The notes under the pieces are model-generated. The model was not told the DNA's origin. It searched no databases and worked only from the letters and a program-made list of their open reading frames with translations. A program made the position numbers and the translations under genes. Positions 1 to 64,000 of a stretch of DNA of 64,000 nt are shown here, one piece after another. The stretch is taken from positions 2,666,001 through 2,730,000 of the forward strand of contig NZ_JAUHQA010000001.1 in NCBI RefSeq assembly GCF_030418295.1. The letters run 5' to 3'. The DNA is from Demequina muriae. GTDB lineage: Bacteria > Actinomycetota > Actinomycetes > Actinomycetales > Demequinaceae. Every line of letters begins with the position of its first letter. Within the stretch, counting starts at the first letter, position 1.

Positions 1-415
1 GGTCGCCGCCAACGGAGCACCCGTCTACGACTATCCGGGCCCCATCGCTGTGCGCCCGGGTGCGCTGCTGACCGAGGCACGCCGTGCGGCAGGTCCGCTG
101 CTGAGGGTCGCGGTCGAGGGCGACGATCAGTCGTTGCAGATCACCCGAGCACCAGAGGCCGATGAGTTCCGAGCGACTCTGCTCCAGCCCGAGCATGCGA
201 TCCTGCACAACTCGTGGGCACGTCATCCGCGCGACGTGTGGCGGAAGGTCACGTCATCCGGGCATTCCCGCGACTTCGGCCTGGCCCGCTACTACGCGAC
301 GCGGTGGCTCAGCTCACCGCTGACGTGGCGGGTGCAGCGCGACGTTCACCCGTTCTCGAGTGGGCTGTGGCCCGCGCTCGCGCGGCGGGAGAACGCCGGC
401 GTCTATGCCGACTGA
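1..415 (+). CDS. 3' end of an unidentified protein, possibly a glycosyltransferase
   Basis: This is the last 137 codons of a gene that begins before the window. The reading frame starts at base 2 and ends at the TGA at 413-415. No catalytic motif is visible in the fragment. The tail, with a histidine-asparagine-serine segment (ILHNSWARHPRDVWRK) and many Arg/Trp residues, resembles the C-terminal part of family 2 glycosyltransferases, and the gene lies next to a polysaccharide export and synthesis locus. That is weak evidence, so the function is left open. It runs convergently towards the exporter genes, with a 41-base gap that contains a GCCCGCGGGC palindrome. Confidence 0.5.
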   Translation, partial: VAANGAPVYDYPGPIAVRPGALLTEARRAAGPLLRVAVEGDDQSLQITRAPEADEFRATLLQPEHAILHNSWARHPRDVWRKVTSSGHSRDFGLARYYATRWLSSPLTWRVQRDVHPFSSGLWPALARRENAGVYAD

Positions 416-456
416 GAAGCATCGCCGACTGAAAATCAGCTGATCGTGCCCGCGGG

Positions 457-1284
457 CTAGATCACGTCAGCGAAGCCGCGCTCCATCTTCTGGAACACCA
501 TCGTGCCCGCGACCAGCACCACGAGACCGACGCCGACGACGCCGAACATCTGCCACACGGGCGGTGCGTACAGGTCCAGGATCGACCACCGGAAGCACTC
601 CATCAGCCACGTCAACGGGTTGATCTGGAAGAGCCACGCGAGATCAGCGGGCACGGCCTCGAGCGAGTACGCCACGGGCGTCGCGAAGAACAGCACCTGG
701 GTGAACCACGGCAGCACGTACCCGACGTCGCGGTACTTGACCATCATCGCCGATGCGGCGAGGCCCACGCCCAGCGCGATCATCACCGCAGCGAGAAGCC
801 AGACCGGCAGCAGCAGCAGGCCCCAGCCGGGTGCGACGCCGAACACGATCAGCAGGATCGCGAGGAGTACGCATGCCACGGCGAAGTCGAGCAGCACCGA
901 CAGCACGGTCGACAGGGGTACGAGCATCCGTGGGAAGAACACTTTGGACACCAGCGATTGATTCGCCACCAGGGACGCCGATGATCGGGAGATCACGCCC
1001 TCGAAGAGGTTCCAGGCCAAGACGCCCGCGAAGCTGAATACCAGGTACGGCACGCCCTGGCTGGGCAGGTCCGCGACCTGGCCGAAGACGATGGAGAACA
1101 GTCCCGCCGCCACCAGCGGTTGGATGATGACCCACGCGATGCCCACCACCGTCTGGCGGTATCGCAACACGATGTCCCGGGTGCCGAAGCGCCAGAAAAC
1201 TTCCCTCGCGCCCCACAGTTCGCGGAAGGGAGGCATGCCGATGCCCGTGGGGGGCGTGATGACGGTGCGCTTCGCAGTGGTCAT
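457..1284 (-). CDS. Wzm-type ABC-2 polysaccharide exporter permease
   Basis: 275-residue integral membrane protein of the ABC-2 transporter family, predicted to form the channel through which a lipid-linked polysaccharide crosses the cytoplasmic membrane. Six hydrophobic stretches are visible (for example VVGIAWVIIQPLVAAGLFSIVF near the N-terminus and MFGVVGVGLVVLVAGTMVF near the end), preceded by an amphipathic N-terminal segment with the family-like pattern FGTRDIVLRYRQ. The ATG at 1284 overlaps the stop of the upstream ATPase gene by four bases (ATGA), so the two are translationally coupled. A longer open frame upstream is out-of-frame sequence inside the ATPase gene and was not used. Confidence 0.93.
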   Translation of the reverse strand: MTTAKRTVITPPTGIGMPPFRELWGAREVFWRFGTRDIVLRYRQTVVGIAWVIIQPLVAAGLFSIVFGQVADLPSQGVPYLVFSFAGVLAWNLFEGVISRSSASLVANQSLVSKVFFPRMLVPLSTVLSVLLDFAVACVLLAILLIVFGVAPGWGLLLLPVWLLAAVMIALGVGLAASAMMVKYRDVGYVLPWFTQVLFFATPVAYSLEAVPADLAWLFQINPLTWLMECFRWSILDLYAPPVWQMFGVVGVGLVVLVAGTMVFQKMERGFADVI

Positions 1285-2492
1285 GAGGTGGCCTCGTAGC
1301 TGAAGTCCGCCAGCACGATGCCGGCCTTGAGCGCCTCTTCCGAAGTGAGCTCGGGATACGGGTAGTGCGGGAGCACCTCGAACGTGTCGGCGCCCTCCCA
1401 GGTGTCGAGGATGCCCGCCTGGCACACCGACACCTTGATGCTGTACTGACCGGGCTTGAGCCAGAGGTTTTTCACGCGCAGCACAGGCCGGTGAGCCTGC
1501 GCAGGGTCGAACCACTGGCCGACGGCACGCGAGTCGCATTGCACGATCGACGTGCCGTTGATGTCGTCCACGTGGCAGGACACGAAGTAGTCGCCCACCA
1601 TGTCCGGCGCCGCGGGCAGATCGAGTTCGACCACGATGTCGTCGTCGGGGTTCTGCTGCTGGGTCTCCACTCGCACGCCGCTGAGTCGGATCTGACCGGT
1701 TCCCGGACGGCGATGCGCCTCCACCTGCTCCGTCCGCAGGCGCGAGAAGCTGCTGCGATACGCGTCCATCGCACCGTCGACGCTGCCCGAGTACACCAGC
1801 CGGCCCTTGTCGAGGTAGATCGCAGAGGTGCACAGGTTCACGACCGTCTGGGGCTGGTGACTGACGTACAGCACGGTGCGACCGTCGCGCGCGACGTCCT
1901 TCATCTTCTGCAGCGACTTGCGCTGGAACTCCGCGTCGCCCACGGCGAGCACCTCGTCGATGGCGAGGATCTCGGTCTCGAGGTGGGCCGCGACCGAGAA
2001 GGCGAGGCGGACGTACATTCCGGAGGAGTACCGCTTGACCGGGGTGTCGAGGAAACGCTCGACGCCCGAGAAGTCGACGATCTCTTCGAACCGCCGCTTG
2101 ATCTCCTTGCGCGTCATCCCGAGGAGCGCGCCGTTGAGGTAGATGTTCTCGCGGCCGGTGAGCTCAGGGTGGAAGCCCGTCCCGACCTCGAGCAGGCTGC
2201 CCACACGGCCGCCGAGGTCGATCATGCCTCCCGTCGGCGCCGTGATGCGGGTGAGCAGCTTCAGGAGCGTCGACTTGCCGGCCCCGTTGCGGCCGACGAT
2301 GCCCAGCGCCTCGCCCCAGGGAATGTCCAGCGTGATGTCGTTCAGCGCGTGGAACTCGTCGTACTCGGGACGTCGCGTGGGATTGCGCAGCACGTCGACG
2401 ATGGCGTCGGTGACGCGATCGATGTGAGCGGTGCGCCGGTTGATGCGATAGACCTTCGTCAGATGCTCGACTGAGATGGCTGTGTCGCGCAT
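1281..2492 (-). CDS. Wzt-type ABC transporter ATP-binding protein with C-terminal glycan-binding domain
   Basis: 403 residues. The nucleotide-binding domain shows Walker A GRNGAGKST (residues 67-75), the GFHPELTGRENIYLNG stretch typical of polysaccharide exporters, signature-like YSSGMYVRLAF (from 155), Walker B ILAIDEVLA (175-183) and the switch His at 212. Residues from about 265 to the end form an extra domain of the Wzt C-terminal type, which in O-antigen exporters reads the end of the glycan. That suggests substrate-specific export rather than a minimal teichoic-acid transporter. It pairs with the downstream permease by a 4-base overlap. Start at ATG 2492; TAGATC lies 8 bases upstream and a GAGG 14 bases upstream, so initiation mode is unclear. 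Confidence 0.92.
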   Translation of the reverse strand: MRDTAISVEHLTKVYRINRRTAHIDRVTDAIVDVLRNPTRRPEYDEFHALNDITLDIPWGEALGIVGRNGAGKSTLLKLLTRITAPTGGMIDLGGRVGSLLEVGTGFHPELTGRENIYLNGALLGMTRKEIKRRFEEIVDFSGVERFLDTPVKRYSSGMYVRLAFSVAAHLETEILAIDEVLAVGDAEFQRKSLQKMKDVARDGRTVLYVSHQPQTVVNLCTSAIYLDKGRLVYSGSVDGAMDAYRSSFSRLRTEQVEAHRRPGTGQIRLSGVRVETQQQNPDDDIVVELDLPAAPDMVGDYFVSCHVDDINGTSIVQCDSRAVGQWFDPAQAHRPVLRVKNLWLKPGQYSIKVSVCQAGILDTWEGADTFEVLPHYPYPELTSEEALKAGIVLADFSYEATS

Positions 2493-2583
2493 ATAAACCC
2501 GATCTACCTCAAGGAATGCCACGGCGTAGAGTGACCTCGGCCGAGGTCTGAGCACACGCTACCACGCTCGATTCCGGCTCCTC

Positions 2584-2589
2584 TAGGAT
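2584..2589 (+). promoter_or_regulatory. -10 hexamer TAGGAT for the GT2 gene
   Basis: TAGGAT fits the TANNNT actinobacterial -10. A transcript starting near 2596 would carry a short leader containing GGAGGGAG before GTG 2626. No convincing -35 is visible. Confidence 0.4.
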
Positions 2590-2625
2590 GATTTCCAGTT
2601 GTCGCATCGGCCGGAGGGAGGCCCC

Positions 2626-3600
2626 GTGGCGGACCCCGCAGCGCCGCTCGGCCACCGTACGAGTCACGTGGTGGTGGTCCTCAACTGGCACGGCCGCGCC
2701 GACACCCTGCTGTGCGTCGAGTCGCTGCTTGCGGACCCCGATGCCCCCCACGTGCTGGTCGTCGACAACGGTTCGGAAGACGGCACCGTGGAAGAGGTCG
2801 AGCGTCGCTGGCCCGGCGTCTTCACGGTGCAGACCGGAGAGAACCTGGGCTTCGCCGGGGGCATGAACCGTGGGATCACGTGGGCGCGGAGCCACGGCGC
2901 CACGGTGATCACGGTGCTCAACAACGACACCGTCGTGCCGGTGGGCACCATGGGCGTGCTGAGTGCAGCGGCCGCCTCCGGCCTGTGCGCGATCAGCCCG
3001 GAGGTGCGCTACCGAGACCATCCGGACCGAGTGTGGTTCGGCGGCGGCACCCTGGCCCCGCCCGACTGGTTCCCCCATCACACGCCCGATGCGATGCTGG
3101 CGCCCTCGCATGAGGGCACCCGCACAGTTGACGTGCTCTCCGGGTGCTGCGTGACCGCCTCCGCCGAGGTGTGGGACCGGGTAGGGGGATTCAACGAGCG
3201 CTACTTCCTCAACTTCGAGGACTCCGAATGGAGCGTGCGCGCGGCCCGCGCCGGCGTCCGCCTCCAGGTGCGCACCGACGCGGTCATCCTCCATGCGGTC
3301 TCGGCGTCCTTCACGGGCGCGGCCGCGAGCCTCGGCACCTATTACTACGTGCGCAACGGACTCGACTTCAACCGCGTCGCAGGCGGCGACCGCCGGTCCC
3401 GCCGGCGGTTCGTGACCAGGGTGGCCCGAGACGCAGCCGCACGGAGGCGCCGTGAGCGCGCGTGGCGGGCCGCGGCGCGGGAACTGCGCATGGTCGCCCA
3501 TGGCTGGGCCGACTTCTCTCGGGGGCGCATGGGCCCCGCGCCGGCCCGCTTGGCCCGCACCACTGCACGGTGGGCAAGCGCAGGTGCACAGCCCCTCTAG
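2626..3600 (+). CDS. Family 2 glycosyltransferase (rhamnosyltransferase-like)
   Basis: 324-residue GT2 enzyme with a GT-A fold, predicted to add a sugar from a nucleotide donor in the cytoplasm. The N-terminal VVVVLNWHGRADTLLCVESL, the VVDNGSEDGT loop, NLGFAGGMNRGI and the metal-binding LNNDT are the classic order for this family; NERYFLNFEDSEWSVRA supplies the acceptor-side ED motif. The start is placed at GTG 2626 because GGAGGGAG (2613-2620) lies five bases before it; a TTG at 2599 is in frame but has no ribosome site. It opens the plus-strand glycosyltransferase run and is divergent from the exporter. Confidence 0.88.
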   Translation: MADPAAPLGHRTSHVVVVLNWHGRADTLLCVESLLADPDAPHVLVVDNGSEDGTVEEVERRWPGVFTVQTGENLGFAGGMNRGITWARSHGATVITVLNNDTVVPVGTMGVLSAAAASGLCAISPEVRYRDHPDRVWFGGGTLAPPDWFPHHTPDAMLAPSHEGTRTVDVLSGCCVTASAEVWDRVGGFNERYFLNFEDSEWSVRAARAGVRLQVRTDAVILHAVSASFTGAAASLGTYYYVRNGLDFNRVAGGDRRSRRRFVTRVARDAAARRRRERAWRAAARELRMVAHGWADFSRGRMGPAPARLARTTARWASAGAQPL

Positions 3601-3620
3601 TGCGTCTCGCACCGCGTCCC

Positions 3621-3626
3621 TAGGAT
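3621..3626 (+). promoter_or_regulatory. Leaderless -10 TAGGAT before the Wzy/WaaL-like gene
   Basis: TAGGAT ends exactly six bases before ATG 3633, so the transcript would start at or next to the initiation codon. No Shine-Dalgarno sequence is present. Confidence 0.5.
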
Positions 3627-3632
3627 GAGCGC

Positions 3633-5027
3633 ATGACCCGCTTCCAGGCGTCTCCGAGGTCGCGTGCGTGGGCGCCAGCAGTGGTGCTCTCCCTCGTGGC
3701 CCTGGCCGTCGGCACCGCGATGGCGGTGCTCAGCGTCGGGTACGACGGGTTCGCCATCCCCGTGGCGGTGGCGCTGCTGGTGCTCGGCGTGGCGTCCGTC
3801 GACATGACGCTGGTCCCCATCGTCGCGGTGCCTGCGACGCTGGCGCTGATGCGCGTGGGTGGGGAGATCGCGGTGGCGGACGTCGCGCTGGCGGCGGGCA
3901 CGATCGTCGCCCTGTTCCTGCTGCGTGGCTCGGGTGCGCTGGCGATGCAGCCGCTCCTCGTCGCGGGATCGCTGTACCTGGTGCTCGCGGTTCCGACGCT
4001 CATCATCAACCCCTATACGGCGAACCTGGTCGAGTGGGTCCACGAAATATTCCTCGTGCTCGGCAGCATGGTCGTGGGCTTCGCGATCGGTCGTGGCGGG
4101 CGCGCTCGCATGGCGCTGTCCATCTATGTGATGGTGTGCGCGGGGCTCGGCGTCATCGCTGTCTTCCTTGCACTTCAGACGCTGCTGTCGAACGGTCAGT
4201 TCCTGCCGGTGTACATCGGCGACCTCCACAAGAACACGCTCGGAGGAATGCTCGCAACGGCCGCCATCATCGCGTATGCGCGGCCGCCATGGATCGGGTG
4301 GGCGCGCGGGAGCGCGCAGCTCGGCGTGGTGCTCTGCCTCTCCGGCGTGCTCGCGACGCAGTCGCGCCAAGGCATGATCGCGGCCGGCGTGGGCATGCTC
4401 ATCGTCGGAGTGCGGCCCATCGTGCGCGGAATGCGCCGCCCCAAGCTCATCTGGATCCTCGCCGCCGCGGTCACCATCGGGATCGTGGTCAGCGTCAACC
4501 AGCAGCTCTCGGAGGACAACCCGTACAACAGCGCGAACGCACGCTTGGCGTGGTTCGACAGCTCGTTCGAGATCTGGAGGGAGTCGCCGGTCTTCGGAAA
4601 CGGCCTGCGATGGTGGTACACCGACCGCTTCGGGGAATCGTTCCAGCCGCCGAATGCGGAACTCGAGGTCCTGACGTCCGTCGGGGTCGTGGGACTGGTG
4701 GGCTTCCTGCTCATGTTCCTGGTCGCCGCGGTCGCTCTCATGCGCATGGAGCCCGTCTACGGGACGGTGGCCGTCGCGGTGGTCGCCGGGCGCTTCGCGC
4801 AGGCCCAGTTCGACCTCTACTGGGTCGCTGGCCAGGCCTCTTTGCTGTGGATCGTCGCGGGCATCGTGTACGGGGTGCGCGAGCGGGACCGGTTCCTCGG
4901 CCTCGATCGCACCGCCACTGCAATGCGGGAGCACGCCGCGCAGATCGGCGTGGCGCATGGCGGGTCGGGGCGGGAGAGGGTCGCTCGTGTCGACAACACC
5001 GGCGGCCCGACCAGTGGCCCCAGGTGA
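3633..5027 (+). CDS. O-antigen ligase/polymerase-like membrane protein (Wzy/WaaL family)
   Basis: 464 residues with about ten or more hydrophobic segments and a large loop between residues 285 and 345 (NQQLSEDNPYNSANARLAWF onward, then FGNGLRWWYTDRFG), the topology of the Wzy_C/WaaL superfamily. These proteins polymerise or ligate lipid-linked repeat units on the outer face of the membrane. The ligand loop contains the RLAWF...PVFGNG arrangement seen in this family. The last ~40 residues are polar. It has a likely leaderless promoter of its own and shares GTGA with the next gene. Polymerase and ligase cannot be told apart from sequence. Confidence 0.82.
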   Translation: MTRFQASPRSRAWAPAVVLSLVALAVGTAMAVLSVGYDGFAIPVAVALLVLGVASVDMTLVPIVAVPATLALMRVGGEIAVADVALAAGTIVALFLLRGSGALAMQPLLVAGSLYLVLAVPTLIINPYTANLVEWVHEIFLVLGSMVVGFAIGRGGRARMALSIYVMVCAGLGVIAVFLALQTLLSNGQFLPVYIGDLHKNTLGGMLATAAIIAYARPPWIGWARGSAQLGVVLCLSGVLATQSRQGMIAAGVGMLIVGVRPIVRGMRRPKLIWILAAAVTIGIVVSVNQQLSEDNPYNSANARLAWFDSSFEIWRESPVFGNGLRWWYTDRFGESFQPPNAELEVLTSVGVVGLVGFLLMFLVAAVALMRMEPVYGTVAVAVVAGRFAQAQFDLYWVAGQASLLWIVAGIVYGVRERDRFLGLDRTATAMREHAAQIGVAHGGSGRERVARVDNTGGPTSGPR

Positions 5028-6166
5028 GAGTCGTCTATCACGTGATCACCCCAGGTGATCACTTCTCGCCCCGGACGGGCTCCGCGATTCCCACCGTCGT
5101 CGACGGCCTCGCGAGAGCCAGCGCTCACGACGGCTCGTCCCCCTATCGGCACGTGGTGGTGCTCGACCGCACCACGTACACGCCCCGGTACGACAGCGCA
5201 GAGGCCCTCGAGTACTCCCCTGCCCCAGCGCCCTCTCGGGCTGACAGCATCCTCGACTATGGGCGCGCGGTCATGGGCCGTGACCGCGCGGCCCTGCTGC
5301 GCCCCTACGCGCCCGTGATGGCGGCCCTTGCGGACGCTCCGGCGGGCATCGTCGTGGCACACAACGCTCCGTTCCTTGCTCCGGCGCTCGCCCGCACCCC
5401 GCACCGTATCGTGCTGCACGCGCACAACGCCCTCCCGGCATCGATGCGGCCGCACGAGGCACGCCGATGGGTGGGCAGCGCCGATGCGCTGATCTGCGTG
5501 AGCTCCGATCACGCCGCAGCCACCCGGGCGCGCGTCCCCGCCGGCCTGCGCGATGCCGTGCATGTGGTGCGACACGGCGTGGACCCGGCCGTGTTCGCGC
5601 CCAGGGAGCGCCAGCAGTCACCCATCCGGTTCGTGTTCGTCGGTCGCACCATTCCGCACAAGGGTGCCGATGTGCTCGTCGAGGCGGCTCAGCGGCTTGC
5701 TCGCCGCGACATCGAGGTGGTGGTGGTGGGCAGCCACGGATTCGACCCTCATGCTCCCCTCACTGGCTATGAACGCGCACTGCGGGACGCCGCTGCGACC
5801 TCCGTCACCCCCATCACCTTCCGGCCCTTCACGGACCGGTCCGACCTCCCGGGCCTGCTTGGCGGCGCGCACGCGCTCGTCGTGCCCTCACGCTGGCGGG
5901 AGCCCGCAGGCCTCACCGTCGGCGAGGGGATGGCGAGCGGCGCCGTCGTGATCGCCAGCGCCACAGGCGGCATCCCTGAGCTGCTCGGCGACGCAGGCGT
6001 GCTGGTCGCCCCTGACAGCGCGACGGCGCTGGCTGCCGCCATGACGCGCGTGGCGGACGATGTCGAGTTTCGGGCCGCGAAGGGCAGGCAGGCTCGTGAA
6101 CGGGCCGAGGCGCACGACTGGTCCTGGTCCTGGCGCCAGATGCGCGACGTACTCGACGGAATATGA
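5024..6166 (+). CDS. Family 4 glycosyltransferase
   Basis: 380 residues with the two-domain GT-B layout of GT4 enzymes. The C-terminal domain has FVFVGRTIPHKGADVLVEAA (sugar-nucleotide binding start) and the catalytic E(x)7E-like segment EPAGLTVGEGMASGAVVIAS, followed by GGIPELLGDAG. The start is GTG 5024, overlapping the previous stop by four bases (GTGA); there is no good Shine-Dalgarno, so translation is probably coupled. Retaining mechanism and nucleotide-sugar use follow from the family; donor and acceptor are unknown. The absence of an N-terminal membrane segment points to a cytosolic enzyme acting on a lipid-linked intermediate. Confidence 0.88.
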   Translation: MRVVYHVITPGDHFSPRTGSAIPTVVDGLARASAHDGSSPYRHVVVLDRTTYTPRYDSAEALEYSPAPAPSRADSILDYGRAVMGRDRAALLRPYAPVMAALADAPAGIVVAHNAPFLAPALARTPHRIVLHAHNALPASMRPHEARRWVGSADALICVSSDHAAATRARVPAGLRDAVHVVRHGVDPAVFAPRERQQSPIRFVFVGRTIPHKGADVLVEAAQRLARRDIEVVVVGSHGFDPHAPLTGYERALRDAAATSVTPITFRPFTDRSDLPGLLGGAHALVVPSRWREPAGLTVGEGMASGAVVIASATGGIPELLGDAGVLVAPDSATALAAAMTRVADDVEFRAAKGRQARERAEAHDWSWSWRQMRDVLDGI

Positions 6167-6193
6167 GGCCTATCCGTGTCGTCTGACCCCCAT

Positions 6194-6199
6194 TACAGT
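6194..6199 (+). promoter_or_regulatory. -10 hexamer TACAGT before the GT4-GT2 fusion gene
   Basis: TACAGT lies 35 bases before GTG 6229 in the 62-base gap after the previous gene. It would give a short leader carrying GAGGGAGG (6217-6224). Confidence 0.35.
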
Positions 6200-6228
6200 G
6201 GAGCGATCCGCACGCTGAGGGAGGTTCC

Positions 6229-8166
6229 GTGAGGGTGCAACGCATCGCGCATCACGCGGTCGTCTCTGCCTGGCGCGAACGTGAACGCGCCCTCATCGCC
6301 CACGGCCACCGCGTGTCCCTGCTCTCCGCCACGGTGTGGGACGAAGGCGGCCAGCCCGTCACCCTGAGCGCCGACGGCGACGAGTTCGTCCAGTCCGCGC
6401 GCACCTGGGGCACTCATCCCAACGGTTTCCTCTACTCCCCCAGCGCGCTGTGGCGCGCGCTCGCCACGCCGGTCGACGTGCTCGACCTGCACGAAGAGCC
6501 CTACGCGCTCGCGACGGCGGAGGTGCTCGCGCTTCGTGCTCTCAGGCGCCGACGTGCACCGTACGTTCTGTACTCGGCACAGAACATCGACAAGCGATTC
6601 CCGGCCCCGTTCCGGTGGGCCGAGGGTCGGGCTCTCAGGGGCGCCGCTGGCGCATACGTGTGCAATACGGAGGCAGGGCGCATCCTGAGGCGCAAGGGAC
6701 TGCGCGGACCGGTGCACACGATCCCGCTCGGAGTCGACACCACGGTGTTCGCACCGGTGGACCGTCCCGCACCGGGGGGCCGTGCCACGGTCGGCTATGT
6801 GGGACGCCTGGCCACCCACAAGGGCGTCGACGTCCTGCTCCACGCCGTCGCGGCCCAGCCGCTGCTGAGGCTCGTCATCGTCGGTGACGGGCCTGAGCGC
6901 GCCGCGCTCGCTGAGCTCGCCCGCTCGTTGAGCATCGGCGAGCGCGTGGAGTTCGCGGGCTTCGCTGCGGACACTGAGCTGGTCGAGCACTACCGGTCGT
7001 TCGACGTCGTCGCGGTTCCCTCACGGTCCACCCCGCACTGGCTGGAGCAGTTCGGTCGCGTCGCGATCGAGGCGATGGCATGCGGCGTCCCCGTGGTCGC
7101 CACACACACCGGGGCGCTGCCCGATGTCGTCGGTGCCGCAGGCATCCTGGTTCCGGAGGGAGACCCCGACGCGCTGGGCGAGGCGCTCGTGCGCGCGACG
7201 CGCCCCGGGTACTGGGATGAGCTGCGCGCCGAGGGACTCCACCATGCGGCGCGGTGCGACTGGTCAAGCGTCGCGGCGCAGATGACCGACCTCTACTCCG
7301 AGGCGCTCGGCTCGGCCCTGCGTACGCTCGACGCCGTCATCGTCGCCTACGGCGAGCCCGACGGACTCTCCGACACCTTGACGGCGCTCGACGGTCAGGT
7401 GCCCGCACTCGTCGTCGACAACTCCTCGCACCCCGGCACCCGCGAGGTATGCGAACGCCACGGCGTCGAGTATGTCGACGCGGGCTCCAACCTCGGCTTC
7501 GCGGCGGGGGTGAACAAGGGCCTCAGCGCCCTGGCGGACCGCGGACGCGACGGCGATGTGCTGCTGCTGAACCCCGACGCGACCATCAGCGCGGAGGCGG
7601 TGGCCGAGATGCATAGGCTCGTGAGCGCAGACCGCAACCTGGCCGCCGTGGGCGCTCACCAGGTCGATCCCGTGACGCGGGCCAGGGCGAGGGTGTGGTG
7701 GCCGTTCCCCACCCCCTGGGGCGCGTGGGTCGAGGCCCTTGGCCTGGGCAGGCTGCGCACCTCGCACGGCTTCGCCATCGGCTCGGTGCTGCTGCTGCGC
7801 CGGGAGGCGCTCGACGCGCTCGGTGTGCTGGATGAGCGATTCTTCCTGTACGCCGAGGAGGTGGATTGGCAGCGACGTGCACGCCGCGCAGGCTGGAAGA
7901 TCGCGGTGGCCGATGTCGAGGCGACGCATGTGGGCGCGGGCACCGGCGGCGACCCCGGTGCGCGCGAGGCCTACTTCTACGGATCGGCCGAGCGCTACGT
8001 GCGCAAGCATTACCGAGCCCTGGGCTGGCAGGTCTACCGTGCGGCCACGGTGGCAGGCGCTGCCGTCAGAGCCGTTCTCCTCAGGGGTGCTCGTGCTCAG
8101 GAGGCGTCGCGGCGACGGCAGATCTTCGTCAGCGGACCTGTGGTGTGGGAGCGCGAGTGGAGATGA
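6229..8166 (+). CDS. Bifunctional glycosyltransferase: GT4 domain fused to GT2 domain
   Basis: 645 residues. Residues 1 to about 362 are a complete GT4 enzyme (VGYVGRLATHKGVDVLLHA, then EQFGRVAIEAMACGVPVVAT and GALPDVVGAAGILVPEG). From about residue 364 a complete GT2 domain begins (LDAVIVAYGEPDGL, VVDNSSHPGT, NLGFAAGVNKGL, LLLNPDAT, DERFFLYAEEVDWQRRA). The reading frame is continuous, so one polypeptide carries two transferase sites, which would suit two consecutive sugar additions. Start GTG 6229 has GAGGGAGG five bases before it. It ends in ATGA shared with the next gene. Donors are unknown. Confidence 0.88.
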   Translation: MRVQRIAHHAVVSAWRERERALIAHGHRVSLLSATVWDEGGQPVTLSADGDEFVQSARTWGTHPNGFLYSPSALWRALATPVDVLDLHEEPYALATAEVLALRALRRRRAPYVLYSAQNIDKRFPAPFRWAEGRALRGAAGAYVCNTEAGRILRRKGLRGPVHTIPLGVDTTVFAPVDRPAPGGRATVGYVGRLATHKGVDVLLHAVAAQPLLRLVIVGDGPERAALAELARSLSIGERVEFAGFAADTELVEHYRSFDVVAVPSRSTPHWLEQFGRVAIEAMACGVPVVATHTGALPDVVGAAGILVPEGDPDALGEALVRATRPGYWDELRAEGLHHAARCDWSSVAAQMTDLYSEALGSALRTLDAVIVAYGEPDGLSDTLTALDGQVPALVVDNSSHPGTREVCERHGVEYVDAGSNLGFAAGVNKGLSALADRGRDGDVLLLNPDATISAEAVAEMHRLVSADRNLAAVGAHQVDPVTRARARVWWPFPTPWGAWVEALGLGRLRTSHGFAIGSVLLLRREALDALGVLDERFFLYAEEVDWQRRARRAGWKIAVADVEATHVGAGTGGDPGAREAYFYGSAERYVRKHYRALGWQVYRAATVAGAAVRAVLLRGARAQEASRRRQIFVSGPVVWEREWR

Positions 8167-9185
8167 CCGCTCGCACGCTCGTCCACGTGGTGTGCACCGA
8201 CGCCTTCGCAGGCGTGGAGCGCCACGTGCTGTCCACGGCCGTGCACCAGGCGCGTCACGGCCACCAGGTGGTGGTGGTCGGGGGCTCGCGGTCGCACCTC
8301 GAGCCCGCGCTCGAGCAGGCGGGCGCTGGCTGGCTCCCTGGGAGCACCCTGGTCGAGGCATGGCGGTCGTTGCGCAGCCTCACGGGCCCGCAGCTGCTGG
8401 TCACCCACATGACGGCGGCCGATGCGCTGGGCGGCTGGTGGTCACTGCGCACCGGCGCTCCCGTGGTGAGCATCCGCCACTTCGCCGCGCCCCGCGGCGG
8501 CCGCCCCGTCACCCGCGCCCTGCTCCGCCCGCTGGCGCGACGGATCCGTTCTCAGATCGCTGTGTCGCACTACGTCGCCGACGCGATCGGCGCCCCCTCG
8601 ACCGTGGTGCACACGGGCGTCGCGCCATCGATGACACCGTCCTCCCCTCGCGAGAACGTGGCCCTGATCGTGCAGCGGCTCGAACCGGAGAAGGACACCG
8701 CGACCGCTCTCCGGGCGTGGGCGCAGTCCGGCCCTCCGGCCGGATGGACCCTGCTCGTGGCGGGTGATGGCTCCGAGCGTGCGGCGCTCGAGCGCCTCGC
8801 TGCGCCGGAGCCCTCGGTGACCTTCCTCGGCGCCATCGACAACGTTCCTGCACTCATGGACCGCGCCTCGCTCCTGCTCGCGCCCACTCCGCGCGAGGGT
8901 CTCGGGATCGCGGTGCTCGAGGCGATGGCCCATGGAGTGGCAGTCGTCGCCACCGATGCCGGCGGCCACCGGGAGACCGTCGGGTCGGTCGCGGGCGCTG
9001 CTCTCTTCCCGCCGGGAGACTCGAGCAGCGCAGCGCTGCTGATCGCCGAGCTCGCCGCGGAGGCCGAGCGACGCGAATCCTACGGTGACGCGCTCGCGCG
9101 CCGTCAGCGCGACGCCTTCGACCGTGATGTCCAGACATCAGCACTGACCCGCGCGATCCTTGCGGCGGGAGGCGCGCATGGATGA
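8163..9185 (+). CDS. Family 4 glycosyltransferase
   Basis: 340 residues. The N-terminal half begins LVHVVCTDAFAGVERHVLST, matching the donor/acceptor domain of GT4 enzymes that act on lipid carriers (the GVERHV segment is the usual glycine-rich turn). The C-terminal half has ALIVQRLEPEKDTATALRAW and the catalytic PREGLGIAVLEAMAHGVAVVAT. Start ATG 8163 overlaps the previous stop (ATGA); GGAG lies immediately before. An in-frame GTG at 8157 is possible. It overlaps the following gene by eight bases, so this part of the locus is a tight translationally linked series. Confidence 0.87.
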   Translation: MTARTLVHVVCTDAFAGVERHVLSTAVHQARHGHQVVVVGGSRSHLEPALEQAGAGWLPGSTLVEAWRSLRSLTGPQLLVTHMTAADALGGWWSLRTGAPVVSIRHFAAPRGGRPVTRALLRPLARRIRSQIAVSHYVADAIGAPSTVVHTGVAPSMTPSSPRENVALIVQRLEPEKDTATALRAWAQSGPPAGWTLLVAGDGSERAALERLAAPEPSVTFLGAIDNVPALMDRASLLLAPTPREGLGIAVLEAMAHGVAVVATDAGGHRETVGSVAGAALFPPGDSSSAALLIAELAAEAERRESYGDALARRQRDAFDRDVQTSALTRAILAAGGAHG

Positions 9186-10317
9186 CACGTGGAGCCTAGG
9201 CGTGGTGTCGCTCGAACCATGGGACCGCATCTGGCGACGCAACCAGCACCTGGTGGACCGGCTGCTCGCGCTGTCCCCGGGGCTGACCGTCGCTTTCGTC
9301 ACTCCCCCGGCCGATCCGCTGCACGCCGCCATGTCCGGGAGGGCTCCGCGGGCGGGTGCTGGCGCCCAGGCCGTCGAAGGGTACGGGGGGCGCCTCAGCA
9401 CCTTCCAACCCACGAAGTGGCTGCCCGGCGCGCTCGGCGCGGCGAGCGATCGTGGGCTTGACCGCGCCATCGCCCGCCACCTGCGACGGGGACGGGGCGT
9501 GGACGCGCTCTGGATCAACGACCCTCGTCGCGCCGGCGTGGCGAGACTCCTGGAGGTGCCGACGCTCTACGACGTCACTGACGACTGGACCGAGGCCAGG
9601 CGCTCGCCACGGGAGCGAGCACGTCTCGTCCGTGGGGACGCGTGGCTCACTCGCCACGCCGGCGCCGTGGTGGTCTGTTCCCCCGCACTGCAGGCGAGCA
9701 AGGGGGGCACCCTCATCCGCAATGCCGTCGACGTCGTCGCGTACCGCGAACCGCGGCCCCGACCTCACGACCTGCCCCGGCGCGCTGCGCTGTACTGCGG
9801 CACCCTGCACGAGGATCGACTCGACGTCGATCTCGTGATCGCGACGGGTGCGCGCCTCGCGGAGAGCGGCGCGGTTCTCGCGCTGCTGGGCCCGGTGGCG
9901 CTGACAGAGACGAACGGCAGGCGACTGCTGCGCGCGCCCGGGGTCGTGGTGCTGGGGGCTCGCGGATTCGAGGACGTCCCTGCGTACCTCCAGCACGCTG
10001 ACGCCCTGGTGGTGCCACACCTGGTCGACGACTTCACCGCCACGCTCGACCCCATCAAGCTGTATGAGTACCTCGCCGTGGGCCGGCCCATCGTGTCCAC
10101 CCCGTGCGCGGGCTTCGTGGACGCCGGCGAAGAGGCGTGGGTGACCGTGGCGCCGCGCGACGGCTTCGCCGATGCCGTCACGGCCAGCGTCGGGTCCACG
10201 CACGGACCATCAGATCCCGCCGACGTCGCCGACTGGTCCGACCGTGCGAAGCAGATGCTCGAGGTCCTCGACGGCCTGCCCCGCTCCGCAGGCGTGGGAC
10301 CGGGAGCCGCACCATGA
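9178..10317 (+). CDS. GT-B fold glycosyltransferase, divergent family 4-like
   Basis: 379 residues. The pattern differs from the neighbouring GT4 genes: it begins LGVVSLEPWDRIWRRNQHLV, carries YDVTDDWTE near residue 140, then AALYCGTLHEDRLDVDLVI at the start of the second domain and KLYEYLAVGRPIVSTP as the acidic nucleotide-binding segment. YDVTDDW is typical of teichuronic-acid TuaH-like and similar GT1/GT4-like enzymes that glycosylate surface polymers. Start ATG 9178 follows CGGGAGG at 9166-9172 and lies inside the end of the previous gene. It ends in ATGA shared with the next. Specificity unknown. Confidence 0.8.
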   Translation: MDDTWSLGVVSLEPWDRIWRRNQHLVDRLLALSPGLTVAFVTPPADPLHAAMSGRAPRAGAGAQAVEGYGGRLSTFQPTKWLPGALGAASDRGLDRAIARHLRRGRGVDALWINDPRRAGVARLLEVPTLYDVTDDWTEARRSPRERARLVRGDAWLTRHAGAVVVCSPALQASKGGTLIRNAVDVVAYREPRPRPHDLPRRAALYCGTLHEDRLDVDLVIATGARLAESGAVLALLGPVALTETNGRRLLRAPGVVVLGARGFEDVPAYLQHADALVVPHLVDDFTATLDPIKLYEYLAVGRPIVSTPCAGFVDAGEEAWVTVAPRDGFADAVTASVGSTHGPSDPADVADWSDRAKQMLEVLDGLPRSAGVGPGAAP

Positions 10318-11492
10318 CCGGCGTGATCGTGCACGAGTGGATCGAACCGCACGGCGGCGCCGAGAACGTCGTCGCAGAGTTCGCTGCGCGCTTTCCCGAT
10401 GCCCCGATCGTGTGCGCATGGGACGACACGGGTGGCCGCTTCGCCCCGGGACGGACCGTGGAGACTTGGCTCGCTCGCACCCCGTTGCGTCGCAGCAAGG
10501 TCGCGGCGCTGCCGTTCATGCTGCCCACGTGGCGGCGGCTCCCTGGTCACGACCCGGACTGGCTGCTGTGCTCGAGCCACCTGTTCGCTCATCACGCGCG
10601 TGTCGCGTCCTCGCCCGACGTGCCGAAGTTCGCCTTCGTCCATACCCCTGCGCGCTACCTGTGGGTGCCCGAACTTGACGGCAGGGGTGACTCGGTGGCC
10701 GCCCGCCTCGCAGCCCGTCCCCTGACGCGGATCGACCGTCGACGGGCGCAGGAGCCCACCGGCATCGCTGCGGTGAGCGAGTACATTGCTCGGCGCATCG
10801 AGGCCACGTGGGGCCGCGAGTCCACCGTGATCCATCCCCCAGTGAACGTCGCGGCCTTCGACGACGCCCCGGTGCTGTCCGAGGCGGACGCCGAGGTCGC
10901 ATCGGCCCTCCCGAGCGCCTTCGTGCTCGGGGCGTCGCGCCTGGTGCCGTACAAGCGCGTCGATGCCGCCATCATCGCGGGCGAGGCGGCCCAGCTGCCG
11001 GTGGTGATCGCTGGCGACGGCCCGGACCGCGCGCGGCTCACGGCACTCGCGGAGCGCGCGCGTGTGCCCGTGACGCTGTTGGGGCGGACCTCCGACGCCC
11101 TGCTCCGCGAGCTCTACCGCCGCGCAACCGTGTACGTCTTCGCCCCCATCGAGGACTTCGGCATCATGCCTGTGGAGGCGATGGCGGCGGGAACGCCCGT
11201 CGTCGCACGCGACATCGGGGGCGCATCCGAGACCGTGGTCGACGGCGTCACGGGCGCCTTGGTGTCGGGGCTCGACTCGGCACGGCTGGGCGAGGCCGTG
11301 TGGCGCGCCGCCGACGCGTCGCCGCACGACTGTCGTGCCCGAGCGGCGGAGTTCGACGGTCGCACGTTCGGGACGAGGGTCGCCGCGTGGATGGCCGGAC
11401 TAGGCGCGGTCGTCGACTCCGACGATCCCTCGAGCGACGCTCGCGGTCGCAGCATCGGTGATGGCGAGCACCTGCCGCCAGACGCGTCGTGA
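10314..11492 (+). CDS. Family 4 glycosyltransferase (mannosyltransferase WbaZ-like)
   Basis: 392 residues. The N-terminus VIVHEWIEPHGGAENVVAEFA and the block FAFVHTPARYLWVPELD are characteristic of the WbaZ/WbdA-type mannosyltransferase subgroup of GT4; the C-terminal half has FVLGASRLVPYKRVDAAI and catalytic PIEDFGIMPVEAMAAGTPVVA. The mannose assignment is by family resemblance only. ATG 10314 overlaps the previous stop by four bases. Its last 93 bases (11400-11492) are also the end of the convergent phosphatase gene on the other strand, where both reading frames appear genuine. It is the last gene of the plus-strand series. Confidence 0.86.
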   Translation: MTGVIVHEWIEPHGGAENVVAEFAARFPDAPIVCAWDDTGGRFAPGRTVETWLARTPLRRSKVAALPFMLPTWRRLPGHDPDWLLCSSHLFAHHARVASSPDVPKFAFVHTPARYLWVPELDGRGDSVAARLAARPLTRIDRRRAQEPTGIAAVSEYIARRIEATWGRESTVIHPPVNVAAFDDAPVLSEADAEVASALPSAFVLGASRLVPYKRVDAAIIAGEAAQLPVVIAGDGPDRARLTALAERARVPVTLLGRTSDALLRELYRRATVYVFAPIEDFGIMPVEAMAAGTPVVARDIGGASETVVDGVTGALVSGLDSARLGEAVWRAADASPHDCRARAAEFDGRTFGTRVAAWMAGLGAVVDSDDPSSDARGRSIGDGEHLPPDAS

Positions 11493-11963
11493 TCGCCCGA
11501 AGGGATCCACGATGTCGTCCACCTTCGAGGCGCCGATGGCCTCGTGGCGGGGCCGATCCGCTGCCTCGCGCTCGACCCACCCGCGCAACGACTCCTGCGG
11601 ATCGCGCGGATGCTCGGACCACCATCGTTCCGCCTGGCGGAGCGTGAACACGCGAGGCCAGAGGTGGGGAGCACGGGCGACGATCTCCTGAGAGTGCTCT
11701 CGGCTGGCGGTGAGCACCAGGTCAGCCGCGTCGAGCATCTCGAGCGTCACCTGCGTGCTCCGGTGCTCCCCGAGATCGAGGCCGGCCGCCGATGCGACCC
11801 TCCGGCCGTCCTCGGGAACCGTCTCCCCGCCGGGCAGGAGTCCCGCGGACGTCACGACCACGGGTGATGTGCCGAGGTGTCGACGCAGCAGGGCCGCGGC
11901 GAGCGGGGAGCGACACCTGTTCGCGGTGCACACGACCAGAATGCGCTCCTCGTGGCGCGTCAC
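11400..11963 (-). CDS. Low-molecular-weight protein tyrosine phosphatase
   Basis: 187 residues. The phosphate-binding loop CTANRCRS gives the CX5R(S/T) signature with Cys12 and Arg18, and the general-acid aspartate is in the late VDDIVDPFG segment. In polysaccharide loci this enzyme (Wzb/Etp type) removes phosphate from the tyrosine autokinase and thereby sets chain length or export rate. That partner is directly upstream, with GTGA overlap at 11960-11963, so GTG 11963 is the start and the two are made together. The 3' end overlaps the convergent glycosyltransferase gene by 93 bases. It is longer than the usual 140-160 residues because of C-terminal extra sequence. Confidence 0.9.
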   Translation of the reverse strand: MTRHEERILVVCTANRCRSPLAAALLRRHLGTSPVVVTSAGLLPGGETVPEDGRRVASAAGLDLGEHRSTQVTLEMLDAADLVLTASREHSQEIVARAPHLWPRVFTLRQAERWWSEHPRDPQESLRGWVEREAADRPRHEAIGASKVDDIVDPFGRSRRVWRQVLAITDAATASVARGIVGVDDRA

Positions 11964-13672
11964 CGGCGGGGCGTGTGCTCGTGGTCCCCGGAGGTCGGCT
12001 CGGACGAGCCCTGCGACCCGCCGCCCCGCGTCCGCGGTCCACGCGAACCCGTGTCACGCGGGTCATCCTTCACCAGCGCATCGAAGGCACGGTCGGCGTC
12101 GTCGTCACTGCGGCCGAGCTTGCGGGCCACGCCGCGCAGGCGTGACGGCGGCGTGCTCGACTTCACGTAGTACGGGGTGTACGAGCGAGGGTGTCGGCGC
12201 TTCGCGCCGTTCACGATCACCCCAAGGATGTGGAGGCCGTTGAGCGACAGGCTCTCGACCGTCTCGACCAGATGGTCGCGGTGCGTGCGCCCGTCCCAGG
12301 CGATGACCGCGATGCCGTCCGTGTGCTTCGCGATGAGGCTTGCGTCGACGAGCCGCAGCGACGGCGGCGAGTCGAAGATCACCACGTCTGCGAGACCACG
12401 GAGCACGCCGACCACGTCGGCAACGGCGGAGTTGGCCAAGAGGTCAGCCGGATCCGCCGGCGGCGTGCCGGACGGAAGCACGCGGAGTCCGCGGAAGTCC
12501 GTGGACTTGAGACGTGCCTCGACGGCGCTGCGAGTGGGAGGCTTGCCCATCTCGAGGCCCTCCTGCATGATCTCCGCCAGTCCGGGGCCCATGGCCGCCG
12601 CACCGAAGTAGGTCTGCAGCGACGGGCGTCGGAGGTCTCCGCCCACCAGAATCACATTCTTGCCGGCACGAGCCCACGCCAGGGCGATGTTCGCCGAGGC
12701 GAAGGACTTGCCGTCTCCGGGTTCCACGCTGGTCATCACGAACGCGGCGTGCTCCGATGGGAGCAGCACCTGCAGCGCCGAGCGTGCGGATCGCAGACTC
12801 TCGGCGAGCGCGGTGGCCTGCGTGCGCGTCACGGGCAGCGTGTCGTGGGTCCGACGCACGCCACGGTCGAAGGCCAGTTCGCCCAGCACGGGAAGGGTGG
12901 TGAGGCGCTCGGCCTCCGCCTCGCCCCGCAGGCGCGGATCGAACTGGTCCCTCAGCAGGGCGGCGCCGATGGCCGCCACCAGCCCCGAGAACAGCGCGAT
13001 GGCGAAGATGGTCGTGGTGTCGGCGCCAGTCAGCTGGCCGGGAGTGGCGACGACCTGCACCGATGCGGACGAACCGCCGCTTTCGAGGACGCGGACGGAT
13101 TCGCGCGCGCCTCCGTACCGGCCGAGCGCATCGGCGAGCCGGCTCGCGATGATCGAGTCCTCGGGATCCTCGAGCGCTTCCGCCTGGAGGTCCTGCGCCT
13201 CCTTGAGCGCGCTGTCGCGCTGCTCCGTCAATTCCACGATCGCCCTCGCGACCTCGGAGTCGATGTGGGTCACGTATGCCGCGGCGTACGCCTGGGCGAG
13301 CGACTGCGCGTCCTCCGCGCTGGTCGCGGTCGCGTCCACATAGAGTCGCTCCATGCCGTAGAGCTCGTCCGGCACGATCTCGACTTCTTGAGGAGAGATC
13401 TCCGCGACCTGCGGCTCCGTCTCGGCGACGATCTCGCCGAGCTTTCCATCACTGAGGAGCACGAAGGGCGACACATCGACGGGCACCCCGGCGAGCTGGC
13501 TGACTCCCGCCGCTTCGGCGACGGTGGCGCTCGTGCGCACCACCGCACCCGATTGGTACGTGGGAACCTGGCGCTGGACGAGCATGACCGCGACGACCAT
13601 GGTGACGATGACGATCGCGATCATGAGCCACTTGCGTCGCCACAGCACGGTGAGCATCTCGTTGAGCGTCAC
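11960..13672 (-). CDS. Polysaccharide co-polymerase / tyrosine autokinase (Wzc/CpsCD-like)
   Basis: 570 residues combining a Wzz-like chain-length part and a BY-kinase part in one chain. Membrane segments lie at about 16-34 and 219-241, with the external loop between. The kinase domain has the modified Walker A EPGDGKSFAS (GDGKS 319-323), Walker A' GGDLRRP (344-350) and Walker B VVIFDSPP (430-437). The C-terminal tail is rich in Arg, Gly and Ser and has few tyrosines; YTPYY near residue 510 is the only cluster, so the autophosphorylation sites may be there. Start GTG 13672. A Crp-like palindrome at 13700-13717 overlaps its probable -10. Its phosphatase follows with a 4-base overlap. Confidence 0.9.
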   Translation of the reverse strand: MTLNEMLTVLWRRKWLMIAIVIVTMVVAVMLVQRQVPTYQSGAVVRTSATVAEAAGVSQLAGVPVDVSPFVLLSDGKLGEIVAETEPQVAEISPQEVEIVPDELYGMERLYVDATATSAEDAQSLAQAYAAAYVTHIDSEVARAIVELTEQRDSALKEAQDLQAEALEDPEDSIIASRLADALGRYGGARESVRVLESGGSSASVQVVATPGQLTGADTTTIFAIALFSGLVAAIGAALLRDQFDPRLRGEAEAERLTTLPVLGELAFDRGVRRTHDTLPVTRTQATALAESLRSARSALQVLLPSEHAAFVMTSVEPGDGKSFASANIALAWARAGKNVILVGGDLRRPSLQTYFGAAAMGPGLAEIMQEGLEMGKPPTRSAVEARLKSTDFRGLRVLPSGTPPADPADLLANSAVADVVGVLRGLADVVIFDSPPSLRLVDASLIAKHTDGIAVIAWDGRTHRDHLVETVESLSLNGLHILGVIVNGAKRRHPRSYTPYYVKSSTPPSRLRGVARKLGRSDDDADRAFDALVKDDPRDTGSRGPRTRGGGSQGSSEPTSGDHEHTPRR

Positions 13673-13699
13673 TCGACCCCACCCCCTCAGCTGTGTCCG

Positions 13700-13717
13700 A
13701 TGTGACCCGGCTCACAT
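13700..13717. promoter_or_regulatory. Crp/GlxR-type operator before the tyrosine autokinase gene
   Basis: ATGTGA-cccggc-TCACAT: a perfect TGTGA-N6-TCACA palindrome with matching A/T flanks, lying 28 to 45 bases before the GTG at 13672. It overlaps the probable -10 (13714-13719), a position expected to block transcription when bound. The regulator gene is not in this window. Confidence 0.7.
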
Positions 13718-13719
13718 TA
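13714..13719 (-). promoter_or_regulatory. -10 hexamer TAATGT for the tyrosine autokinase operon
   Basis: TAATGT on the minus strand, about 40 bases before the start codon, partly inside the Crp-like palindrome. Confidence 0.4.
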
Positions 13720-13787
13720 CCCGGCGTCGGCCCCAATCGGAATAGCGACCTGAGAACGCCGGCCACCGGGCATCGCCGTGGCCACAG

Positions 13788-14699
13788 TCATCGGTCGACG
13801 TCGGCCAAGAGGTCGAGCAGCCACGTCGCGCCATGCACCGCGGCACCCGCTGCCGTCGCGCGCTCGCGAAGCGCGCGGTCGCTGGTCACGACGACGGGAG
13901 TGGCGCCGGCAGCGGTGAGTGCTCGGGCTCGCGCCTCGATGGCGTCATCTCCCGACCCGAGGGCGGTGATGAGCGCGACCTCGCCGCTCCCGGCTGCTCC
14001 GCGCGCCACTCCTTCGACGACGACCTCGATGCGGGGGTGCCAGGACGCGCCCTCGAGACCGAGTGCCGGGGCGGCGACGCCAGCACGGTCGAGCGCCGCG
14101 AGGCGGCGCACCAGCCGCTCGACCGCACCCTGACGGTCGCGCCACCAGCCATCAGGTACTGAACCCACGACATTTGCCGCGTCGACCAGCAGGTGTGGTC
14201 GCCGACTGAGGCTGCGACGCAGGGACGGCCACGCCTGGGCGAACGCCGGATGGAGCACGAGGTCATCCACGTCCTCGATGGCGACCCACCGGAGCTCCAG
14301 GCTCTCCGCGTCGCCGGGGACGGGTTCGAAGGGATCCTCGACGTCGACGACCACAGTGGTGTACGACCACACGTCTCGGTCGACGAGCCAGAAGCACCGG
14401 GGTCGCACGGAGGCGCGGGGCACCCCCGCCTCTTCCGCGGCTTCGCGCAGAGCCCCATCGAGGGGGCTCTCGCCGGCGTGCAGAGCGCCGCCGGGGATCC
14501 CCCACGTGCCGCCGTGGTGGCTCCACTCGGCGCGGTGCTGGAGCAGGACTCCCCGCCGCTCGTCGAACGCGAGGACGCCGGCGGCTCCGAAACGGCCCCA
14601 GTAGCGCTCGCCGGTCGGCGTCTCGACCCATGCGTCCCCAGGGTTCAGGTCGCGTTGCACCGGCCGCGGCGTCGCCTCGGAGGCGCGGTCACCGGTCAT
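13788..14699 (-). CDS. NUDIX hydrolase fused to a NYN/YacP-like nuclease domain
   Basis: 303 residues with two domains. The first (about 20-165) has a full NUDIX box: glycine-glycine at the start, Glu five residues on, and REAAEEAGV, so it should cleave a nucleoside-diphosphate-linked substrate using divalent metal. The second (about 168-303) opens with LLVDAANVVGSVPDGWW and ends with VVTSDRALRERA, the acidic pattern of NYN (PIN-like) domains such as YacP/Rae1, which are RNA nucleases. Together they suggest nucleotide or RNA-end clean-up; the substrate is unknown. Start ATG 14699. It is 32 bases downstream of the diguanylate cyclase stop, so co-transcription is possible. Confidence 0.85.
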   Translation of the reverse strand: MTGDRASEATPRPVQRDLNPGDAWVETPTGERYWGRFGAAGVLAFDERRGVLLQHRAEWSHHGGTWGIPGGALHAGESPLDGALREAAEEAGVPRASVRPRCFWLVDRDVWSYTTVVVDVEDPFEPVPGDAESLELRWVAIEDVDDLVLHPAFAQAWPSLRRSLSRRPHLLVDAANVVGSVPDGWWRDRQGAVERLVRRLAALDRAGVAAPALGLEGASWHPRIEVVVEGVARGAAGSGEVALITALGSGDDAIEARARALTAAGATPVVVTSDRALRERATAAGAAVHGATWLLDLLADVDR

Positions 14700-14731
14700 G
14701 ACATGAGCCTCTCACAGACCTGGGGGTGGCC

Positions 14732-15916
14732 TCATCCGGACTCGACAGTCTGAGCGATCACGATGTGCGCACGCCCCCGTCGCTTGGCGGTCAGAAGGGC
14801 CCCGTCCGCCTGCTCCAGGGCATCGGCCAATGACTGGTCGCCTTCCACGTGGGCGACTCCGTAGCTGATCGACGGCGAGCTCGGACCGTCGGCCGCACGG
14901 CGGGCGAACGCGTCGTTGACGTCGAGGAGCGCGCGCTGGGCGCGATTCGCATCCGTGCCCGCGAGGAGGACCACGAACTCATCGCCGCCCCATCGGCACG
15001 CGACATCGGCGTCGGTGAGAGAGTCGCGCAGCGCGTCGCCGAGGCATCGCAGGACGCGGTCTCCTTCGTCGTGGCCGTGGCCGTCGTTGACGGACTTGAA
15101 GTCGTCGACGTCAGCGATCACCAGCGCGCTCGGACCGGAGCGCAGCGCTGGCCGCGTGATCTGCCGCAGGTAGTGCTCTTCGAACGCGTGGCGCGCGAGC
15201 AGGTGAGTCAGGTCGTCGCGAGACGCGCGCACCTGCCACGCCGTCGTCGCCTCGAACCGACTGAGCTCGGTGATCGTGAAGGTCACGACCACGAGCAGCA
15301 CCAGAATGACGAACGTGGTGGCTTGTGGCCCGGCCCAGGTGGCGTACACCGGCGACTCAGGACCGAGCGCGAGGAAGGCCACGAGCCTCACCGTGTAGAA
15401 GGTCGCGAGGAACGTCGACGCCGCGAGCATGGCCCGCAGCGCCGGCCGCGCTCGCTGGATCGCGGCCTCGCTGTGCTGCAGTTCAGGGTCGAGCACCAGC
15501 GCCCAGATCTCCTTGGACGCCAACCCGAACATCAGCGCCATCCCCGCGAGGAGCGCGGGAGTGCCGGGGATCGTGCCGTCGGTGCGGCCATCGATCACGG
15601 AGACGATTCCGACCGCAGCACACGCCGCTGCCACGAGCCACGGGCGCGGGGCAGCGTTGCGCAAGGTCCGTCCGGTGGCCCAGGTGACACCCGCGCTGGC
15701 GACACCGAGCCCGTTGCCCAGCGGCGCGGCCAGCACATCGAGGGACGTGCCGATGAGGAAGTAACTTCCTGAGCTTGCGGCCGACAGCACCACGACCCAG
15801 CTCCAGCCCCCCGCGTACGGCGATCGCGTGTGCCGGTAGCTGCCGAATCGCACCAGAATGAACACGACGATCGCGACCGCCGCTTGAATCACCCGCAGAG
15901 TCTCGATGTCGAGCAT
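14732..15916 (-). CDS. Membrane-bound diguanylate cyclase (GGDEF)
   Basis: 394 residues. About seven hydrophobic segments fill residues 1-225, followed by a GGDEF domain from about 238. The active-site sequence is RWGGDEFVVLL, fully conserved, and the DVDDFKSVNDGHGHDEGD metal/substrate segment is intact, so it should make cyclic di-GMP. The product-inhibition site is not canonical: the residues where RxxD is expected read TDAD. The start is ATG 15916, with TAGAGT seven bases before it and no Shine-Dalgarno, consistent with a leaderless transcript. Cyclic di-GMP commonly controls exopolysaccharide synthesis, and polysaccharide genes are on both sides here; the link is inference. Confidence 0.92.
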   Translation of the reverse strand: MLDIETLRVIQAAVAIVVFILVRFGSYRHTRSPYAGGWSWVVVLSAASSGSYFLIGTSLDVLAAPLGNGLGVASAGVTWATGRTLRNAAPRPWLVAAACAAVGIVSVIDGRTDGTIPGTPALLAGMALMFGLASKEIWALVLDPELQHSEAAIQRARPALRAMLAASTFLATFYTVRLVAFLALGPESPVYATWAGPQATTFVILVLLVVVTFTITELSRFEATTAWQVRASRDDLTHLLARHAFEEHYLRQITRPALRSGPSALVIADVDDFKSVNDGHGHDEGDRVLRCLGDALRDSLTDADVACRWGGDEFVVLLAGTDANRAQRALLDVNDAFARRAADGPSSPSISYGVAHVEGDQSLADALEQADGALLTAKRRGRAHIVIAQTVESG

Positions 15917-15923
15917 GAGGCGA

Positions 15924-15929
15924 ACTCTA
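15924..15929 (-). promoter_or_regulatory. Leaderless -10 TAGAGT before the diguanylate cyclase
   Basis: TAGAGT on the minus strand ends seven bases before ATG 15916. Confidence 0.5.
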
Positions 15930-16064
15930 TGGGGCGGGAGCAGGGGTGATCCACACCCTGCACGAACTTTGCCTGAACGGCGCGAGGTCTGCGCGCACCC
16001 GCCGTGGTCTCTTGGCAGGCACCCCGATTGGGCGAGTCTTGTGCATCGATCGGTCAAGCGGGGG

Positions 16065-16070
16065 TAAAGT
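16065..16070 (+). promoter_or_regulatory. -10 TAAAGT, near-leaderless, before the Pr6Pr gene
   Basis: TAAAGT ends eight bases before GTG 16079; no Shine-Dalgarno with suitable spacing is present. Confidence 0.4.
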
Positions 16071-16078
16071 CTTGAGGC

Positions 16079-16738
16079 GTGAGCAACGCCGCTGCAGTGT
16101 CCGCCATGCGCATCGTCGCAGCAGGCGTGATCGCGGCCGCGCTCGGCGTTCAGGCGTGGGCAGACCTGACCTACGGCACCTTCACGTGGGCCCAGCTTCC
16201 CGGCTACTTCACCCCGCTGGCCGCCCTCGTCGCCGTCGTCGCGCTGGTCGCGGCGGCCATCGTCGGGCCGGATGAGCCGCGCTGGGTGGCGCTGCTCCGG
16301 GTCAACGCCGCCACGTATGGCGTCATCACCGGAGCGGTCTACTGGTACCTGCTGGCGGGCGTGGCGACGCCGGTGTATCCCTGGGCGAACATGGTGCTGC
16401 ACGGGGGCGCGGGGGCCCTGCTCGTCGCAGACTGGCTGCTCATCGGCAAGCCGGTGCGGCTGCCGATGCGCACGCTGTGGACGGTGCTCGTGGTGCCCGC
16501 AGGGTGGATCGGGTACCTGCTCGTGCGTGCGACTCTCGATGGCTGGGTGCCATATCCGTTCCTCGACCCGGCCCGCGGCGCGTCCACGGTAGCCGCGACC
16601 ATCGCCGTCATCGCGGGCATCGGGCTGGCGGTCGCAGCGATCCTGCACCTGGCGATCGTGCTTCGCCCCCTGCGTGACGAGTCCCCGAAGCATTCGGGCA
16701 CTGTCGCTGTCCGCACGCCGCGCGCCTCTCGACGCTGA
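16079..16738 (+). CDS. Pr6Pr family integral membrane protein
   Basis: 219 residues with six membrane segments. The motif set YPWANMVLHGGAGALLVADWLL, the PYPFLDPARG loop and the final hydrophobic segment match the Pr6Pr family (related to FAR-17a/AIG1 membrane hydrolases), common in Actinomycetota and without an established bacterial function. The C-terminal tail after residue 195 is basic and polar. Start GTG 16079 follows a TAAAGT hexamer; ATG 16106 is an in-frame alternative that would trim nine residues. The next gene begins 58 bases downstream with its own promoter. Confidence 0.82.
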   Translation: MSNAAAVSAMRIVAAGVIAAALGVQAWADLTYGTFTWAQLPGYFTPLAALVAVVALVAAAIVGPDEPRWVALLRVNAATYGVITGAVYWYLLAGVATPVYPWANMVLHGGAGALLVADWLLIGKPVRLPMRTLWTVLVVPAGWIGYLLVRATLDGWVPYPFLDPARGASTVAATIAVIAGIGLAVAAILHLAIVLRPLRDESPKHSGTVAVRTPRASRR

Positions 16739-16784
16739 CGCGGCCTCGGCGTGAGCGCCCTGCTGACGCCTCTGAGCGATCCGC

Positions 16785-16790
16785 TACGTT
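16785..16790 (+). promoter_or_regulatory. Leaderless -10 TACGTT before the GT-C gene
   Basis: TACGTT ends six bases before ATG 16797; no Shine-Dalgarno. Confidence 0.5.
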
Positions 16791-16796
16791 GAGCGC

Positions 16797-18026
16797 ATGA
16801 CAGCCGCGGCCCGCACGGTGGCTCCCCGCACCGAGTCCGTCCTCGCCGAACTCATTCGCCTCGCGAGGCAATCGTGGCCGATCCTGGCGGCCGGGGCCCT
16901 CGTCAGCGTCGCGTTCGTCGCGCTGGTGCCGGCAGGCCTGCCGTATGACGAGCCCGCGCATTGGCTGAATGTGCAGTTCTACCTCGACCACGGTCGACTG
17001 CCGACGCTCGGCGAGCCGGGAACGTCATACGAGGCGCAGATGGGTCCGTTCGCCTATGTGCTCTATGCCGTGGTCGCTGCGCCGTTCCACTTCCTCGGAG
17101 CCGAGACGGCGGCCTTCTACGCCGCCCGTGTACTCGGAGCGGCGCAGCTGCTCGTGCTCGCGGTGATGCTGGCAGCGGTCGCACTCCGCACCGTCAAGCC
17201 GCACCCGGGTGTGGCGCTCGTGGCCGCGGCGGCCGCGGTCCTGAACCCGATGCTGCTGGCGGTGTCCACCTCGGTCCAGAACGACACCCTGGCTCTCGTC
17301 TGCGGCACGGGTGCTCTGCTCACGGTGATCGTGCGCGGGCCGCGTCCGATGCGTGCGGCGGGAGTCGCCGGGCTTCTCCTCGGCCTCGCGCTGCTCACCA
17401 AGGTGACCGCGTGGCCGTTCGTGGTGGCGCTGGGGCTGCTCCTGCTGTGGCAGCGTCGCATCCGGGAGCTCCTCGTGATGGCGCTCGTGGCCGCGGCGGT
17501 GTCCGGCTGGTGGTTCGTGCGCAACATCGCGCTGTACGGCGATGTGACCGCACGTGCGGGCGTCGAGCGGGCCGGATACGACTTCCCGGCACTGCCCGAT
17601 GCTGGGCCGTTGGCACTCGCGAAGTCAGCAGTGACCTACCTCTGGCTGCCGACCGAGTACGTGCGCAACATCATCGCCGCACCGGCCGCCATCGAGGTGC
17701 TCGTCGCGGGGCTGACGCTCACGGTGGCCACGGGCGTGGTCGTGATGCTGAGGCAGCGTGCCGTCGGCTCGCCGATGCCGATCCTGGTGGCCGGGATCGC
17801 CATCGCCGCGGTCGCCGCCTGGATCGCGGTCGCCGTCGCGGCCCAGGCAGTCGCGTTCAGGACCGCCTACCCCGCGATGCTGCTGGTGCACGCTGCCTGG
17901 GGGGCCCTTGCCTTCCTCGGCACCCGTCGTGCCCTGGTCGTCGCCCTCGTCCCGCTCGTGGCGATCGACCTATGGTTCCTTGCGCACATGGTCGGTCTCG
18001 ACGTCGAGTCGATGCTGATCGGTTGA
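16797..18026 (+). CDS. GT-C fold glycosyltransferase (family 39 / ArnT-like membrane protein)
   Basis: 409 residues with roughly ten membrane segments. The first external loop has LPYDEPAHWLNVQFYLDHG, the Asp-Glu motif near the first membrane segment that GT-C enzymes use for catalysis, and NPMLLAVSTSVQNDTLALVCG is a typical second motif. These enzymes take sugar from a polyprenyl-phosphate carrier and transfer it outside the membrane. A DPM1-like polyprenyl-phosphate glycosyltransferase lies head-to-head at the 3' end, a plausible donor supplier. The last 57 bases overlap that convergent gene. Substrate unknown. Confidence 0.8.
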   Translation: MTAAARTVAPRTESVLAELIRLARQSWPILAAGALVSVAFVALVPAGLPYDEPAHWLNVQFYLDHGRLPTLGEPGTSYEAQMGPFAYVLYAVVAAPFHFLGAETAAFYAARVLGAAQLLVLAVMLAAVALRTVKPHPGVALVAAAAAVLNPMLLAVSTSVQNDTLALVCGTGALLTVIVRGPRPMRAAGVAGLLLGLALLTKVTAWPFVVALGLLLLWQRRIRELLVMALVAAAVSGWWFVRNIALYGDVTARAGVERAGYDFPALPDAGPLALAKSAVTYLWLPTEYVRNIIAAPAAIEVLVAGLTLTVATGVVVMLRQRAVGSPMPILVAGIAIAAVAAWIAVAVAAQAVAFRTAYPAMLLVHAAWGALAFLGTRRALVVALVPLVAIDLWFLAHMVGLDVESMLIG

Positions 18027-19124
18027 CCCGTCCTTTGAAGGGCGCCGGGGCGCGTAGACCACGAGCGAGTGGAAGACGAACCGCACGACGAACGCCACCG
18101 CGAGCGTGATGGCCGCAGCAGCGATGCTCTGGATGTGAAGGGCCTCCACCATCCATGCGAGCACCGGGATGCGGATGACGGCCTCGGCATTGTTGAACGT
18201 GAACGATGTGGCGAAGCGCGCCCACCACGGAGCGGCATGATCGCGCATGTCGCGGAACACGAAGCGGTCCTGCAGGAGGAAGTTCGTCACGATCGTCACC
18301 TCGGCGGCGATGATCGCGGCCACCAGATACGGCGCGCCCATCTGGATGAGAGCCGCCATGATCGCGAGGTTCGCCACCGCGCCGCCCGCGCCGATGAGCG
18401 CGAAGCCGGACATCTTGCCGAACCGGAGCGCGGCTAGCTGGGTGAGGAAGTGCACTCCCTGCCGGAGCGAGGCCTTCGACTCCCCCGCGAACCGTTCTTC
18501 GAAGACGAATGGCACCTCGGCTACGCGGAGCGTGCGCCGCGCCAGGATCTCCAGCAGGATCTTGAACCCTCGCGGATGAAGGCTCGCCCACTCCACGGAC
18601 CGTCGGTCGATCAGGAAGAAGCCGGTCATCGGGTCGGTCACCTGCGAGAGGCGACGCGGGAACATCGCCTTCGTGAGTGCGGTCGACGCGCGCGATACGA
18701 GCACGCGGGCCCGGTCCGCCAGTCCGCCGGAGGAGCCGCCGTCGAGATAGCGTGACGCGACGACCACATCCACGTCGCTCTCGTGGTGCTTCGCAAGGAG
18801 GGCACGGATCTGCTCAGGCGGATGCTGGAGATCACCGTCCATCACGACGCAGACGTCGGACGCAGCGGCCATGATGCCTTCCACCACAGCCCCGCCGAGC
18901 CCGCCCGTGGGCGCCTCGCGATGGATGAGCCTCACCGGCAGGGGCGCGGTGGCCGCGACGCTGGTGACGACCTGAGGCGTGTCGTCGGTGCTGTCGTCGA
19001 CGAAGATGATCTCGACATCGAGGCCGACGAGGGCCGTCCGGGCTCGACGCACCAGCTCCGCCACGTTGCCCGCCTCATTGAAGGTGGGCACGATGACGGA
19101 CAGTTCCACCGACTCGTCAGTCAC
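17970..19124 (-). CDS. Polyprenyl-phosphate glycosyltransferase with GtrA domain (DPM1-GtrA)
   Basis: 384 residues. The first ~230 residues are a GT2 dolichol-phosphate-mannose-synthase-like domain: LSVIVPTFNEAGNVAELV, IIFVDDSTDDTPQ, VVMDGDLQHPPEQI, SRYLDGGS. After it comes a GtrA-like domain of four membrane segments (from FALIGAGGAVANLAIMAALI), which flips or anchors the lipid-linked sugar. It probably charges undecaprenyl phosphate with one sugar. The start GTG 19122-19124 follows GAGGGGAG at 5-bp spacing; a TACGCT -10 (19148-19153) is upstream. The stop lies inside the 3' end of the GT-C gene. Confidence 0.88.
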   Translation of the reverse strand: MTDESVELSVIVPTFNEAGNVAELVRRARTALVGLDVEIIFVDDSTDDTPQVVTSVAATAPLPVRLIHREAPTGGLGGAVVEGIMAAASDVCVVMDGDLQHPPEQIRALLAKHHESDVDVVVASRYLDGGSSGGLADRARVLVSRASTALTKAMFPRRLSQVTDPMTGFFLIDRRSVEWASLHPRGFKILLEILARRTLRVAEVPFVFEERFAGESKASLRQGVHFLTQLAALRFGKMSGFALIGAGGAVANLAIMAALIQMGAPYLVAAIIAAEVTIVTNFLLQDRFVFRDMRDHAAPWWARFATSFTFNNAEAVIRIPVLAWMVEALHIQSIAAAAITLAVAFVVRFVFHSLVVYAPRRPSKDGSTDQHRLDVETDHVRKEP

Positions 19125-19147
19125 ATGCACTCCCCTCGCCTGGACGA

Positions 19148-19153
19148 AGCGTA
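19148..19153 (-). promoter_or_regulatory. -10 hexamer TACGCT for the DPM1-GtrA gene
   Basis: TACGCT on the minus strand, 23 bases before GTG 19124; leaves room for a short leader with GAGGGGAG. Confidence 0.4.
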
Positions 19154-19375
19154 GTCGCGCCGCATCCGCGTGTACATGGCGGGCAGGGCGTCGGTCGCGC
19201 GGCTGCCGCACGTGTGCCGAGCCGCACCCCTGGAACTCCTGGATGCGTCCGTGCGTTGACACCCCGTCGCATCATCTCCCGGTGCTGAGGGGAGTCGCTC
19301 GTTCGCGAGTCGCTCCTCGCGGCGTGGAATGCCGCCCGGCTCCGTCCGGCGCCATCGGTGAGCGGATCGACATCG

Positions 19376-19402
19376 AGACCCCGTGGCACGAAGCCTCGGG
19401 GT
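19376..19402 (+). other. Hairpin in the leader of the M15 peptidase gene
   Basis: GACCCCG and CGGGGTC form a seven-base-pair stem around a 13-base loop, about 70 bases before ATG 19470. Not followed by a T-run. Confidence 0.35.
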
Positions 19403-19469
19403 CTTGCGCCGTCCGGCCTCACCCCGCCGAATCGCGCCTGTCCCTGCTCCGAGCCCCCTCCCCCACCCC

Positions 19470-21143
19470 ATGCCTCGATTCTCCCGTTCCACCCGCGCCC
19501 TCGCTGGCGCCGTCACCCTCACCTGTTTCGGCATCGGCCTCGCCGGCGCTCATGGAGCGCACGCGATCGACACTCGCAACGCCGTGGGCGACGCCCGTGC
19601 CGCCGCGCAAGAGCTCGAGGTGAAGCGCGACGCGCTCGAGCAGTCGTTGAACGACGCCCACGGCGCCATGCGGGACGCCGGCGACGTGGTGGACGAGAGC
19701 CGTGTCGCCGCCGCAGCGCAGGCGCTCAGCTCTGCCACGCAGACCGCGACGGAACAGGCCGCGCGCAGCGGCGTCGTCGTGGACATCGCACCGATCGACG
19801 CCGATGACCTGGAGGCATTGTCAGAAGCCGCCATCGAGGCGGAGCTGGCGCAGGCGCGGATCAGCGAGCCTCAGGAGGTCACGCACGACGTCGACGCTCC
19901 AGTGCAGGACACCGTGCACGACGAGACCTCGACGCCACCCACCGAGCCGACCCCTGCGCCCGTCACCACAGCGACCCCCGACGCCGCAGACGCCGAAGAC
20001 GCTGCAGACGCCGCCGAGGGCGCCGACGCCTCCACGCCGGGTCCTGCGACCAGCGCCCTCGTCGATCTCATGGAGGAGGTCGCGGTGGCGCGGGTGCTCG
20101 CTGGGGAGACCGACAGCGCCGACGAGGCGCGTGACGCCGCCGACCGACTCGAGACCGCGTCCCAGGCGCTCGACGTCGCGCTCGCCGCGGTCGACGGCGG
20201 GGCGTCCGCGCTGTCCACTGCGACGATCGAAGCCGCCCACGACGACACCCTGGTGCTGCTCGACGGAGCGGTCGAGAGCGCAGACGAGGCGGCAGCCGAG
20301 GCGTCGCTCACGATCGCCGCCACGGAGGGTCGCGTCCTCGATGACGCCCCCATCGCCGCAGCCCAGAGCGCCCTCACTCTGCTCATGAGCGGGTCGGCGA
20401 CGGCGGCACTGGTGGATCGCGGCGAGCCGGCGCGGGTCGTGGAGGAGCTCGACCAGCTGGTGTCCGCACAGGTCGTGTTCGACGCGGCCATGGCCAGCCT
20501 GCGCGACACGCACGAGGAGTGGGTCGCCCGTGAGAACGCGTCCATCCAGTCACGCAACGACTCCCTTCGTGAGGAGCACGAGCGCGAGGTCACCGCTGCA
20601 CGCGCCGATCACGCCCAGGCCAACCGGGATGCCGTCGCCGCTCGCTCCAACGGGTGGACGGGGCGCCCGGTCGGCGTGTCCGGAACCAACGGCTCGTTGG
20701 CCTTCGACAGCCTGTGCGAGCTGGACTTTGCGCCCGGGCACCGTCTCCAGTGCGACGCCGCTCGCTCGCTCGAGGAGGCGAATGCCGCGTACATGGCGGA
20801 GACGGGACGACAGCTGACGATGACGGACTCGTACCGTTCGTACTCGCTGCAGGTGCGCACGCGCGCGCTGAAGCCCACGACGGCCGCCCGTCCCGGCACG
20901 TCGAACCACGGCTGGGGGATGGCCGTGGACTTCGACCGGCCGTCGGCGACCTGGCTCGCGGCGAACGGGCCTGACTTCGGCTGGGCGCACCCCACCTGGG
21001 CCAAACCGGGCGGAGTGAGGCCCGAGTGGTGGCACCTGGAGTATCTCGCGACTGACGTGGGAGCATTCGTGGCGCCGGACGCGCCCGCTCTCGAAGAGGC
21101 TGTCACCAGCGCCTTCGACCCCACCGAGGCGAGCCAGAAGTGA
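19470..21143 (+). CDS. Secreted M15 family D,D-carboxypeptidase (VanY-like) with long coiled-coil N-terminus
   Basis: 557 residues. The start at ATG 19470 gives a proper signal peptide (basic RFSRSTR, hydrophobic GAVTLTCFGIGLAGAHG, cleavage after AHA). Residues 35 to about 400 are very rich in Ala, Glu and Asp with long heptad-like helices and a Thr/Pro/Ala linker near 150-180. The catalytic domain is at the end: SNHGWGMAVDFD supplies zinc ligands His480 and Asp487, and EWWH supplies the catalytic Glu519 and third ligand His522. It should trim the terminal D-alanine of peptidoglycan stem peptides outside the cell. The helical part resembles a peptidoglycan-hydrolase spacer, possibly for wall localisation. 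Confidence 0.88.
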   Translation: MPRFSRSTRALAGAVTLTCFGIGLAGAHGAHAIDTRNAVGDARAAAQELEVKRDALEQSLNDAHGAMRDAGDVVDESRVAAAAQALSSATQTATEQAARSGVVVDIAPIDADDLEALSEAAIEAELAQARISEPQEVTHDVDAPVQDTVHDETSTPPTEPTPAPVTTATPDAADAEDAADAAEGADASTPGPATSALVDLMEEVAVARVLAGETDSADEARDAADRLETASQALDVALAAVDGGASALSTATIEAAHDDTLVLLDGAVESADEAAAEASLTIAATEGRVLDDAPIAAAQSALTLLMSGSATAALVDRGEPARVVEELDQLVSAQVVFDAAMASLRDTHEEWVARENASIQSRNDSLREEHEREVTAARADHAQANRDAVAARSNGWTGRPVGVSGTNGSLAFDSLCELDFAPGHRLQCDAARSLEEANAAYMAETGRQLTMTDSYRSYSLQVRTRALKPTTAARPGTSNHGWGMAVDFDRPSATWLAANGPDFGWAHPTWAKPGGVRPEWWHLEYLATDVGAFVAPDAPALEEAVTSAFDPTEASQK

Positions 21144-21218
21144 GCGCGCGCCGTTCCCCGGCCCACGCATCGGCCGTCCGCTGGGCGCGCTCGTCCAGTC
21201 GTGACAGCCTGACGGCAC

Positions 21219-21224
21219 TACCGT
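21219..21224 (+). promoter_or_regulatory. Leaderless -10 TACCGT before the DEAD-box helicase gene
   Basis: TACCGT ends six bases before ATG 21231. Confidence 0.45.
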
Positions 21225-21230
21225 AGAGCC

Positions 21231-23057
21231 ATGCCTTCTGACACGACCGAGCCTTCCGACACCGCGACGCCCGCTGACGCCACCACACCTGACGCCACCG
21301 CGGCGCCCGCCGACGCGGCCCCCGACCCTGACCGCCTCACCTTCGCAGACCTGGGGCTCGGCGCCTCGGTCCTGAAAGCGCTGAGCGCCGTCGGCTACGA
21401 GGAGCCAAGCGCGATCCAGGCCGCCACCATCCCGACGCTCCTCGCGGGACGCGACGTCGTGGGCCTCGCCCAGACCGGCACGGGCAAGACCGCCGCATTC
21501 GCCCTTCCGATCCTCGAGCGGCTCGACACCTCCAAGAAGAAGCCTCAGGCGCTGGTGCTCGCGCCCACCCGTGAGCTCGCCCTCCAGGTGTGCGAGGCCT
21601 TCGAGCAGTACGCCGGCCACAGCAAGTCCATGCACATCCTTCCCGTCTATGGCGGCCAGGGCTACGGCGTCCAGCTGTCCGCGCTGCGACGCGGCGTCCA
21701 CATCGTGGTCGGCACGCCCGGACGCATCATGGACCACCTCGACAAGGGCACCCTCGACCTCTCCGAACTCGCCTTCCTGGTGCTCGACGAGGCCGACGAG
21801 ATGCTCAAGATGGGCTTCGCGGAGGACGTCGAGACGATCCTCGCCAAGACCCCGGCGGAGAAGCAGGTCGCGATGTTCTCCGCGACCATGCCGCCGCAGA
21901 TCCGCCGCCTCAGCGCCAAGTACCTGCGCGACCCGGAAGAGATCGCGGTCAAGAAGAAGACGTCGACCTCGACCAACCTCACGCAGCGCTACCTAATCGT
22001 GTCCTACCCCCAGAAGGTGGACGCGTTGACGCGCATCCTCGAGGTCGAGAACTTCGAGGCGATGATCGTCTTCACGCGGACCAAGAACGAGACCGAGACG
22101 CTTGCCGAGAAGCTCCGAGCGCGCGGCTACACGGCGGCGGCGATCAGCGGCGACGTGGTGCAGGCGCAGCGCGAGCGCACGGTCAAGCAGCTGAAGGACG
22201 GCAAGCTCGACATCCTGGTCGCCACCGACGTCGCGGCGCGCGGCCTCGACGTGGACCGCATCTCCCACGTCATCAACTATGACCTTCCGATCGACACCGA
22301 GTCCTACGTCCACCGCGTGGGCCGCACGGGCCGCGCGGGCCGCACCGGCGACGCGATCAGCTTCGTGACGCCGCGCGAACGCCGCACGCTGGGGGCGATC
22401 GAGCGCGCGACCCGTCAGCCGCTCACGCAAATGCACCTGCCGAGCGTGGACGACGTCAACGCGACCCGCCTCACGCGTTTCGACGACGCGATCACCGAGG
22501 CCCTCGGCATGACGGAGCGCATCGATCGCTTCCGCGACATCATCGGCCACTACGTCGAGCACCATGACGTGCCCGAGGCGGATGTCGCCGCGGCTCTCGC
22601 CGTGGTGGCGCAGGGCGAGACTCCGCTGCTGCTGGACCCCGCGGCCGAGCCCAAGCGAGAGGAGTTCCGCGGCGGCAAGGACAGCCCGGGGCGCCCCGAC
22701 CGGGGAGAGCGCAACCGTCGCGGCACCTCCGGCCCGCTCACGACGTACCGGATCGCCGTCGGCAAGCGACACAAGGTCGAGCCCCGTCAGATCGTGGGCG
22801 CCATCGCCAACGAGGGTGGCCTCAACCGAGACGACTTCGGCCAGATCCGCATCTTCCCCAACTTCTCGCTCGTGGACCTGCCGGCGGAGCTGTCCCCGGA
22901 CACCCTGCGCAAGCTGGAGCGGACCCGGATCAGCGGGCACCTCATCGAGCTGAAGGCCGACGGCGGCGCTCCCGGGGGACGGGCCTCTGGTCCCCGGGGC
23001 CAGGGCGCGCCCCGGCGCGACCGGGATGACCGGCCGCCGCGCAAGCCCCGCTACTGA
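21231..23057 (+). CDS. deaD: DEAD-box RNA helicase, DeaD/CsdA type with DbpA RNA-binding domain
   Basis: 608 residues. After a low-complexity Asp/Ala/Thr/Pro N-terminus (about 35 residues) come Q motif and AQTGTGKT (Walker A), PTRELALQ, TPGRIMDHL, VLDEADEM, FSATMP, and in the second RecA domain VFTRTKNETE, VATDVAARGLDV and HRVGRTGRAGR. From about residue 505 a DbpA-like RNA-binding domain follows (YRIAVGKRHKVEPRQIVGAI), then a basic Arg/Gly tail. This is the arrangement of cold-shock and ribosome-assembly helicases. The start is ATG 21231, probably leaderless. It is convergent with tdk. Confidence 0.94.
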   Translation: MPSDTTEPSDTATPADATTPDATAAPADAAPDPDRLTFADLGLGASVLKALSAVGYEEPSAIQAATIPTLLAGRDVVGLAQTGTGKTAAFALPILERLDTSKKKPQALVLAPTRELALQVCEAFEQYAGHSKSMHILPVYGGQGYGVQLSALRRGVHIVVGTPGRIMDHLDKGTLDLSELAFLVLDEADEMLKMGFAEDVETILAKTPAEKQVAMFSATMPPQIRRLSAKYLRDPEEIAVKKKTSTSTNLTQRYLIVSYPQKVDALTRILEVENFEAMIVFTRTKNETETLAEKLRARGYTAAAISGDVVQAQRERTVKQLKDGKLDILVATDVAARGLDVDRISHVINYDLPIDTESYVHRVGRTGRAGRTGDAISFVTPRERRTLGAIERATRQPLTQMHLPSVDDVNATRLTRFDDAITEALGMTERIDRFRDIIGHYVEHHDVPEADVAAALAVVAQGETPLLLDPAAEPKREEFRGGKDSPGRPDRGERNRRGTSGPLTTYRIAVGKRHKVEPRQIVGAIANEGGLNRDDFGQIRIFPNFSLVDLPAELSPDTLRKLERTRISGHLIELKADGGAPGGRASGPRGQGAPRRDRDDRPPRKPRY

Positions 23058-23082
23058 CGGACCCGTCGGGATTCGAAAGGCG

Positions 23083-23134
23083 CGGGTGAGCTGACGGCCG
23101 ATGCGGTCGCACGCATCCGTGCTCTCGTCACCCG
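23083..23134. terminator. Nested inverted repeat between convergent helicase and tdk genes
   Basis: An outer stem CGGGTGA/TCACCCG (23083-23089 and 23128-23134) encloses a perfect inner hairpin GATGCG-gtcgca-CGCATC (23100-23117). It sits in the 108-base gap between two converging genes, so it may end transcription from both sides. No T-run is present. Confidence 0.4.
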
Positions 23135-23165
23135 GGCGGTCGGCTGAGATCGAGGCTGCAGGGAC

Positions 23166-23765
23166 TTAAGCCTCGGCGCCCACGCGCAGCGGCCCCACCT
23201 TCGCGAGATAGCACCGTCCGCACAGTGACTCGTAGTCGGCCTGCTGGCCGTCGATCGCCACCTGCGCGCCGTGGCTCACGAACTCGCCCCCCACGATCCT
23301 GGCGTTGAAGATGGCCTTCGACCCGCATCGGCAGATGGTCTTGAGTTCCTCGATCGAGTGCGCGATCTCCAGAAGCCGGAGCGAACCGGGGAACGAGCGC
23401 GTCGTGAAGTCTCCCCGCAGCCCGTAGCAGAGCACGGGCACTCCCCCGGTGACAGCGATCGTGAACGCCTCGTCGACCTGCGAGGGCGTCAGGAACTGCG
23501 CCTCGTCGATGAAGATGGCGTCGATCTGCGCCAGTGGCGCATGTGCCGTGATCGCCGCCTCGAGGGAGACGCCGTCCTCGAGCAGGACGTCCACCGGCCT
23601 TTCGACGCCGATGCGCGATGAGACCGCGCGGCCCGCCTTCGTGTCGACGCCGGGCTTGACGATCACCGGGCGTTGGTCCCGCTCCTCGTAGTTGTACGCG
23701 GCCGTGAGCAGCAGCGCGGACTTGGACGAGTTCATCGCCCCGTATCGGAAGTACAGCTTGGCCAC
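23166..23765 (-). CDS. tdk: Thymidine kinase
   Basis: 199 residues, the normal size for a type II thymidine kinase, which phosphorylates thymidine to dTMP in the salvage pathway. FRYGAMNSSKSALLL is the family P-loop, AIFIDEAQFLT the Walker B with the catalytic Asp-Glu, and the zinc-binding cysteines are in CRCGSKAIFNA and CGRCY; the lasso-domain tyrosine is in the ADYESLCGRC segment. Start GTG 23765 has GAGGA four to five bases upstream; the upstream open frame lacks homology. It is convergent with the helicase. Confidence 0.94.
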   Translation of the reverse strand: MAKLYFRYGAMNSSKSALLLTAAYNYEERDQRPVIVKPGVDTKAGRAVSSRIGVERPVDVLLEDGVSLEAAITAHAPLAQIDAIFIDEAQFLTPSQVDEAFTIAVTGGVPVLCYGLRGDFTTRSFPGSLRLLEIAHSIEELKTICRCGSKAIFNARIVGGEFVSHGAQVAIDGQQADYESLCGRCYLAKVGPLRVGAEA

Positions 23766-23864
23766 GTGAGTCCTCGTCGTCGTTCGCTGGCGGACCGGGC
23801 ACCGCGGCCGGGTCGTTCGTCTAGGCGACACCGTACCGGGCGCTCCCGCGCGGTCGGGCCCGGC

Positions 23865-24221
23865 TCACGCAGGCGTGCGCAGAATCGATGCCATCTTCTT
23901 GCCCCGAGCGACCTCGTCCACCAGCTTGTCCATCCAGCGGATCTGCTGCATGAGTGGATCCTCGATGTCCTCGACCCGCACACCGCAGATCACGCCGGTG
24001 ATGAGGCCAGCCGACTCGTTCATCGCTGGCGCCTCGGCGAAGAAGTCCCGGAGGCTCACGCCCGAGTCGATGGCACGCTCGAGTCCTTGGTCGTCATAGC
24101 CGGTGAGCCAGGTGATCACCTGGTCCAGCTCGTCCCGCGTGTGCCCCTTGCGCTCCACCTTGTTCACGTACAACTGATGGATGCTCCCGAAGCTCATGCC
24201 GTAGATGCGGTGCTCTCCCAT
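23865..24221 (-). CDS. DUF2200 family protein
   Basis: 118 residues, compact and mostly helical. HRIYGMSFGSIHQLYVNKVERKGHT and VITWLTGYDD are the conserved blocks of DUF2200, a family of small cytosolic proteins of unknown function. It also contains ICGVRVEDIEDPLMQQIRWMDKLVDE, which is well conserved in the family. Start ATG 24221 follows GGAGGCG at seven-base spacing. It stands alone between tdk and a divergent hypothetical gene. Confidence 0.88.
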   Translation of the reverse strand: MGEHRIYGMSFGSIHQLYVNKVERKGHTRDELDQVITWLTGYDDQGLERAIDSGVSLRDFFAEAPAMNESAGLITGVICGVRVEDIEDPLMQQIRWMDKLVDEVARGKKMASILRTPA

Positions 24222-24295
24222 GGTGTGCGCCTCCGTCTCTCCTCGAGCGTATCGCCGGCGACTGCGAGCCGCGCGACCGATGAGCGACGTCGCCC

Positions 24296-24301
24296 TACTG
24301 T
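24296..24301 (+). promoter_or_regulatory. Leaderless -10 TACTGT before the 194-residue hypothetical gene
   Basis: TACTGT ends six bases before GTG 24308. Confidence 0.45.
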
Positions 24302-24307
24302 GGACGG

Positions 24308-24892
24308 GTGAGCACCGACAGCGCTGACCACGGCGACCGCGCCACCCTCCTGTGGCTGCCGGTGGGCGCCGGCGGGCACGTGGTGGTTCACACCAGCGCC
24401 TGGTGGGAGCGCTGGCGTGCGGCCGTCGAGCGCCGGCCACCAGCGCCCCTGTTCCACGCCGCCTTGGAGTTCCGCCTGGACGGCGTGCCCTCCGTGATGG
24501 AGATGGCGCCCGCGTGGGGAGTGGGCTCGGGCGATCAAGGCGTCCTGGCAACGGGGCCGGTGGGTCTCGCGTGGCTGGGGCGATCGCGCTTCTTCCGCTA
24601 CGAGATCCGATGCTGGGCTCACGGGGTCATCCCCGATCGGGAGTGGGCCGTCGGCGACCCGATCGACCTGACTGGCGACGCGGAGACCATCGCTGGAATG
24701 CTCGCGTCGGTGGGCTCCGCACCCACGCTGACATGGGGCCAGACCGTGCCGGACACGGGAGACATGTGGAACTCCAACTCGCTCGTGTCCTGGGTGCTCG
24801 CGACCGCCGGCCTCCCCACCCGACATGAGCCACCCAACGGCGGCCGTGCACCGGGATGGGCGGCAGGCGAACACGTCGCGCGCCGGGCCTGA
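24308..24892 (+). CDS. Conserved hypothetical protein, possibly papain-like fold
   Basis: 194 residues, no signal peptide or membrane segment. The N-terminal half reads LLWLPVGAGGHVVVHTSAWWE, with a histidine after a glycine run; the C-terminal half has DMWNSNSLVSWVLATAGL and then EPPNGGRAPGWAAG. A central His and a late Asn/Ser-Trp helix are reminiscent of permuted NlpC/P60-like (YiiX/LRAT) proteins, but the catalytic cysteine expected in such enzymes is replaced by Asn/Ser here, so any enzymatic claim would be speculative. The start GTG 24308 is supported by a TACTGT six bases upstream. Convergent with the AarF gene (28-base gap). Confidence 0.72.
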   Translation: MSTDSADHGDRATLLWLPVGAGGHVVVHTSAWWERWRAAVERRPPAPLFHAALEFRLDGVPSVMEMAPAWGVGSGDQGVLATGPVGLAWLGRSRFFRYEIRCWAHGVIPDREWAVGDPIDLTGDAETIAGMLASVGSAPTLTWGQTVPDTGDMWNSNSLVSWVLATAGLPTRHEPPNGGRAPGWAAGEHVARRA

Positions 24893-24920
24893 CGACCGTC
24901 GCGCTCATCGACGGCTGCGA

Positions 24921-26600
24921 TCAGCGCTTGGAGCGCCCGCCCACCACCGCGTGGAGGAGCGGCACCGCCGATGCGATCATCAGCGCGGTGCTCAGGCCGG
25001 GCTCCTCTGGCCGGACCAGCGCACCGCCCGCCAGCAGGCCCGCGAACACGAGCGCTGAGACACCGCGGCGCGCCGTGCGTTCGAGCCGCGTGACGGCGCT
25101 CTCGAGGGCCGGCGCGGTGACGGGCATGGTGCCGTCCTCGGCACGGGTGAGCACGGCATCGATGCGCTTGGGCAGTCGCCATGCGATCGCGAGCGACTCG
25201 AGACCCTCGCGCGCCACGTCTCCAGCGACGTTGCCGCCCTCTGCGCGCAGCAGCGTCTGGGCATAGGGCTCGACGGAGTCCCACAAGTTGTAAGCGGGAT
25301 GCAGCGCGCTGCAGACGCCGGACGTCAGGGACACCGCACGCATGACCAGCAGGAAGTCCTCAGGCAGCTGGAACGGCAGGGTCAGGATGACGTCACTGAA
25401 CTCCAGGGCGAAGTCCCTGAACTGCTTGGGGTCCAGCTCGCGCAGCTCCGCGAAGCCCATGCCGCCGAACCGCTCGAACACGTGACTCATCACGCGCTCG
25501 AGCTCGACCGTGTCCGCGTTGGGCAGCAGCACGCCCGCCTCGCTCATCGCCGCCACCATGCCCTTCCCGTCCCGGGCCGCGGCCGCGATGATGAGCGCGC
25601 GCAGCGAGCCCCGGAGGGTGGGCGGGACGTGGCCCATCATCCCGAAGTCGACGAAGGTGAGGCGCCACGGTGGGCCCTCCCCCGCATCGGCGCTGGGAGC
25701 GATGAAGAGGTTGCCGGGGTGCGGATCGGCGTGGAAGAAGCTGTGCATGAACAGCTGGTCGAACATGACCTCGGCGAACACTGGGGCCACGTCGGCCGGA
25801 TCGATCCCCGCGGCGCGGAGCGCAGCGTGATCGGTGATCTTGATCGCGGTCACGTCCTCGAGCGTCAGCACGCGCCGGGACGTCCGCTCCCACACCACGT
25901 CGGGAACCCGGATGCGCGGGTCGTCAGCGAAGTTCTCGGCGAACTGCTCGGCGCTCTGACCTTCGTGGAGGTAGTCGATCTCCTCGAGGCTGACCTCGCC
26001 GAACTCCTCGACCAGAGCGGGCATGTCGACGCGCGTGTTCACGAGTCGCACGCGGCTCAGCCATCCGCCGACCTTGCGCAGCGCCGCGAGGTCCACGGCG
26101 ACGATGGCGCCGATGCCAGGACGCTGCACCTTGATCACCACGTCCGTGAACCCGGCGTCGGCGGCATCCCGCTCCATGAGCCGCGCCCGGTGCGCCTGGC
26201 CCAACGACGCCGATGCGAGCGGTGAGTCCTCGACATGCTCGAACACGCGCTCCAGGGAGACGCCGAGCTCATCCTCGGCCAGCGTGCGAATCGCGGAGAA
26301 AGGCACCGGCGGCACCTCATCCTGCAGGTCCTCGAGCTCCTTGGTGATCTCAGGCGGCAGCACGTCCAGACGCGACGACATGAACTGTCCGAGCTTGATC
26401 ATCAGGCCGCCGAGCTCGACCGCGAGCACCCTGAACCTGCGCGCGAAGCGCTGCATGCGTCGTGTGCGCGTGCGCTCGGCGATGCGGGACAGGCCGATGG
26501 TGGGCAGCAGGATCTCGTACCACCACGTGATCAGCAGATTCCACGCCGCGAAGCGCAGAATGCGGCGGTAACGCGCGCGGTCGAGTACGTCGTCGGGCAT
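24921..26600 (-). CDS. AarF/UbiB/ABC1 family atypical kinase
   Basis: 559 residues. The family-specific LMIKLGQFMSSRLD (KxGQ motif) lies near residue 70, the Ala-rich replacement for the glycine loop is in LASASLGQAHRA, then VIKVQRPG (catalytic lysine), FFHADPHPGNLFI and FVDFGMMGH (metal-binding Asp). Two C-terminal hydrophobic segments (ALVFAGLLAGGALV and STALMIASAVPLLHAVVGG) would anchor it in the membrane. Members bind ATP/ADP and support quinone or lipid metabolism; the precise role in actinobacteria is unknown. Start ATG 26600 has AGGAGAG at six-base spacing. The PadR gene is 38 bases upstream in the same direction, so they may be co-transcribed. Confidence 0.9.
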   Translation of the reverse strand: MPDDVLDRARYRRILRFAAWNLLITWWYEILLPTIGLSRIAERTRTRRMQRFARRFRVLAVELGGLMIKLGQFMSSRLDVLPPEITKELEDLQDEVPPVPFSAIRTLAEDELGVSLERVFEHVEDSPLASASLGQAHRARLMERDAADAGFTDVVIKVQRPGIGAIVAVDLAALRKVGGWLSRVRLVNTRVDMPALVEEFGEVSLEEIDYLHEGQSAEQFAENFADDPRIRVPDVVWERTSRRVLTLEDVTAIKITDHAALRAAGIDPADVAPVFAEVMFDQLFMHSFFHADPHPGNLFIAPSADAGEGPPWRLTFVDFGMMGHVPPTLRGSLRALIIAAAARDGKGMVAAMSEAGVLLPNADTVELERVMSHVFERFGGMGFAELRELDPKQFRDFALEFSDVILTLPFQLPEDFLLVMRAVSLTSGVCSALHPAYNLWDSVEPYAQTLLRAEGGNVAGDVAREGLESLAIAWRLPKRIDAVLTRAEDGTMPVTAPALESAVTRLERTARRGVSALVFAGLLAGGALVRPEEPGLSTALMIASAVPLLHAVVGGRSKR

Positions 26601-26638
26601 CAGCTCTCCTTGACCCCGACGGTCCGACGGCACCCCCG

Positions 26639-27190
26639 TCAGTCCTGCGCGAGGATCGAGTAGATCTTACGTCGCGCGTCGTGAAGGACCTCGATGGCCT
26701 GGTCCTGCTGAGCGTGCGAACCCGTCCGCGCCACCTGCGACACGGCCTGCGCAAGGTCGAGTCCTGCCTTCGACACCTTGCCGAACCGGCTGTCCTCGCG
26801 CTCCGCGTGCTCTTCCCACGGAGCCGATGCGGCGGCAGCGGCGGCTTCTTCCTTGCCTGCCTCGGTGAGCGAGTAGGTCTTGCGGTCGTGGGTGGTCTCG
26901 GCGTGCACCACTCCCTCGTCGGCGAGGAGCTGCAGCGTCGGGTACACGGAGCCGGCGCTGGGCTTCCAGCGGCCGCCCGTGCGCTCGGAGATCTCACGGA
27001 TGATCTGGTAGCCATGCATGGGCTGCTCGGTGAGGAGAGCGAGCACCGCGGCACGCACGTCTCCGCGACCCATGCGCGTCCCCACCTTGCGTTCGACGGA
27101 GGAGCGCATCTGCTCCATGGCCTCCCACATGGCGTCGGCGGCCTGACCGGGGTTGAAGTTTGAGCGACTGTGTCGGTTGGTGCTGGTCAT
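26639..27190 (-). CDS. PadR family transcriptional regulator
   Basis: 183 residues. The winged helix occupies about 43-115: AAVLALLTEQPMHGYQIIREISERTGG is the usual opening, SAGSVYPTLQLLADEGVV the recognition helix and KTYSLTEAGKEEA the wing. The C-terminal helices for dimerisation are shorter and Ala/Gln-rich. The N-terminal 40 residues are polar with several Met. Start ATG 27190 has GAGGAG seven bases before it. A dyad in its own promoter region (27230-27245) suggests autoregulation; the AarF gene downstream is the other likely target. Confidence 0.9.
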   Translation of the reverse strand: MTSTNRHSRSNFNPGQAADAMWEAMEQMRSSVERKVGTRMGRGDVRAAVLALLTEQPMHGYQIIREISERTGGRWKPSAGSVYPTLQLLADEGVVHAETTHDRKTYSLTEAGKEEAAAAAASAPWEEHAEREDSRFGKVSKAGLDLAQAVSQVARTGSHAQQDQAIEVLHDARRKIYSILAQD

Positions 27191-27229
27191 GCTGAACTCC
27201 TCTGTCGTTGACGCACGAGCGATACTGAA

Positions 27230-27245
27230 CGATATGTCGCTATCG
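27230..27245. promoter_or_regulatory. Inverted repeat before padR, candidate PadR operator
   Basis: CGATA-tgtcgc-TATCG, a perfect five-base dyad with a six-base centre; a further CGATA lies at 27220-27224. It covers the likely -10 of padR (TATCGT on the minus strand). Confidence 0.5.
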
Positions 27246-27339
27246 TGACACGCGAGGCGGCCGTTGGCAACCACATGACGGCTCCGCAGCTGTGGCACGA
27301 TGAACGGGACGACTCGACGACGAGTTCCTAGGAGCGAAT

Positions 27340-28116
27340 GTGACAGCCCTGATCAGCCTCGACATCAGCGATGGCCTCGCACATCTCACCTTCGCCCGCC
27401 CCGATCGCCTCAACGCGTTCGACTTCGAGATGGGCCAGCAGTACCGCGACGCGTGCGTGACTGCGACCTCCTCCCCCGACGTCCGCGCCATCCTCATCAC
27501 TGCCCAGGGCCCGGCGTTCTGCGCCGGGGGCGACGTGCTGGCGATGGCGGGTGCAGGTGTGTCGGGAGCCGAAGTGACCGCGGGGGCCCACGTGATTCAC
27601 GAGGGGATGGCGGCTCTCGTCGAGTCCGGCGTTCCCGTCGTCCTCGCCGCACGGGGCGCCGTAGCTGGCGGGGGCATCGGGCTGATGCTCGCCGCCGACT
27701 ACGTGATCGCAGGTGAGGACCTGAGGGTGGCCGGCAAGTACGCCGATGTCGGGCTCACTCCCGACTTGGGCGTGAGCACTCTGCTGACGCGGGCCGTGGG
27801 CGAGCGTCGCGCGCTGACCCTCCTGCTGACGAGTCGTGAACTCGATGCCGCAACGGCGCTCGAGTGGGGCGCTGTCGCCGAGGTGGCCACAGATCCCGAT
27901 GCGCGCGCGAAGGACATCGCGCGCACGTGGGCCACGGGTGCGGCACGAGCACTGGGCCAGGCCAAGCGGCTCGTGCGGGCATCGCCCCCACGAGGGTGGT
28001 CCGAGAGCCTCGCTGACGAGGCTCGGACGATCGGCGAAGCATTCGAGGGCGAGGAGGCGCGCCGACGCATCTCCGCCTTCGCTGCGGCCAGCGCGTCGCG
28101 AGGCGGTGCGAGGTGA
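27340..28116 (+). CDS. Enoyl-CoA hydratase/isomerase family protein
   Basis: 258 residues, the usual crotonase size. LAHLTFARPDRLNAFDFEM, AILITAQGPAFCAGGDVLAM (first oxyanion-hole loop) and ARGAVAGGGIGLMLAADYVIA (second) are in order. At the usual catalytic-glutamate region the sequence is ADVGLTPDLGVS, in which the typical Glu positions are not obvious, so the reaction may not be a simple hydration. Start GTG 27340 follows AGGAGCG at five bases. It overlaps the next SDR gene by four bases (GTGA), suggesting consecutive steps in acyl-CoA metabolism. Confidence 0.88.
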   Translation: MTALISLDISDGLAHLTFARPDRLNAFDFEMGQQYRDACVTATSSPDVRAILITAQGPAFCAGGDVLAMAGAGVSGAEVTAGAHVIHEGMAALVESGVPVVLAARGAVAGGGIGLMLAADYVIAGEDLRVAGKYADVGLTPDLGVSTLLTRAVGERRALTLLLTSRELDAATALEWGAVAEVATDPDARAKDIARTWATGAARALGQAKRLVRASPPRGWSESLADEARTIGEAFEGEEARRRISAFAAASASRGGAR

Positions 28117-28952
28117 CCGATCGGACTCTTGCCGGCACCACGATCCTGATGTCGGGGGGCAGTCGGGGAATCGGCCTCGCCATCGCACTGCGGGCGGCCC
28201 GGGACGGCGCGAATGTCGCGATGCTCGCCAAGACGGACGCCCCGCACCCCACGCTCGAAGGCACGGTCCATACGGCGGCCGATGCGGTCCGCGCCGCAGG
28301 CGGCCAGGCCCTGGCCGTCGTCGGCGACGTCCGCAGCGACGACGACATCGCGCGCGCTGTGGAGGAGACAGTTGCGGCGTTCGGGGGCATCGATGTGGTC
28401 GTCAACAACGCGAGCGTGATCGACCTGTCGCGTACCGCAACCCTGGCGGCGAAGAGCTACGACCTCATGCAGGACGTGAACGTGCGCGGCACCTTCATGC
28501 TGTCCCGGGCGGCGCTGCCGGCCCTCCTCCAGTCAGGCAACCCGCACATCCTGTCGCTCTCTCCCCCGCTCAACCCGAGCCCGCGGTGGCTCGGCGCCCA
28601 TACGGGCTACACGCTCGCCAAGTACGGGATGACGTTGGCGACGCTCGGGATCGCGGCGGAGTTCGCCACGAAGGGGATCGCCGCGAACACGCTGTGGCCG
28701 CGCACCACCATCGCGACCGCGGCCGTCCGGAACATCCTCGGCGGCGAGAAGCTGATGCGCATCAGCCGTACGCCGGAGATCTACGCCGACGCGGCCTACG
28801 AGGTGATCACCACGCCAGCGCGGGAACTGACCGGGCGCAGCCTGATCGTCGAAGACGTGTTGGAGTCTGCAGGAGTCACCGATTTCTCCCGCTACGCCGC
28901 TGTGCCAGGCACTCCTGACGAGAAGCTGTTCCCCGACGTCTTCTTGGACTGA
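28113..28952 (+). CDS. Short-chain dehydrogenase/reductase, HSDL2-like
   Basis: 279 residues. The Rossmann motif is SGGSRGIGLAIA, the NNAS motif follows, and YTLAK gives the catalytic Tyr-xxx-Lys. NPSPRWLGAHTGYTLAKYGM and the later NTLWPRTTIATAA segment are characteristic of the hydroxysteroid-dehydrogenase-like protein 2 subgroup, which is linked to fatty-acid or peroxisomal-type metabolism in eukaryotes. Translation is coupled to the enoyl-CoA hydratase gene by GTGA overlap. NADP versus NAD cannot be decided reliably. It ends 108 bases before the cellulose-synthase-like gene. Confidence 0.9.
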   Translation: MTDRTLAGTTILMSGGSRGIGLAIALRAARDGANVAMLAKTDAPHPTLEGTVHTAADAVRAAGGQALAVVGDVRSDDDIARAVEETVAAFGGIDVVVNNASVIDLSRTATLAAKSYDLMQDVNVRGTFMLSRAALPALLQSGNPHILSLSPPLNPSPRWLGAHTGYTLAKYGMTLATLGIAAEFATKGIAANTLWPRTTIATAAVRNILGGEKLMRISRTPEIYADAAYEVITTPARELTGRSLIVEDVLESAGVTDFSRYAAVPGTPDEKLFPDVFLD

Positions 28953-28978
28953 ACAAAACGGACACATTGGTCCGTCAG

Positions 28979-28994
28979 TGTGATCTGCATCACT
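28979..28994. promoter_or_regulatory. Crp/GlxR-type operator before the cellulose-synthase-like operon
   Basis: TGTGA-tctgca-TCACT matches TGTGA-N6-TCACA in nine of ten conserved positions. It is centred about 18 bases upstream of the TACACT -10, which overlaps the -35 area and is more typical of repression than of activation. Confidence 0.6.
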
Positions 28995-29004
28995 CGAAAC
29001 CGCC

Positions 29005-29010
29005 TACACT
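29005..29010 (+). promoter_or_regulatory. -10 hexamer TACACT for the cellulose-synthase-like operon
   Basis: TACACT, 50 bases before ATG 29061, would leave a roughly 44-base leader. Confidence 0.4.
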
Positions 29011-29060
29011 CGGTGAGGCTCTCGAGGGGAGGGTCGCGTTAATGCTGATGGGGCACACAT

Positions 29061-31517
29061 ATGCAGAGTGACGACCGTTGGTCGGATCCGACAGGCTTCG
29101 ATCGACTCGACGTGAGGCGCGCGAGCACCGTCGACACGATGGAGCACGCTGACGACCACGACAATCCGCTCGACGTGCTGTCGATGGACCCGGGGTCGGA
29201 GCGAGACTCGTCGAAGCCCGCCGCTCCCTTCCGCCGTCGCCGCCGTCAGTGGGGCGCCGAACGCCCGCGCCCGCCGCTTCCCGCCATGGAGAAGCCCGCC
29301 AGCACGGCAGCGACCTGGATGGGCGGCTTCGCCATCGTCGCGACCGTCGTCGCGTTCGTCGCCTACTTCGCGCTGACCATCGTCTCGCAGGTGATCGACA
29401 ACGGCATCACGGACAGCACGTACCTGGGACAGTCCCTCGCGTACGTCATCGTCATGGGCTTCCTCATCTTCTCGACCTTCTCCTACCTGTTGGCTCGCCA
29501 GGGCGCTCTCTACCGCTCTCGTGGGCACGTCCGGACGCCACGCGCGGAGATCGACGCGTTCATGTCGAGCACCCGGCCCTCGCTCACCGCCCTCGTGCCG
29601 TCCTACGCCGAGGACCCTGGGGTGGTCCGTGCCACGCTGCTCTCCGCCGCGTTGCAGGAGTACCCGCGATTGCGCGTCGTCCTGCTCCTCGATGACCCGC
29701 CGAACCCGTCGGACCCGGCCGCGGCGGCGAGCCTGGACGAGTGCAGGGCGCTGCCAGGCGAGCTGCAGACGCTCCTGGATGGTCCGTACGAGCGCTTCAC
29801 GCATGCGCTCACTGCCCACGAGGAGGCGGCTCGTGAGAACGGAGCGGGAACGCCGGACGGCATCCGCACACTGGCGATCGACTATCGGTGGGCGGCGACA
29901 TGGCTCCGTGAGCAGCAGGTCGGCTATGCGCGCGCCTCCAACGCCGACGACTTCCTCGCGGACGAGGTGCTGGGCGGACTTGCCGGCGACTTCGAGCGCA
30001 CCTCACAGGCGCTCTTCGACGCGCTCGACCAGGGTGCCGCGATTCCGGCCGAGCGGCTCAGCCAGCTGTGCCGCCGGCTGGTCTGGACGTTCGACGTCAA
30101 GCTCTCCTCGTTCGAACGCAAGGCGTACGCGAACCTGCCGCATGATGCGAACAAGGCGATGAACCTCAACGCGTACATGGCTCTGATGGGCCGCCGGGTC
30201 AAGCGCGTCGAGACACGCCTCGGAACGATGCTTCGCTACACCGAAGGAGAGGAGGGCGTCCTCATCCCCGACAGCGACTATCTGCTGACTCTCGACGCCG
30301 ACAGCGTGCTGCTGCGCGAGTACTGCCTGCGCCTGGTGCACCATCTCGAGATGCCCGGCAACGAACGCGTGGGCGTGATCCAGACGCCCTACTCCGCGTT
30401 CCGCGGCGCGCCCACGCGACTCGAGCGCATCGCCGCCGCGACCACCGACATCCAGCACATCCTGCACCAGGGACTCACGTACTTCGACGCCACCTTCTGG
30501 GTCGGGGCGAACGCCGTCATCCGGAAGGCAGCCCTGAACGACATCGTCGAGATCTCGTTCGTCGGGGGTCAGGAAGTCCGGCGCTACGTCCAGGACCGCA
30601 CGGTCATCGAGGACACCGAGTCGAGCATCGACCTCGTGGCGCACGGGTGGAGCCTGTACAACTACCCCGAGCGGCTCAGCTACAGCGCGACGCCGCCCGA
30701 CTTCGGATCGCTCGCCGTTCAGCGCGCGCGGTGGGCCAACGGGGGCCTTCTCATCGCGCCCAAGTTCCGACGTCTCATCAAGAGCCGCCGCAAGGAGGGC
30801 GACCGCATCCGCCGCGCGTCGATCATCCTGCGCACCAACTACATGGCGTCGATCTCATGGGCCAGCATCGGCCTCGTGGTCCTGCTGACCTTCCCCTTCG
30901 ATGACCGACTGCTCAGCCCGATCATCGTCGCGGCGGCGCTGCCCTACTTCCTTGCGATGTCGTACGACTTCCGCAGGCTCGGGTACAAGCGCTCCGACAT
31001 CTTCAGGGTGTATGCGTTCAACTTGATCCTGCTCCCCGTCAACCTCGCAGGGACGTTCAAGTCATTGCAGCAGGCGGCGGCCAAGTCCAAGATCGCGTTC
31101 GCGAGGACGCCCAAGGTCGCCAATCGCACCGCCGCCCCTGCGCTCTACATCCTGGCCGCGTACGCCATCGCGATCTTCTCGTTCTACACGGTGGCGAACG
31201 ACATCCGGACGGAGAACTGGAGCCACGCCGCCTTCGCCGCGTTCAACGGCGTGCTCACCACGTACGCCATCGGGGCCTTCATCGGCTTCCGCAACTCGAT
31301 CGCGGATCTGGTGCTGGGCGCGGTGCACTGGGTGCAGGTTCCACGGCGACCGAAGCTGGCCGACGCCACACCTCAGGCGACCGAGAACGAGTGGGAGTCG
31401 ATCCTGTACTTCGGACCTGACCACGACCCCACCTCGGACGCTCCCCCGCCGGTCGCCATGACCACGACTGCTCCGCCTCGCCACGGCGACACCCGCTCCC
31501 GTCAGCGCACCTCGTGA
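29061..31517 (+). CDS. Cellulose-synthase-like family 2 glycosyltransferase (processive membrane polymerase)
   Basis: 818 residues. A basic cytosolic N-terminus (FRRRRRQW) precedes two membrane segments (about 84-112 and 123-146). The catalytic GT2 domain has the first acidic loop LLLDDPPNP (near 210), DxD as DADS (412-415), IEDTE (516-520) and QRARW (554-558), i.e. the complete D, DxD, ED, QxxRW set of processive synthases. FARTPK (679-684) resembles the gating loop of BcsA. Membrane segments follow at about 600-640, 650-667, 693-714 and 721-745. A ~170-residue insertion separates the first two acidic motifs. Product is likely a beta-linked polymer; cellulose, chitin-like or hyaluronan-like cannot be decided. 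A Crp-like box is upstream and a GH18-like gene downstream. Confidence 0.9.
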   Translation: MQSDDRWSDPTGFDRLDVRRASTVDTMEHADDHDNPLDVLSMDPGSERDSSKPAAPFRRRRRQWGAERPRPPLPAMEKPASTAATWMGGFAIVATVVAFVAYFALTIVSQVIDNGITDSTYLGQSLAYVIVMGFLIFSTFSYLLARQGALYRSRGHVRTPRAEIDAFMSSTRPSLTALVPSYAEDPGVVRATLLSAALQEYPRLRVVLLLDDPPNPSDPAAAASLDECRALPGELQTLLDGPYERFTHALTAHEEAARENGAGTPDGIRTLAIDYRWAATWLREQQVGYARASNADDFLADEVLGGLAGDFERTSQALFDALDQGAAIPAERLSQLCRRLVWTFDVKLSSFERKAYANLPHDANKAMNLNAYMALMGRRVKRVETRLGTMLRYTEGEEGVLIPDSDYLLTLDADSVLLREYCLRLVHHLEMPGNERVGVIQTPYSAFRGAPTRLERIAAATTDIQHILHQGLTYFDATFWVGANAVIRKAALNDIVEISFVGGQEVRRYVQDRTVIEDTESSIDLVAHGWSLYNYPERLSYSATPPDFGSLAVQRARWANGGLLIAPKFRRLIKSRRKEGDRIRRASIILRTNYMASISWASIGLVVLLTFPFDDRLLSPIIVAAALPYFLAMSYDFRRLGYKRSDIFRVYAFNLILLPVNLAGTFKSLQQAAAKSKIAFARTPKVANRTAAPALYILAAYAIAIFSFYTVANDIRTENWSHAAFAAFNGVLTTYAIGAFIGFRNSIADLVLGAVHWVQVPRRPKLADATPQATENEWESILYFGPDHDPTSDAPPPVAMTTTAPPRHGDTRSRQRTS

Positions 31518-31531
31518 ATCAGGAACCCACC

Positions 31532-33088
31532 ATGACCAGCCTTCCCTCCGCCCCGACTCCACGCCGGACGCGCGTGTCCTTGCTGAGGCTTGGAGTCCTG
31601 CTGCTCACCGTCGGCCTCACCGGGTGGTTCGGATTCCAGGCCATCTCCGCCGTCGCCTTGGGCCCCGCCAAGCCCGGGCCATCGACCTTCAGTGGCTACG
31701 TCGACGTGACGGCCACCCCCAGCTACGCGTTCGAGACCCCCGACGGCCCTGCGCAGTCGGACGTCACCTTGGCGTTCGTGGTCTCCGACACCCAGGATCC
31801 GTGCGTCCCGAGCTGGGGCGCGTACTACTCGCTCGATTCCGCCGCCGCAGATCTCGAGCTCGACCGCCGTGTGCGGCAGCTCCGCGAGGTGGGTGGCGAC
31901 GTGCGCGTCTCGTTCGGCGGCCAGGCCAACAGCGAGTTGGCCGTGGGCTGCACCGACCCCGACGGTCTTCTCGACGCCTATCGCTCCGTCGTCGAGCGCT
32001 ACAGCCTCACCACGATCGACCTCGACATCGAAGGCGGTGCGCTTGACGACACCGCGAGCATCGCGCGGCGTGCGGTGGCCATCGCCACGCTCCAGGATGA
32101 GCGCCTGGCGGACGACGGGCTCGCCGTCTGGCTCACTCTGCCGGTGGGGCCCACCGGGCTCACCGCAGCCGGGGAGCAGGTCGTCTCCCAGATGCTCGCC
32201 GCCGGCGTCGATCTTGCCGGCGTGAATGGCATGACGATGAACCTCGGGGTGCCGACGACCGCGAGCCAGCCGCAGTCCGACGTCATCATCGACTCGGCGA
32301 CGGCGCTCCACGACCAGGTCTCCGCTCTCCACGAGCAGGTCGGGATCTCCTTGACCGAGACGCAGGCGTGGGGCAAGGTCGGCATCACCCCGATGATCGG
32401 CCAGAACGACATCCCCAACGAGCGGTTCACCCTGGCAGATGCCGCGATCGTCAATCAGTTCGCGCGCGACACCGGCGTCGGCCTCGTGTCGATGTGGTCT
32501 CTGAATCGCGATGGCACGTGCACTGCCCCGTTGCCGTCCGTGCTCACGGTCGTGCAGACCTCGTGCAGCGGTGTCGACCAGGGCGGCCAGCTCTTCGCGG
32601 AGGCCTTGGCAGTCGACCTGCCGAGCAGCAGCGCCGGCGTCACGTCCGGCGAATCCCCCGCGCCGGTCGCCTCGCCGCCCGCGGCACCGGCCACGCCGCA
32701 GGTGGTGGACGACCCGGAGACGAGCCCCTACCCCATCTGGGATCCGCTGGGCACCTACCCGGCCGGCACCAAGATCGTCTGGCGCCAGCAGGTGTACGAG
32801 GCGAAGTTCTGGACCAGCGGCTTCGCGCCGGACTCGGCGGTCGCCAACGCCGCCGACTCGCCCTGGTCGCTGCTCGGGCCGGTGCTTCCGGGAGACACCC
32901 CGGCGCCTCTCCCGACGCTGCCCGAGGGCAGCTACCCGCAGTGGGACGAGGAGGAGGTCTACACGGCCGGTTCTCGCGTGCAGCTGGGGCTCGTGCCGTA
33001 CGAGGCCAAGTGGTGGACCCAGGGCATCGAGCCAGGCGTGTCGGTCGAGGGCGGGACGCCGTGGGTGCTGGTGATGCCGGCACGATAG
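31532..33088 (+). CDS. Membrane-anchored GH18-like chitinase with two CBM5/12 modules
   Basis: 518 residues. One N-terminal membrane segment (about 17-45) without a clear cleavage site would anchor it outside the cell. The GH18-type TIM barrel follows (FSGYVDVTATPSYAFET start; catalytic strand TTIDLDIEGG with Glu167; VRVSFGGQ strand; SMWSLNRDG near the end). After a Pro/Ser/Ala linker (~365-397) come two similar modules (about 400-450 and 468-515) with the pattern YPxWD...YPAGTKIVWRQQVYEAKFWTSG and its second copy, the type 5/12 chitin-binding fold. ATG 31532 with AGGA seven bases before is preferred; GTG 31514 would overlap the synthase stop (GTGA). Probably cuts or releases the polymer made by the synthase. 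Confidence 0.87.
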   Translation: MTSLPSAPTPRRTRVSLLRLGVLLLTVGLTGWFGFQAISAVALGPAKPGPSTFSGYVDVTATPSYAFETPDGPAQSDVTLAFVVSDTQDPCVPSWGAYYSLDSAAADLELDRRVRQLREVGGDVRVSFGGQANSELAVGCTDPDGLLDAYRSVVERYSLTTIDLDIEGGALDDTASIARRAVAIATLQDERLADDGLAVWLTLPVGPTGLTAAGEQVVSQMLAAGVDLAGVNGMTMNLGVPTTASQPQSDVIIDSATALHDQVSALHEQVGISLTETQAWGKVGITPMIGQNDIPNERFTLADAAIVNQFARDTGVGLVSMWSLNRDGTCTAPLPSVLTVVQTSCSGVDQGGQLFAEALAVDLPSSSAGVTSGESPAPVASPPAAPATPQVVDDPETSPYPIWDPLGTYPAGTKIVWRQQVYEAKFWTSGFAPDSAVANAADSPWSLLGPVLPGDTPAPLPTLPEGSYPQWDEEEVYTAGSRVQLGLVPYEAKWWTQGIEPGVSVEGGTPWVLVMPAR

Positions 33089-33170
33089 CCGGCGGACCCA
33101 TCGATCCCTGACGCGCAGCCCCCGGGCGGCCAGTCCGGCGAACCGGGGGTGCGCGGCCCGTGCAGCGCAT

Positions 33171-33190
33171 CATGCACGGCACCATGCATG
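33171..33190. promoter_or_regulatory. Imperfect palindrome CATGCACGG-CA-CCATGCATG before the SemiSWEET gene
   Basis: Two nine-base arms with one mismatch; a further half-site TTGCACGG is at 33203-33210. The same motif recurs upstream of the methyltransferase at 35200-35234, so a shared regulator is plausible. Confidence 0.45.
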
Positions 33191-33242
33191 GCTCGAGTCA
33201 CGTTGCACGGATCGACCGATGCGGCACAGCCGTTCGTCCTCC

Positions 33243-33248
33243 TACCGT
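33243..33248 (+). promoter_or_regulatory. Leaderless -10 TACCGT before the SemiSWEET gene
   Basis: TACCGT ends seven bases before ATG 33256. Confidence 0.45.
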
Positions 33249-33255
33249 CGATGCC

Positions 33256-33600
33256 ATGGATGTCTGGCTCCTGGCAGGTTCGGTGTCGACCGCGCTCTTC
33301 GCGGCCGCCAACGTTCCCATGCTCGCCAAGGCCGTGCGCACCCGCGACCTGTCGTCCTACAGCCTCCCGTCACTCATGGTGTCGAACGTGGCGAACGTCA
33401 TCCACACGGTCTACGTCGTGTCGCTTCCGTGGGGACCCATCTGGGTGCTCCATGGCTTCTACCTGATCACGATGGCGGCGATGGCGACCCTCTACCTCGC
33501 GGGCGCGAAGCACCCCTCTGCTCTGCCCGGCGAGCCCCATCTCCACGGCGTTAGCATGAGCCATGCCCGCGACGCCGGCTCCGACCGCACCCGCCCATGA
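33256..33600 (+). CDS. SemiSWEET / PQ-loop family sugar transporter
   Basis: 114 residues with three membrane segments, the half-transporter size of bacterial SemiSWEETs, which work as dimers and let sugars equilibrate across the membrane. The first segment ends NVPMLAKAVRTRDLSSYSLPSL, the PQ-loop pattern with Pro kept and Gln replaced by Met. The last ~25 residues are polar and extend past the usual end; they overlap the start of the LuxR gene (33563-33600), so the true functional domain ends near residue 88. The ATG at 33256 has a TACCGT seven bases before it. Confidence 0.75.
   Translation: MDVWLLAGSVSTALFAAANVPMLAKAVRTRDLSSYSLPSLMVSNVANVIHTVYVVSLPWGPIWVLHGFYLITMAAMATLYLAGAKHPSALPGEPHLHGVSMSHARDAGSDRTRP
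33552..33557 (+). promoter_or_regulatory. -10 TAGCAT, possibly leaderless, before the LuxR gene
   Basis: TAGCAT lies inside the SemiSWEET 3' end and finishes five bases before ATG 33563. Confidence 0.35.
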
Positions 33601-35191
33601 GGCATATGCGCGTCGAGAGTGGCTGGCGGCGGCGCAGCACTTCGAGTCGTCGGCGACCACCGGGACGCTCACAGCCGATGACGTCACCGCATGGAGCCGC
33701 GCCGCGTGGTGGCTCGGGCGCCCTGACGAGGCCCTGACCCTCGCTGAGCGCGCATACGGACAGCTGCGCGACGCAGGACGCGAGGAGGACGCCATCGCCA
33801 CCGCGCTGCGCATCGCGCTCGTGAGGGCGACGCGCGGGGACGTGACCGTCGGCGCGGCGTGGTGGCGGCGCGCCCAGGGGCTGCTCCGCGATCGACCCGA
33901 CGGTCCGCTGCACGCGTACTCCACGTATCTCGACACCTCGCTCGGGCTGACGACCGACGGCAGCACATGGTCGCCGTCCAGCGTCGCGCGTCTCGCCGAA
34001 CTGAGCCGCAGCGTGCGGAGCCCCGAGGTCGAGATCCTCAGCCAGGTGGTCTCGGGAATGGCCGCTATCGCCACGGGCGACATGGCGCGCGGCTTCGAGC
34101 TGCTCGACGAAGCGATGCTGGGAGTGGTCACCGACGAACTCGAGCCGGAGTGGGGCGGGGACGTCCTGTGCACCACCATCCACGCGTGCCACGAGCTCGC
34201 CGACCTGCGCAGGATGAGCGACTGGACGCGGTCGACGGAGGCATGGGCCGCGCGGTTCGGGTCCGACGCGGTCTACGCGGGCGTCTGTCGCGTGCATCGA
34301 CTTGAGCTCCGCTCGATCGAAGGTCAGTGGCCAGCCGTCGAAGACGACCTGGTGCGCGAGTGCGCTGCACTGGAGGACGGCAACGCGTGGATCGCCGGCG
34401 AGGGCTGGTATCAGCTGGGCGAGCTCAAGAGGCACCAGGGTGACATCGCTGCGGCGCGTGAGGCCTATGGGCGTGCCCGCTCGTGCGGCATCGATCCGGT
34501 CCCTGGCGAAGCTCTCCTGGTGCTGGAGGAAGGTGCTCCGGGGCGTGCGCTGTCGATGGTCAAGTACGCACTCGAGGGGCGCAGCCCTCTCGCACGCGTG
34601 AGGCTCCTGCGACCAGGAACCGAGATCGCCCTCGCCGCCGCCGACCTTGCGATCGCGCACGTCTGGGCAGAGGAGCTGCGAGGCGCCGCGCGACGGTGGA
34701 CGAGCCCCGGCTTCGCGGCGTGGGCCGATGCGGCGGACGGCATGATCGCGCTCCGTGACGGTCGCGGCGACGTCGCCGCAGCCTTCTTCTCAGCTGCTGT
34801 CGACTATCACCACAGGCATCGGCAGCGGTGCGAGCACGCACGCGCGCTGGCCTGGCTCGCCGCCTCGTACGACGCCTCAGGAAACGCGGATGCGGCCGAC
34901 CATGCGCGTGACATGGCCGCGGAGCAGTTCAGGACCTTGGGGGCGCTCGCCCGAGTGACGGTCGACGTCGGCGGCACGCCGGACACCGGCCCGCTCACCG
35001 CGCGGGAAGCCGAGGTCCTGGCCGCGGTCGCACAGGGCGCATCGAATCGCGAGGTCGCTGAGCGTCTCTTCATCAGCGACAAGACCGTGGGCCGTCACCT
35101 CGCCAACATCTACGTCAAGCTCGACGTCGGCACGAGGACTGCGGCCGCGGCGTGGTGGCGCGACGGCGCGGGGGCTCGTGCGCGCGAGTGA
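33563..35191 (+). CDS. LuxR family transcriptional regulator with TPR-like sensor region
   Basis: 542 residues. The first ~460 are helical repeats of the tetratricopeptide type (for example AYARREWLAAAQHFESSA, ARAYGRARSCG-like helices and CEHARALAWLAASYDA), the usual input part of MalT/LuxR-like regulators, but no ATPase Walker motif is present, so it is a short LAL-like form without the NTPase. The C-terminal helix-turn-helix is LTAREAEVLAAVAQGASNREVAERLFISDKTVGRHLANIYVKL. It starts at ATG 33563 inside the SemiSWEET gene's tail. The adjacent methyltransferase carries a matching operator-like repeat, so it is the likely target. Confidence 0.9.
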   Translation: MPATPAPTAPAHEAYARREWLAAAQHFESSATTGTLTADDVTAWSRAAWWLGRPDEALTLAERAYGQLRDAGREEDAIATALRIALVRATRGDVTVGAAWWRRAQGLLRDRPDGPLHAYSTYLDTSLGLTTDGSTWSPSSVARLAELSRSVRSPEVEILSQVVSGMAAIATGDMARGFELLDEAMLGVVTDELEPEWGGDVLCTTIHACHELADLRRMSDWTRSTEAWAARFGSDAVYAGVCRVHRLELRSIEGQWPAVEDDLVRECAALEDGNAWIAGEGWYQLGELKRHQGDIAAAREAYGRARSCGIDPVPGEALLVLEEGAPGRALSMVKYALEGRSPLARVRLLRPGTEIALAAADLAIAHVWAEELRGAARRWTSPGFAAWADAADGMIALRDGRGDVAAAFFSAAVDYHHRHRQRCEHARALAWLAASYDASGNADAADHARDMAAEQFRTLGALARVTVDVGGTPDTGPLTAREAEVLAAVAQGASNREVAERLFISDKTVGRHLANIYVKLDVGTRTAAAAWWRDGAGARARE

Positions 35192-35199
35192 CCTGCAGT

Positions 35200-35234
35200 G
35201 AACCATGCAGACCGCCTGAGGAAATGCACGGTTC
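35200..35234. promoter_or_regulatory. Inverted repeat GAACCATGCA / TGCACGGTTC before the methyltransferase
   Basis: Ten-base arms with one mismatch and a 15-base spacer, centred about 59 bases before the expected transcription start given by TAGCGT at 35264-35269. A -60 position is common for LuxR-type activators. Confidence 0.5.
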
Positions 35235-35263
35235 GGACGATGTGCCGGGCCGCCACGTCGACA

Positions 35264-35269
35264 TAGCGT
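35264..35269 (+). promoter_or_regulatory. -10 hexamer TAGCGT for the methyltransferase gene
   Basis: TAGCGT lies 37 bases before ATG 35307, leaving a leader that contains AGGAG. Confidence 0.4.
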
Positions 35270-35306
35270 GCGATCACGTTCACATTCACGTCGACAGGAG
35301 TCCCCC

Positions 35307-36443
35307 ATGCCATCCACCCAGACCACCACCAGTACCCTCCACGCCGCCGATCCGGACGAGGCGATCGATGCCACTGCCGCCCCGACGGCCGAGGAGTTCG
35401 CCGACCGCGTCCTGACAGCGACGCTCGGCTGGGTCGAGATGATGTCGATCCACCTGGGCGATCAACTGGGCTGGTACGAGGTGCTCTCCCTGCACGACTC
35501 CATCACGGCGAGCGAGCTCGCGTTCCGCACGTCCTCCTCCACGCGCTATGCCCACGAGTGGCTCGAGCAGCAGGCGGCCTACGGCATCCTCGCGGTGGTC
35601 GAGACGGCCGATGCTCCAGCGAAGCGGCGCTATGCCCTTCCGTCAGGCGCGGCCGAGGTGCTCACCGACCGCAGAAGTCAGGCGTACATGGCGCCGATGG
35701 CACGGATTCTTGCCGCGGCGGCCGCGCAGATGCCTGCGCTGGTGGATGCGTACCGCGCCGGCACGGGAGTCAGCTGGGCCCAGTTCGGTGATCACGCGTG
35801 GCAGTCCCAGGCCGATCTCAACCGTCCTTGGCTCGGCGAGGTCCCCACCGTCTTCGCGCGTCACCAGCGGCTGCACAAGACGCTCTCAAGGCCAGGCGCG
35901 CGGATCGCTGACGTCGGGACCGGAGCGGGCTGGTCCGCGATCGCACTGGCGAAGGCGTACCCAGGACTGATGGTGGAGGGGTTCGATGTCGACGCTCCGT
36001 CGATCGAGGCCGCTCGCGCGCAGGCCGACCGTTCTGGCGTCGCCGACCGGGTGACCTTCCACCTCGCGGATGCGGCGAGTCTGGCTGACCATGGGTCGTT
36101 CGACGGCGTGGTCGCGTTCGAGTGCATCCACGACATGCCCGACCCCGAGAGCGTGCTGGAGGCCATGCGCCGAGCGGTCACCGCGGACGGCTTCGTGGTG
36201 GTCATGGACGAGGCAGTCGCGGAGGAGTTCGAGGCCGACGCCGGGCCCGTCGAGCGCTTGATGTACGGGTTCAGCCTATTCATCTGCCTCCCGGATGGTC
36301 TGTCGCACGAGACCAGCGCTGCGACAGGAACGGTGATGCGGCCGTCGACCCTGCGCCGCTACGCCACCGCAGCGGGATTCTCGGACGTCTCGGTGCTCGA
36401 GGATGACTTCGGGTTCTGGCGGTTCTACGACCTTCACCAGTAG
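35307..36443 (+). CDS. Class I SAM-dependent methyltransferase, Rv2258c-like with N-terminal winged helix
   Basis: 378 residues. The N-terminal ~130 residues form a winged-helix-like domain (ASELAFRTSSSTRYAHEWLEQQAAYGIL), followed by a Rossmann methyltransferase domain: GARIADVGTGAGWSAIALAKAYP is motif I, GFDVDAPSI the acidic loop, AFECIHDMPDP motif IV, and MYGFSLFICLPDG a family-specific strand. This is the layout of Rv2258c-like enzymes, which are structurally characterised but of unknown substrate. ATG 35307 follows AGGAG at six-base spacing. A closely similar paralogue sits at 46144-47211. The upstream inverted repeat suggests control by the neighbouring LuxR protein. Confidence 0.88.
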   Translation: MPSTQTTTSTLHAADPDEAIDATAAPTAEEFADRVLTATLGWVEMMSIHLGDQLGWYEVLSLHDSITASELAFRTSSSTRYAHEWLEQQAAYGILAVVETADAPAKRRYALPSGAAEVLTDRRSQAYMAPMARILAAAAAQMPALVDAYRAGTGVSWAQFGDHAWQSQADLNRPWLGEVPTVFARHQRLHKTLSRPGARIADVGTGAGWSAIALAKAYPGLMVEGFDVDAPSIEAARAQADRSGVADRVTFHLADAASLADHGSFDGVVAFECIHDMPDPESVLEAMRRAVTADGFVVVMDEAVAEEFEADAGPVERLMYGFSLFICLPDGLSHETSAATGTVMRPSTLRRYATAAGFSDVSVLEDDFGFWRFYDLHQ

Positions 36444-36495
36444 TCACCGCCAGGTGTGCCCGTCGTCCCTGCCGAGAGAGTCACCGGCCGCACGC

Positions 36496-37029
36496 TCACA
36501 CGGAGAGCGCCCCTCCCGCTGGAGGGGCGCTCTCCTGCGCGGCGCGCCAGAGCCGCTGGCTCGCCTCGGAGGTCCCCGCCGCGTGCGTCTGCTGCCAGTT
36601 CAGCCCGCCGCGCGCGAAGGTGGCAAGCACCCCCGAGGGAACCTCTGCATCGGCCGTCGGTGACGTCAGCCACCGACACGGCCGCACATGGACCAGGTCG
36701 GCGCGGATCGCGGCCGCGCTCTCGTCATAGGCCCATGCGCCCTCGAGCCGACCCAACCAGTACCAGCCGTCGACGTCTCGCGTCCACACATATGCGCCGG
36801 AGGGTGCGTCGTCAAAGCGGCCGATGCGTCGCGCCAGGCGGTCATCGTGCTGCTCTCGCGCTTTTGCGATCGCGTCGTCGCGGGACACGGGCGGTGGGTC
36901 CAGCACGCCGCCGAGGCCGCACACGCGTGCGTTCAGCGCCCGCTCGACTCCGGCGCCGTCCGGGACGTCGGCTCGGCGCGAACGCATCGGGGCCCGATAC
37001 ACGGGCGGCACGGTGAGGGGTGGGCACAT
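36496..37029 (-). CDS. Conserved hypothetical protein
   Basis: 177 residues from ATG 37029; ATG 36987 is also possible. No signal or membrane segment. The middle reads YVWTRDVDGWYWLGRLEG and HVRPCRWLTSP, and the end GVLATFARGGLNWQQTH. The Trp/Tyr-rich strands suggest a compact beta-rich fold; similar proteins are found in Actinomycetota without function. Its last ~13 codons coincide with a strong stem-loop (36502-36535) that looks like the terminator of the methyltransferase gene, so the C-terminal residues may not be functionally constrained. Confidence 0.7.
   Translation of the reverse strand: MCPPLTVPPVYRAPMRSRRADVPDGAGVERALNARVCGLGGVLDPPPVSRDDAIAKAREQHDDRLARRIGRFDDAPSGAYVWTRDVDGWYWLGRLEGAWAYDESAAAIRADLVHVRPCRWLTSPTADAEVPSGVLATFARGGLNWQQTHAAGTSEASQRLWRAAQESAPPAGGALSV
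36502..36535. terminator. Strong hairpin with 15-bp perfect stem after the methyltransferase gene
   Basis: GGAGAGCGCCCCTCC and GGAGGGGCGCTCTCC pair perfectly around a CGCT tetraloop. It is 58 bases after the methyltransferase stop and inside the end of the opposing gene. There is no T-run, as is common in GC-rich actinobacteria. Confidence 0.65.
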
Positions 37030-37194
37030 GTGAGGTGCAACCACCCGTCCTCGTGGAGTCTTCCCGAGGAAACCCATGGTTCGAGGCGGGCAATGCCACG
37101 GTGACGCACGCGAAATATCGGGACAACGTGGGGCGTTTCACCCCCATCGTCGATGAGCGCGGTCCGCGCGAGTCCCTCAGAATCGGAGACCACC

Positions 37195-38241
37195 ATGGCA
37201 CTCACCGCTGTCGCCCCCAGTGCAGTCCGCCTCCCCTTCGCCGATCGTGGTCCTGTCAGCGACGCCGTGATGCGTCACCTCAGCGGGTTGACGGACTTCG
37301 CGGATCACACGGAGCTGGCGAGACATGCGGTCGCCCGCACGCCAGACGCGTGTCGCGACGAGGACACCGCGCTTGCGCTGTTCGCGCTCTACGCCTCGTC
37401 GTACGGGTCGATCGGCCAGGTCGCCGCTGACCTGGAATGGGATGCCCGGCTGATCGCGACGCGACAGGTGCTGGAGGAGAGCCTCGAGAATGCGCTCCGG
37501 GCGACGGTGCCCGTGCCCGAGGCGCCCGCAGCTGACAAGGATGCAGTGTCCCGAGCGCTCTTCACACTGACCAAGCCGTCACCCGGACCGAGCCTGTCGC
37601 GTCACCTCGCCAAGAGGGCGACAGTGGAGCAGGCGAAGGAGTTCTTCGTGCAGCGCTCGGTGTACACCTTGCGCGAGGCGGACCCTCACTCGTGGGCCAT
37701 CCCCCGCCTCCACGGGCGCGCCAAGGCGGCGCTGGTGGAGATCCAGGCCGACGAGTACGGAGGCGGCAGGGCGGACCACATGCACTCGGCGATGTTCGCA
37801 GCGGCGATGCGCGGGATGGGCCTGGACGACTCGTACGGCGCCTACGTCGACGCCGTCCCCGCTCTCACGCTGACCTCTCACAACATGATGTCGATGTTCG
37901 GGATCAACCGGCGCCTGGTCGGGGCGATCGTGGGGCATCTCGCCGCGTTCGAGATGACGTCGTCGATTCCGAGCCGCATGTACGCGGACGGGCTGCGCCG
38001 GCTCGGATTCGGCACGGACGTCACGGACTACTTCGATGTCCATGTCGAGGCGGACGCGGTGCACGAGCAGATCGCCGGCCGTGATCTCGCCGGCGCACTC
38101 GCCGAGGATCGCCCAGAGGTGCTGAGCGACATCATGTTCGGCGCCGCCGCGTGCATGGCCGTCGACGGCTGGGTGGACGAGCACATCATGGAGGCATGGT
38201 CACGAGGCGACTCATCGTTGCGGACGGGGGTGCGCCTGTGA
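37195..38241 (+). CDS. Haem-oxygenase-like iron-containing redox enzyme
   Basis: 348 residues, all-helical. The metal-binding pattern of haem-oxygenase-like diiron oxidases is visible: KAALVEIQADEYGGGRADHMHSAMF gives Glu and His ligands on one helix, and EADAVHEQI supplies Glu and His on a later helix. Members of this family carry out oxygen-dependent reactions such as N-oxygenation or oxidative decarboxylation of small molecules. ATG 37195 has GGAGA five bases before it. GTGA overlap ties it to a CDGSH protein, a common partner for this family in actinobacteria that would supply electrons or iron-sulfur chemistry. Substrate unknown. Confidence 0.82.
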   Translation: MALTAVAPSAVRLPFADRGPVSDAVMRHLSGLTDFADHTELARHAVARTPDACRDEDTALALFALYASSYGSIGQVAADLEWDARLIATRQVLEESLENALRATVPVPEAPAADKDAVSRALFTLTKPSPGPSLSRHLAKRATVEQAKEFFVQRSVYTLREADPHSWAIPRLHGRAKAALVEIQADEYGGGRADHMHSAMFAAAMRGMGLDDSYGAYVDAVPALTLTSHNMMSMFGINRRLVGAIVGHLAAFEMTSSIPSRMYADGLRRLGFGTDVTDYFDVHVEADAVHEQIAGRDLAGALAEDRPEVLSDIMFGAAACMAVDGWVDEHIMEAWSRGDSSLRTGVRL

Positions 38242-38438
38242 AGGACGAGCGCCCCACGATCACGGCGTATCCCGACGGCCCCCTGCTGCTCCGAGGCGAC
38301 GTCGAGCTGGTGACCGCCGACGGCGAGCCGATCGAACGCCACCGCCCCACGGTCGCACTGTGCCGCTGCGGGCTGTCGGCGATCAAGCCGTTCTGCGACG
38401 GCACCCACAAGCTGTCGAACTTCCGCACTGAAGAGTGA
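38238..38438 (+). CDS. CDGSH iron-sulfur domain protein
   Basis: 66 residues. The single iron-sulfur motif is CRCGLSAIKPFCDGTH, matching C-x-C-x2-S-x3-P-x-C-D-G-x-H, which binds a redox-active [2Fe-2S] cluster through three cysteines and one histidine. No membrane anchor. It starts at GTG 38238, overlapping the stop of the iron oxidase gene by four bases, which strongly suggests a joint function as redox partner. Ends 63 bases before the flavin-dependent oxidoreductase gene. Confidence 0.93.
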   Translation: MKDERPTITAYPDGPLLLRGDVELVTADGEPIERHRPTVALCRCGLSAIKPFCDGTHKLSNFRTEE

Positions 38439-38501
38439 CGAACCCCGGTCGACCCCTCCCTCCTCGAGCGCCGTGGTGTCGTGAGGGGGTGGTCTCCCTC
38501 C

Positions 38502-39470
38502 ATGCGAGTCTCTCTTCTTGACCGGTCGCGCACGCGCATGGGCGAGAGCGATGCCGATGCGGTGACGACGACGGTGGAGCGTGCAGTCCGGGCCGACGCT
38601 CTCGGCCTCCATCGCTTCTGGACTGCCGAACACCACGCGGTGCCCGGCATCGCCAGCGCGGCACCCACCGTGCTCGTGTCCACGATCGCTGCCCGTACCC
38701 AGCGAATCCGCGTCGGCACGGGCGGCGTCATGGTGCCCAACCATCGTCCGCTGGTGATCGCCGAGCAGGCGCTGCTCCTCGAGGCCCTCCACCCCGGCCG
38801 GATCGACCTCGGGCTCGGAGGTTCCCTCGGCTTCACGCCCCCGATCCGGCGCGCTCTGGGGCGAGCAGGGATCGCCGAAGCCGAGTACGGCGCTGAGCTC
38901 GAGCAGGTGCGCGCCTACCTTGAGGGGAGCGCGGGGATCACGGCGAGGCCCCGCGTCGATCCGCCGCCCATGTACCTGCTCGCCGTGAAGGGCGGACTCG
39001 CCTGGGCTGCGCAGATGGGACTGCCGGCGGTCGTGGGTGGCCCGATGGTGCACGACACGGGCGCGATCGAGGCCTACTTCCGGACCTTCCGCCCGAGTGC
39101 TCAGCTGTCCACGCCGTACCTGATGGTGAATGTCGATGTCTCGATGGCCGATGACCCGGGCCACGCGCGCGACCTCCTGCTGCCAGAAGCCTGGGCCTAT
39201 GCCGACACACGTGACGTCGGGGAGTTCCGCCCGCTGCGCCCCGTCGAGGAGGTGAGGCGCCTCCTCGACATGGAACGCCGCGACAAGAAGCTGGCCGCCG
39301 TGCGCTCGTGGATGTCCGCGGCCGTCGCTGGCGCACCAGACCAGGTGGCTGCCGCACTGGCGGACCTGCTCGCACGCACTGGCGCCTCCGAGATCCTCGC
39401 GAACGTCAGCACTTACGACCGGGAGGACACCACGCGGACCGACGAGTTTCTCGCGTCACTGCACACCTAG
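38502..39470 (+). CDS. LLM-class flavin-dependent oxidoreductase
   Basis: 322 residues, a luciferase-like (bacterial luciferase family) barrel. The start region RVSLLDRSRTRMGESDADAV and LGLHRFWTAEHHAVPGIASAAP, then TQRIRVGTGGVMVPNHRPLVIAEQ, are the standard conserved blocks for this family and place FMN (or F420-type flavin) binding. The start is ATG 38502; an in-frame GTG at 38481 would add seven residues. AGGGGGTGG lies nine bases before the ATG. It follows the iron oxidase and CDGSH genes in the same direction (63-base gap), so all three may serve one oxidative pathway. Confidence 0.87.
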   Translation: MRVSLLDRSRTRMGESDADAVTTTVERAVRADALGLHRFWTAEHHAVPGIASAAPTVLVSTIAARTQRIRVGTGGVMVPNHRPLVIAEQALLLEALHPGRIDLGLGGSLGFTPPIRRALGRAGIAEAEYGAELEQVRAYLEGSAGITARPRVDPPPMYLLAVKGGLAWAAQMGLPAVVGGPMVHDTGAIEAYFRTFRPSAQLSTPYLMVNVDVSMADDPGHARDLLLPEAWAYADTRDVGEFRPLRPVEEVRRLLDMERRDKKLAAVRSWMSAAVAGAPDQVAAALADLLARTGASEILANVSTYDREDTTRTDEFLASLHT

Positions 39471-39538
39471 CAGCCGCCCCCCGCCACACAGCGCCGCGCG
39501 AGTCGCCCCTCGGCGCCTTCGCACGGACGGCCGCGCCC

Positions 39539-40576
39539 TCAGCCCGTCGTCGCCCCTCCGTCCGGCAGCACTGTCCGCAGCCGTGGCAGGAGCTCGTCGC
39601 CGTCGTCGCCTCGGATCACGGGGACGCCTTCGACGGACTCCTCGTCCTCTCCCACGCGCTTCAGTCCGGCTCGCCGGAGCACGATCGCCGCGACTCGGCC
39701 GGGATGCTCCCTTGCGGCTGCCAGGTAGATCTCCGGATCGTGCTCTCCGTCATCACCCACGAGCACCCAGGTGACGTGAGGAAGGTCCTCCATGAGCCGC
39801 TCGATCGATGACGCCTTGTGATGCTTCCCGTCGCGGAACCACCTGGTGGGCGTCACGCCCCAGTCGGTCATGAGCAGTGCACCAGCGGGGAACTCCTGGA
39901 GCTCGAGGAAGTGCGTCACTGCGCCCACGAAGTTCCACGGCCCGTTGCTCAGGTAGATCAGACCGGGATCGGGGTCGGCGCCCAGGGCTGTCCGCAACAG
40001 TTCAGGCATGCCAGGAACAGACTGCCGTGTCCCGCTCGTGCCGCGAAGGGTGCGCCACGCGGCACGGAACGGGTGGGCCAGGCCCGTCACCCATGCAGTG
40101 TCATCGATGTCACAGACGACGCCGCGCACCGGATCGGAGCTGATGGCGTGAACGCTCGCGGGCACCGTGTCCCGGCCGGGAAGCACGAGCTGCGCACGGG
40201 TGGTCCCCGGCCCGAGCGGGCTCTCCATGGCGATCAGCTGATCCACGATTCCGGACTCGTCGCTCGTCGCCACGACCGTGGTGTCCCCCAGGGTGATCTC
40301 GACCTCGGTATGGGGGCATTCCAGCGAGAGCAGGTGCCTCCATCCCCGCATTCCCTGACGAGCGTTCAGGTCGAAGGACGGAGGCGCAAGCACCACGCGC
40401 GCGAGCACTCGCGCCGTACCGCGGCTCGAGTAGCCCGAGTACGGGAGCACCGCGGGCGTCCACCCATTGCGCCGCGCGCGGCGCGAGAACCAGTCCCGGA
40501 CGCCGGTCTCGGTCCGATACGCCACGGAGATGGCTCTCGCGTTGAGGCGGGCCGTGAAGGTGCGGTCGGAGGACAT
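39539..40576 (-). CDS. App1-like phosphatidate phosphatase-domain protein
   Basis: 345 residues. The C-terminal half has the HAD-type nucleophile motif VVCDIDDTAWVTG (DxDxT/A), LIYLSNGPWNF, and LLMTDWGVTPTRWFRDGKHHKASSIE, followed by VLVGDDGEHDPEIY. These are the conserved features of the App1 catalytic domain (DUF2183), known in yeast as a phosphatidate phosphatase. The N-terminal part (to about residue 120) is a separate beta-rich domain. No signal peptide. ATG 40576 with TAGCGT six bases upstream suggests a leaderless transcript. It is divergent from the zinc-ribbon SDR gene. Confidence 0.87.
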   Translation of the reverse strand: MSSDRTFTARLNARAISVAYRTETGVRDWFSRRARRNGWTPAVLPYSGYSSRGTARVLARVVLAPPSFDLNARQGMRGWRHLLSLECPHTEVEITLGDTTVVATSDESGIVDQLIAMESPLGPGTTRAQLVLPGRDTVPASVHAISSDPVRGVVCDIDDTAWVTGLAHPFRAAWRTLRGTSGTRQSVPGMPELLRTALGADPDPGLIYLSNGPWNFVGAVTHFLELQEFPAGALLMTDWGVTPTRWFRDGKHHKASSIERLMEDLPHVTWVLVGDDGEHDPEIYLAAAREHPGRVAAIVLRRAGLKRVGEDEESVEGVPVIRGDDGDELLPRLRTVLPDGGATTG

Positions 40577-40582
40577 TGGTCC

Positions 40583-40588
40583 ACGCTA
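40583..40588 (-). promoter_or_regulatory. Leaderless -10 TAGCGT before the App1-like gene
   Basis: TAGCGT on the minus strand ends six bases before ATG 40576. Confidence 0.5.
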
Positions 40589-40658
40589 TGCGCGAGTGAC
40601 AACCATTGCCGAATCCGGGCCACGAATCGCGGGGCAGTCTGGTGACGGCGCCGGTCGG

Positions 40659-40664
40659 TAGAAT
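40659..40664 (+). promoter_or_regulatory. Leaderless -10 TAGAAT before the zinc-ribbon SDR gene
   Basis: TAGAAT ends seven bases before GTG 40672. Confidence 0.5.
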
Positions 40665-40671
40665 TCCGCAC

Positions 40672-42192
40672 GTGCCTCCACCCCCTTCTCGCGCCTCCGT
40701 GCCGTCACGTCTCGACCCCAGCGACCTCGCGACGACGCTACGGGTGCTGGGGATGCTCGACGAGCTCGATGAAGCAGATCCGGACTTCACCACGGTGCGC
40801 AACGCCGCGGCCGGGATGATCAAGGCGGTGAAGCAGGCTCGTCGGCGAGAGCGCCGCGCGGCGATCTACTCCGCCGATTCAGCCGTGGTCGCCGCGACGG
40901 CGACGGGTGCCCCCGACCGGATCGATGACGAGACCCGGGGCCTCACGCTCTCCGCGCGCGCCGAGGCACCTGTGGCGGGGACCTTCGCCAAGCCCCGTCC
41001 GTGCTACATCTGCAAGCAGAAGTACTCGACAGTGGACGCGTTCTATCACCAGCTGTGCCCCGCGTGTGCGGAGACGAGCCACGCCAAGCGGCACGCCCGC
41101 ACCGACCTGCGGGGGCGGCGGGCGCTGCTGACCGGCGGTCGCGCCAAGATCGGCATGCACATCGCGCTGCGGCTGCTCCGCGATGGCGCCGACCTCACCA
41201 TCACCACTCGGTTCCCTCGGGATGCGGTCCGCCGCTTCGCCGCCATGGAGGACGCCGAAGAGTGGCTGCACCGCCTCACGGTGGTGGGCATCGATCTGCG
41301 TGACCCTTCGCAGGTGGTGGCGCTCGCCGAGTCGACCGCGGCGGCTGGACCTCTCGACATCCTCATCAACAATGCTGCGCAGACGGTGCGACGCTCCCCC
41401 GGTGCCTACGCGCCGCTCGTGGATGCTGAGTCCGCGCCGCTGGCCGATGGGCTCTGGCCAGAGGGGCACGGGCCCCGGCTGCTCACCTTCGGCCGGACCA
41501 AGGACGAGCACCCTCCTGGCATCGAGTCCGCCGTCGCGGTGCACCCGCTGCTCGCCTCCATCGAGCTCGCCGATGGCCCCACGGCGTCTGCGCAACGCCT
41601 CACCGATGCGGCGCTGGCGCCAGGTTCGTCGTCGCTGGCAAGGCTCGCGGACGGCAGCGCGATCGACGCGGGCGGGCTGGTTCCCGACCTTCACGACACC
41701 AACTCCTGGATTCATGGCGTGGGCGACGTCGACCCCCGCGAGCTCATTGAGGTGCAGCTGTGCAACTCCACGGCTCCGTTCATCCTCATCAATCAGCTGC
41801 GGCCGCAGCTGGCCGCAGCGGCCCAGCGAGACGCGGACGGCCGCAGCTACGTGGTCAACGTCTCAGCCATGGAGGGGGTGTTCGGGCGCGGCTACAAGGG
41901 TCCAGGACACCCCCACACCAACATGGCGAAGGCCGCGCTCAACATGCTGACGCGCACCAGCGCCCGGGAGATGTTCGAGTCGGACCAGATCCTCATGACG
42001 AGCGTCGACACCGGCTGGATCACGGATGAACGTCCGCACCCCACCAAAGTGCGGCTCGCCGAGGAGGGCTTCCACGCGCCCTTGGATCTCGTCGACGGCG
42101 CCGCGCGCGTCTATGACCCAGTGGTGCGAGGTGAGACGGGCGAAGACCTGTTCGGGGTGTTCCTGAAGGACTACGAGCCCTCGCGCTGGTGA
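40672..42192 (+). CDS. SDR-family protein with N-terminal zinc-ribbon-like domain
   Basis: 506 residues, far longer than a normal 250-residue SDR. A helical N-terminus (1-95) is followed by a four-cysteine cluster CYICKQKYSTVDAFYHQLCPAC (Cys pairs 16 residues apart), a likely zinc ribbon. The Rossmann part begins ALLTGGRAKIGMHIALRLLRDGA, with NNAAQ further on. A long insertion of ~125 residues lies between NNAAQ and the active-site strand VNVSAMEG. At the Tyr-xxx-Lys position the sequence is TNMAK, so the catalytic tyrosine appears to be Thr. The enzyme may bind NAD(P) yet not act as a classical dehydrogenase. GTG 40672 has a TAGAAT seven bases before it. Confidence 0.8.
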   Translation: MPPPPSRASVPSRLDPSDLATTLRVLGMLDELDEADPDFTTVRNAAAGMIKAVKQARRRERRAAIYSADSAVVAATATGAPDRIDDETRGLTLSARAEAPVAGTFAKPRPCYICKQKYSTVDAFYHQLCPACAETSHAKRHARTDLRGRRALLTGGRAKIGMHIALRLLRDGADLTITTRFPRDAVRRFAAMEDAEEWLHRLTVVGIDLRDPSQVVALAESTAAAGPLDILINNAAQTVRRSPGAYAPLVDAESAPLADGLWPEGHGPRLLTFGRTKDEHPPGIESAVAVHPLLASIELADGPTASAQRLTDAALAPGSSSLARLADGSAIDAGGLVPDLHDTNSWIHGVGDVDPRELIEVQLCNSTAPFILINQLRPQLAAAAQRDADGRSYVVNVSAMEGVFGRGYKGPGHPHTNMAKAALNMLTRTSAREMFESDQILMTSVDTGWITDERPHPTKVRLAEEGFHAPLDLVDGAARVYDPVVRGETGEDLFGVFLKDYEPSRW

Positions 42193-42213
42193 CCCGCGCA
42201 GCCTTGCGCGTCA

Positions 42214-42231
42214 CTCCGTTGTCGAACGGAG
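42214..42231. terminator. Hairpin CTCCGTT-gtcg-AACGGAG after the SDR gene
   Basis: Perfect seven-base-pair stem with tetraloop, 21 bases after the SDR stop, in the gap to the convergent small gene. No T-run follows. Confidence 0.45.
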
Positions 42232-42294
42232 ATCCCAGGCGTGCAGGAGATGACGCATCGGCGTGAGGGGCCGGGCCCCTGCCCGGGCAATGGT

Positions 42295-42465
42295 CTACTC
42301 AGTCGGCTCGCCGTCGTCGTCGGCTCCGGGCTCTGCCCGGAGGGCGTCAGCGATCTCCTCCTCCGGACGCGGCGCGACGCTCTGGTCCGTCTCGAGCTCG
42401 GGAACCTCGTGGTCGTCCGCGTGGGGAACGTGCTCGTGGGAGGAATGCCCATGATCGTGAGTCAT
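42295..42465 (-). CDS. Small His-rich acidic protein
   Basis: 56 residues. Seven histidines lie in the first 20 positions (MTHDHGHSSHEHVPHADDHE), then the chain becomes strongly acidic with Glu/Asp and ends DDDGEPTE. Such a composition suits metal binding, perhaps nickel, zinc or copper buffering, but no named family is recognised. The start ATG 42465 has AAAGGA six to nine bases before it, which supports a real gene despite its size. It is divergent from the NAD(P)-binding DUF2867-like gene, sharing a 143-base promoter region. Confidence 0.65.
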   Translation of the reverse strand: MTHDHGHSSHEHVPHADDHEVPELETDQSVAPRPEEEIADALRAEPGADDDGEPTE

Positions 42466-42608
42466 CGTGGATCCTTTGTTCGGCGATAGCCACAGCGTAA
42501 GCGCTGGCGACGCGCCATCGCGCGCCTGTCGGGAATGGGTCGAGAGCAACCACGGTTTCCCCCACCACACACGCCTGTCTCACGGCACGCGAGTCAGGAG
42601 AAAAGACG

Positions 42609-44195
42609 ATGACCCACGAGCCTGACCCGTCGCTCGACCATCCGCCCCTGAGCACTCCTTTCGGTTCAGAACCGGAGGTCCGGGCCATCCCTGACGCCGA
42701 TGGTCAGACACCGCTCGTCCTCGTGCTGGGTGCGTCCGGATACATCGGCGGACGGCTTGTGCCTCGACTCCTCCAAGGGGGGTACCGGGTACGCACCCTC
42801 TCGCGCTCCGCCGCCCGGATCGAAGCGATGCCGTGGGGGGATGACGTCGAAGTGGTCGAGGGCGACGCAGCCGACGCTGAGGCCATGGATCGCGCCATGG
42901 CCGACGTCGAGATCGTGTATGTCCTGGTCCATTCGATGTCGAGTGGCAAGGACTACGGACGCCTGGACCGCGCCATCGCTATCAACGTGGCGCTCCACGG
43001 CGCCGCGCACAAGGTCGCTCGGTTCATCTATCTGAGCGGGCTGCACCCGGACCACGTCGAGCTCTCGCCGCACCTCGCCTCCCGAAAAGAGGTGGGCGAC
43101 ATTCTTCTCGCATCCGCCGTTCCGACCGTGGTGCTCGAGGCGGGGGTGGTGATCGGCGCAGGCTCCGCATCATTCGAGATGATCCGTCACCTCACCGAGG
43201 TGCTCCCGTACATGCCTGCGCCGCGATGGGTGCGAAACTCCATCCAACCCATCGCTGTCAGGGATGTGCTCTACTACTTGCTCGCCGCTGCTCGCGTCGA
43301 GGAAAGCACCAATGGAACCTTCGACATCGGCGGTCCGGACGTCATGCTGTACTCGGAGATGATGAACGGCTACGCGGCCGAGGCGGGGCTGCCGCAGCGG
43401 CACATCACAGCGCTGCCCGTGCTCACCCCGGGCCTCGCATCGCATTGGGTCGGACTCGTCACTCCTGTGCCGCGCCAGATCGCGCGGCCGCTGGTGGAGT
43501 CGCTGCTGCACTCGTGCGTGGTCGAAGACGACGCCATCGATGACCTGATCCCGCCGCCACCGGAGGGGCTCACCGGCTACCGCGAGGCAGTGCGCTGGGC
43601 GCTCGGCCGCATGGAGCTCGATCAGGTCGAGACCAGCTGGGTGGATGCGCGCGTGACGGGCGCCCCCAGCGACCCGATGCCCAGCGACCCCGACTGGACC
43701 GGGCGCACAGTGTTCGAGGACTCGCGACGCAAGGAATCCGGCGCGTATCCGGCGGCGGTCTGGAAGGTCATCTCGCAGGTGGGCGGTGCTACCGGTTGGT
43801 ACTCCGCCTCCGTGCTGTGGGCCACACGCGGGCTCATCGACCGGTTGTCTGGCGGGGTGGGTCAGCGCCGCGGGCGCCGCGGCTTCGGGAGCGTCAAGGT
43901 GGGCGACGCGATCGACGTCTGGCGCGTGGAGCGCGTCGACCCGGGCCGGTTGCTGCGGCTGCGGGCGGAGATGCGCGTCCCGGGCGCTGCGTGGCTCGAG
44001 CTCGGAGTGAACCCCACGGACGAGGGCTCCGAGTACTGGCAGCGCGCCGTCTTCTTCCCCCGCGGGCTCACGGGACGCCTGTACTGGCTGTCGATGCTGC
44101 CGTTCCACGGGCTGATCTTCAGTGGAATGGTCAACCGAATCGTCGCGATCGCAGAGGACGAGGCTGAGGATGAGGCGGCCGCAGCGGCCGTGTAG
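42609..44195 (+). CDS. NAD(P)-binding protein with C-terminal DUF2867 (SRPBCC-like) domain
   Basis: 528 residues. The first ~290 form an NmrA/extended-SDR Rossmann fold (LVLGASGYIGGRLVPRLL, YVLVHSM, FIYLSGL, QPIAVRDVLYYLL, FDIGGPDVMLY). The remaining part is the DUF2867 lipid-binding-like domain (VGDAIDVWRVERVDPGRLLRLRAEMRVPGAAWLELGV; LYWLSMLPFHGLIFSGMVNRI), a hydrophobic-pocket fold. This fusion is common in bacteria and of unknown substrate; it may process a lipophilic compound. ATG 42609 follows AGGAGAA at six-base spacing. An acidic Glu/Asp/Ala tail ends it. Confidence 0.87.
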   Translation: MTHEPDPSLDHPPLSTPFGSEPEVRAIPDADGQTPLVLVLGASGYIGGRLVPRLLQGGYRVRTLSRSAARIEAMPWGDDVEVVEGDAADAEAMDRAMADVEIVYVLVHSMSSGKDYGRLDRAIAINVALHGAAHKVARFIYLSGLHPDHVELSPHLASRKEVGDILLASAVPTVVLEAGVVIGAGSASFEMIRHLTEVLPYMPAPRWVRNSIQPIAVRDVLYYLLAAARVEESTNGTFDIGGPDVMLYSEMMNGYAAEAGLPQRHITALPVLTPGLASHWVGLVTPVPRQIARPLVESLLHSCVVEDDAIDDLIPPPPEGLTGYREAVRWALGRMELDQVETSWVDARVTGAPSDPMPSDPDWTGRTVFEDSRRKESGAYPAAVWKVISQVGGATGWYSASVLWATRGLIDRLSGGVGQRRGRRGFGSVKVGDAIDVWRVERVDPGRLLRLRAEMRVPGAAWLELGVNPTDEGSEYWQRAVFFPRGLTGRLYWLSMLPFHGLIFSGMVNRIVAIAEDEAEDEAAAAAV

Positions 44196-44242
44196 ATCGT
44201 CAGGGAGCAGGCTGACTGGATGTGAACCTGGGTTTCACCGTC

Positions 44243-44488
44243 TCAGGGCTGAAGCGGTTTTCGCGGCGGTGCCGGGCGGGGCGGCACCGGCTTCGCCGCA
44301 ACGATGTCCGCCACCGCGATGCGCTCGACGCCACGCACTCCCTTGACGACCACCGTGTGGTCGTCGACGCTGAGCAGCTCTCCCAGCGCATCTGTCGCTT
44401 GTCCCGTCGAGATCAGGTAGCGAACGACCACGCGAGCGCCCGGTGCAGGCAGGACGATCTGGCCCTTCGCGCTTCTTGGCTCGGTCAC
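44243..44488 (-). CDS. Small SH3-like barrel protein (DUF6725-like)
   Basis: 81 residues. GARVVVRYLISTGQATDALGELLSVDDHTVVVKG followed by RGVERIAVADIVAAKPVPP is the repeated-strand pattern of the small SH3-like domain found at the N-terminus of Rv0428c-type acetyltransferases and as stand-alone actinobacterial proteins; the ...AKPVPP ending is typical. No acetyltransferase domain is present here. Start GTG 44488; GAGAAT six bases upstream is a weak leaderless -10. The function is probably a protein- or nucleic-acid-binding module. Confidence 0.72.
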   Translation of the reverse strand: MTEPRSAKGQIVLPAPGARVVVRYLISTGQATDALGELLSVDDHTVVVKGVRGVERIAVADIVAAKPVPPRPAPPRKPLQP

Positions 44489-44551
44489 GAGCCCATTCTC
44501 ACAGCATCGGCCGGCGACAACGAACGAGCAAGGACCCCCGGAACACGCGTC

Positions 44552-44557
44552 TAGGCT
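44552..44557 (+). promoter_or_regulatory. Leaderless -10 TAGGCT before a 33-codon reading frame
   Basis: TAGGCT ends six bases before GTG 44564, the same geometry as the other leaderless promoters in this window. Confidence 0.45.
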
Positions 44558-44563
44558 TTCATC

Positions 44564-44665
44564 GTGATCGGAACTCAGCGCGGGACCCTCGCCGCCGGCG
44601 TCAGCCCCCACGGATCCAGCATCGCCGTGCGGGCGTGGCCCCTCGACGATGATCGGACGCGGTGA
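44564..44665 (+). CDS. Possible leaderless small ORF coupled to the RlmG/RsmC-like gene
   Basis: 33 codons (VIGTQRGTLAAGVSPHGSSI, then AVRAWPLDDDRTR) from GTG 44564 to TGA 44665. It begins six bases after TAGGCT and its stop overlaps the GTG of the next gene (GTGA at 44662-44665). The geometry suggests that ribosomes loading on the leaderless start reach the methyltransferase start, which has no Shine-Dalgarno of its own. Peptide function unknown; no homology is claimed. Confidence 0.4.
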   Translation: MIGTQRGTLAAGVSPHGSSIAVRAWPLDDDRTR

Positions 44666-45786
44666 GCGTGGTGCTCGATGGGCTGCGACGTTGGCCTGAC
44701 GTCGAAGCGCCCGGCCTCGTTGCGGTGGATGCCGCGGACCGCTTGATTCTGGACGAGTCCGCTGCGCTGCGCGCAGATGCCGATGCAGGCTCGATCGTGG
44801 TCATCGGCGACGCCTACGGTGCACTGACCCTCGGCGCGGCTTACGCGGGCGCATTCGGCATCAGGGTGCATGTCGATGCGCTGAACGGCGAGCGTGCCCT
44901 CGCCGCCAACGCCGAGCGCGCCGGTCTTGAGGAGACCTACCGCCCGTTCGCGCTGGACCCGGACCTCGTGCGCGGCGCGCGAGTCGTCCTCCTGCGACTA
45001 CCCCGGTCCCTCGACGCGCTCCGCGACATCGCCGGACTCGTGGCCGCGCATGCCGATCCAGGCGTGGTCGTCGTCGCAGGCGGCCGGCTCAAGCACATGT
45101 CGCTGTCGATGAACGACGTGCTGAGGGAGTTCTTTGGACGGCTGGACGTGACCCGCGCGCGGCAGAAGTCCCGTGTGCTCGTGGCGCGTGAACCACACGA
45201 TGGTCGCGATCCAGAGCCGGCGGCAGCGCACATTGACGGTCTCGAGGTGCGGGCCTTCGGAGGCGCGTTCGCAGGGGCGCGCCTGGACATCGGCACTCGG
45301 CTGCTGCTGGAGAGCCTGCCCTCGGAGCTGACAGGCGGGACCGCCGATGATCCGTTCATTGACCTCGCGTGTGGAACGGGAATCGTGGGGGCATGGCTCG
45401 CGACGCGGCACCCTGATGCTCACGTGTACGCATGCGACCAGTCGGCCATTGCGGTCACGTCCGCACACGCGACGATGCTCGCGAACGGCATCGGCAATCG
45501 AGTGGACGTGGTCCGCGACGACGGGCTCTCCGCCAGGCACTCCGCCAGCGCGTCTCTGATCGCGCTGAACCCGCCGTTTCACTCAGGCGCGGCCGTCACC
45601 GATGTGCTCGCGCCCCGACTGTTCGTTGATGCGGCCCGGGTCTTGCGCCCCGGAGGACAGCTGTGGTGCGTGTGGAACTCGGCACTGAAGTATCGACCGC
45701 TGCTGGAGCGCGCGGTGGGGCCCACCCAGCAAGTCGCACGCAACGCCAAGTTCACCGTCACGGTCTCGACACGTCGACGAGGATGA
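44662..45786 (+). CDS. Class I SAM methyltransferase, RlmG/RsmC-like
   Basis: 374 residues made of two related halves, as in RsmC/RlmG-type rRNA guanine-N2 methyltransferases. The N-terminal half is degenerate (SIVVIGDAYGALTLGAAYAG has no cofactor-binding signature). The C-terminal half is catalytic: PFIDLACGTGIVGAWLATRHP is motif I and LIALNPPFHSG the NPPF(H) catalytic motif that contacts the guanine. It would methylate 16S or 23S rRNA using SAM. GTG 44662 overlaps the stop of a 33-codon reading frame. Exact rRNA position unknown. Confidence 0.87.
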   Translation: MSVVLDGLRRWPDVEAPGLVAVDAADRLILDESAALRADADAGSIVVIGDAYGALTLGAAYAGAFGIRVHVDALNGERALAANAERAGLEETYRPFALDPDLVRGARVVLLRLPRSLDALRDIAGLVAAHADPGVVVVAGGRLKHMSLSMNDVLREFFGRLDVTRARQKSRVLVAREPHDGRDPEPAAAHIDGLEVRAFGGAFAGARLDIGTRLLLESLPSELTGGTADDPFIDLACGTGIVGAWLATRHPDAHVYACDQSAIAVTSAHATMLANGIGNRVDVVRDDGLSARHSASASLIALNPPFHSGAAVTDVLAPRLFVDAARVLRPGGQLWCVWNSALKYRPLLERAVGPTQQVARNAKFTVTVSTRRRG

Positions 45787-45818
45787 ATGGACGATGCCCC
45801 GACAGCCCTGTTTCGGCA

Positions 45819-45863
45819 AGAAAAGAGCCGCCCGCCCGGGTTCCCCCAGGTAGACGGCTCCTC
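45819..45863 (-). terminator. Intrinsic terminator after tRNA-Pro
   Basis: On the minus strand GAGCCG and CGGCTC pair around a GC-rich loop and are followed by TTTTCTT, directly downstream of the tRNA. This is one of the few hairpins in the window with a T-rich tail. Confidence 0.6.
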
Positions 45864-45867
45864 TTCG

Positions 45868-45941
45868 TCGGGCTGACAGGATTTGAACCTGCGACCCCCT
45901 GACCCCCAGTCAGGTGCGCTACCAAGCTGCGCCACAGCCCG
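45868..45941 (-). tRNA. tRNA-Pro (anticodon GGG)
   Basis: The minus strand folds as a cloverleaf: acceptor arms CGGGCTG and CAGCCCG pair fully, with discriminator A; the anticodon stem CCTGA/TCAGG encloses CTGGGGG, giving anticodon GGG, which reads CCC and CCU proline codons. The T arm has GGTTCAAATCC. CCA is not encoded. A T-tailed terminator follows immediately. Confidence 0.95.
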
Positions 45942-46067
45942 TGACAGCCTGATAATCGTACCGGATGCCCGACGGTGGTCGGCACCAGGCCGGACCCGGC
46001 GCGCCAAGCCAAGGGATAGCGCAATCCCGCCACCGCATCGGCCTTCCTCTGGGGATAAGAGCCAGCG

Positions 46068-46079
46068 GTTGCGCGCAAC
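46068..46079. promoter_or_regulatory. Perfect 12-base palindrome GTTGCGCGCAAC before the second methyltransferase
   Basis: Located 64 bases before ATG 46144 in a 203-base region between the tRNA and the gene. A second small dyad, GGGAT-agcgca-ATCCC, is just upstream. Possibly an operator; no family is assigned. Confidence 0.35.
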
Positions 46080-46143
46080 GCAGTTCCGGGGGCTCAATAG
46101 TGCGTAGCTGAGGTCGAACCCACCCCGGAAGGGCAGTGCCGCC

Positions 46144-47211
46144 ATGTCCCCACTCACTCATGCGCCCGCGGACGAATGGGCGGAGCACGTCTTCGCCTCA
46201 GCTCTCGGCGCCATCGACACCCTCGCGATCCACCTCGGCGACCGCCTGGGCTGGTACCGCGCCCTCGCGGAGGCAGGGCCTCTCACCGCGGACCAGCTCG
46301 CCGAGCGCACGGACACGTCCGCGCGGTACGCCCGCGAGTGGCTCGAGCAGCAGGCCACGTCCGGCTTCGTGGACGCCACCGATGACGAGCCGATGCGCTT
46401 CTCTCTTCCCGCAGGCGCGGCGGAGGCGCTCACGGATGAGCGCTCGCTCGCCTTCATCGCTCCGCTCGCGCGCATGCTCGCCGCATCGGCCGCCCAGATG
46501 CCCGCGCTGCTCGAGGCCTACCGCACCGGGGGCGGTGTGAGCTGGGACCAGATGGGAGACGACGCCCGCTGGTCTCAGGCGGACATGAACAGGCCGTGGT
46601 TCGAGAGCATGCTCGCGGGAGCCCTGGAAGGCGCCGCGGACCTTCACGACATCCTGGACCGGCCCGGCGCGCGCATCGTCGACGTGGGATGTGGCGCCGG
46701 ATGGTCAGCCATCGCTCTCGCGCACGCCTACCCCCAGGCCACTGTCGTCGGGGTGGATATCGACGCACCGTCGATCGCGCGGGCGCGGACCAACGCGGAG
46801 CAGGCGGGCGTCGCGCCCCGGGTCACCTTCCACGTAGGAGACGCCAGCACGCTCGCCGGGTCCTTCGACGCGGCGTTCGTGTTCGAGGCCGTGCACGACA
46901 TGTCGCAGCCCGTCGCGGTGCTGCGCGCGATCCGCCGGTCGGTGGTGCCGCACGGCGCGGTGGTCGTCATGGACGAGGGAGTGGGCGACGCACCCGTGGC
47001 GGTCGGCGACGACGTCGAGCGGCTCATGTACGGGTTCAGCCTCTTCGTGTGCCTGCCGGACGGGCTGTCGTCGCAGCCGTCGGTCGGCACGGGCACCGTG
47101 ATGCGACCGTCCACGCTTCGCAGCTACGCGCAGGAGGCCGGCTTCAGCGACATGTCCGTGCTGCCCATCGAGGACTTCTCGTTCTTCCGGTTCTACCGGC
47201 TGCACCACTGA
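46144..47211 (+). CDS. Class I SAM-dependent methyltransferase, Rv2258c-like (paralogue)
   Basis: 355 residues, clearly paralogous to the protein at 35307-36443: shared stretches include IHLGD(R/Q)LGWY, REWLEQQA, AAQMPAL, GAGWSAIALA, DIDAPSI and MYGFSLFVCLPDGLS, and both end with a RFY(R/D)LH(H/Q) tail. Motif I is VDVGCGAGWSAIALAHAYP, and HDMSQPVAVL holds the motif IV region. The winged-helix N-terminal domain is present but lacks the longer N-terminus of the other copy. No LuxR gene lies nearby, and the upstream DNA lacks the CATGCA repeat, so regulation appears to differ. ATG 46144 has GGAAGGG ten bases upstream. Confidence 0.88.
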   Translation: MSPLTHAPADEWAEHVFASALGAIDTLAIHLGDRLGWYRALAEAGPLTADQLAERTDTSARYAREWLEQQATSGFVDATDDEPMRFSLPAGAAEALTDERSLAFIAPLARMLAASAAQMPALLEAYRTGGGVSWDQMGDDARWSQADMNRPWFESMLAGALEGAADLHDILDRPGARIVDVGCGAGWSAIALAHAYPQATVVGVDIDAPSIARARTNAEQAGVAPRVTFHVGDASTLAGSFDAAFVFEAVHDMSQPVAVLRAIRRSVVPHGAVVVMDEGVGDAPVAVGDDVERLMYGFSLFVCLPDGLSSQPSVGTGTVMRPSTLRSYAQEAGFSDMSVLPIEDFSFFRFYRLHH

Positions 47212-47225
47212 CGCCGGCCGCCCCG

Positions 47226-47840
47226 TCAGCCGAAGTAGCGGCCCGGGCGGTGGTTGATCGCGAGCACGAGGTTGAGCAGCACCGCGCCAAGAACCGAGCA
47301 CAGCAGGATGAACGGCTCGACGAGCGCGAGCGACGCGGCCACGACCACGATATCCAACGCGCCCTGCACATACCCCGCGCGGATGCCATGCCGATCCTGC
47401 ATGTACGCGGCGAGGATGCCGAATCCGCCCGCCGAGGCGCCATGGCGGAAGATCATGATCATGCCGACGCCGATCGCCAGGCCCGCGAAGATCGCGGCAT
47501 ACAGGGGCGCCACCTCGCTCACGTCCATGTACAGCCCGTGCACCTCTGCGAGCACCGCGACGAGCGTGACCGTGATGAGGGTCTTGATCGTGAAGGTCCA
47601 ACCCATGCGCCGCACGGCCAGCCAATAGAAGGGCAGGTTCACCAGGAAGAACAACAGGCCGAACGAGACTCCGGTCCAGTAGCCGCCCAGGATCGCCACG
47701 CCCGCGAGCCCGCCGGAGACTCCCCCGATCTGCTCGAGCAGAAACAGGCCGAAGGACATCAGGAACGCCCCGCTGGGGAGCGCCAGGGCATCCTCCCAGA
47801 GGGCGTGACGTTCGGCGATGGGTGGGTCGACCACTGACAT
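47226..47840 (-). CDS. YitT family membrane protein
   Basis: 204 residues with five to six membrane segments. The GGVSGGLAGVAILGGYWTG opening, the PFYWLAVRRMGWTFTIKTL block and MIMIFRHGASAGGFGILAAYMQ are typical of YitT/DUF161 proteins; the C-terminal cytosolic DUF2179 domain common in the family is absent, giving a membrane-only version. Function of the family is not established. ATG 47840 with AAGGA five bases before it. It is 8 bases downstream of the DUF2254 gene stop, so the two are probably one transcript. Confidence 0.85.
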   Translation of the reverse strand: MSVVDPPIAERHALWEDALALPSGAFLMSFGLFLLEQIGGVSGGLAGVAILGGYWTGVSFGLLFFLVNLPFYWLAVRRMGWTFTIKTLITVTLVAVLAEVHGLYMDVSEVAPLYAAIFAGLAIGVGMIMIFRHGASAGGFGILAAYMQDRHGIRAGYVQGALDIVVVAASLALVEPFILLCSVLGAVLLNLVLAINHRPGRYFG

Positions 47841-47848
47841 GAGTGTCC

Positions 47849-49105
47849 TTAGCGTTCGTTGCGGGCGCGGGCCGTGGCCGCCGCACCCGTGATCAGTTCG
47901 CGGTCTCCCTCGTCGGGCAGGCCGCCGACGGCGCGCTGCTCAGCGCGCCCCGACGCCGCCATGAACGTCGCGGCATCCCCAGGCTCCGCGATGGTGATCA
48001 GGTCGCCCAGCACGCGCTGGACGCGCAGTCCCACCTCGACGATCCCCGCGCCGTCGCGGGCGAGCGGCCGCAGCGCGTCTTCGATGAGGTCCTCCAGGCT
48101 GACGGTGGGCACCCGAAGGTTCGGATGCGAGATCTCGGGATCAGCCGACGTCGTGAGCAGGTCGGTCAGCACGCGCTGAATCGCATTCAGCGCCTCGATC
48201 GCGGTGCCCGGGTCGTTCGTCGACGGCGACAAGGCCCGACTCCCGATCTCTGACAGCGCGACGAGGCCCAGGCGCGGATCCTGCTCGAACGTCCGATGCT
48301 TCTCGACGCGGAACGCCTCCCGCAACGCATCGGCCGTGTCGTCGTCGGCGAAGCCCTCGACGTAGGCCAGGGGGGTCCCGAGGCCCACCGTGACCCCCGG
48401 CAGAGCGGCCACATGCACCGTCAGGCGTGCTTGCTCGGCTGCCTCGGCCAGCGCCGTGACGGCGATGCCGGTGACGCAGCCAGGCGACCCCGCCCGGATG
48501 GCGCGCGCGCTCGCCGGCACGTCCGTGGCGGGCGCACCCCCCAGCGTGGGCGCCTCGGCATACGCACACACCGTGTCGTGTGCGGCCTGCTCCACGCGAT
48601 CCAGCACATCGGCCATGCGGCCGAAGGTCGTGAGGTGGTGGATCCATCGCACCAGCGTCGCCACGACGATCGCGATCACGACGAGCGTGCCGAGGAACAG
48701 CAGCGTGCGCCCCCTCTCGCCGTAGTAGCTCGTCGACAGCGCGACGATGCCCACGATCGCGTACACGAACGAACCCAGGAAGCTCGAGAGCGCATTCTGT
48801 GACGTGTTGTCCGCGAGCAGCAGCTGCGTCGCTCGGGGGGTGGTCTGTGCGGCCGCCCCGGAGTAGGCGGAGATCATGACCGTGAGCGAGAAGGTCGTGA
48901 CGGCGAGCATCGACGACGCGAGAATCTGCAGGATGGTCGCGACCGAGTCCTGACCGAAGTCGAGCGCCCACGCGTCCGGCAGCGCCGGGCCGGCGAACCG
49001 CCCCAGGAGCGAGACCGCCAGCGCGAGCACGGTGAACAGCGCGAGCCTGAACCAGATGCGCTGAGCCAGACGCGCCACGAACGTGCGCCATTCGATGCCT
49101 GCCAT
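47849..49105 (-). CDS. DUF2254 family membrane protein
   Basis: 418 residues. Four membrane segments lie in the first 170 residues (LALFTVLALAVSLLGRFAGPAL, ILASSMLAVTTFSLTVMIS, FVYAIVGIVALSTSY, LFLGTLVVIAIVVATLVRW), with the family motif YSGAAAQTTPRATQLLLADNTSQNAL between them. The remaining ~240 residues are a cytosolic domain. DUF2254 proteins are widespread and of unknown function; a channel-like role has been suggested by topology only. ATG 49105 has GAGGGGAG at five to six bases; GTG 49123 would add six residues. It precedes the YitT gene by eight bases. Confidence 0.87.
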   Translation of the reverse strand: MAGIEWRTFVARLAQRIWFRLALFTVLALAVSLLGRFAGPALPDAWALDFGQDSVATILQILASSMLAVTTFSLTVMISAYSGAAAQTTPRATQLLLADNTSQNALSSFLGSFVYAIVGIVALSTSYYGERGRTLLFLGTLVVIAIVVATLVRWIHHLTTFGRMADVLDRVEQAAHDTVCAYAEAPTLGGAPATDVPASARAIRAGSPGCVTGIAVTALAEAAEQARLTVHVAALPGVTVGLGTPLAYVEGFADDDTADALREAFRVEKHRTFEQDPRLGLVALSEIGSRALSPSTNDPGTAIEALNAIQRVLTDLLTTSADPEISHPNLRVPTVSLEDLIEDALRPLARDGAGIVEVGLRVQRVLGDLITIAEPGDAATFMAASGRAEQRAVGGLPDEGDRELITGAAATARARNER

Positions 49106-49169
49106 TCCGACTCCCCTCGTCACGTCGATAGTGCCGTGTGCGAACGACCCGCGCCCGCATCGGCGCGCA

Positions 49170-49628
49170 CTACACGCTGATGAGCCCCGCGGCGATGAGT
49201 CCGAAGGCGGCTCCCCAGAGAATGATCGAGAGCACTTGCCACCTGGTCACTGCAGTGCGGGACGCACCGAAGCCCACCATGGCGCCCGCGGTGATCTGGC
49301 TGGGAAGCATCGTCTGGCTGAGCAGCGACACTCCTGGCACTCCGTACTTGTCGAACATGGCCTTGAGCCTGACGCGGCGCGTGCTCGGATCCTCGTCGCC
49401 CACCCTGCGGCGTCGCACCACGTGCGCCCCGTAGACGAACGCCACCATCGACACGACGTTGCCGACCACGGCGGCACCGATCGCCACCGCAGGGTGGAGG
49501 CCGATGGCCACGCCGATCACCGAGCCGAAGTAGGACTCGACGAACGGGATTGCGGACACGAGCGCGATGGCGAACCACTGCGCCCACTCGGGAAACGAGG
49601 CCGCGAACTCCTGGAGGTTGTCGATCAC
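49170..49628 (-). CDS. Small multidrug-export-like membrane protein (COG2426)
   Basis: 152 residues, three to four membrane segments. AIPFVESYFGSVIGVAIGLHPAVAIGAAVVGN is the most conserved segment of the COG2426 family, and YGVPGVSLLSQTMLPSQITAGAMVGFG is its second half; the family is annotated as small multidrug export proteins without experimental proof. The loop between the halves is basic (VVRRRRVGDEDPSTRRVRLKAMF). GTG 49628. It stands alone between the acyl-CoA dehydrogenase and DUF2254 genes. Confidence 0.84.
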   Translation of the reverse strand: MIDNLQEFAASFPEWAQWFAIALVSAIPFVESYFGSVIGVAIGLHPAVAIGAAVVGNVVSMVAFVYGAHVVRRRRVGDEDPSTRRVRLKAMFDKYGVPGVSLLSQTMLPSQITAGAMVGFGASRTAVTRWQVLSIILWGAAFGLIAAGLISV

Positions 49629-49707
49629 GGCGTGGACTCCTGGCTTCTCCTGGGGACGAGGGCCTGGTCAGGCTAGCCGATGCGCCCGCCAGCAGAGTCC
49701 CTGCGGT

Positions 49708-51687
49708 TCAGTCGTCGAGCAGCGCGGCCCCGAGCCACCCTTCGGGAATGCCCATGCCCTCGACCAGCGGCAGGGCGTGCGGTCGCAGTTCACGGCACAG
49801 CTCGTTGATCTGCGCGCCGATCGCCTTGGACCGGCCCGAGCTGATGCGGTTGTGCTCCATGAACCATGCGCGAGTGTCGTGGATCGACTGCAGCGCGTAC
49901 AGACTGCACACCCGTTCGAGCACGTCCCGGCTCTCGCCTGGCTCGACCGTCTCGAGGGCGTCGACGAAGGCCGAGAGGATCCACTCCTCCATGTAGGCGC
50001 GGGCGACGAACTGCACGTGGTCGCCCAGGGCGTTGAATGACTCGAACTCATCGCCCTTGCTCTTCGCTGCCGCGCGCATGCGCATCGCGAGCGACTCCAG
50101 CGAGTGGCGGGTGCGCTGCTCGAACATCAGCGCGTGCCAGCGACGGTCGACCAGCGTCGTCTCCTCCGGCCTGCGTCGCACCGCGTCCGCGAGGCGGCCC
50201 AGCATGATGCCGGCTGACGTGGCCTCGAGCACCGACTCCCCCGCTACCCGCGCGGTCGCCTGCACCACGCCGGTGCGGTCCAGCTCGCCCCACTCCTTGC
50301 GGTAGTCGGTGAGCAGCGACTTGGTGACGAGCTGCATCAGCACCGTGTTGTCGCCCTCGAAGGTCGCGAAGATGTCGACGTCGCGGCGCATCTCGACCAG
50401 CTGGTTCTCACTCATGTAGCCAGCCCCGCCGCACGCCTCACGCGCCTCCTGAATGCTCTCGTTCGCGAACCACGTCTGGACGGCCTTCAGGCCTGCGGCG
50501 TGCGTCTCCAGGCTGCGCTGGTCCTCCTCGGTGGACTCGTCTCCTCCTTGGACGTGCACCAGCGCCTCGATGAGCAGGTTCTGGGCGAAGCCCAGCGCGT
50601 ACGAGCGGGCGATTCGCGGCAGCAGCCGCTTCTGGTGCACCAGGTAGTCCAGCAGCAGCACGCCGTCGGGACGGCCGGCCGCCGGGAACTGGCGACGGCG
50701 CAGGGCGTGACGCGTCGCGATCGAGAGGCCGCGCCGGGCAGCGATGCCACCCCCGCCTCCCACGCAGACGCGGCCGCGCACGAGCGTGCCCAGCATGGTG
50801 AAGAAGCGGCGGTTCTGGTTGTCGATGGGCGACACGTAGGTGCCGGACTCGTCGACGCCGCCGTAGCGGTTGAGGAGCATGCGCCGCGGGACGCGCACGT
50901 GGTCGAACCTGATGGTGCCGTTGTCGACTCCCAGCAGGCCACCCTTGTGCCCGTGATCCCCGGTGTTGATGCCGGGCAGGTCGTTCCCGTCGTCGTCCCG
51001 CAGCGGAACGAGCACCACGTGCACGCCGTGGGATCTGCCACCCACCACCAGTTGGCCGAAGACGGCCGCCATGGTGCCGTCCTTGGCGGCGTTGCCGATG
51101 TATGCCTTGGTCGCGCCAGGGGTGGGCGAGTGCACCTCGAACTCCTCCGAGTCCGGCAGGTAGGTGATCGTGGTCTCGAGGCTCGCCACGTCGCTGCCGT
51201 GCCCCAGCTCCGTCATCGCGAAGCCGCCCAGCAGCTTCATGGACGTGATGTCAGGGAGGAACGTCTCGTGGTGCCACTCGGTGCCGAGATTGGTGACCGC
51301 GCCGCCGAAGAGGCCGAACTGCACCCCCGACTTGATGGTCACCGACAGGTCACCATGGGACAGCATCTCGAACGTCAGCACCGCCCCGCGGGGGTCGGAG
51401 CCGGCGTTCGCGGTCGTGGGGACGCCCGCGCTTCCGAAGCCCTGGCCATTGAGCGACAGGAGTCGGTTCAGCGTCCACTCTCGCGACGCCTCGACGTCGA
51501 GCTCGGGATCGCGCAGCAGGTCCTCGGCGGGGAAGGTCGCGCGCATCCTGGCGCGGTCCTCCGCGAAGTCCCCGTCCAGCGCCGTGCGCAGCTGCGCACC
51601 CAGGGTCGTGAGGCGCTCAGTCCCTGGTCCGTCCGTCGTCGTGGGCGCCGATGCGGTGGTGGAGCGCTCGGGGTGGGTCAACGTCAT
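49708..51687 (-). CDS. Acyl-CoA dehydrogenase/oxidase, FadE5-like
   Basis: 659 residues, longer than standard 380-residue acyl-CoA dehydrogenases and similar in plan to acyl-CoA oxidases and mycobacterial FadE5. GGFAMTELGHGSDVASLETTI is the substrate/flavin-binding segment, HGHKGGLLGVDNGTIRFDHVRVPRRMLL the beta-domain, and EACGGAGYMSENQLVEMRRDVDIFATFEGDNTVL the FAD-contact and C-terminal half. It would introduce the first double bond in acyl-CoA degradation. It lies divergent to a thiolase, FabG4 and MaoC gene set, the order known from the Rv0241c-Rv0244c region of Mycobacterium. ATG 51687 overlaps the TetR stop by four bases. Confidence 0.9.
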   Translation of the reverse strand: MTLTHPERSTTASAPTTTDGPGTERLTTLGAQLRTALDGDFAEDRARMRATFPAEDLLRDPELDVEASREWTLNRLLSLNGQGFGSAGVPTTANAGSDPRGAVLTFEMLSHGDLSVTIKSGVQFGLFGGAVTNLGTEWHHETFLPDITSMKLLGGFAMTELGHGSDVASLETTITYLPDSEEFEVHSPTPGATKAYIGNAAKDGTMAAVFGQLVVGGRSHGVHVVLVPLRDDDGNDLPGINTGDHGHKGGLLGVDNGTIRFDHVRVPRRMLLNRYGGVDESGTYVSPIDNQNRRFFTMLGTLVRGRVCVGGGGGIAARRGLSIATRHALRRRQFPAAGRPDGVLLLDYLVHQKRLLPRIARSYALGFAQNLLIEALVHVQGGDESTEEDQRSLETHAAGLKAVQTWFANESIQEAREACGGAGYMSENQLVEMRRDVDIFATFEGDNTVLMQLVTKSLLTDYRKEWGELDRTGVVQATARVAGESVLEATSAGIMLGRLADAVRRRPEETTLVDRRWHALMFEQRTRHSLESLAMRMRAAAKSKGDEFESFNALGDHVQFVARAYMEEWILSAFVDALETVEPGESRDVLERVCSLYALQSIHDTRAWFMEHNRISSGRSKAIGAQINELCRELRPHALPLVEGMGIPEGWLGAALLDD

Positions 51688-52334
51688 TGTCGGTCCTCCA
51701 TAGGGGTGGCGGTCGGCGCAGACGCGCCGACCCGTGCAGGGGCGAAGAAGTCAGAGATGTGCTGGACGATGTGCTCGCGTGGCGGTCGCGGGTCGGTCGC
51801 CATCCAGTGGTCGGCGACCGCCCTGATGAAGCCCACGAGCCCGTGGCCCCACGTTGCCGCGCCGGACACGTCGAGGCCTCGGGCCGCGAGGTTCTGCGCG
51901 ATGGAGTCCGAGATCTGCTCGCCGATCAGGCCGGGAAGCCCGCGCACCGGATCCACCACCGCGCCGGCCGCCGGGGCCGGCGGCGTCATCACGAACCGAT
52001 AGATCTCGGGGTCCCGCTCGACCAGCTCCAGGTACGCGTCCGCCAGGTCTGCCGTCAGGCGGCCGAGGTCGGTGGGGTCGGAGAGCCGGAACGCGGTCGA
52101 CAGCCCCGCGTGGATGTAGTCGTGGACCTGCTCCACCACGGCGTCGTACAGGCCCGCACGGTCACCGAAGTGCCGGTAGATCACGGTCTTGGAGGTGCCG
52201 GCGCGATGGGCGATCGCGTCCATCCCCACCGTTGCGCCGTGGATGCGAATGGCGCGCAGCGCGTGGGAGACGAGCTCCTTGCGCCGCGTTGCGCGATGTT
52301 CGTCCCAGCGGGAGTCCCTGCCGTCGATGGCCAT
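51684..52334 (-). CDS. TetR family transcriptional regulator
   Basis: 216 residues. The N-terminal helix-turn-helix is ALRAIRIHGATVGMDAIAHRAGTSKTVIYRHFGDRAGLYDAVV, standard for the family. The C-terminal helices form the ligand-binding and dimer part, likely for an acyl-CoA given the genes on both sides. The stop overlaps the acyl-CoA dehydrogenase start (ATGA), so they are one operon. ATG 52334 is preceded by TACGGT at exactly six bases, with no Shine-Dalgarno. The intergenic operator immediately upstream would control this gene and the divergent thiolase operon together. Confidence 0.9.
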   Translation of the reverse strand: MAIDGRDSRWDEHRATRRKELVSHALRAIRIHGATVGMDAIAHRAGTSKTVIYRHFGDRAGLYDAVVEQVHDYIHAGLSTAFRLSDPTDLGRLTADLADAYLELVERDPEIYRFVMTPPAPAAGAVVDPVRGLPGLIGEQISDSIAQNLAARGLDVSGAATWGHGLVGFIRAVADHWMATDPRPPREHIVQHISDFFAPARVGASAPTATPMEDRQ

Positions 52335-52340
52335 AGCGCC

Positions 52341-52346
52341 ACCGTA
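52341..52346 (-). promoter_or_regulatory. Leaderless -10 TACGGT before the TetR gene
   Basis: TACGGT on the minus strand ends six bases before ATG 52334. Confidence 0.5.
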
Positions 52347-52347
52347 C

Positions 52348-52382
52348 CCGATACCGCGAGTATCTGCTACTGTCGGTATCGG
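52348..52382. promoter_or_regulatory. TetR operator region between the divergent fatty-acid operons
   Basis: CCGATACCG and CGGTATCGG are a perfect nine-base inverted repeat with a 17-base spacer. An inner dyad GATAC-cgcga-GTATC (52350-52364) adds a third half-site. The left arm lies next to the TetR -10; the right arm lies near the thiolase promoter. Confidence 0.65.
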
Positions 52383-52409
52383 CTAGTTTCTCTCAACGAT
52401 GGAGGACGC

Positions 52410-53678
52410 ATGACCCACAACGCCGTGGTCGTCGGAGGCAATCGGACGCCTTTCGCGAAGGCGGGCGGACCACTCGCCCAAGCCTCGAACCATGATCTTC
52501 TCACCGCAGCGCTCGACGGACTCGTCGCGCGCTACGGACTCTCGGGAGCCCGCATCGGCGAAGTCGCCGCAGGTGCCGTGCTCAAGCACCCCAAGGACTT
52601 CAACCTCACCCGCGAGGCGGTGCTGAGCTCTGCTCTCGATCCGTCCACTCCCGCGTGCGACCTGCAGCAGGCGTGCGGCACCGGCCTCGAGGCGACCATC
52701 TACATCGCGAACAAGATCGCGCTGGGTCAGATCGACTCCGGCATCTCCGGAGGCACCGACTCGACCTCCGACGCGCCCATCACCGTCTCCGATCCTTTGC
52801 GCCGCGCGCTCCTCGCCGCGAATGCGGCCAAGACGGCTCCGCAGCGCCTCAAGGCGCTGTCCCGGATCCGCCCGGCCCACCTCAAGCCGCAGGCCCCCAG
52901 CGTCACGGAGCCGCGCACGGGACTGTCGATGGGAGAGCATCAGGCCCTCACCGCGGAGCGATGGGGCATCTCGCGCGAGGACCAGGACGAGATCGCCGCG
53001 GCCTCGCATCACAAGCTCGCCGCCGCATGGGAGGACGGGTTCTTCGACGACCTCGTCACTCCGTACTTGGGGCTGGCGCGCGACGCCATCCTCCGCGCCG
53101 ACACGTCGGTGGACAAGCTCGCGAAGCTCCGGCCGGTGTTCGGCGGGCCGGGCGGCACCATGACCGCAGGCAACTCCACCGCTCTCTCCGACGGCGCCGC
53201 GACGGCACTGCTGGCGAACGAGGACTGGGCGCGTGAGCACCACCTGCCTGTGCTCGCGAAGGTCGTGGACGCCGAGGTCGCCGCCGTGGACCACCCGGGC
53301 GGAGACGACCTCCTGCTCGGCCCCGTCGCCGCGGCCGGACGCATGCTGTCACGCCGCGGCCTCACGCTCGACGATTTCGCACTCATCGAGATTCACGAGG
53401 CCTTCGCGTCGACGGTGCTCACCACTCTCGAGGCCTGGAAGTCCGAGGAGTACTGCCGCTCCCTTGGTCTCGACGGAGCGCTCGGCACCATCGACCGCTC
53501 CATTCTGAACGTCACCGGCTCGTCCCTCGCGGCGGGCCACCCATTCGCCGCCACCGGTGCGCGCATCGTCCCCACGCTCGCCAAGCTGCTGCACCAGCGG
53601 GGACCGGGCTCCAAGGGACTGATCTCGATGTGTGCCGCCGGTGGTCAAGGCGTCGTCGCGATTCTGGAGGCCGTGTGA
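52410..53678 (+). CDS. Acetyl-CoA acetyltransferase (thiolase), FadA2-like
   Basis: 422 residues, thiolase fold. The acyl-accepting cysteine is in DLQQACGTGLEATIYI; the C-terminal catalytic residues are in EIHEAFAST (His), NVTGSSLAAGHPFAATGAR (His) and LISMCAAGGQGVV (Cys). It cleaves 3-ketoacyl-CoA with CoA to give acetyl-CoA, or runs in reverse. ATG 52410 has GGAGGA at six bases. It is the first gene of a five-gene plus-strand operon; its stop and the next start share one base (TGATG). Confidence 0.93.
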   Translation: MTHNAVVVGGNRTPFAKAGGPLAQASNHDLLTAALDGLVARYGLSGARIGEVAAGAVLKHPKDFNLTREAVLSSALDPSTPACDLQQACGTGLEATIYIANKIALGQIDSGISGGTDSTSDAPITVSDPLRRALLAANAAKTAPQRLKALSRIRPAHLKPQAPSVTEPRTGLSMGEHQALTAERWGISREDQDEIAAASHHKLAAAWEDGFFDDLVTPYLGLARDAILRADTSVDKLAKLRPVFGGPGGTMTAGNSTALSDGAATALLANEDWAREHHLPVLAKVVDAEVAAVDHPGGDDLLLGPVAAAGRMLSRRGLTLDDFALIEIHEAFASTVLTTLEAWKSEEYCRSLGLDGALGTIDRSILNVTGSSLAAGHPFAATGARIVPTLAKLLHQRGPGSKGLISMCAAGGQGVVAILEAV

Positions 53679-55027
53679 TGGGCGTGATCGAGAAAGCTTT
53701 CTACTCCCCTGCCGGCAAGGCGCTGTCCGCGAAGGCCGGCCTCAAGGAGCCCCCGCGCCTGCGTCGTGGCCGCACCTGGCCGCAGGGCGCGCTCGTGCTC
53801 GCCACCCTGGGCGGCGGCACCATCGCGGCCGATGCGCTCAGCCTCCTGGGCCGCGCCACCGAGGCGCCCGTCGTCGACGACCAGCCCGACACCCCCGCGG
53901 GGTACGGCTCACGGATCGGCGCGCTCGTCGTCGACGCCACCGAGCTGACCACTGTCGCGGCGCTGGAGGACCTCCGGGCCGTGCTGCGGCCCGCCGTCCG
54001 TGCCATCGAGCCCTCCGGACGCATCGTCATCCTCGCCCGCGCGGAGCAGGACGGATGGGAGGCCAAGGCCGTCACCCGCGCTCTCGATGGCATCAATCGC
54101 ACCGTGGGCAAGGAGCTGCGCAAGGGCGCGACAGCAACGCTCGTGTACGTCGACGCCGATGCGACAGCGGGCGACCTGGTCTCGACGCTCGGCTTCGTGC
54201 TGCAGGGCCGGTCGGCATTCGTCGACGGCCAGGCGTGGCGTGTCAGCGCGGCGGCCCAGCGTCCGCAGGCCATGGAGGACCGCCCACTCGACGGCCGCGT
54301 GATCGTGGTGACCGGCGCCGCCCGCGGCATCGGGGCCGCCATCGCTCGTACGCTCGCCCGCGACGGCGCGATCATCGTCGCCGTCGACATCCCGCCCGCA
54401 GGCGAGTCGCTCGCGGCCGTCGCCAATGAGGTGGGTGGCACCGCGCTGCAGCTGGACATCACGGCGGCCGATGCAGGCGCGACCATCGCGGCGCACGTCG
54501 CCGCCCGTGGCGAGAGCATCTACGGGATCGTTCACAACGCCGGCATCACCCGCGACAAGATGCTGGTGAACACCGATGCGAGCCGGTGGGGTTCGGTGCT
54601 GGACGTGAACCTCGCGGCACAGATCCGCATGAACGAGGTGCTGCTCGACCCCGGCACGCCGGGCGGCATCGCGGACGGCGGCCGCATCGTCGGCATCGCG
54701 TCCACGTCAGGGCTCGCCGGCAACAAGGGGCAGACCAACTACGCCGCCTCCAAGGCAGGGGTGGCCGGACTGGTCGCTGCGATGGCGCCAGACCTCGCCT
54801 CGCGATCGATCACGGCCAACGCCGTGGCACCCGGCTTCATCGAGACGGACATGACGGCGCGCATCCCGTTCGTGCAGCGCGAAGTGTTCCGGCGCAGCAA
54901 CTCCCTCAGCCAAGGGGGGCAGCCTGAGGACGTCGCCGAGGCGATCGGCTACCTGCTCGACCCCCGCTCGCAGGGCGTGACCGGACAGGTGGTGCGCGTC
55001 TGCGGCCAGAACCTGGTGGGGGCGTGA
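53678..55027 (+). CDS. High-molecular-weight 3-oxoacyl reductase, FabG4-like
   Basis: 449 residues: an N-terminal degenerate Rossmann-like domain (1-200) and a C-terminal complete SDR domain. The active part has VIVVTGAARGIGAAIARTLA, HNAGITRD, IASTSGLAGNKGQTNYAASKAG (Ser, Tyr-xxx-Lys) and NAVAPGFIETDM. The long two-domain form is the mycobacterial FabG4 type, which uses NAD and reduces long-chain 3-oxoacyl-CoA. ATG 53678 shares a base with the thiolase stop and the stop at 55027 shares a base with the next start, so translation is coupled on both sides. Confidence 0.92.
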   Translation: MGVIEKAFYSPAGKALSAKAGLKEPPRLRRGRTWPQGALVLATLGGGTIAADALSLLGRATEAPVVDDQPDTPAGYGSRIGALVVDATELTTVAALEDLRAVLRPAVRAIEPSGRIVILARAEQDGWEAKAVTRALDGINRTVGKELRKGATATLVYVDADATAGDLVSTLGFVLQGRSAFVDGQAWRVSAAAQRPQAMEDRPLDGRVIVVTGAARGIGAAIARTLARDGAIIVAVDIPPAGESLAAVANEVGGTALQLDITAADAGATIAAHVAARGESIYGIVHNAGITRDKMLVNTDASRWGSVLDVNLAAQIRMNEVLLDPGTPGGIADGGRIVGIASTSGLAGNKGQTNYAASKAGVAGLVAAMAPDLASRSITANAVAPGFIETDMTARIPFVQREVFRRSNSLSQGGQPEDVAEAIGYLLDPRSQGVTGQVVRVCGQNLVGA

Positions 55028-55902
55028 TGGCCGATACGGATCTGGCACGCACGGCCGAGCACCTCACTGAGCCGCCCGGAATGGGGGGCGCGTTCACCCG
55101 TGCGCTGATCCCCCGCCGCGGCGACACCGCGCGCATCCCGGCGCGCGCGGTGACGATTCACGGGCATCGGCAGGACCTCGCCCGGTTGGCCGACTACTCC
55201 AGGGTCTGCGGCTTCACCCTGCGTGACTCGGTGCCCGCGACGTGGATTCACGTGCTCACCTTCCCGCTGCACGTGCACCTGTTGAGCGACGCCGAATCGT
55301 CGGTGCGACTGGTGGGCGCGGTGCACGTGTCGAACGACATGACGATGCACCGGACCGTCGGCTCCGATGAGGTGCTGGACCTCACCGTGCATCTCGAGAA
55401 CCTCCGTCCGCACCGGCGCGGCGCGCTCGTGGACCTCGTAGGACAGGCCCACGTGGACGGGGAGCTGGTCTGGGACGGCGTGAGCACGTACCTGTCGAGC
55501 AGCGTCAGCGTCCCCGGCGACCCCGTGGAGCGCGATCGGACGCCGTTCGAGGCCCGCACGCCTCAGGGACTCTGGCGGCTCCCGGCCGACTTGGGCCGTC
55601 ACTACCGACGCGTGTCGAAGGATCCGAACCCCATCCACACGAACCGTCTCGCGGCGAAGGCATTCGGCTTCCCCCGGCCCATCATCCACGGCATGTGGAC
55701 CCATGCTCGGGCCCTGGCCGCTCTCGAAGGTCGGCTTCCGGTCTCGTACACGGCTCATGTCGACTTCGTGAAGCCCATCCTGCTTCCCGGCACCGTCGGT
55801 TTCACCTCGACCGCCACCGCACACGGGCAGGACCTCGCGGTGACGTCGCGCGACGGCGCCAAGCCGTTCCTGCTGATGTCGGTGACGGACGGCGCGCCGT
55901 GA
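55027..55902 (+). CDS. MaoC-like (R)-specific enoyl-CoA hydratase, HtdX-like
   Basis: 291 residues, double hot-dog fold. The catalytic pair Asp/His of hydratase 2 is in SKDPNPIHTNRLAAKAFGFPRPIIHGMWTHARALAAL. The N-terminal half is a non-catalytic hot-dog domain. This size and the position after FabG4 match HtdX of mycobacteria, which hydrates trans-2-enoyl-CoA and completes the cycle with FabG4. The ATG at 55027 is one base into the preceding stop; a GTG three bases earlier is in frame. Confidence 0.9.
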   Translation: MADTDLARTAEHLTEPPGMGGAFTRALIPRRGDTARIPARAVTIHGHRQDLARLADYSRVCGFTLRDSVPATWIHVLTFPLHVHLLSDAESSVRLVGAVHVSNDMTMHRTVGSDEVLDLTVHLENLRPHRRGALVDLVGQAHVDGELVWDGVSTYLSSSVSVPGDPVERDRTPFEARTPQGLWRLPADLGRHYRRVSKDPNPIHTNRLAAKAFGFPRPIIHGMWTHARALAALEGRLPVSYTAHVDFVKPILLPGTVGFTSTATAHGQDLAVTSRDGAKPFLLMSVTDGAP

Positions 55903-56420
55903 ACCTGTGGCTGCGTCTGCTCCGCGTGCGCCTCGCCGCGCACCGTGGAGAGCGCATCGGCCTCTGGGACACCGTCGTGACCAGGTTTCGGGTGGCGCTC
56001 ACCGACCTCGACACCGTGGGCCACATGAACAACGGCCGCTACCTGACGCTGCTCGACCTCGGTCGCCTGGACCTGATGGTCCAATCCGGCTTCTGGCGCC
56101 GATGCCGAGTGCGCGGCTGGTTCCCAGTCGTCGCAGGACAGACCATCACGTATTGGAAGGACTTGACGATCGGCCAGTCCTTCGACGTCCACACGCGCGT
56201 GGCGGGTGTCGACGAGCGCTGGGTGTACCTCGAGCAGACTTTCAGGCGCGGTGACGTCGAGCACGCCCGCGCGCTCATCCGAGCCTGCTTCGTCGAGCGC
56301 GGTCGGGGTCGCGTGCCCGCCGCCGATCTCGAGGCGGAACTCGGCGGCTTCCCTGACCATCTGGGCGTGCCCGATTGGGTACGCTCCTGGACAACGCATT
56401 CGGCGGCGAAGGTCGCCTGA
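55899..56420 (+). CDS. Hot-dog fold acyl-CoA thioesterase
   Basis: 173 residues. DLDTVGHMNNGRYLTLLDLGRLDLM is the central helix and catalytic-acid segment of 4-hydroxybenzoyl-CoA-thioesterase-like proteins (similar to mammalian THEM6), and GWFPVVAGQTITYWKDLTIGQSFDV the first beta strands. It would release free acid from acyl-CoA, perhaps to relieve a pile-up of acyl-CoA in the operon. GTG 55899 overlaps the HtdX stop (GTGA). No membrane segment. Confidence 0.85.
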   Translation: MNLWLRLLRVRLAAHRGERIGLWDTVVTRFRVALTDLDTVGHMNNGRYLTLLDLGRLDLMVQSGFWRRCRVRGWFPVVAGQTITYWKDLTIGQSFDVHTRVAGVDERWVYLEQTFRRGDVEHARALIRACFVERGRGRVPAADLEAELGGFPDHLGVPDWVRSWTTHSAAKVA

Positions 56421-56474
56421 GCTGTCCCCCATCCCCGCGGTCCCCCGACCCATCACCATCAATGGAGATGAATG

Positions 56475-58193
56475 ATGAACGACACCACCCTCCCCAGCCA
56501 CGACCCGGTCGGCGACGCCGACCGCCCCTGGTTCGCGTTCTACCCCGACAGCGTGTCGCGCACCATCGACCCGCCCGTCGAGCGGTCGCTCGGCGAGATG
56601 GCGGCTCACACCGCCCAGCGCTATGGCGATCGCACTGCCTTCTCGAACCTGGGGGGCACGCTCAGCTTCACCGAGGTCGACGAGATCGCGACCCGCATCG
56701 CCTCGTACCTGCAGAACGAGCTCGGGCTCCGCAAGGGCGACCGCATCGTGCTGCAGATGCCGAATCTCATGCAGTATCCAGTGGCGCTGTACGGTGCCCT
56801 GCGCGCGGGGCTCGTCGTGGTCAACGCGAACCCGCTGTACACGGCCCACGAGCTCGCCGCTGTCGTCAAGGACGCGGAGCCGCGTGCCATCATCGTGCTC
56901 GCCAACTTCGCGGACAAGGTGGAGAAGGTGCTGCCTGGCAGCACCATCGAGCACGTGATCGTCACGCAGGCCGGCGACATGCTCCACCAGCCCAAGCGCG
57001 CCATCGTGAACCTCGTCGCCAAGCGCGTCAAGAAGATGGTGCCCGAGTACTCGCTTCCGACGGCGATCGACTTCCGCGCACTGTTGACCGGGGACCCCGT
57101 CGAGTTCACCGACCCGGGCGTCGAGCACTCCGACGTGGCCTTCCTGCAGTACACCGGTGGAACGACCGGAGGCACCAAGGCCGCGGTGCTCACCCACTGG
57201 AATCTGCTCAACAACCAGGAGCAGTTCATCGGCCAGATCCGGGTGGTGCTCGAGGAGGGCAACACCTCCGTCATCGCCGCGCTGCCGCTCTATCACGTGT
57301 TCGCGCTCACGGTGAACTGCATCGGGTTCTTCCGGTTCGGCGGGCACAACGTGCTCATCACGAACCCTCGCGACACGGCCGCGTTCATCAAGACGCTCGA
57401 CGCGGAGAAGCCCGATTGCCTGGTGCTCGTGAGCACGCTCGCCGGCGCGCTGATGGAACGGCCCGAGTTCTCGAAGCTCGACCTGTCCAACGTCAAGGTC
57501 TCCGTGGCGGGCGGCATGGCGCTGCGCAGCGCCGTGGGCAAGCGCTGGCGCGAGCTCACCGACTCGGAGATCATCGAGGGCTACGGGCTCACCGAGGCTT
57601 CTCCTGTCGTCAGCGTGAACCCCACCCACTTGCCGCCCCGCGTGGGCACCATCGGCGTGCCCCTGCCGTCGACGGATGTCCGCATCCTGGCGGAGGACGG
57701 CACTGACGCTCCGCTCGGGGAACCCGGCGAGCTCGCCGTCAAGGGGCCGCAGGTCATGCAGGGCTACTGGCGCCAGCCCGAGGCGTCTGCCGAGGTCCTC
57801 ACGGACGACGGCTGGCTCCTCACGGGCGACATCGCCACCATGGACGAGGACGGCTACCTGCGCATCGTCGACCGCAAGAAGGAGATCATCCTGGTGTCCG
57901 GCTTCAACGTGTACCCGGGAGACCTCGAGGATGCGGCGATGCTGCACCCGAAGGTGCTCGAGGCCGGCGCGATCCCGATCGAGGACGAGCACGCGGGCGA
58001 GGTGCCCAAGCTGTTCGTCGTCCGTCGCGATGACTCGCTCACCGAGGCCGAGCTGATGGCCTTCCTCAAGGAGGAGCTCACCGGCTACAAGCGCCCCCGC
58101 GAGATCGAGTTCCTCGACGAGCTCCCCAAGACCAACGTGGGCAAGGTCCTGCGCCGCGGGCTCCGCGAGATCGAGGCCGCGAAGGCGAAGTAG
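56475..58193 (+). CDS. Long-chain fatty-acid-CoA ligase (FadD)
   Basis: 572 residues, an adenylate-forming enzyme. P-loop-like YTGGTTGGTKAAVLTHWN, IIEGYGLTEASPV (A5), DDGWLLTGDIA, GFNVYPGDLED and the final LPKTNVGKVLRR (catalytic Lys) are in order. It activates fatty acids with ATP and CoA, feeding the rest of the operon. ATG 56475 has GGAG seven bases before it; ATG 56472 is adjacent and equally possible. A 54-base gap separates it from the thioesterase gene. Confidence 0.93.
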   Translation: MNDTTLPSHDPVGDADRPWFAFYPDSVSRTIDPPVERSLGEMAAHTAQRYGDRTAFSNLGGTLSFTEVDEIATRIASYLQNELGLRKGDRIVLQMPNLMQYPVALYGALRAGLVVVNANPLYTAHELAAVVKDAEPRAIIVLANFADKVEKVLPGSTIEHVIVTQAGDMLHQPKRAIVNLVAKRVKKMVPEYSLPTAIDFRALLTGDPVEFTDPGVEHSDVAFLQYTGGTTGGTKAAVLTHWNLLNNQEQFIGQIRVVLEEGNTSVIAALPLYHVFALTVNCIGFFRFGGHNVLITNPRDTAAFIKTLDAEKPDCLVLVSTLAGALMERPEFSKLDLSNVKVSVAGGMALRSAVGKRWRELTDSEIIEGYGLTEASPVVSVNPTHLPPRVGTIGVPLPSTDVRILAEDGTDAPLGEPGELAVKGPQVMQGYWRQPEASAEVLTDDGWLLTGDIATMDEDGYLRIVDRKKEIILVSGFNVYPGDLEDAAMLHPKVLEAGAIPIEDEHAGEVPKLFVVRRDDSLTEAELMAFLKEELTGYKRPREIEFLDELPKTNVGKVLRRGLREIEAAKAK

Positions 58194-58223
58194 CGCACGC
58201 ACTCGCTGCCGACGATCGCCCCC

Positions 58224-58229
58224 TAGCAT
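58224..58229 (+). promoter_or_regulatory. Leaderless -10 TAGCAT before the hypothetical gene
   Basis: TAGCAT ends six bases before ATG 58236. Confidence 0.5.
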
Positions 58230-58235
58230 CGAGGC

Positions 58236-59321
58236 ATGGACGCCCTCGCAGACCGCCTGACGCGCGGCCCGCGAGGGCGTCGCCTTCTGCTCGAACTGCT
58301 CACGTCCGGGGACGAGCGCGCCCGTGAGGCGGCCTTCTTCGCCTCGCGCGGCCTCTCCGACAGCGCAGCCTCCTTCGGGTGGGCTGCAGAGGGAACCACG
58401 GACTGGGAACCTCCGAAGGTGACAGCCTCACAGGCGGCCGACGCGCTCGCCGGGGTCGAGCCTGCGTCACCGGACGGCGCCGCACTGCTTCGCGCGCTGC
58501 GCGAGACGGTCGATGACGCGAGGTACTGGCAGCCCCCTGGCGGCGAGGAGGTGCTCGCCTCCCAGCCGGAGCTCGACGACGTGCTGGCGGGGATGGCGCG
58601 GGTCGTCGCGGTCTCCCCCGCTGCCGCGTGGCTCGATGCTCCCCTGAGTGGCAGCGACCAGCACCGGGTGCGGTGGCCCACGACGGAGCGTGAGCATGGC
58701 GTGCCCGGCTCGTGGGAGGCGTCGATGCCCGCGGCACAGCTGCTCGGCGAGTGGAGCACGGCGGTGCGTGAAGAGGAATCGACGGCGCTGTGGGAGCGCC
58801 CCGCGGACCCGAGCGCTGCGTGGAGCGGGACGTGGTGGTCGGTACCGCCGCTGGCACTCGTCACCACGACGCGGAGCCTTCGCGATGCCGGGCCGGCGGG
58901 CCTGCACCTGGTGGAGGACTCGTTCGGCGAGGATCGGGCGGTGACCCTGCGCGTCACGGTCCCACAAGGCGCCGACGTGCTCGAGATTGCATGCGCGGAG
59001 GACTGGGCGGCGCTATGCCGGCGCCACTCGATTGACGTGACGGCGTCGAGGCGGCACGACTGGTTCAGCTGCACGGGGCGTGCAGGAGACTGGGTGATCC
59101 CCGACTGGGAAGGGGTGTCGACGGAGCACGACGCCGTTCACCTCACCGCCGCCGCCTATCTGGAAGCCTCCCGTGTCGCCATTCGGGTGGACGATGGCCG
59201 CGCGAGCGTGATCGCCGGGTGGAACCCGGACGCGACCGTGTGGCTGCGCGATGTCACCATTCCGGCGTCGCCGGAGGTCGCATGGATGTGGCCCGACGGC
59301 GGTGAGTGGTGTCGGGCCTGA
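58236..59321 (+). CDS. Uncharacterised protein
   Basis: 361 residues, no signal peptide, no membrane segment and no family recognised by eye. It is rich in Trp, Ala, Glu and Asp; segments such as WWSVPPLALVTTTRSL, ADVLEIACAEDWAALCRRH and DWFSCTGRAGDWVIPDWEGVS suggest mixed alpha/beta structure and tryptophan-rich binding surfaces. ATG 58236 has TAGCAT six bases before it. It is convergent with the dihydroorotate dehydrogenase gene (29-base gap). It might be a phage-defence or secretion-related protein, but nothing in the sequence supports a specific claim. Confidence 0.7.
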   Translation: MDALADRLTRGPRGRRLLLELLTSGDERAREAAFFASRGLSDSAASFGWAAEGTTDWEPPKVTASQAADALAGVEPASPDGAALLRALRETVDDARYWQPPGGEEVLASQPELDDVLAGMARVVAVSPAAAWLDAPLSGSDQHRVRWPTTEREHGVPGSWEASMPAAQLLGEWSTAVREEESTALWERPADPSAAWSGTWWSVPPLALVTTTRSLRDAGPAGLHLVEDSFGEDRAVTLRVTVPQGADVLEIACAEDWAALCRRHSIDVTASRRHDWFSCTGRAGDWVIPDWEGVSTEHDAVHLTAAAYLEASRVAIRVDDGRASVIAGWNPDATVWLRDVTIPASPEVAWMWPDGGEWCRA

Positions 59322-59350
59322 GCCGCACCTCCGGCCGGCGAGCCTTCTCG

Positions 59351-60409
59351 CTACCGTGCCAGCGCACTCACCGCTCGGCCCAGTGAAGCGTCGCGCATCG
59401 CGCCCGTGGCGGTCATGACCGCATCGGCGCCCGCGTGGCGGTAGGTCTCGTAGTCGTCAGCGGTCAGCACTCCGCCCACCCCGAGGATCGTGTAGGCCTC
59501 GTCGCTGGCTTCGCGGTGGCGAGCGAGCCGACGCACCATGTCGAGCCCCGCCCACCGTATCGAGGCGCCGCAGACGCCCGCAGTCTCGCGCCCGGGTCCG
59601 GGCAGTGCCTGCCGCCCGGCCGCGTCCACGAGCAGCGCCGGCAACGTGTTGACGGCGGCGATCCCGTCCGCGACCGGCGCCACCGCACGGACCAGGCTCG
59701 CCAGCGCATCGTCGTCGCGGAAGTAGGCGATCTTGAGCACCAGCGGCACGTCGCCGATCCGCTCCTTGGCGGCGCGCGCCACCCGTGCGACCAGCGGAGT
59801 GTCGAAGCACAGCAAGGCTCCGGTGCCCTCGTTGGGGCAGCTGAGGTTGAGCTCCACGGCACCGGCTCCGGTCTCCGCGACCAGCTGCGCGGTGCGCGCG
59901 TAGTCCGCGATGAGAGCGGTGTCGTCACCATCGCGCGTGCCCTGGCACGAGCCCACCAGCACCTGCCCGTTGGCCGCTGAGGCGGCCGCGGCAGCCATGT
60001 CGGGCTGCCACTGATCGGGGTCGGGCGACGGGACGCCATACGAGTTGGAGATGCTGTGCGCGGTGTCGAGGTCGCCGTCGACCAGGAGTGTCACGCCCGG
60101 CTCTGCGCACAGGTCGCCGTCGACCCGTACCGCGAGAGTGTTGGGGAAGGGATGAGCCGGCATCGCGCGCGAGCGGACGGTCTTGTAGACGTTCACGTCG
60201 AAGCCATGGCTGAAGGCGGCGGCGCAGTGCCGCGCGGTCGGGAGCGGCCCGGCAGCGATGCCGAACGGACGGCGCACGGTGTGCCCCAGGAACCTCTCGG
60301 CTGGTGTGGTGGGGGCATCCCGCTCGGGGGGGTGTCCGTCGAACGGCCCGAACGGGCCGTTCCTCACATTGTCGTCGTACGTCCGCCGGGGATCGAACCA
60401 CCAGTCCAT
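59351..60409 (-). CDS. Dihydroorotate dehydrogenase family protein with class 1-type catalytic cysteine
   Basis: 352 residues, FMN-binding barrel. PFGIAAGPLPTARH, FDVNVYKTVRS, ELNLSCPNEGTGALLCFDT and ILGVGGVLTADDYETYRHAGADAVM are the usual blocks. The active-site loop reads LNLSCPN, giving cysteine as base as in cytosolic class 1 enzymes (class 2 has serine). ATG 60409 has TAGCGT seven bases before it, suggesting leaderless transcription. It is not in a pyrimidine operon and sits after nrdG, so it may be a second, fumarate- or NAD-linked enzyme for low-oxygen growth, or a related pyrimidine reductase. Confidence 0.84.
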   Translation of the reverse strand: MDWWFDPRRTYDDNVRNGPFGPFDGHPPERDAPTTPAERFLGHTVRRPFGIAAGPLPTARHCAAAFSHGFDVNVYKTVRSRAMPAHPFPNTLAVRVDGDLCAEPGVTLLVDGDLDTAHSISNSYGVPSPDPDQWQPDMAAAAASAANGQVLVGSCQGTRDGDDTALIADYARTAQLVAETGAGAVELNLSCPNEGTGALLCFDTPLVARVARAAKERIGDVPLVLKIAYFRDDDALASLVRAVAPVADGIAAVNTLPALLVDAAGRQALPGPGRETAGVCGASIRWAGLDMVRRLARHREASDEAYTILGVGGVLTADDYETYRHAGADAVMTATGAMRDASLGRAVSALAR

Positions 60410-60416
60410 GCCAGCG

Positions 60417-60422
60417 ACGCTA
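60417..60422 (-). promoter_or_regulatory. Leaderless -10 TAGCGT before the dihydroorotate dehydrogenase gene
   Basis: TAGCGT on the minus strand ends seven bases before ATG 60409. Confidence 0.5.
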
Positions 60423-60566
60423 GACCCGCTCCTTGCCGCTCCCCCGTGACCTCTGGCCCGGGCCGCGAGCGCGCGCATCGGCTGCCGGGACTCTCCGGAC
60501 ACGCGGCTCGGACCAACTGAGCAGCGCTGCTTTCCGCACGCAGGCGCACTGCCTTCCTGGCTCGGT

Positions 60567-61154
60567 TCATCCGGCTGTGGTGTCCGCGCCCACCCACGGG
60601 ATGGCCCGCCCTGCCGCCACCGAGGCCCGCGCATCGAGGACGCGCTGGTTCGTGGAGCCACGGAACGCAAGCGACAGGTCTCGTCGGGCGTGGTCGTACG
60701 GACCGTCCACGAGCACGTCGACGTGACCGAGGAGCTCCCGCTTGTCGGTGCTGTCGTCAAGAATCTGCTCGAGCGTGTACCCCGACCAGGCCCACACGTC
60801 CTTGGCCGGGAGCTCGGCGCGCATGCGCCGCACCACCGCGAGGCACACCGTGGTGTTGAGGAACGGCTCGCCCCCCAGCAATGACAGGCCCTGCACCGCG
60901 GGGTGCGCGAGGTCGGCGAGGATCCGATCCTCGAGGGCGCGCGAGTACGGCTCTCCGCGCCTGAAGCTCCAGGCCGCCTCGTTGAAGCACCCGTCGCACT
61001 TGAACAGGCATCCGGCCACATAGAGACTGCAGCGCACGCCCTCGCCGTCCACGAACTGGAACGCCTTGTAGTCCGCGACGTAGTCGTGGCTCACCTTGCT
61101 GGCGACCCACGTGCGCGGCACCGGGGTGCGGTGCGTCGGCGCCTCGGTAGCCAC
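60567..61154 (-). CDS. nrdG: Anaerobic ribonucleoside-triphosphate reductase activating protein
   Basis: 195 residues, radical SAM. The iron-sulfur cluster ligands are CLFKCDGC (Cys49, Cys53, Cys56), the CX3CX2C signature, followed by SLLGGEPFLN for SAM binding. It uses SAM and an electron to form the glycyl radical on NrdD. GTG 61154 is five bases after the nrdD stop, with GGAG eleven bases upstream; the pair is one operon. Oxygen-sensitive. Confidence 0.92.
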   Translation of the reverse strand: MATEAPTHRTPVPRTWVASKVSHDYVADYKAFQFVDGEGVRCSLYVAGCLFKCDGCFNEAAWSFRRGEPYSRALEDRILADLAHPAVQGLSLLGGEPFLNTTVCLAVVRRMRAELPAKDVWAWSGYTLEQILDDSTDKRELLGHVDVLVDGPYDHARRDLSLAFRGSTNQRVLDARASVAAGRAIPWVGADTTAG

Positions 61155-61159
61155 GCCGG

Positions 61160-63412
61160 TCAGCGCTCCGGTTCCGTCATCCGGTCGACGAGCGCGGGTG
61201 CGACCCGGGTGTCCCCCGGCAGGTGCTTGACACGCGCCGCGATCTCCTCGTGCCTGCCGTGCACCATCGGGCGCTGCTGCGGATTGCCCAGGTAGCCGCA
61301 GGTGCGCTTGACGACGTCGCACGAACGAGGATCGTCGTTGCCGCAGGCCGGGCACTCGAAGCCCGTCGCAGTGGGCTCGAAGTCGCCGGCGTAGCCGCAC
61401 TCGTAGCAGCGGTCGATGGGGGTGTTCGTGCCCAGGTAGCCGATGCGGTCGTAGGCATAGTCCCACACCGCCTCCAGCGCACGCGGGTTCTGTTGGAGCA
61501 CGGGGTACTCGCAGTAGTGAATGAACCCGCCGGCTGTCAGCGGCGCGTACTCGGCCTCGAAGTCGAGCTTCTGGAACGGGGTGGGGTTCTTCCGCACGTC
61601 GTAGTGGAAGGAGTTCGTGTAGTAGTCCTTGTCGGTGATGTCGCGCACCGATCCGAACCGTTCCTTGTCGAGCCGGCAGAACCGGTCCGTGAGGCTCTCG
61701 GACGGCGTCGAGTAGACGCTGACGTGGTACCCGGACTCCGCCTTCCACGCCGCAGCGCGTTCGCCCAGCCGCCGCAGGACAGCAAGGGTCAGCGCCTTCG
61801 CCCGGGGGTTCGACTCCCACTGCCCGCCGTAGAACGCCGTCGCCACCTCGTACAGCCCGATGTACCCCAGGGAGACCGTGGCGCGACCGTCGCGGAAGAG
61901 CGAGTCCACCTCGTCATCCGGCCCGAGCCGGGTCCCGAACGCCCCATGGACGTAGAGGATCGGAGCGTTGCCTGGCACCGCCTCCTTGCACCGTGCGATG
62001 CGGTACATCAGCGCGTCGCCGACCGTCTCCAGACGCTCGTCGAGCAGCCGCCAGAACTTGTCCTGGTCGCGATCCGCTTCGAGCGCGATGCGCGGCAGGT
62101 TGAGGGTGACGACCCCGAGGTTCATGCGGCCGTCGACGCTGTCGTTGCCGTCCTCGTCGGTCCAGCCCTGCAGGAACGACCGGCACCCCATCGGCGCCTT
62201 GAACGATCCGGTGAGTTCGACGATCTTGTCGTAGCTGAGCATGTCCGGGTACATCCGCTTGGTCGCACACTCGACGGCCAGCTGCTTGATGTCGTAGTTG
62301 CGGTCGCCCTCGACCAGGTTCAGTCCCCGCTTCACCGTGAACAGCAGCTTGGGGAAGATCGCCGTGCGCTGCTCGCGCCCGAGGCCGCGGATGCGGATCT
62401 GCAGGATCGCCCGCTGGATCTCGCGCTCGTACCAATTGGTGCCGAGCCCGAACCCGACGGATGTGAAGGGCGTCTGGCCGTTCGACGTGAAGAGTGTGTT
62501 GATCTCGTACTCGAGGCTCTGCATCGCGTCGTAGATGTCCTTGCGCGTCTTCTCCTGCGCGTACTCGGCGCGCGCCTCCGGGTCGACGATCCAGCGCTCC
62601 GCGTCTGCCTCGTGCTTCGCACGGTTCAGGGCGGCATAGGGAGCGAGCAGCTCGTCGATGCGGTTGACGGTGCACCCGCCGTACTGGCTCGAGGACACGT
62701 TGGCGATGATCTGGGAGATCTGCGCAGTCGCCGTCTGGATCGAGCGGGGCGGGTCCACCTGAGCGTTGCCGATGCGGAATCCGGCGGAGAGCATCGTCGT
62801 GAAGTCGATGAGGCAGCAGTTGGTCATCGGCGAATAGGGGTGGTAATCGAGGTCGTGGTAGTGCAGATCGCCCTTCTGGTGGGCATTCGCGACGTGAGGG
62901 GGCAGCATGCGCAATCCCACGGCCTTGCCCACCATCCCCGCCGTGAGGTCGCGCTGCGTGTTGTAGACGTCGGCGTCCTTGTTGGCGTTCTCGTGCACCA
63001 CCGAGGACTCCTTGCCGAGCAGCCGGTGGATCGAGTGGTTGAGGTCCGTCGACTCGGACCTCGCCAGATCGCGGTCGACACGGTAGTCGATGTACGCGCG
63101 CGCCACCGCGCGCTCGCCCGCGTCGAGCAGCTCGTGCTCGACGACAGCCTGGATCTCGTAGATCATCACGGTGGACTCGTGCCTGCGTGCAAGCTCCTCC
63201 ACGATGCGGGTCACCAGCACATCGATGGTGCGCTCGTGGCCGGGGGTGATGACTCCGTGGACTGCCGCGAATGCCTTCGTGAGCGCGATGCCGATGCGAC
63301 TGTCATCGAACGCCAGGGTGCGTCCGTCGCGCTTGACGACCTCGAGGGTGGGCGTGGCCGTACCAGCGGTCTCCCGAGCGGTCGTGCCGTGGTCGTTCTC
63401 GATGATGCTCAT
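61160..63412 (-). CDS. nrdD: Anaerobic class III ribonucleoside-triphosphate reductase
   Basis: 750 residues. An ATP-cone regulatory domain occupies the N-terminus (LEVVKRDGRTLAFDDSRIGIAL). The glycyl-radical site is RTCGYLG with Gly706; zinc is bound by Cys669, Cys672, Cys687 and Cys690 (CYEC and CPAC). It reduces ribonucleoside triphosphates to deoxy forms without oxygen, which marks the organism as facultatively anaerobic or microaerophilic. ATG 63412 has GGAGGG five bases before it. Two NrdR boxes lie upstream. Confidence 0.95.
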   Translation of the reverse strand: MSIIENDHGTTARETAGTATPTLEVVKRDGRTLAFDDSRIGIALTKAFAAVHGVITPGHERTIDVLVTRIVEELARRHESTVMIYEIQAVVEHELLDAGERAVARAYIDYRVDRDLARSESTDLNHSIHRLLGKESSVVHENANKDADVYNTQRDLTAGMVGKAVGLRMLPPHVANAHQKGDLHYHDLDYHPYSPMTNCCLIDFTTMLSAGFRIGNAQVDPPRSIQTATAQISQIIANVSSSQYGGCTVNRIDELLAPYAALNRAKHEADAERWIVDPEARAEYAQEKTRKDIYDAMQSLEYEINTLFTSNGQTPFTSVGFGLGTNWYEREIQRAILQIRIRGLGREQRTAIFPKLLFTVKRGLNLVEGDRNYDIKQLAVECATKRMYPDMLSYDKIVELTGSFKAPMGCRSFLQGWTDEDGNDSVDGRMNLGVVTLNLPRIALEADRDQDKFWRLLDERLETVGDALMYRIARCKEAVPGNAPILYVHGAFGTRLGPDDEVDSLFRDGRATVSLGYIGLYEVATAFYGGQWESNPRAKALTLAVLRRLGERAAAWKAESGYHVSVYSTPSESLTDRFCRLDKERFGSVRDITDKDYYTNSFHYDVRKNPTPFQKLDFEAEYAPLTAGGFIHYCEYPVLQQNPRALEAVWDYAYDRIGYLGTNTPIDRCYECGYAGDFEPTATGFECPACGNDDPRSCDVVKRTCGYLGNPQQRPMVHGRHEEIAARVKHLPGDTRVAPALVDRMTEPER

Positions 63413-63444
63413 ATGGCCCTCCGTGGTCCGTCTGCGCCCTTGCA

Positions 63445-63460
63445 CCACAACATCTAGTGG
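63445..63460. promoter_or_regulatory. NrdR box (proximal) before nrdD
   Basis: CCACAACATCTAGTGG, an imperfect palindrome matching the NrdR consensus (ACAC-wATmTwGTGT type), 33 bases before ATG 63412. Confidence 0.75.
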
Positions 63461-63476
63461 TCTGTTCCGTGTGAAT

Positions 63477-63492
63477 ACACTAGATCTCGTGT
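63477..63492. promoter_or_regulatory. NrdR box (distal) before nrdD
   Basis: ACACTAGATCTCGTGT, the better of the two palindromes. Centre-to-centre distance from the proximal box is 32 bases, three helical turns, the standard tandem NrdR arrangement. Confidence 0.75.
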
Positions 63493-63557
63493 TCGCGACG
63501 AACTAGGCCCAAGGTCCCATGCGCGCCAGGGGGACGCCGTCACCCTCGTACGGCGCC

Positions 63558-63563
63558 TACGCT
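63558..63563 (+). promoter_or_regulatory. Leaderless -10 TACGCT before pcp
   Basis: TACGCT ends six bases before GTG 63570. Confidence 0.45.
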
Positions 63564-63569
63564 GGAGAG

Positions 63570-64000
63570 GTGACGACCGTGCTGCTCACCGCCTTCGAAC
63601 CGTTCGCCTCCGCGGATCGCAATCCCTCGTGGGAGGCCGCGCGCACCGTGGCAGAGGAGTGGGCCGGCGACGCCACGGTGGTGGCCGTATGCCTGCCGGT
63701 CGAGTTCGAGGGCGCCACCGTCGCGATCACCCGCGCGCTCGACACGCACCGGCCGGACGTCGTGCTCGCCTTGGGGGTCGCCGAGGGCCGCACCGCGATC
63801 ACCCCGGAGCGCATCGCGATCAACGTCGACGACGCGCGCATCGCCGACAACGGCGGCGCACGCCCTGTCGACATTCCCGTGGTGGAGGGTGCACCGGATG
63901 GATTGTTCTCGACGCTGCCGGTGAAGGCGATCGTGCAGGCGATCCGGGACGCGGGCATCGCCGCCGAGCTCTCCGCAAGCGCGGGCACCTACGTGTGCAA
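63570..64000 (+). CDS. pcp: Pyroglutamyl-peptidase I, 5' part
   Basis: The first 143 codons of a cysteine peptidase of family C15 that removes N-terminal pyroglutamate from peptides. VLLTAFEPFASADRNPSWEA and ERIAINVDDARIADNGG (with the catalytic glutamate region) are conserved, and the window ends just after GTYVCN, which contains the nucleophilic cysteine; the catalytic histidine lies beyond the window. Start GTG 63570 is favoured by a TACGCT six bases upstream; GTG 63579, with GGAGAGG eight bases before, is an alternative. Confidence 0.88.
   Translation, partial: MTTVLLTAFEPFASADRNPSWEAARTVAEEWAGDATVVAVCLPVEFEGATVAITRALDTHRPDVVLALGVAEGRTAITPERIAINVDDARIADNGGARPVDIPVVEGAPDGLFSTLPVKAIVQAIRDAGIAAELSASAGTYVC

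Follow-up and report, generated by a model that had tools for sequence, protein, structure and literature searches.

Replacement of the catalytic Ser and Tyr across an aligned family of zinc-finger-like SDR proteins

The 506-residue protein described here is encoded in a 64,000-nucleotide stretch of Demequina muriae DNA (hereafter the window, meaning the whole of that stretch). It belongs to a zinc-finger SDR family in which, as judged from sequence alignment, both the Ser and the Tyr of the catalytic triad are replaced family-wide and the Lys and the tetrad Asn are retained. Residues that define SDR chemistry are gone despite the label "SDR family NAD(P)-dependent oxidoreductase", which is carried by the two plasmid copies that have an annotated gene in the records opened. 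Our first choice among the possible explanations, to which we give a probability of a little under one half (about 0.48), is an SDR that depends on NADP(H) and remains active in redox chemistry, with its acid displaced or supplied by the substrate. A large and strictly conserved family with two of the three triad residues replaced provides a clean test between displaced-donor catalysis and a sensor.

Table 1. Features of the window protein and of the two members found in a viral collection
Feature	Position	Strand	Remarks
Whole CDS, 506 aa	40672..42192	+	GTG start; TGA stop 42190-42192; coding 40672-42189
N-terminal helical extension, residues 1-100	40672..40971	+	Helices 16-31 and 37-75 predicted
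Four-Cys motif C111xxC114-x14-C129xxC132	41002..41067	+	Predicted hairpin, then helix 130-140
Cofactor motif T154-G-G-R-A-K159-I-G161	41131..41154	+	TGxxxKxG replacing TGxxxGxG
NNA motif N233-N234-A235 (SDR beta-4)	41368..41376	+	125/125 each; agrees with the classical SDR motif
Inserted segment, residues 238-343	41383..41700	+	Between beta-4 and alpha-E; Tyr246 near its start
Tyr246, candidate replacement acid	41407..41409	+	125/125
Asn365, tetrad Asn equivalent	41764..41766	+	125/125; falls in the Asn column of SDRs
Ala399, at the catalytic Ser position	41866..41868	+	By profile alignment; Ala 125/125
Glu401, two residues past the Ser position	41872..41874	+	125/125
H413-P-H-T416-N-M-A-K420, rewritten Y-x-x-x-K region	41908..41931	+	H413, T416, N417, and K420 125/125
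Distant member L124	7-1293 of retrieved stretch		IMGVR_UViG_2687453458_000001, 41799 bp; stretch G+C 0.44
Distant member L125	2956-4059 of retrieved stretch		IMGVR_UViG_2724679205_000004, 20904 bp; stretch G+C 0.38

Fold, cofactor motif, and four-Cys module

The open frame reaches back to a TTG at position 40606, and the true start of the ORF may therefore lie upstream of the GTG listed in Table 1. Pfam adh_short (PF00106) matches residues 151-238 only (E 8.1e-14; bit score 52, cut-off 26.6), and the second half of the SDR domain is probably left unmatched because of the long insert located 3' of the NNA motif. An AlphaFold2 model of the protein was built from 60 aligned sequences (mean pLDDT 78.6, pTM 0.79), and VIA aligned its residues 142-500 with tropinone reductase II (Z 21.2, rmsd 3.0, 230 aligned), with many SDRs tied. 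A model of L125 (368 residues; 51 sequences, mean pLDDT 71.3) was likewise aligned with SDRs by VIA (Z 22.6, rmsd 3.6, 223 aligned). SDR-fold proteins, including enoyl and dienoyl reductases, made up the best 50 of 1970 Foldseek matches and, for each model, the best 50 entries of 1000 chains compared by VIA. By profile and predicted structure, the protein thus has the fold of the SDR superfamily. Sequence matches in the PDB (the best 60 of 79 and the best 60 of 225) were to general SDRs and mostly covered the N-terminal half, and no relative with the same architecture occurred among the PDB, Foldseek, and VIA matches listed, all of which were SDR-fold proteins. NCBIfam models at E up to 1 (best 25 of 162) were all far below their cut-offs, and a PADLOC profile search up to E 0.1 gave no match to the protein. 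Among the top matches in the open-licence literature, judged by title and the start of the abstract, no study of the family was recognised, and the searches made returned no assigned function, activity, ligand, or solved structure of a member.

The classical cofactor motif TGxxxGxG is absent from the window protein, which has TGGRxKIG instead, and T154, G155, G156, R157, K159, I160, and G161 are each kept in 125/125 aligned members. The FabI-type motif Gx5SxA is also absent (the window sequence reads T154GGRAKIGMHIAL). Pteridine reductase has the cofactor motif TGxxxRxG, a parallel to the TGxxxKxG found here, and an Arg after beta-2 marks a preference for NADP(H) in SDRs. Arg180, located after beta-2, and the basic Lys159 in the Gly-rich loop suggest that NADP(H) would be the cofactor bound.

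An earlier note on this DNA had pointed to a CxxC...CxxC cluster ahead of the SDR fold. The cluster is indeed present (C111/C114/C129/C132), and each of the four Cys residues is kept in 125/125 members, including the shortest, L125 (368 aa). The module is predicted to be zinc-finger-like, its hairpin leading into a helix in the manner of zinc fingers, and it would form a structural zinc site that is part of the family core. In Pfam searches, DUF2039 was matched by 3/3 pieces containing the module (E 0.0011, which is the best match of the window protein's piece, 0.046, and 0.058), all below the cut-off; for the L125 piece, DUF5817 and Zn_Tnp_IS91 outscored DUF2039 (E 0.012, below the cut-off too). 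When the module alone was searched against the PDB, the best E was 0.4. The N-terminal extension is much reduced in L112 and missing from L125 as translated, and the N-terminal piece gave one sub-cut-off Pfam match, phiKZ_IP (E 0.0007).

Distribution, selection, and surroundings

The zinc-finger SDR family is widespread in bacteria and patchily spread in Actinomycetota, with members also in Deinococcus. Six short peptides scanned against one genome per species returned at least 594 stretches, at least 592 of which encode a relative, and the best 80 were kept. Among these best 80 of at least 592 relatives, the nearest named ones are from Demequina (81% identity). Genome-level sampling of presence covered Actinomycetota; in whole-genome searches at E 1e-40 or better, the gene was found in 31 of 47 genomes from the taxonomic family of the window and in 37 of 396 drawn evenly from the phylum. 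The window's genome contains a single copy, and four further matches there are confined to about 100 residues in the Rossmann part.

Four plasmid records match the zinc-finger SDR, one of them from Deinococcus, and the distant members L124 and L125 are located on two viral-collection contigs. These contigs may represent proviral cargo or misfiled chromosome pieces. No relatives were present in the phage records searched. When the viral collection was scanned with a degenerate DNA pattern encoding HTNMAKA, five stretches were retrieved, two of which were the contigs already known, and the other three encoded no relative at tblastn E 1e-3.

In total, 126 members were gathered (window included) and one exact duplicate was dropped, leaving the 125 that were aligned. 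Most of these are closest relatives by construction of the search; the real test of conservation is provided by nine distant members (L112, L115-L119, L121, L124, and L125) with about 36-48% identity to the window protein. L121 (3399-4472, genome G023) is a second copy, 48% identical, whose genome contains a close copy (L122) as well. A tree of 38 members was accompanied by warnings of long branches meeting, and no claim made here rests on it.

Comparison of the window gene with a copy of 95% identity gives 117 synonymous codon differences and 23 that alter the amino acid, and dN/dS amounts to 0.056 by NG86 (0.0223/0.400) or 0.030 by YN00 (0.0203/0.667). These codon differences indicate that the protein is under strong purifying selection. 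The patchy presence in the two genome samples could be expected of a degenerate, functionless SDR remnant, but that explanation is hardly credible, as it is contradicted by a dN/dS of about 0.03-0.06 and by invariant residues across distant lineages.

Neighbouring ORFs, called with a custom-made, GC-biased caller that is weak for low-GC loci, were clustered across the window and 122 loci, 123 stretches in all, with flanks that mostly measured 3 kb and were shorter in some. The gene itself was called in 120 of the 123 stretches and the next largest cluster was present in 15. As no cluster besides the gene itself exceeds this count, the neighbourhood names no pathway. Gene neighbourhood was also rejected as a clue to substrate or pathway from the side of the window, since none of the other clusters listed (at least 4 loci) includes a window gene.

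Within the window, the genes at 37153-39470 constitute a small redox cluster upstream of the zinc-finger SDR gene. More specifically, an iron-containing redox protein (37153-38241, +; PF14518 Haem_oxygenas_2, E 7.9e-59) overlaps a small ORF (38151-38438, +) ending in a CDGTH stretch that we take to be CDGSH-like, and a luciferase-like monooxygenase follows (38481-39470; PF00296, E 2.9e-30). An APP1-type phosphatidate phosphatase catalytic domain (39539-40576, -; PF09949, E 2.3e-42) is encoded divergently from the SDR gene, and an NmrA-like Rossmann protein (PF13460, E 5.6e-17) with DUF2867 (PF11066, E 9e-35) lies downstream on the same strand (42609-44195, +). Two similar ORFs about 10 kb apart, 35268-36443 (391 aa) and 46144-47211 (355 aa), both on the + strand and presumably methyltransferase-like, have GARI-DVG-GAGWSAIALA in common by eye.

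Catalytic positions and the inserted segment

For profile-profile alignment, 12 members were set against 14 ordinary SDR ORFs (13 used by the program), which were obtained from the window's genome and the loci as 24 matches minus duplicates and unfitting lengths. This alignment (probability 99.3, E 2.6e-20, 192 columns) places the canonical Tyr at Thr416, the Lys at Lys420, and the tetrad Asn at Asn365, and HTNMAKAALN is aligned gap-free with YAASKEAV of ordinary SDRs. The canonical Ser is placed at Ala399, an assignment that depends on gap-free pairing of the strand N-V-S-A-M-E-G with N-F-A-S-E-A-G, where a slip of one residue would give the preceding Ser398 (Ser in 124/125, Thr in L121). The earlier reading of TNMAK at the Tyr-xxx-Lys position, with the catalytic Tyr missing, is borne out: position 416 is Thr in 125/125 members, which settles the question then raised of whether Thr is conserved, and homologues with a normal Tyr, which would have spoken against that reading, number 0/125. 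His415 is kept in 118/125 (Asn in 7), Met418 in 118/125 (Ala in 7), and Lys409 in 125/125. Among the ordinary SDR controls, YxxxK is present in 12/14 ORFs, the other two being two readings of one YxxxN gene, and all 13 control genes retain the Tyr. In the window's genome, an SDR gene with YxxxN replacing YxxxK was observed on C1 near 1283360 (L082/L133).

The earlier note had also allowed for a Tyr-xxx-Lys placed elsewhere in the active site. The window protein has none, as neither YxxxK nor Yx6K to Yx8K occurs anywhere in it, but a YxxxK does lie in the catalytic loop of 5/125 members and may reach the site there. Past their own residue 120, 21/125 members have a YxxxK, at the C-terminus (501) in 10, in the four-Cys module (112) in 3, behind the Lys420 helix (435) in 2, at Tyr246 in 1 (L125), and at 405-409 in 5 (L115-L119); Yx6K is present in 3/125 (L116 and L118 at 405, L117 at 370). 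In L115-L119, which are five of the nine distant members and come from genomes of the same phylum, Tyr405-xxx-Lys409 is located 11-15 residues before the usual Lys and off the canonical columns, and the proton donor may therefore differ between clades. As a canonical pair of the family it was rejected (5/125, one group only). Tyr408 was rejected as a replacement Tyr, being kept in 116/125 but in 0/9 distant members.

Could the protein simply be an ordinary SDR with a misaligned loop, in which another Tyr/Lys pair of the catalytic loop takes the canonical role? This loop exceeds the usual length and its prediction is poor, with pLDDT below 50 in both models (401-428 in the window protein, 265-278 in L125), and such a pair might be sought in the invariant Lys409, the Tyr405-xxx-Lys409 of L115-L119, or the frequent Tyr408. 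However, the remaining 120 members have no Tyr at position 405, Tyr408 is replaced in every distant one, the window protein is devoid of YxxxK and of Yx6K to Yx8K, and the alignment around TNMAK is free of gaps; we regard this explanation as very improbable. In the L125 model, Thr and Lys lie in one helix that starts directly after the first His.

The insertion in the SDR fold that the earlier note described is real and family-wide, although its size of about 125 residues was a slight overcount for this protein, in which Q237 and N344 enclose 106 residues (family range 53-137). The distance between NNA and Thr416 is 183 residues, whereas NNA and Tyr are 65-69 apart in ordinary SDR ORFs, a spacing taken from the 9/14 in which both motifs were found. 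The insertion gave no match in a Pfam search, and its pLDDT falls below 50 at 278-291 and 296-300. Glu253, Asp332, and Asp339 are each kept in 124/125, and the insertion probably shapes the substrate pocket. It is also conceivable that the insertion supplies the missing Tyr, with Tyr246 folding over the active site and replacing the Tyr hydroxyl. Tyr246 is the sole Tyr kept in 125/125 outside the four-Cys module (Tyr501 is kept in 120/125), and it lies 11 residues past NNA, a motif bordering the SDR active site. However, the insertion is mostly variable in length and sequence and is in part poorly predicted, and we consider this role of Tyr246 improbable.

The missing Tyr, the four-Cys module, and the insertion, which prove to be family-wide, had been taken earlier as possible signs of a sensor or scaffold. 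In such a protein, the SDR domain would respond to the NADP(H)/NADP+ state, with a partner bound by the zinc finger and the insertion. This would agree with the replacement of both the Ser and Tyr positions in 125/125 members, with a four-Cys module that is invariant even in the 368-aa member, and with the finding of no fixed metabolic neighbours in the 123 stretches (flanks mostly 3 kb). Contrarily, the strictly kept Lys420 and Asn365 and the invariant polar residues on the substrate side would be needless for a pure cofactor sensor, no neighbour cluster recurs frequently enough to mark a partner, and other SDRs without the Tyr (SimC7 and eugenol synthase) are working enzymes according to the available parts of their descriptions. 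A sensor or scaffold is possible but rather unlikely, and it is not our first choice because Lys420, Asn365, Glu401, His413, Thr416, and Asn417 are invariant.

Together with the basic Lys159 and Arg180, the retention of Lys420 and Asn365 and the invariance of polar residues close to the site favour a reaction with NADP(H) in which the proton donor is displaced, the explanation that we prefer. In such a reaction, Lys420 would hold the nicotinamide ribose, and a different catalytic-loop residue would donate or accept the proton. By analogy with FabI, the most likely candidate is His413, which sits at Lys420 minus 7, where FabI-type divergent SDRs have their catalytic Tyr. Alternatively, the proton could pass through Glu401 or come from the substrate itself, as in SimC7. 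Against an active enzyme, it must be noted that a retired one would likewise be expected to have neither the Ser nor the Tyr. We further propose, tentatively and with more doubt than confidence, that the family constitutes a separate SDR class with an Ala-Thr-Lys triad, in which His413 acts as the general acid helped by Glu401 and the zinc finger is an obligatory part of the fold.

Comparison with known SDR systems

The zinc-finger family shares the Rossmann fold, the NNA motif, the Asn, the Lys, and the order of elements with classical SDRs (FabG, tropinone reductase, PF00106). Unlike them, it has Ser replaced by Ala and Tyr by Thr, a TGxxxKxG motif, an insertion of about 106 residues, and an N-terminal four-Cys module. 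In mitochondrial 2,4-dienoyl-CoA reductase, Ser-xxx-Lys replaces Tyr-xxx-Lys and a Tyr is located two residues after the Ser position. That Tyr corresponds to Glu401 here, and the zinc-finger family therefore differs in having Glu rather than Tyr, in addition to the four-Cys module and the insertion.

In the available text of PMC9260719, FabI-type SDRs are characterised by Yx2(x)Mx3K and carry Phe or Tyr in place of the Ser. Like the FabI/InhA enoyl-ACP reductases as described there, the zinc-finger family lacks a Ser at the Ser position and has a candidate acid at Lys minus 7. Unlike them, it has His rather than Tyr at Lys minus 7, no Gx5SxA, and both a four-Cys module and an insertion; H413-x6-K420, with Thr416 at Lys minus 4, departs from Yx2(x)Mx3K. 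The canonical SDR motifs given in the available portion of PMC3144213 are YxxxK, YxxMxxxK, and YxxxN, and positions 416 and 420 of the zinc-finger family match none of these three. If His413 and Glu401 do act as proposed, their active site may lie outside all of them.

The absence of canonical residues does not preclude activity in other SDRs. Triad mutants of E. coli FabG remain active (PMC7973133, in the part available), and eugenol synthase, which has no catalytic Tyr, relies on its Lys (PMC1991597, in the excerpt available). SimC7, which is without the triad Tyr and Lys, reduces a ketone, and substrate assistance has been proposed in the accessible part of its description (PMC5039031). Neither SimC7 nor eugenol synthase is described with a zinc module in these partial texts. 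Like the zinc-finger family, both lack the catalytic Tyr, yet both are active SDR enzymes by the same accounts; SimC7 retains the Ser and loses the Lys, and the zinc-finger family shows the reverse.
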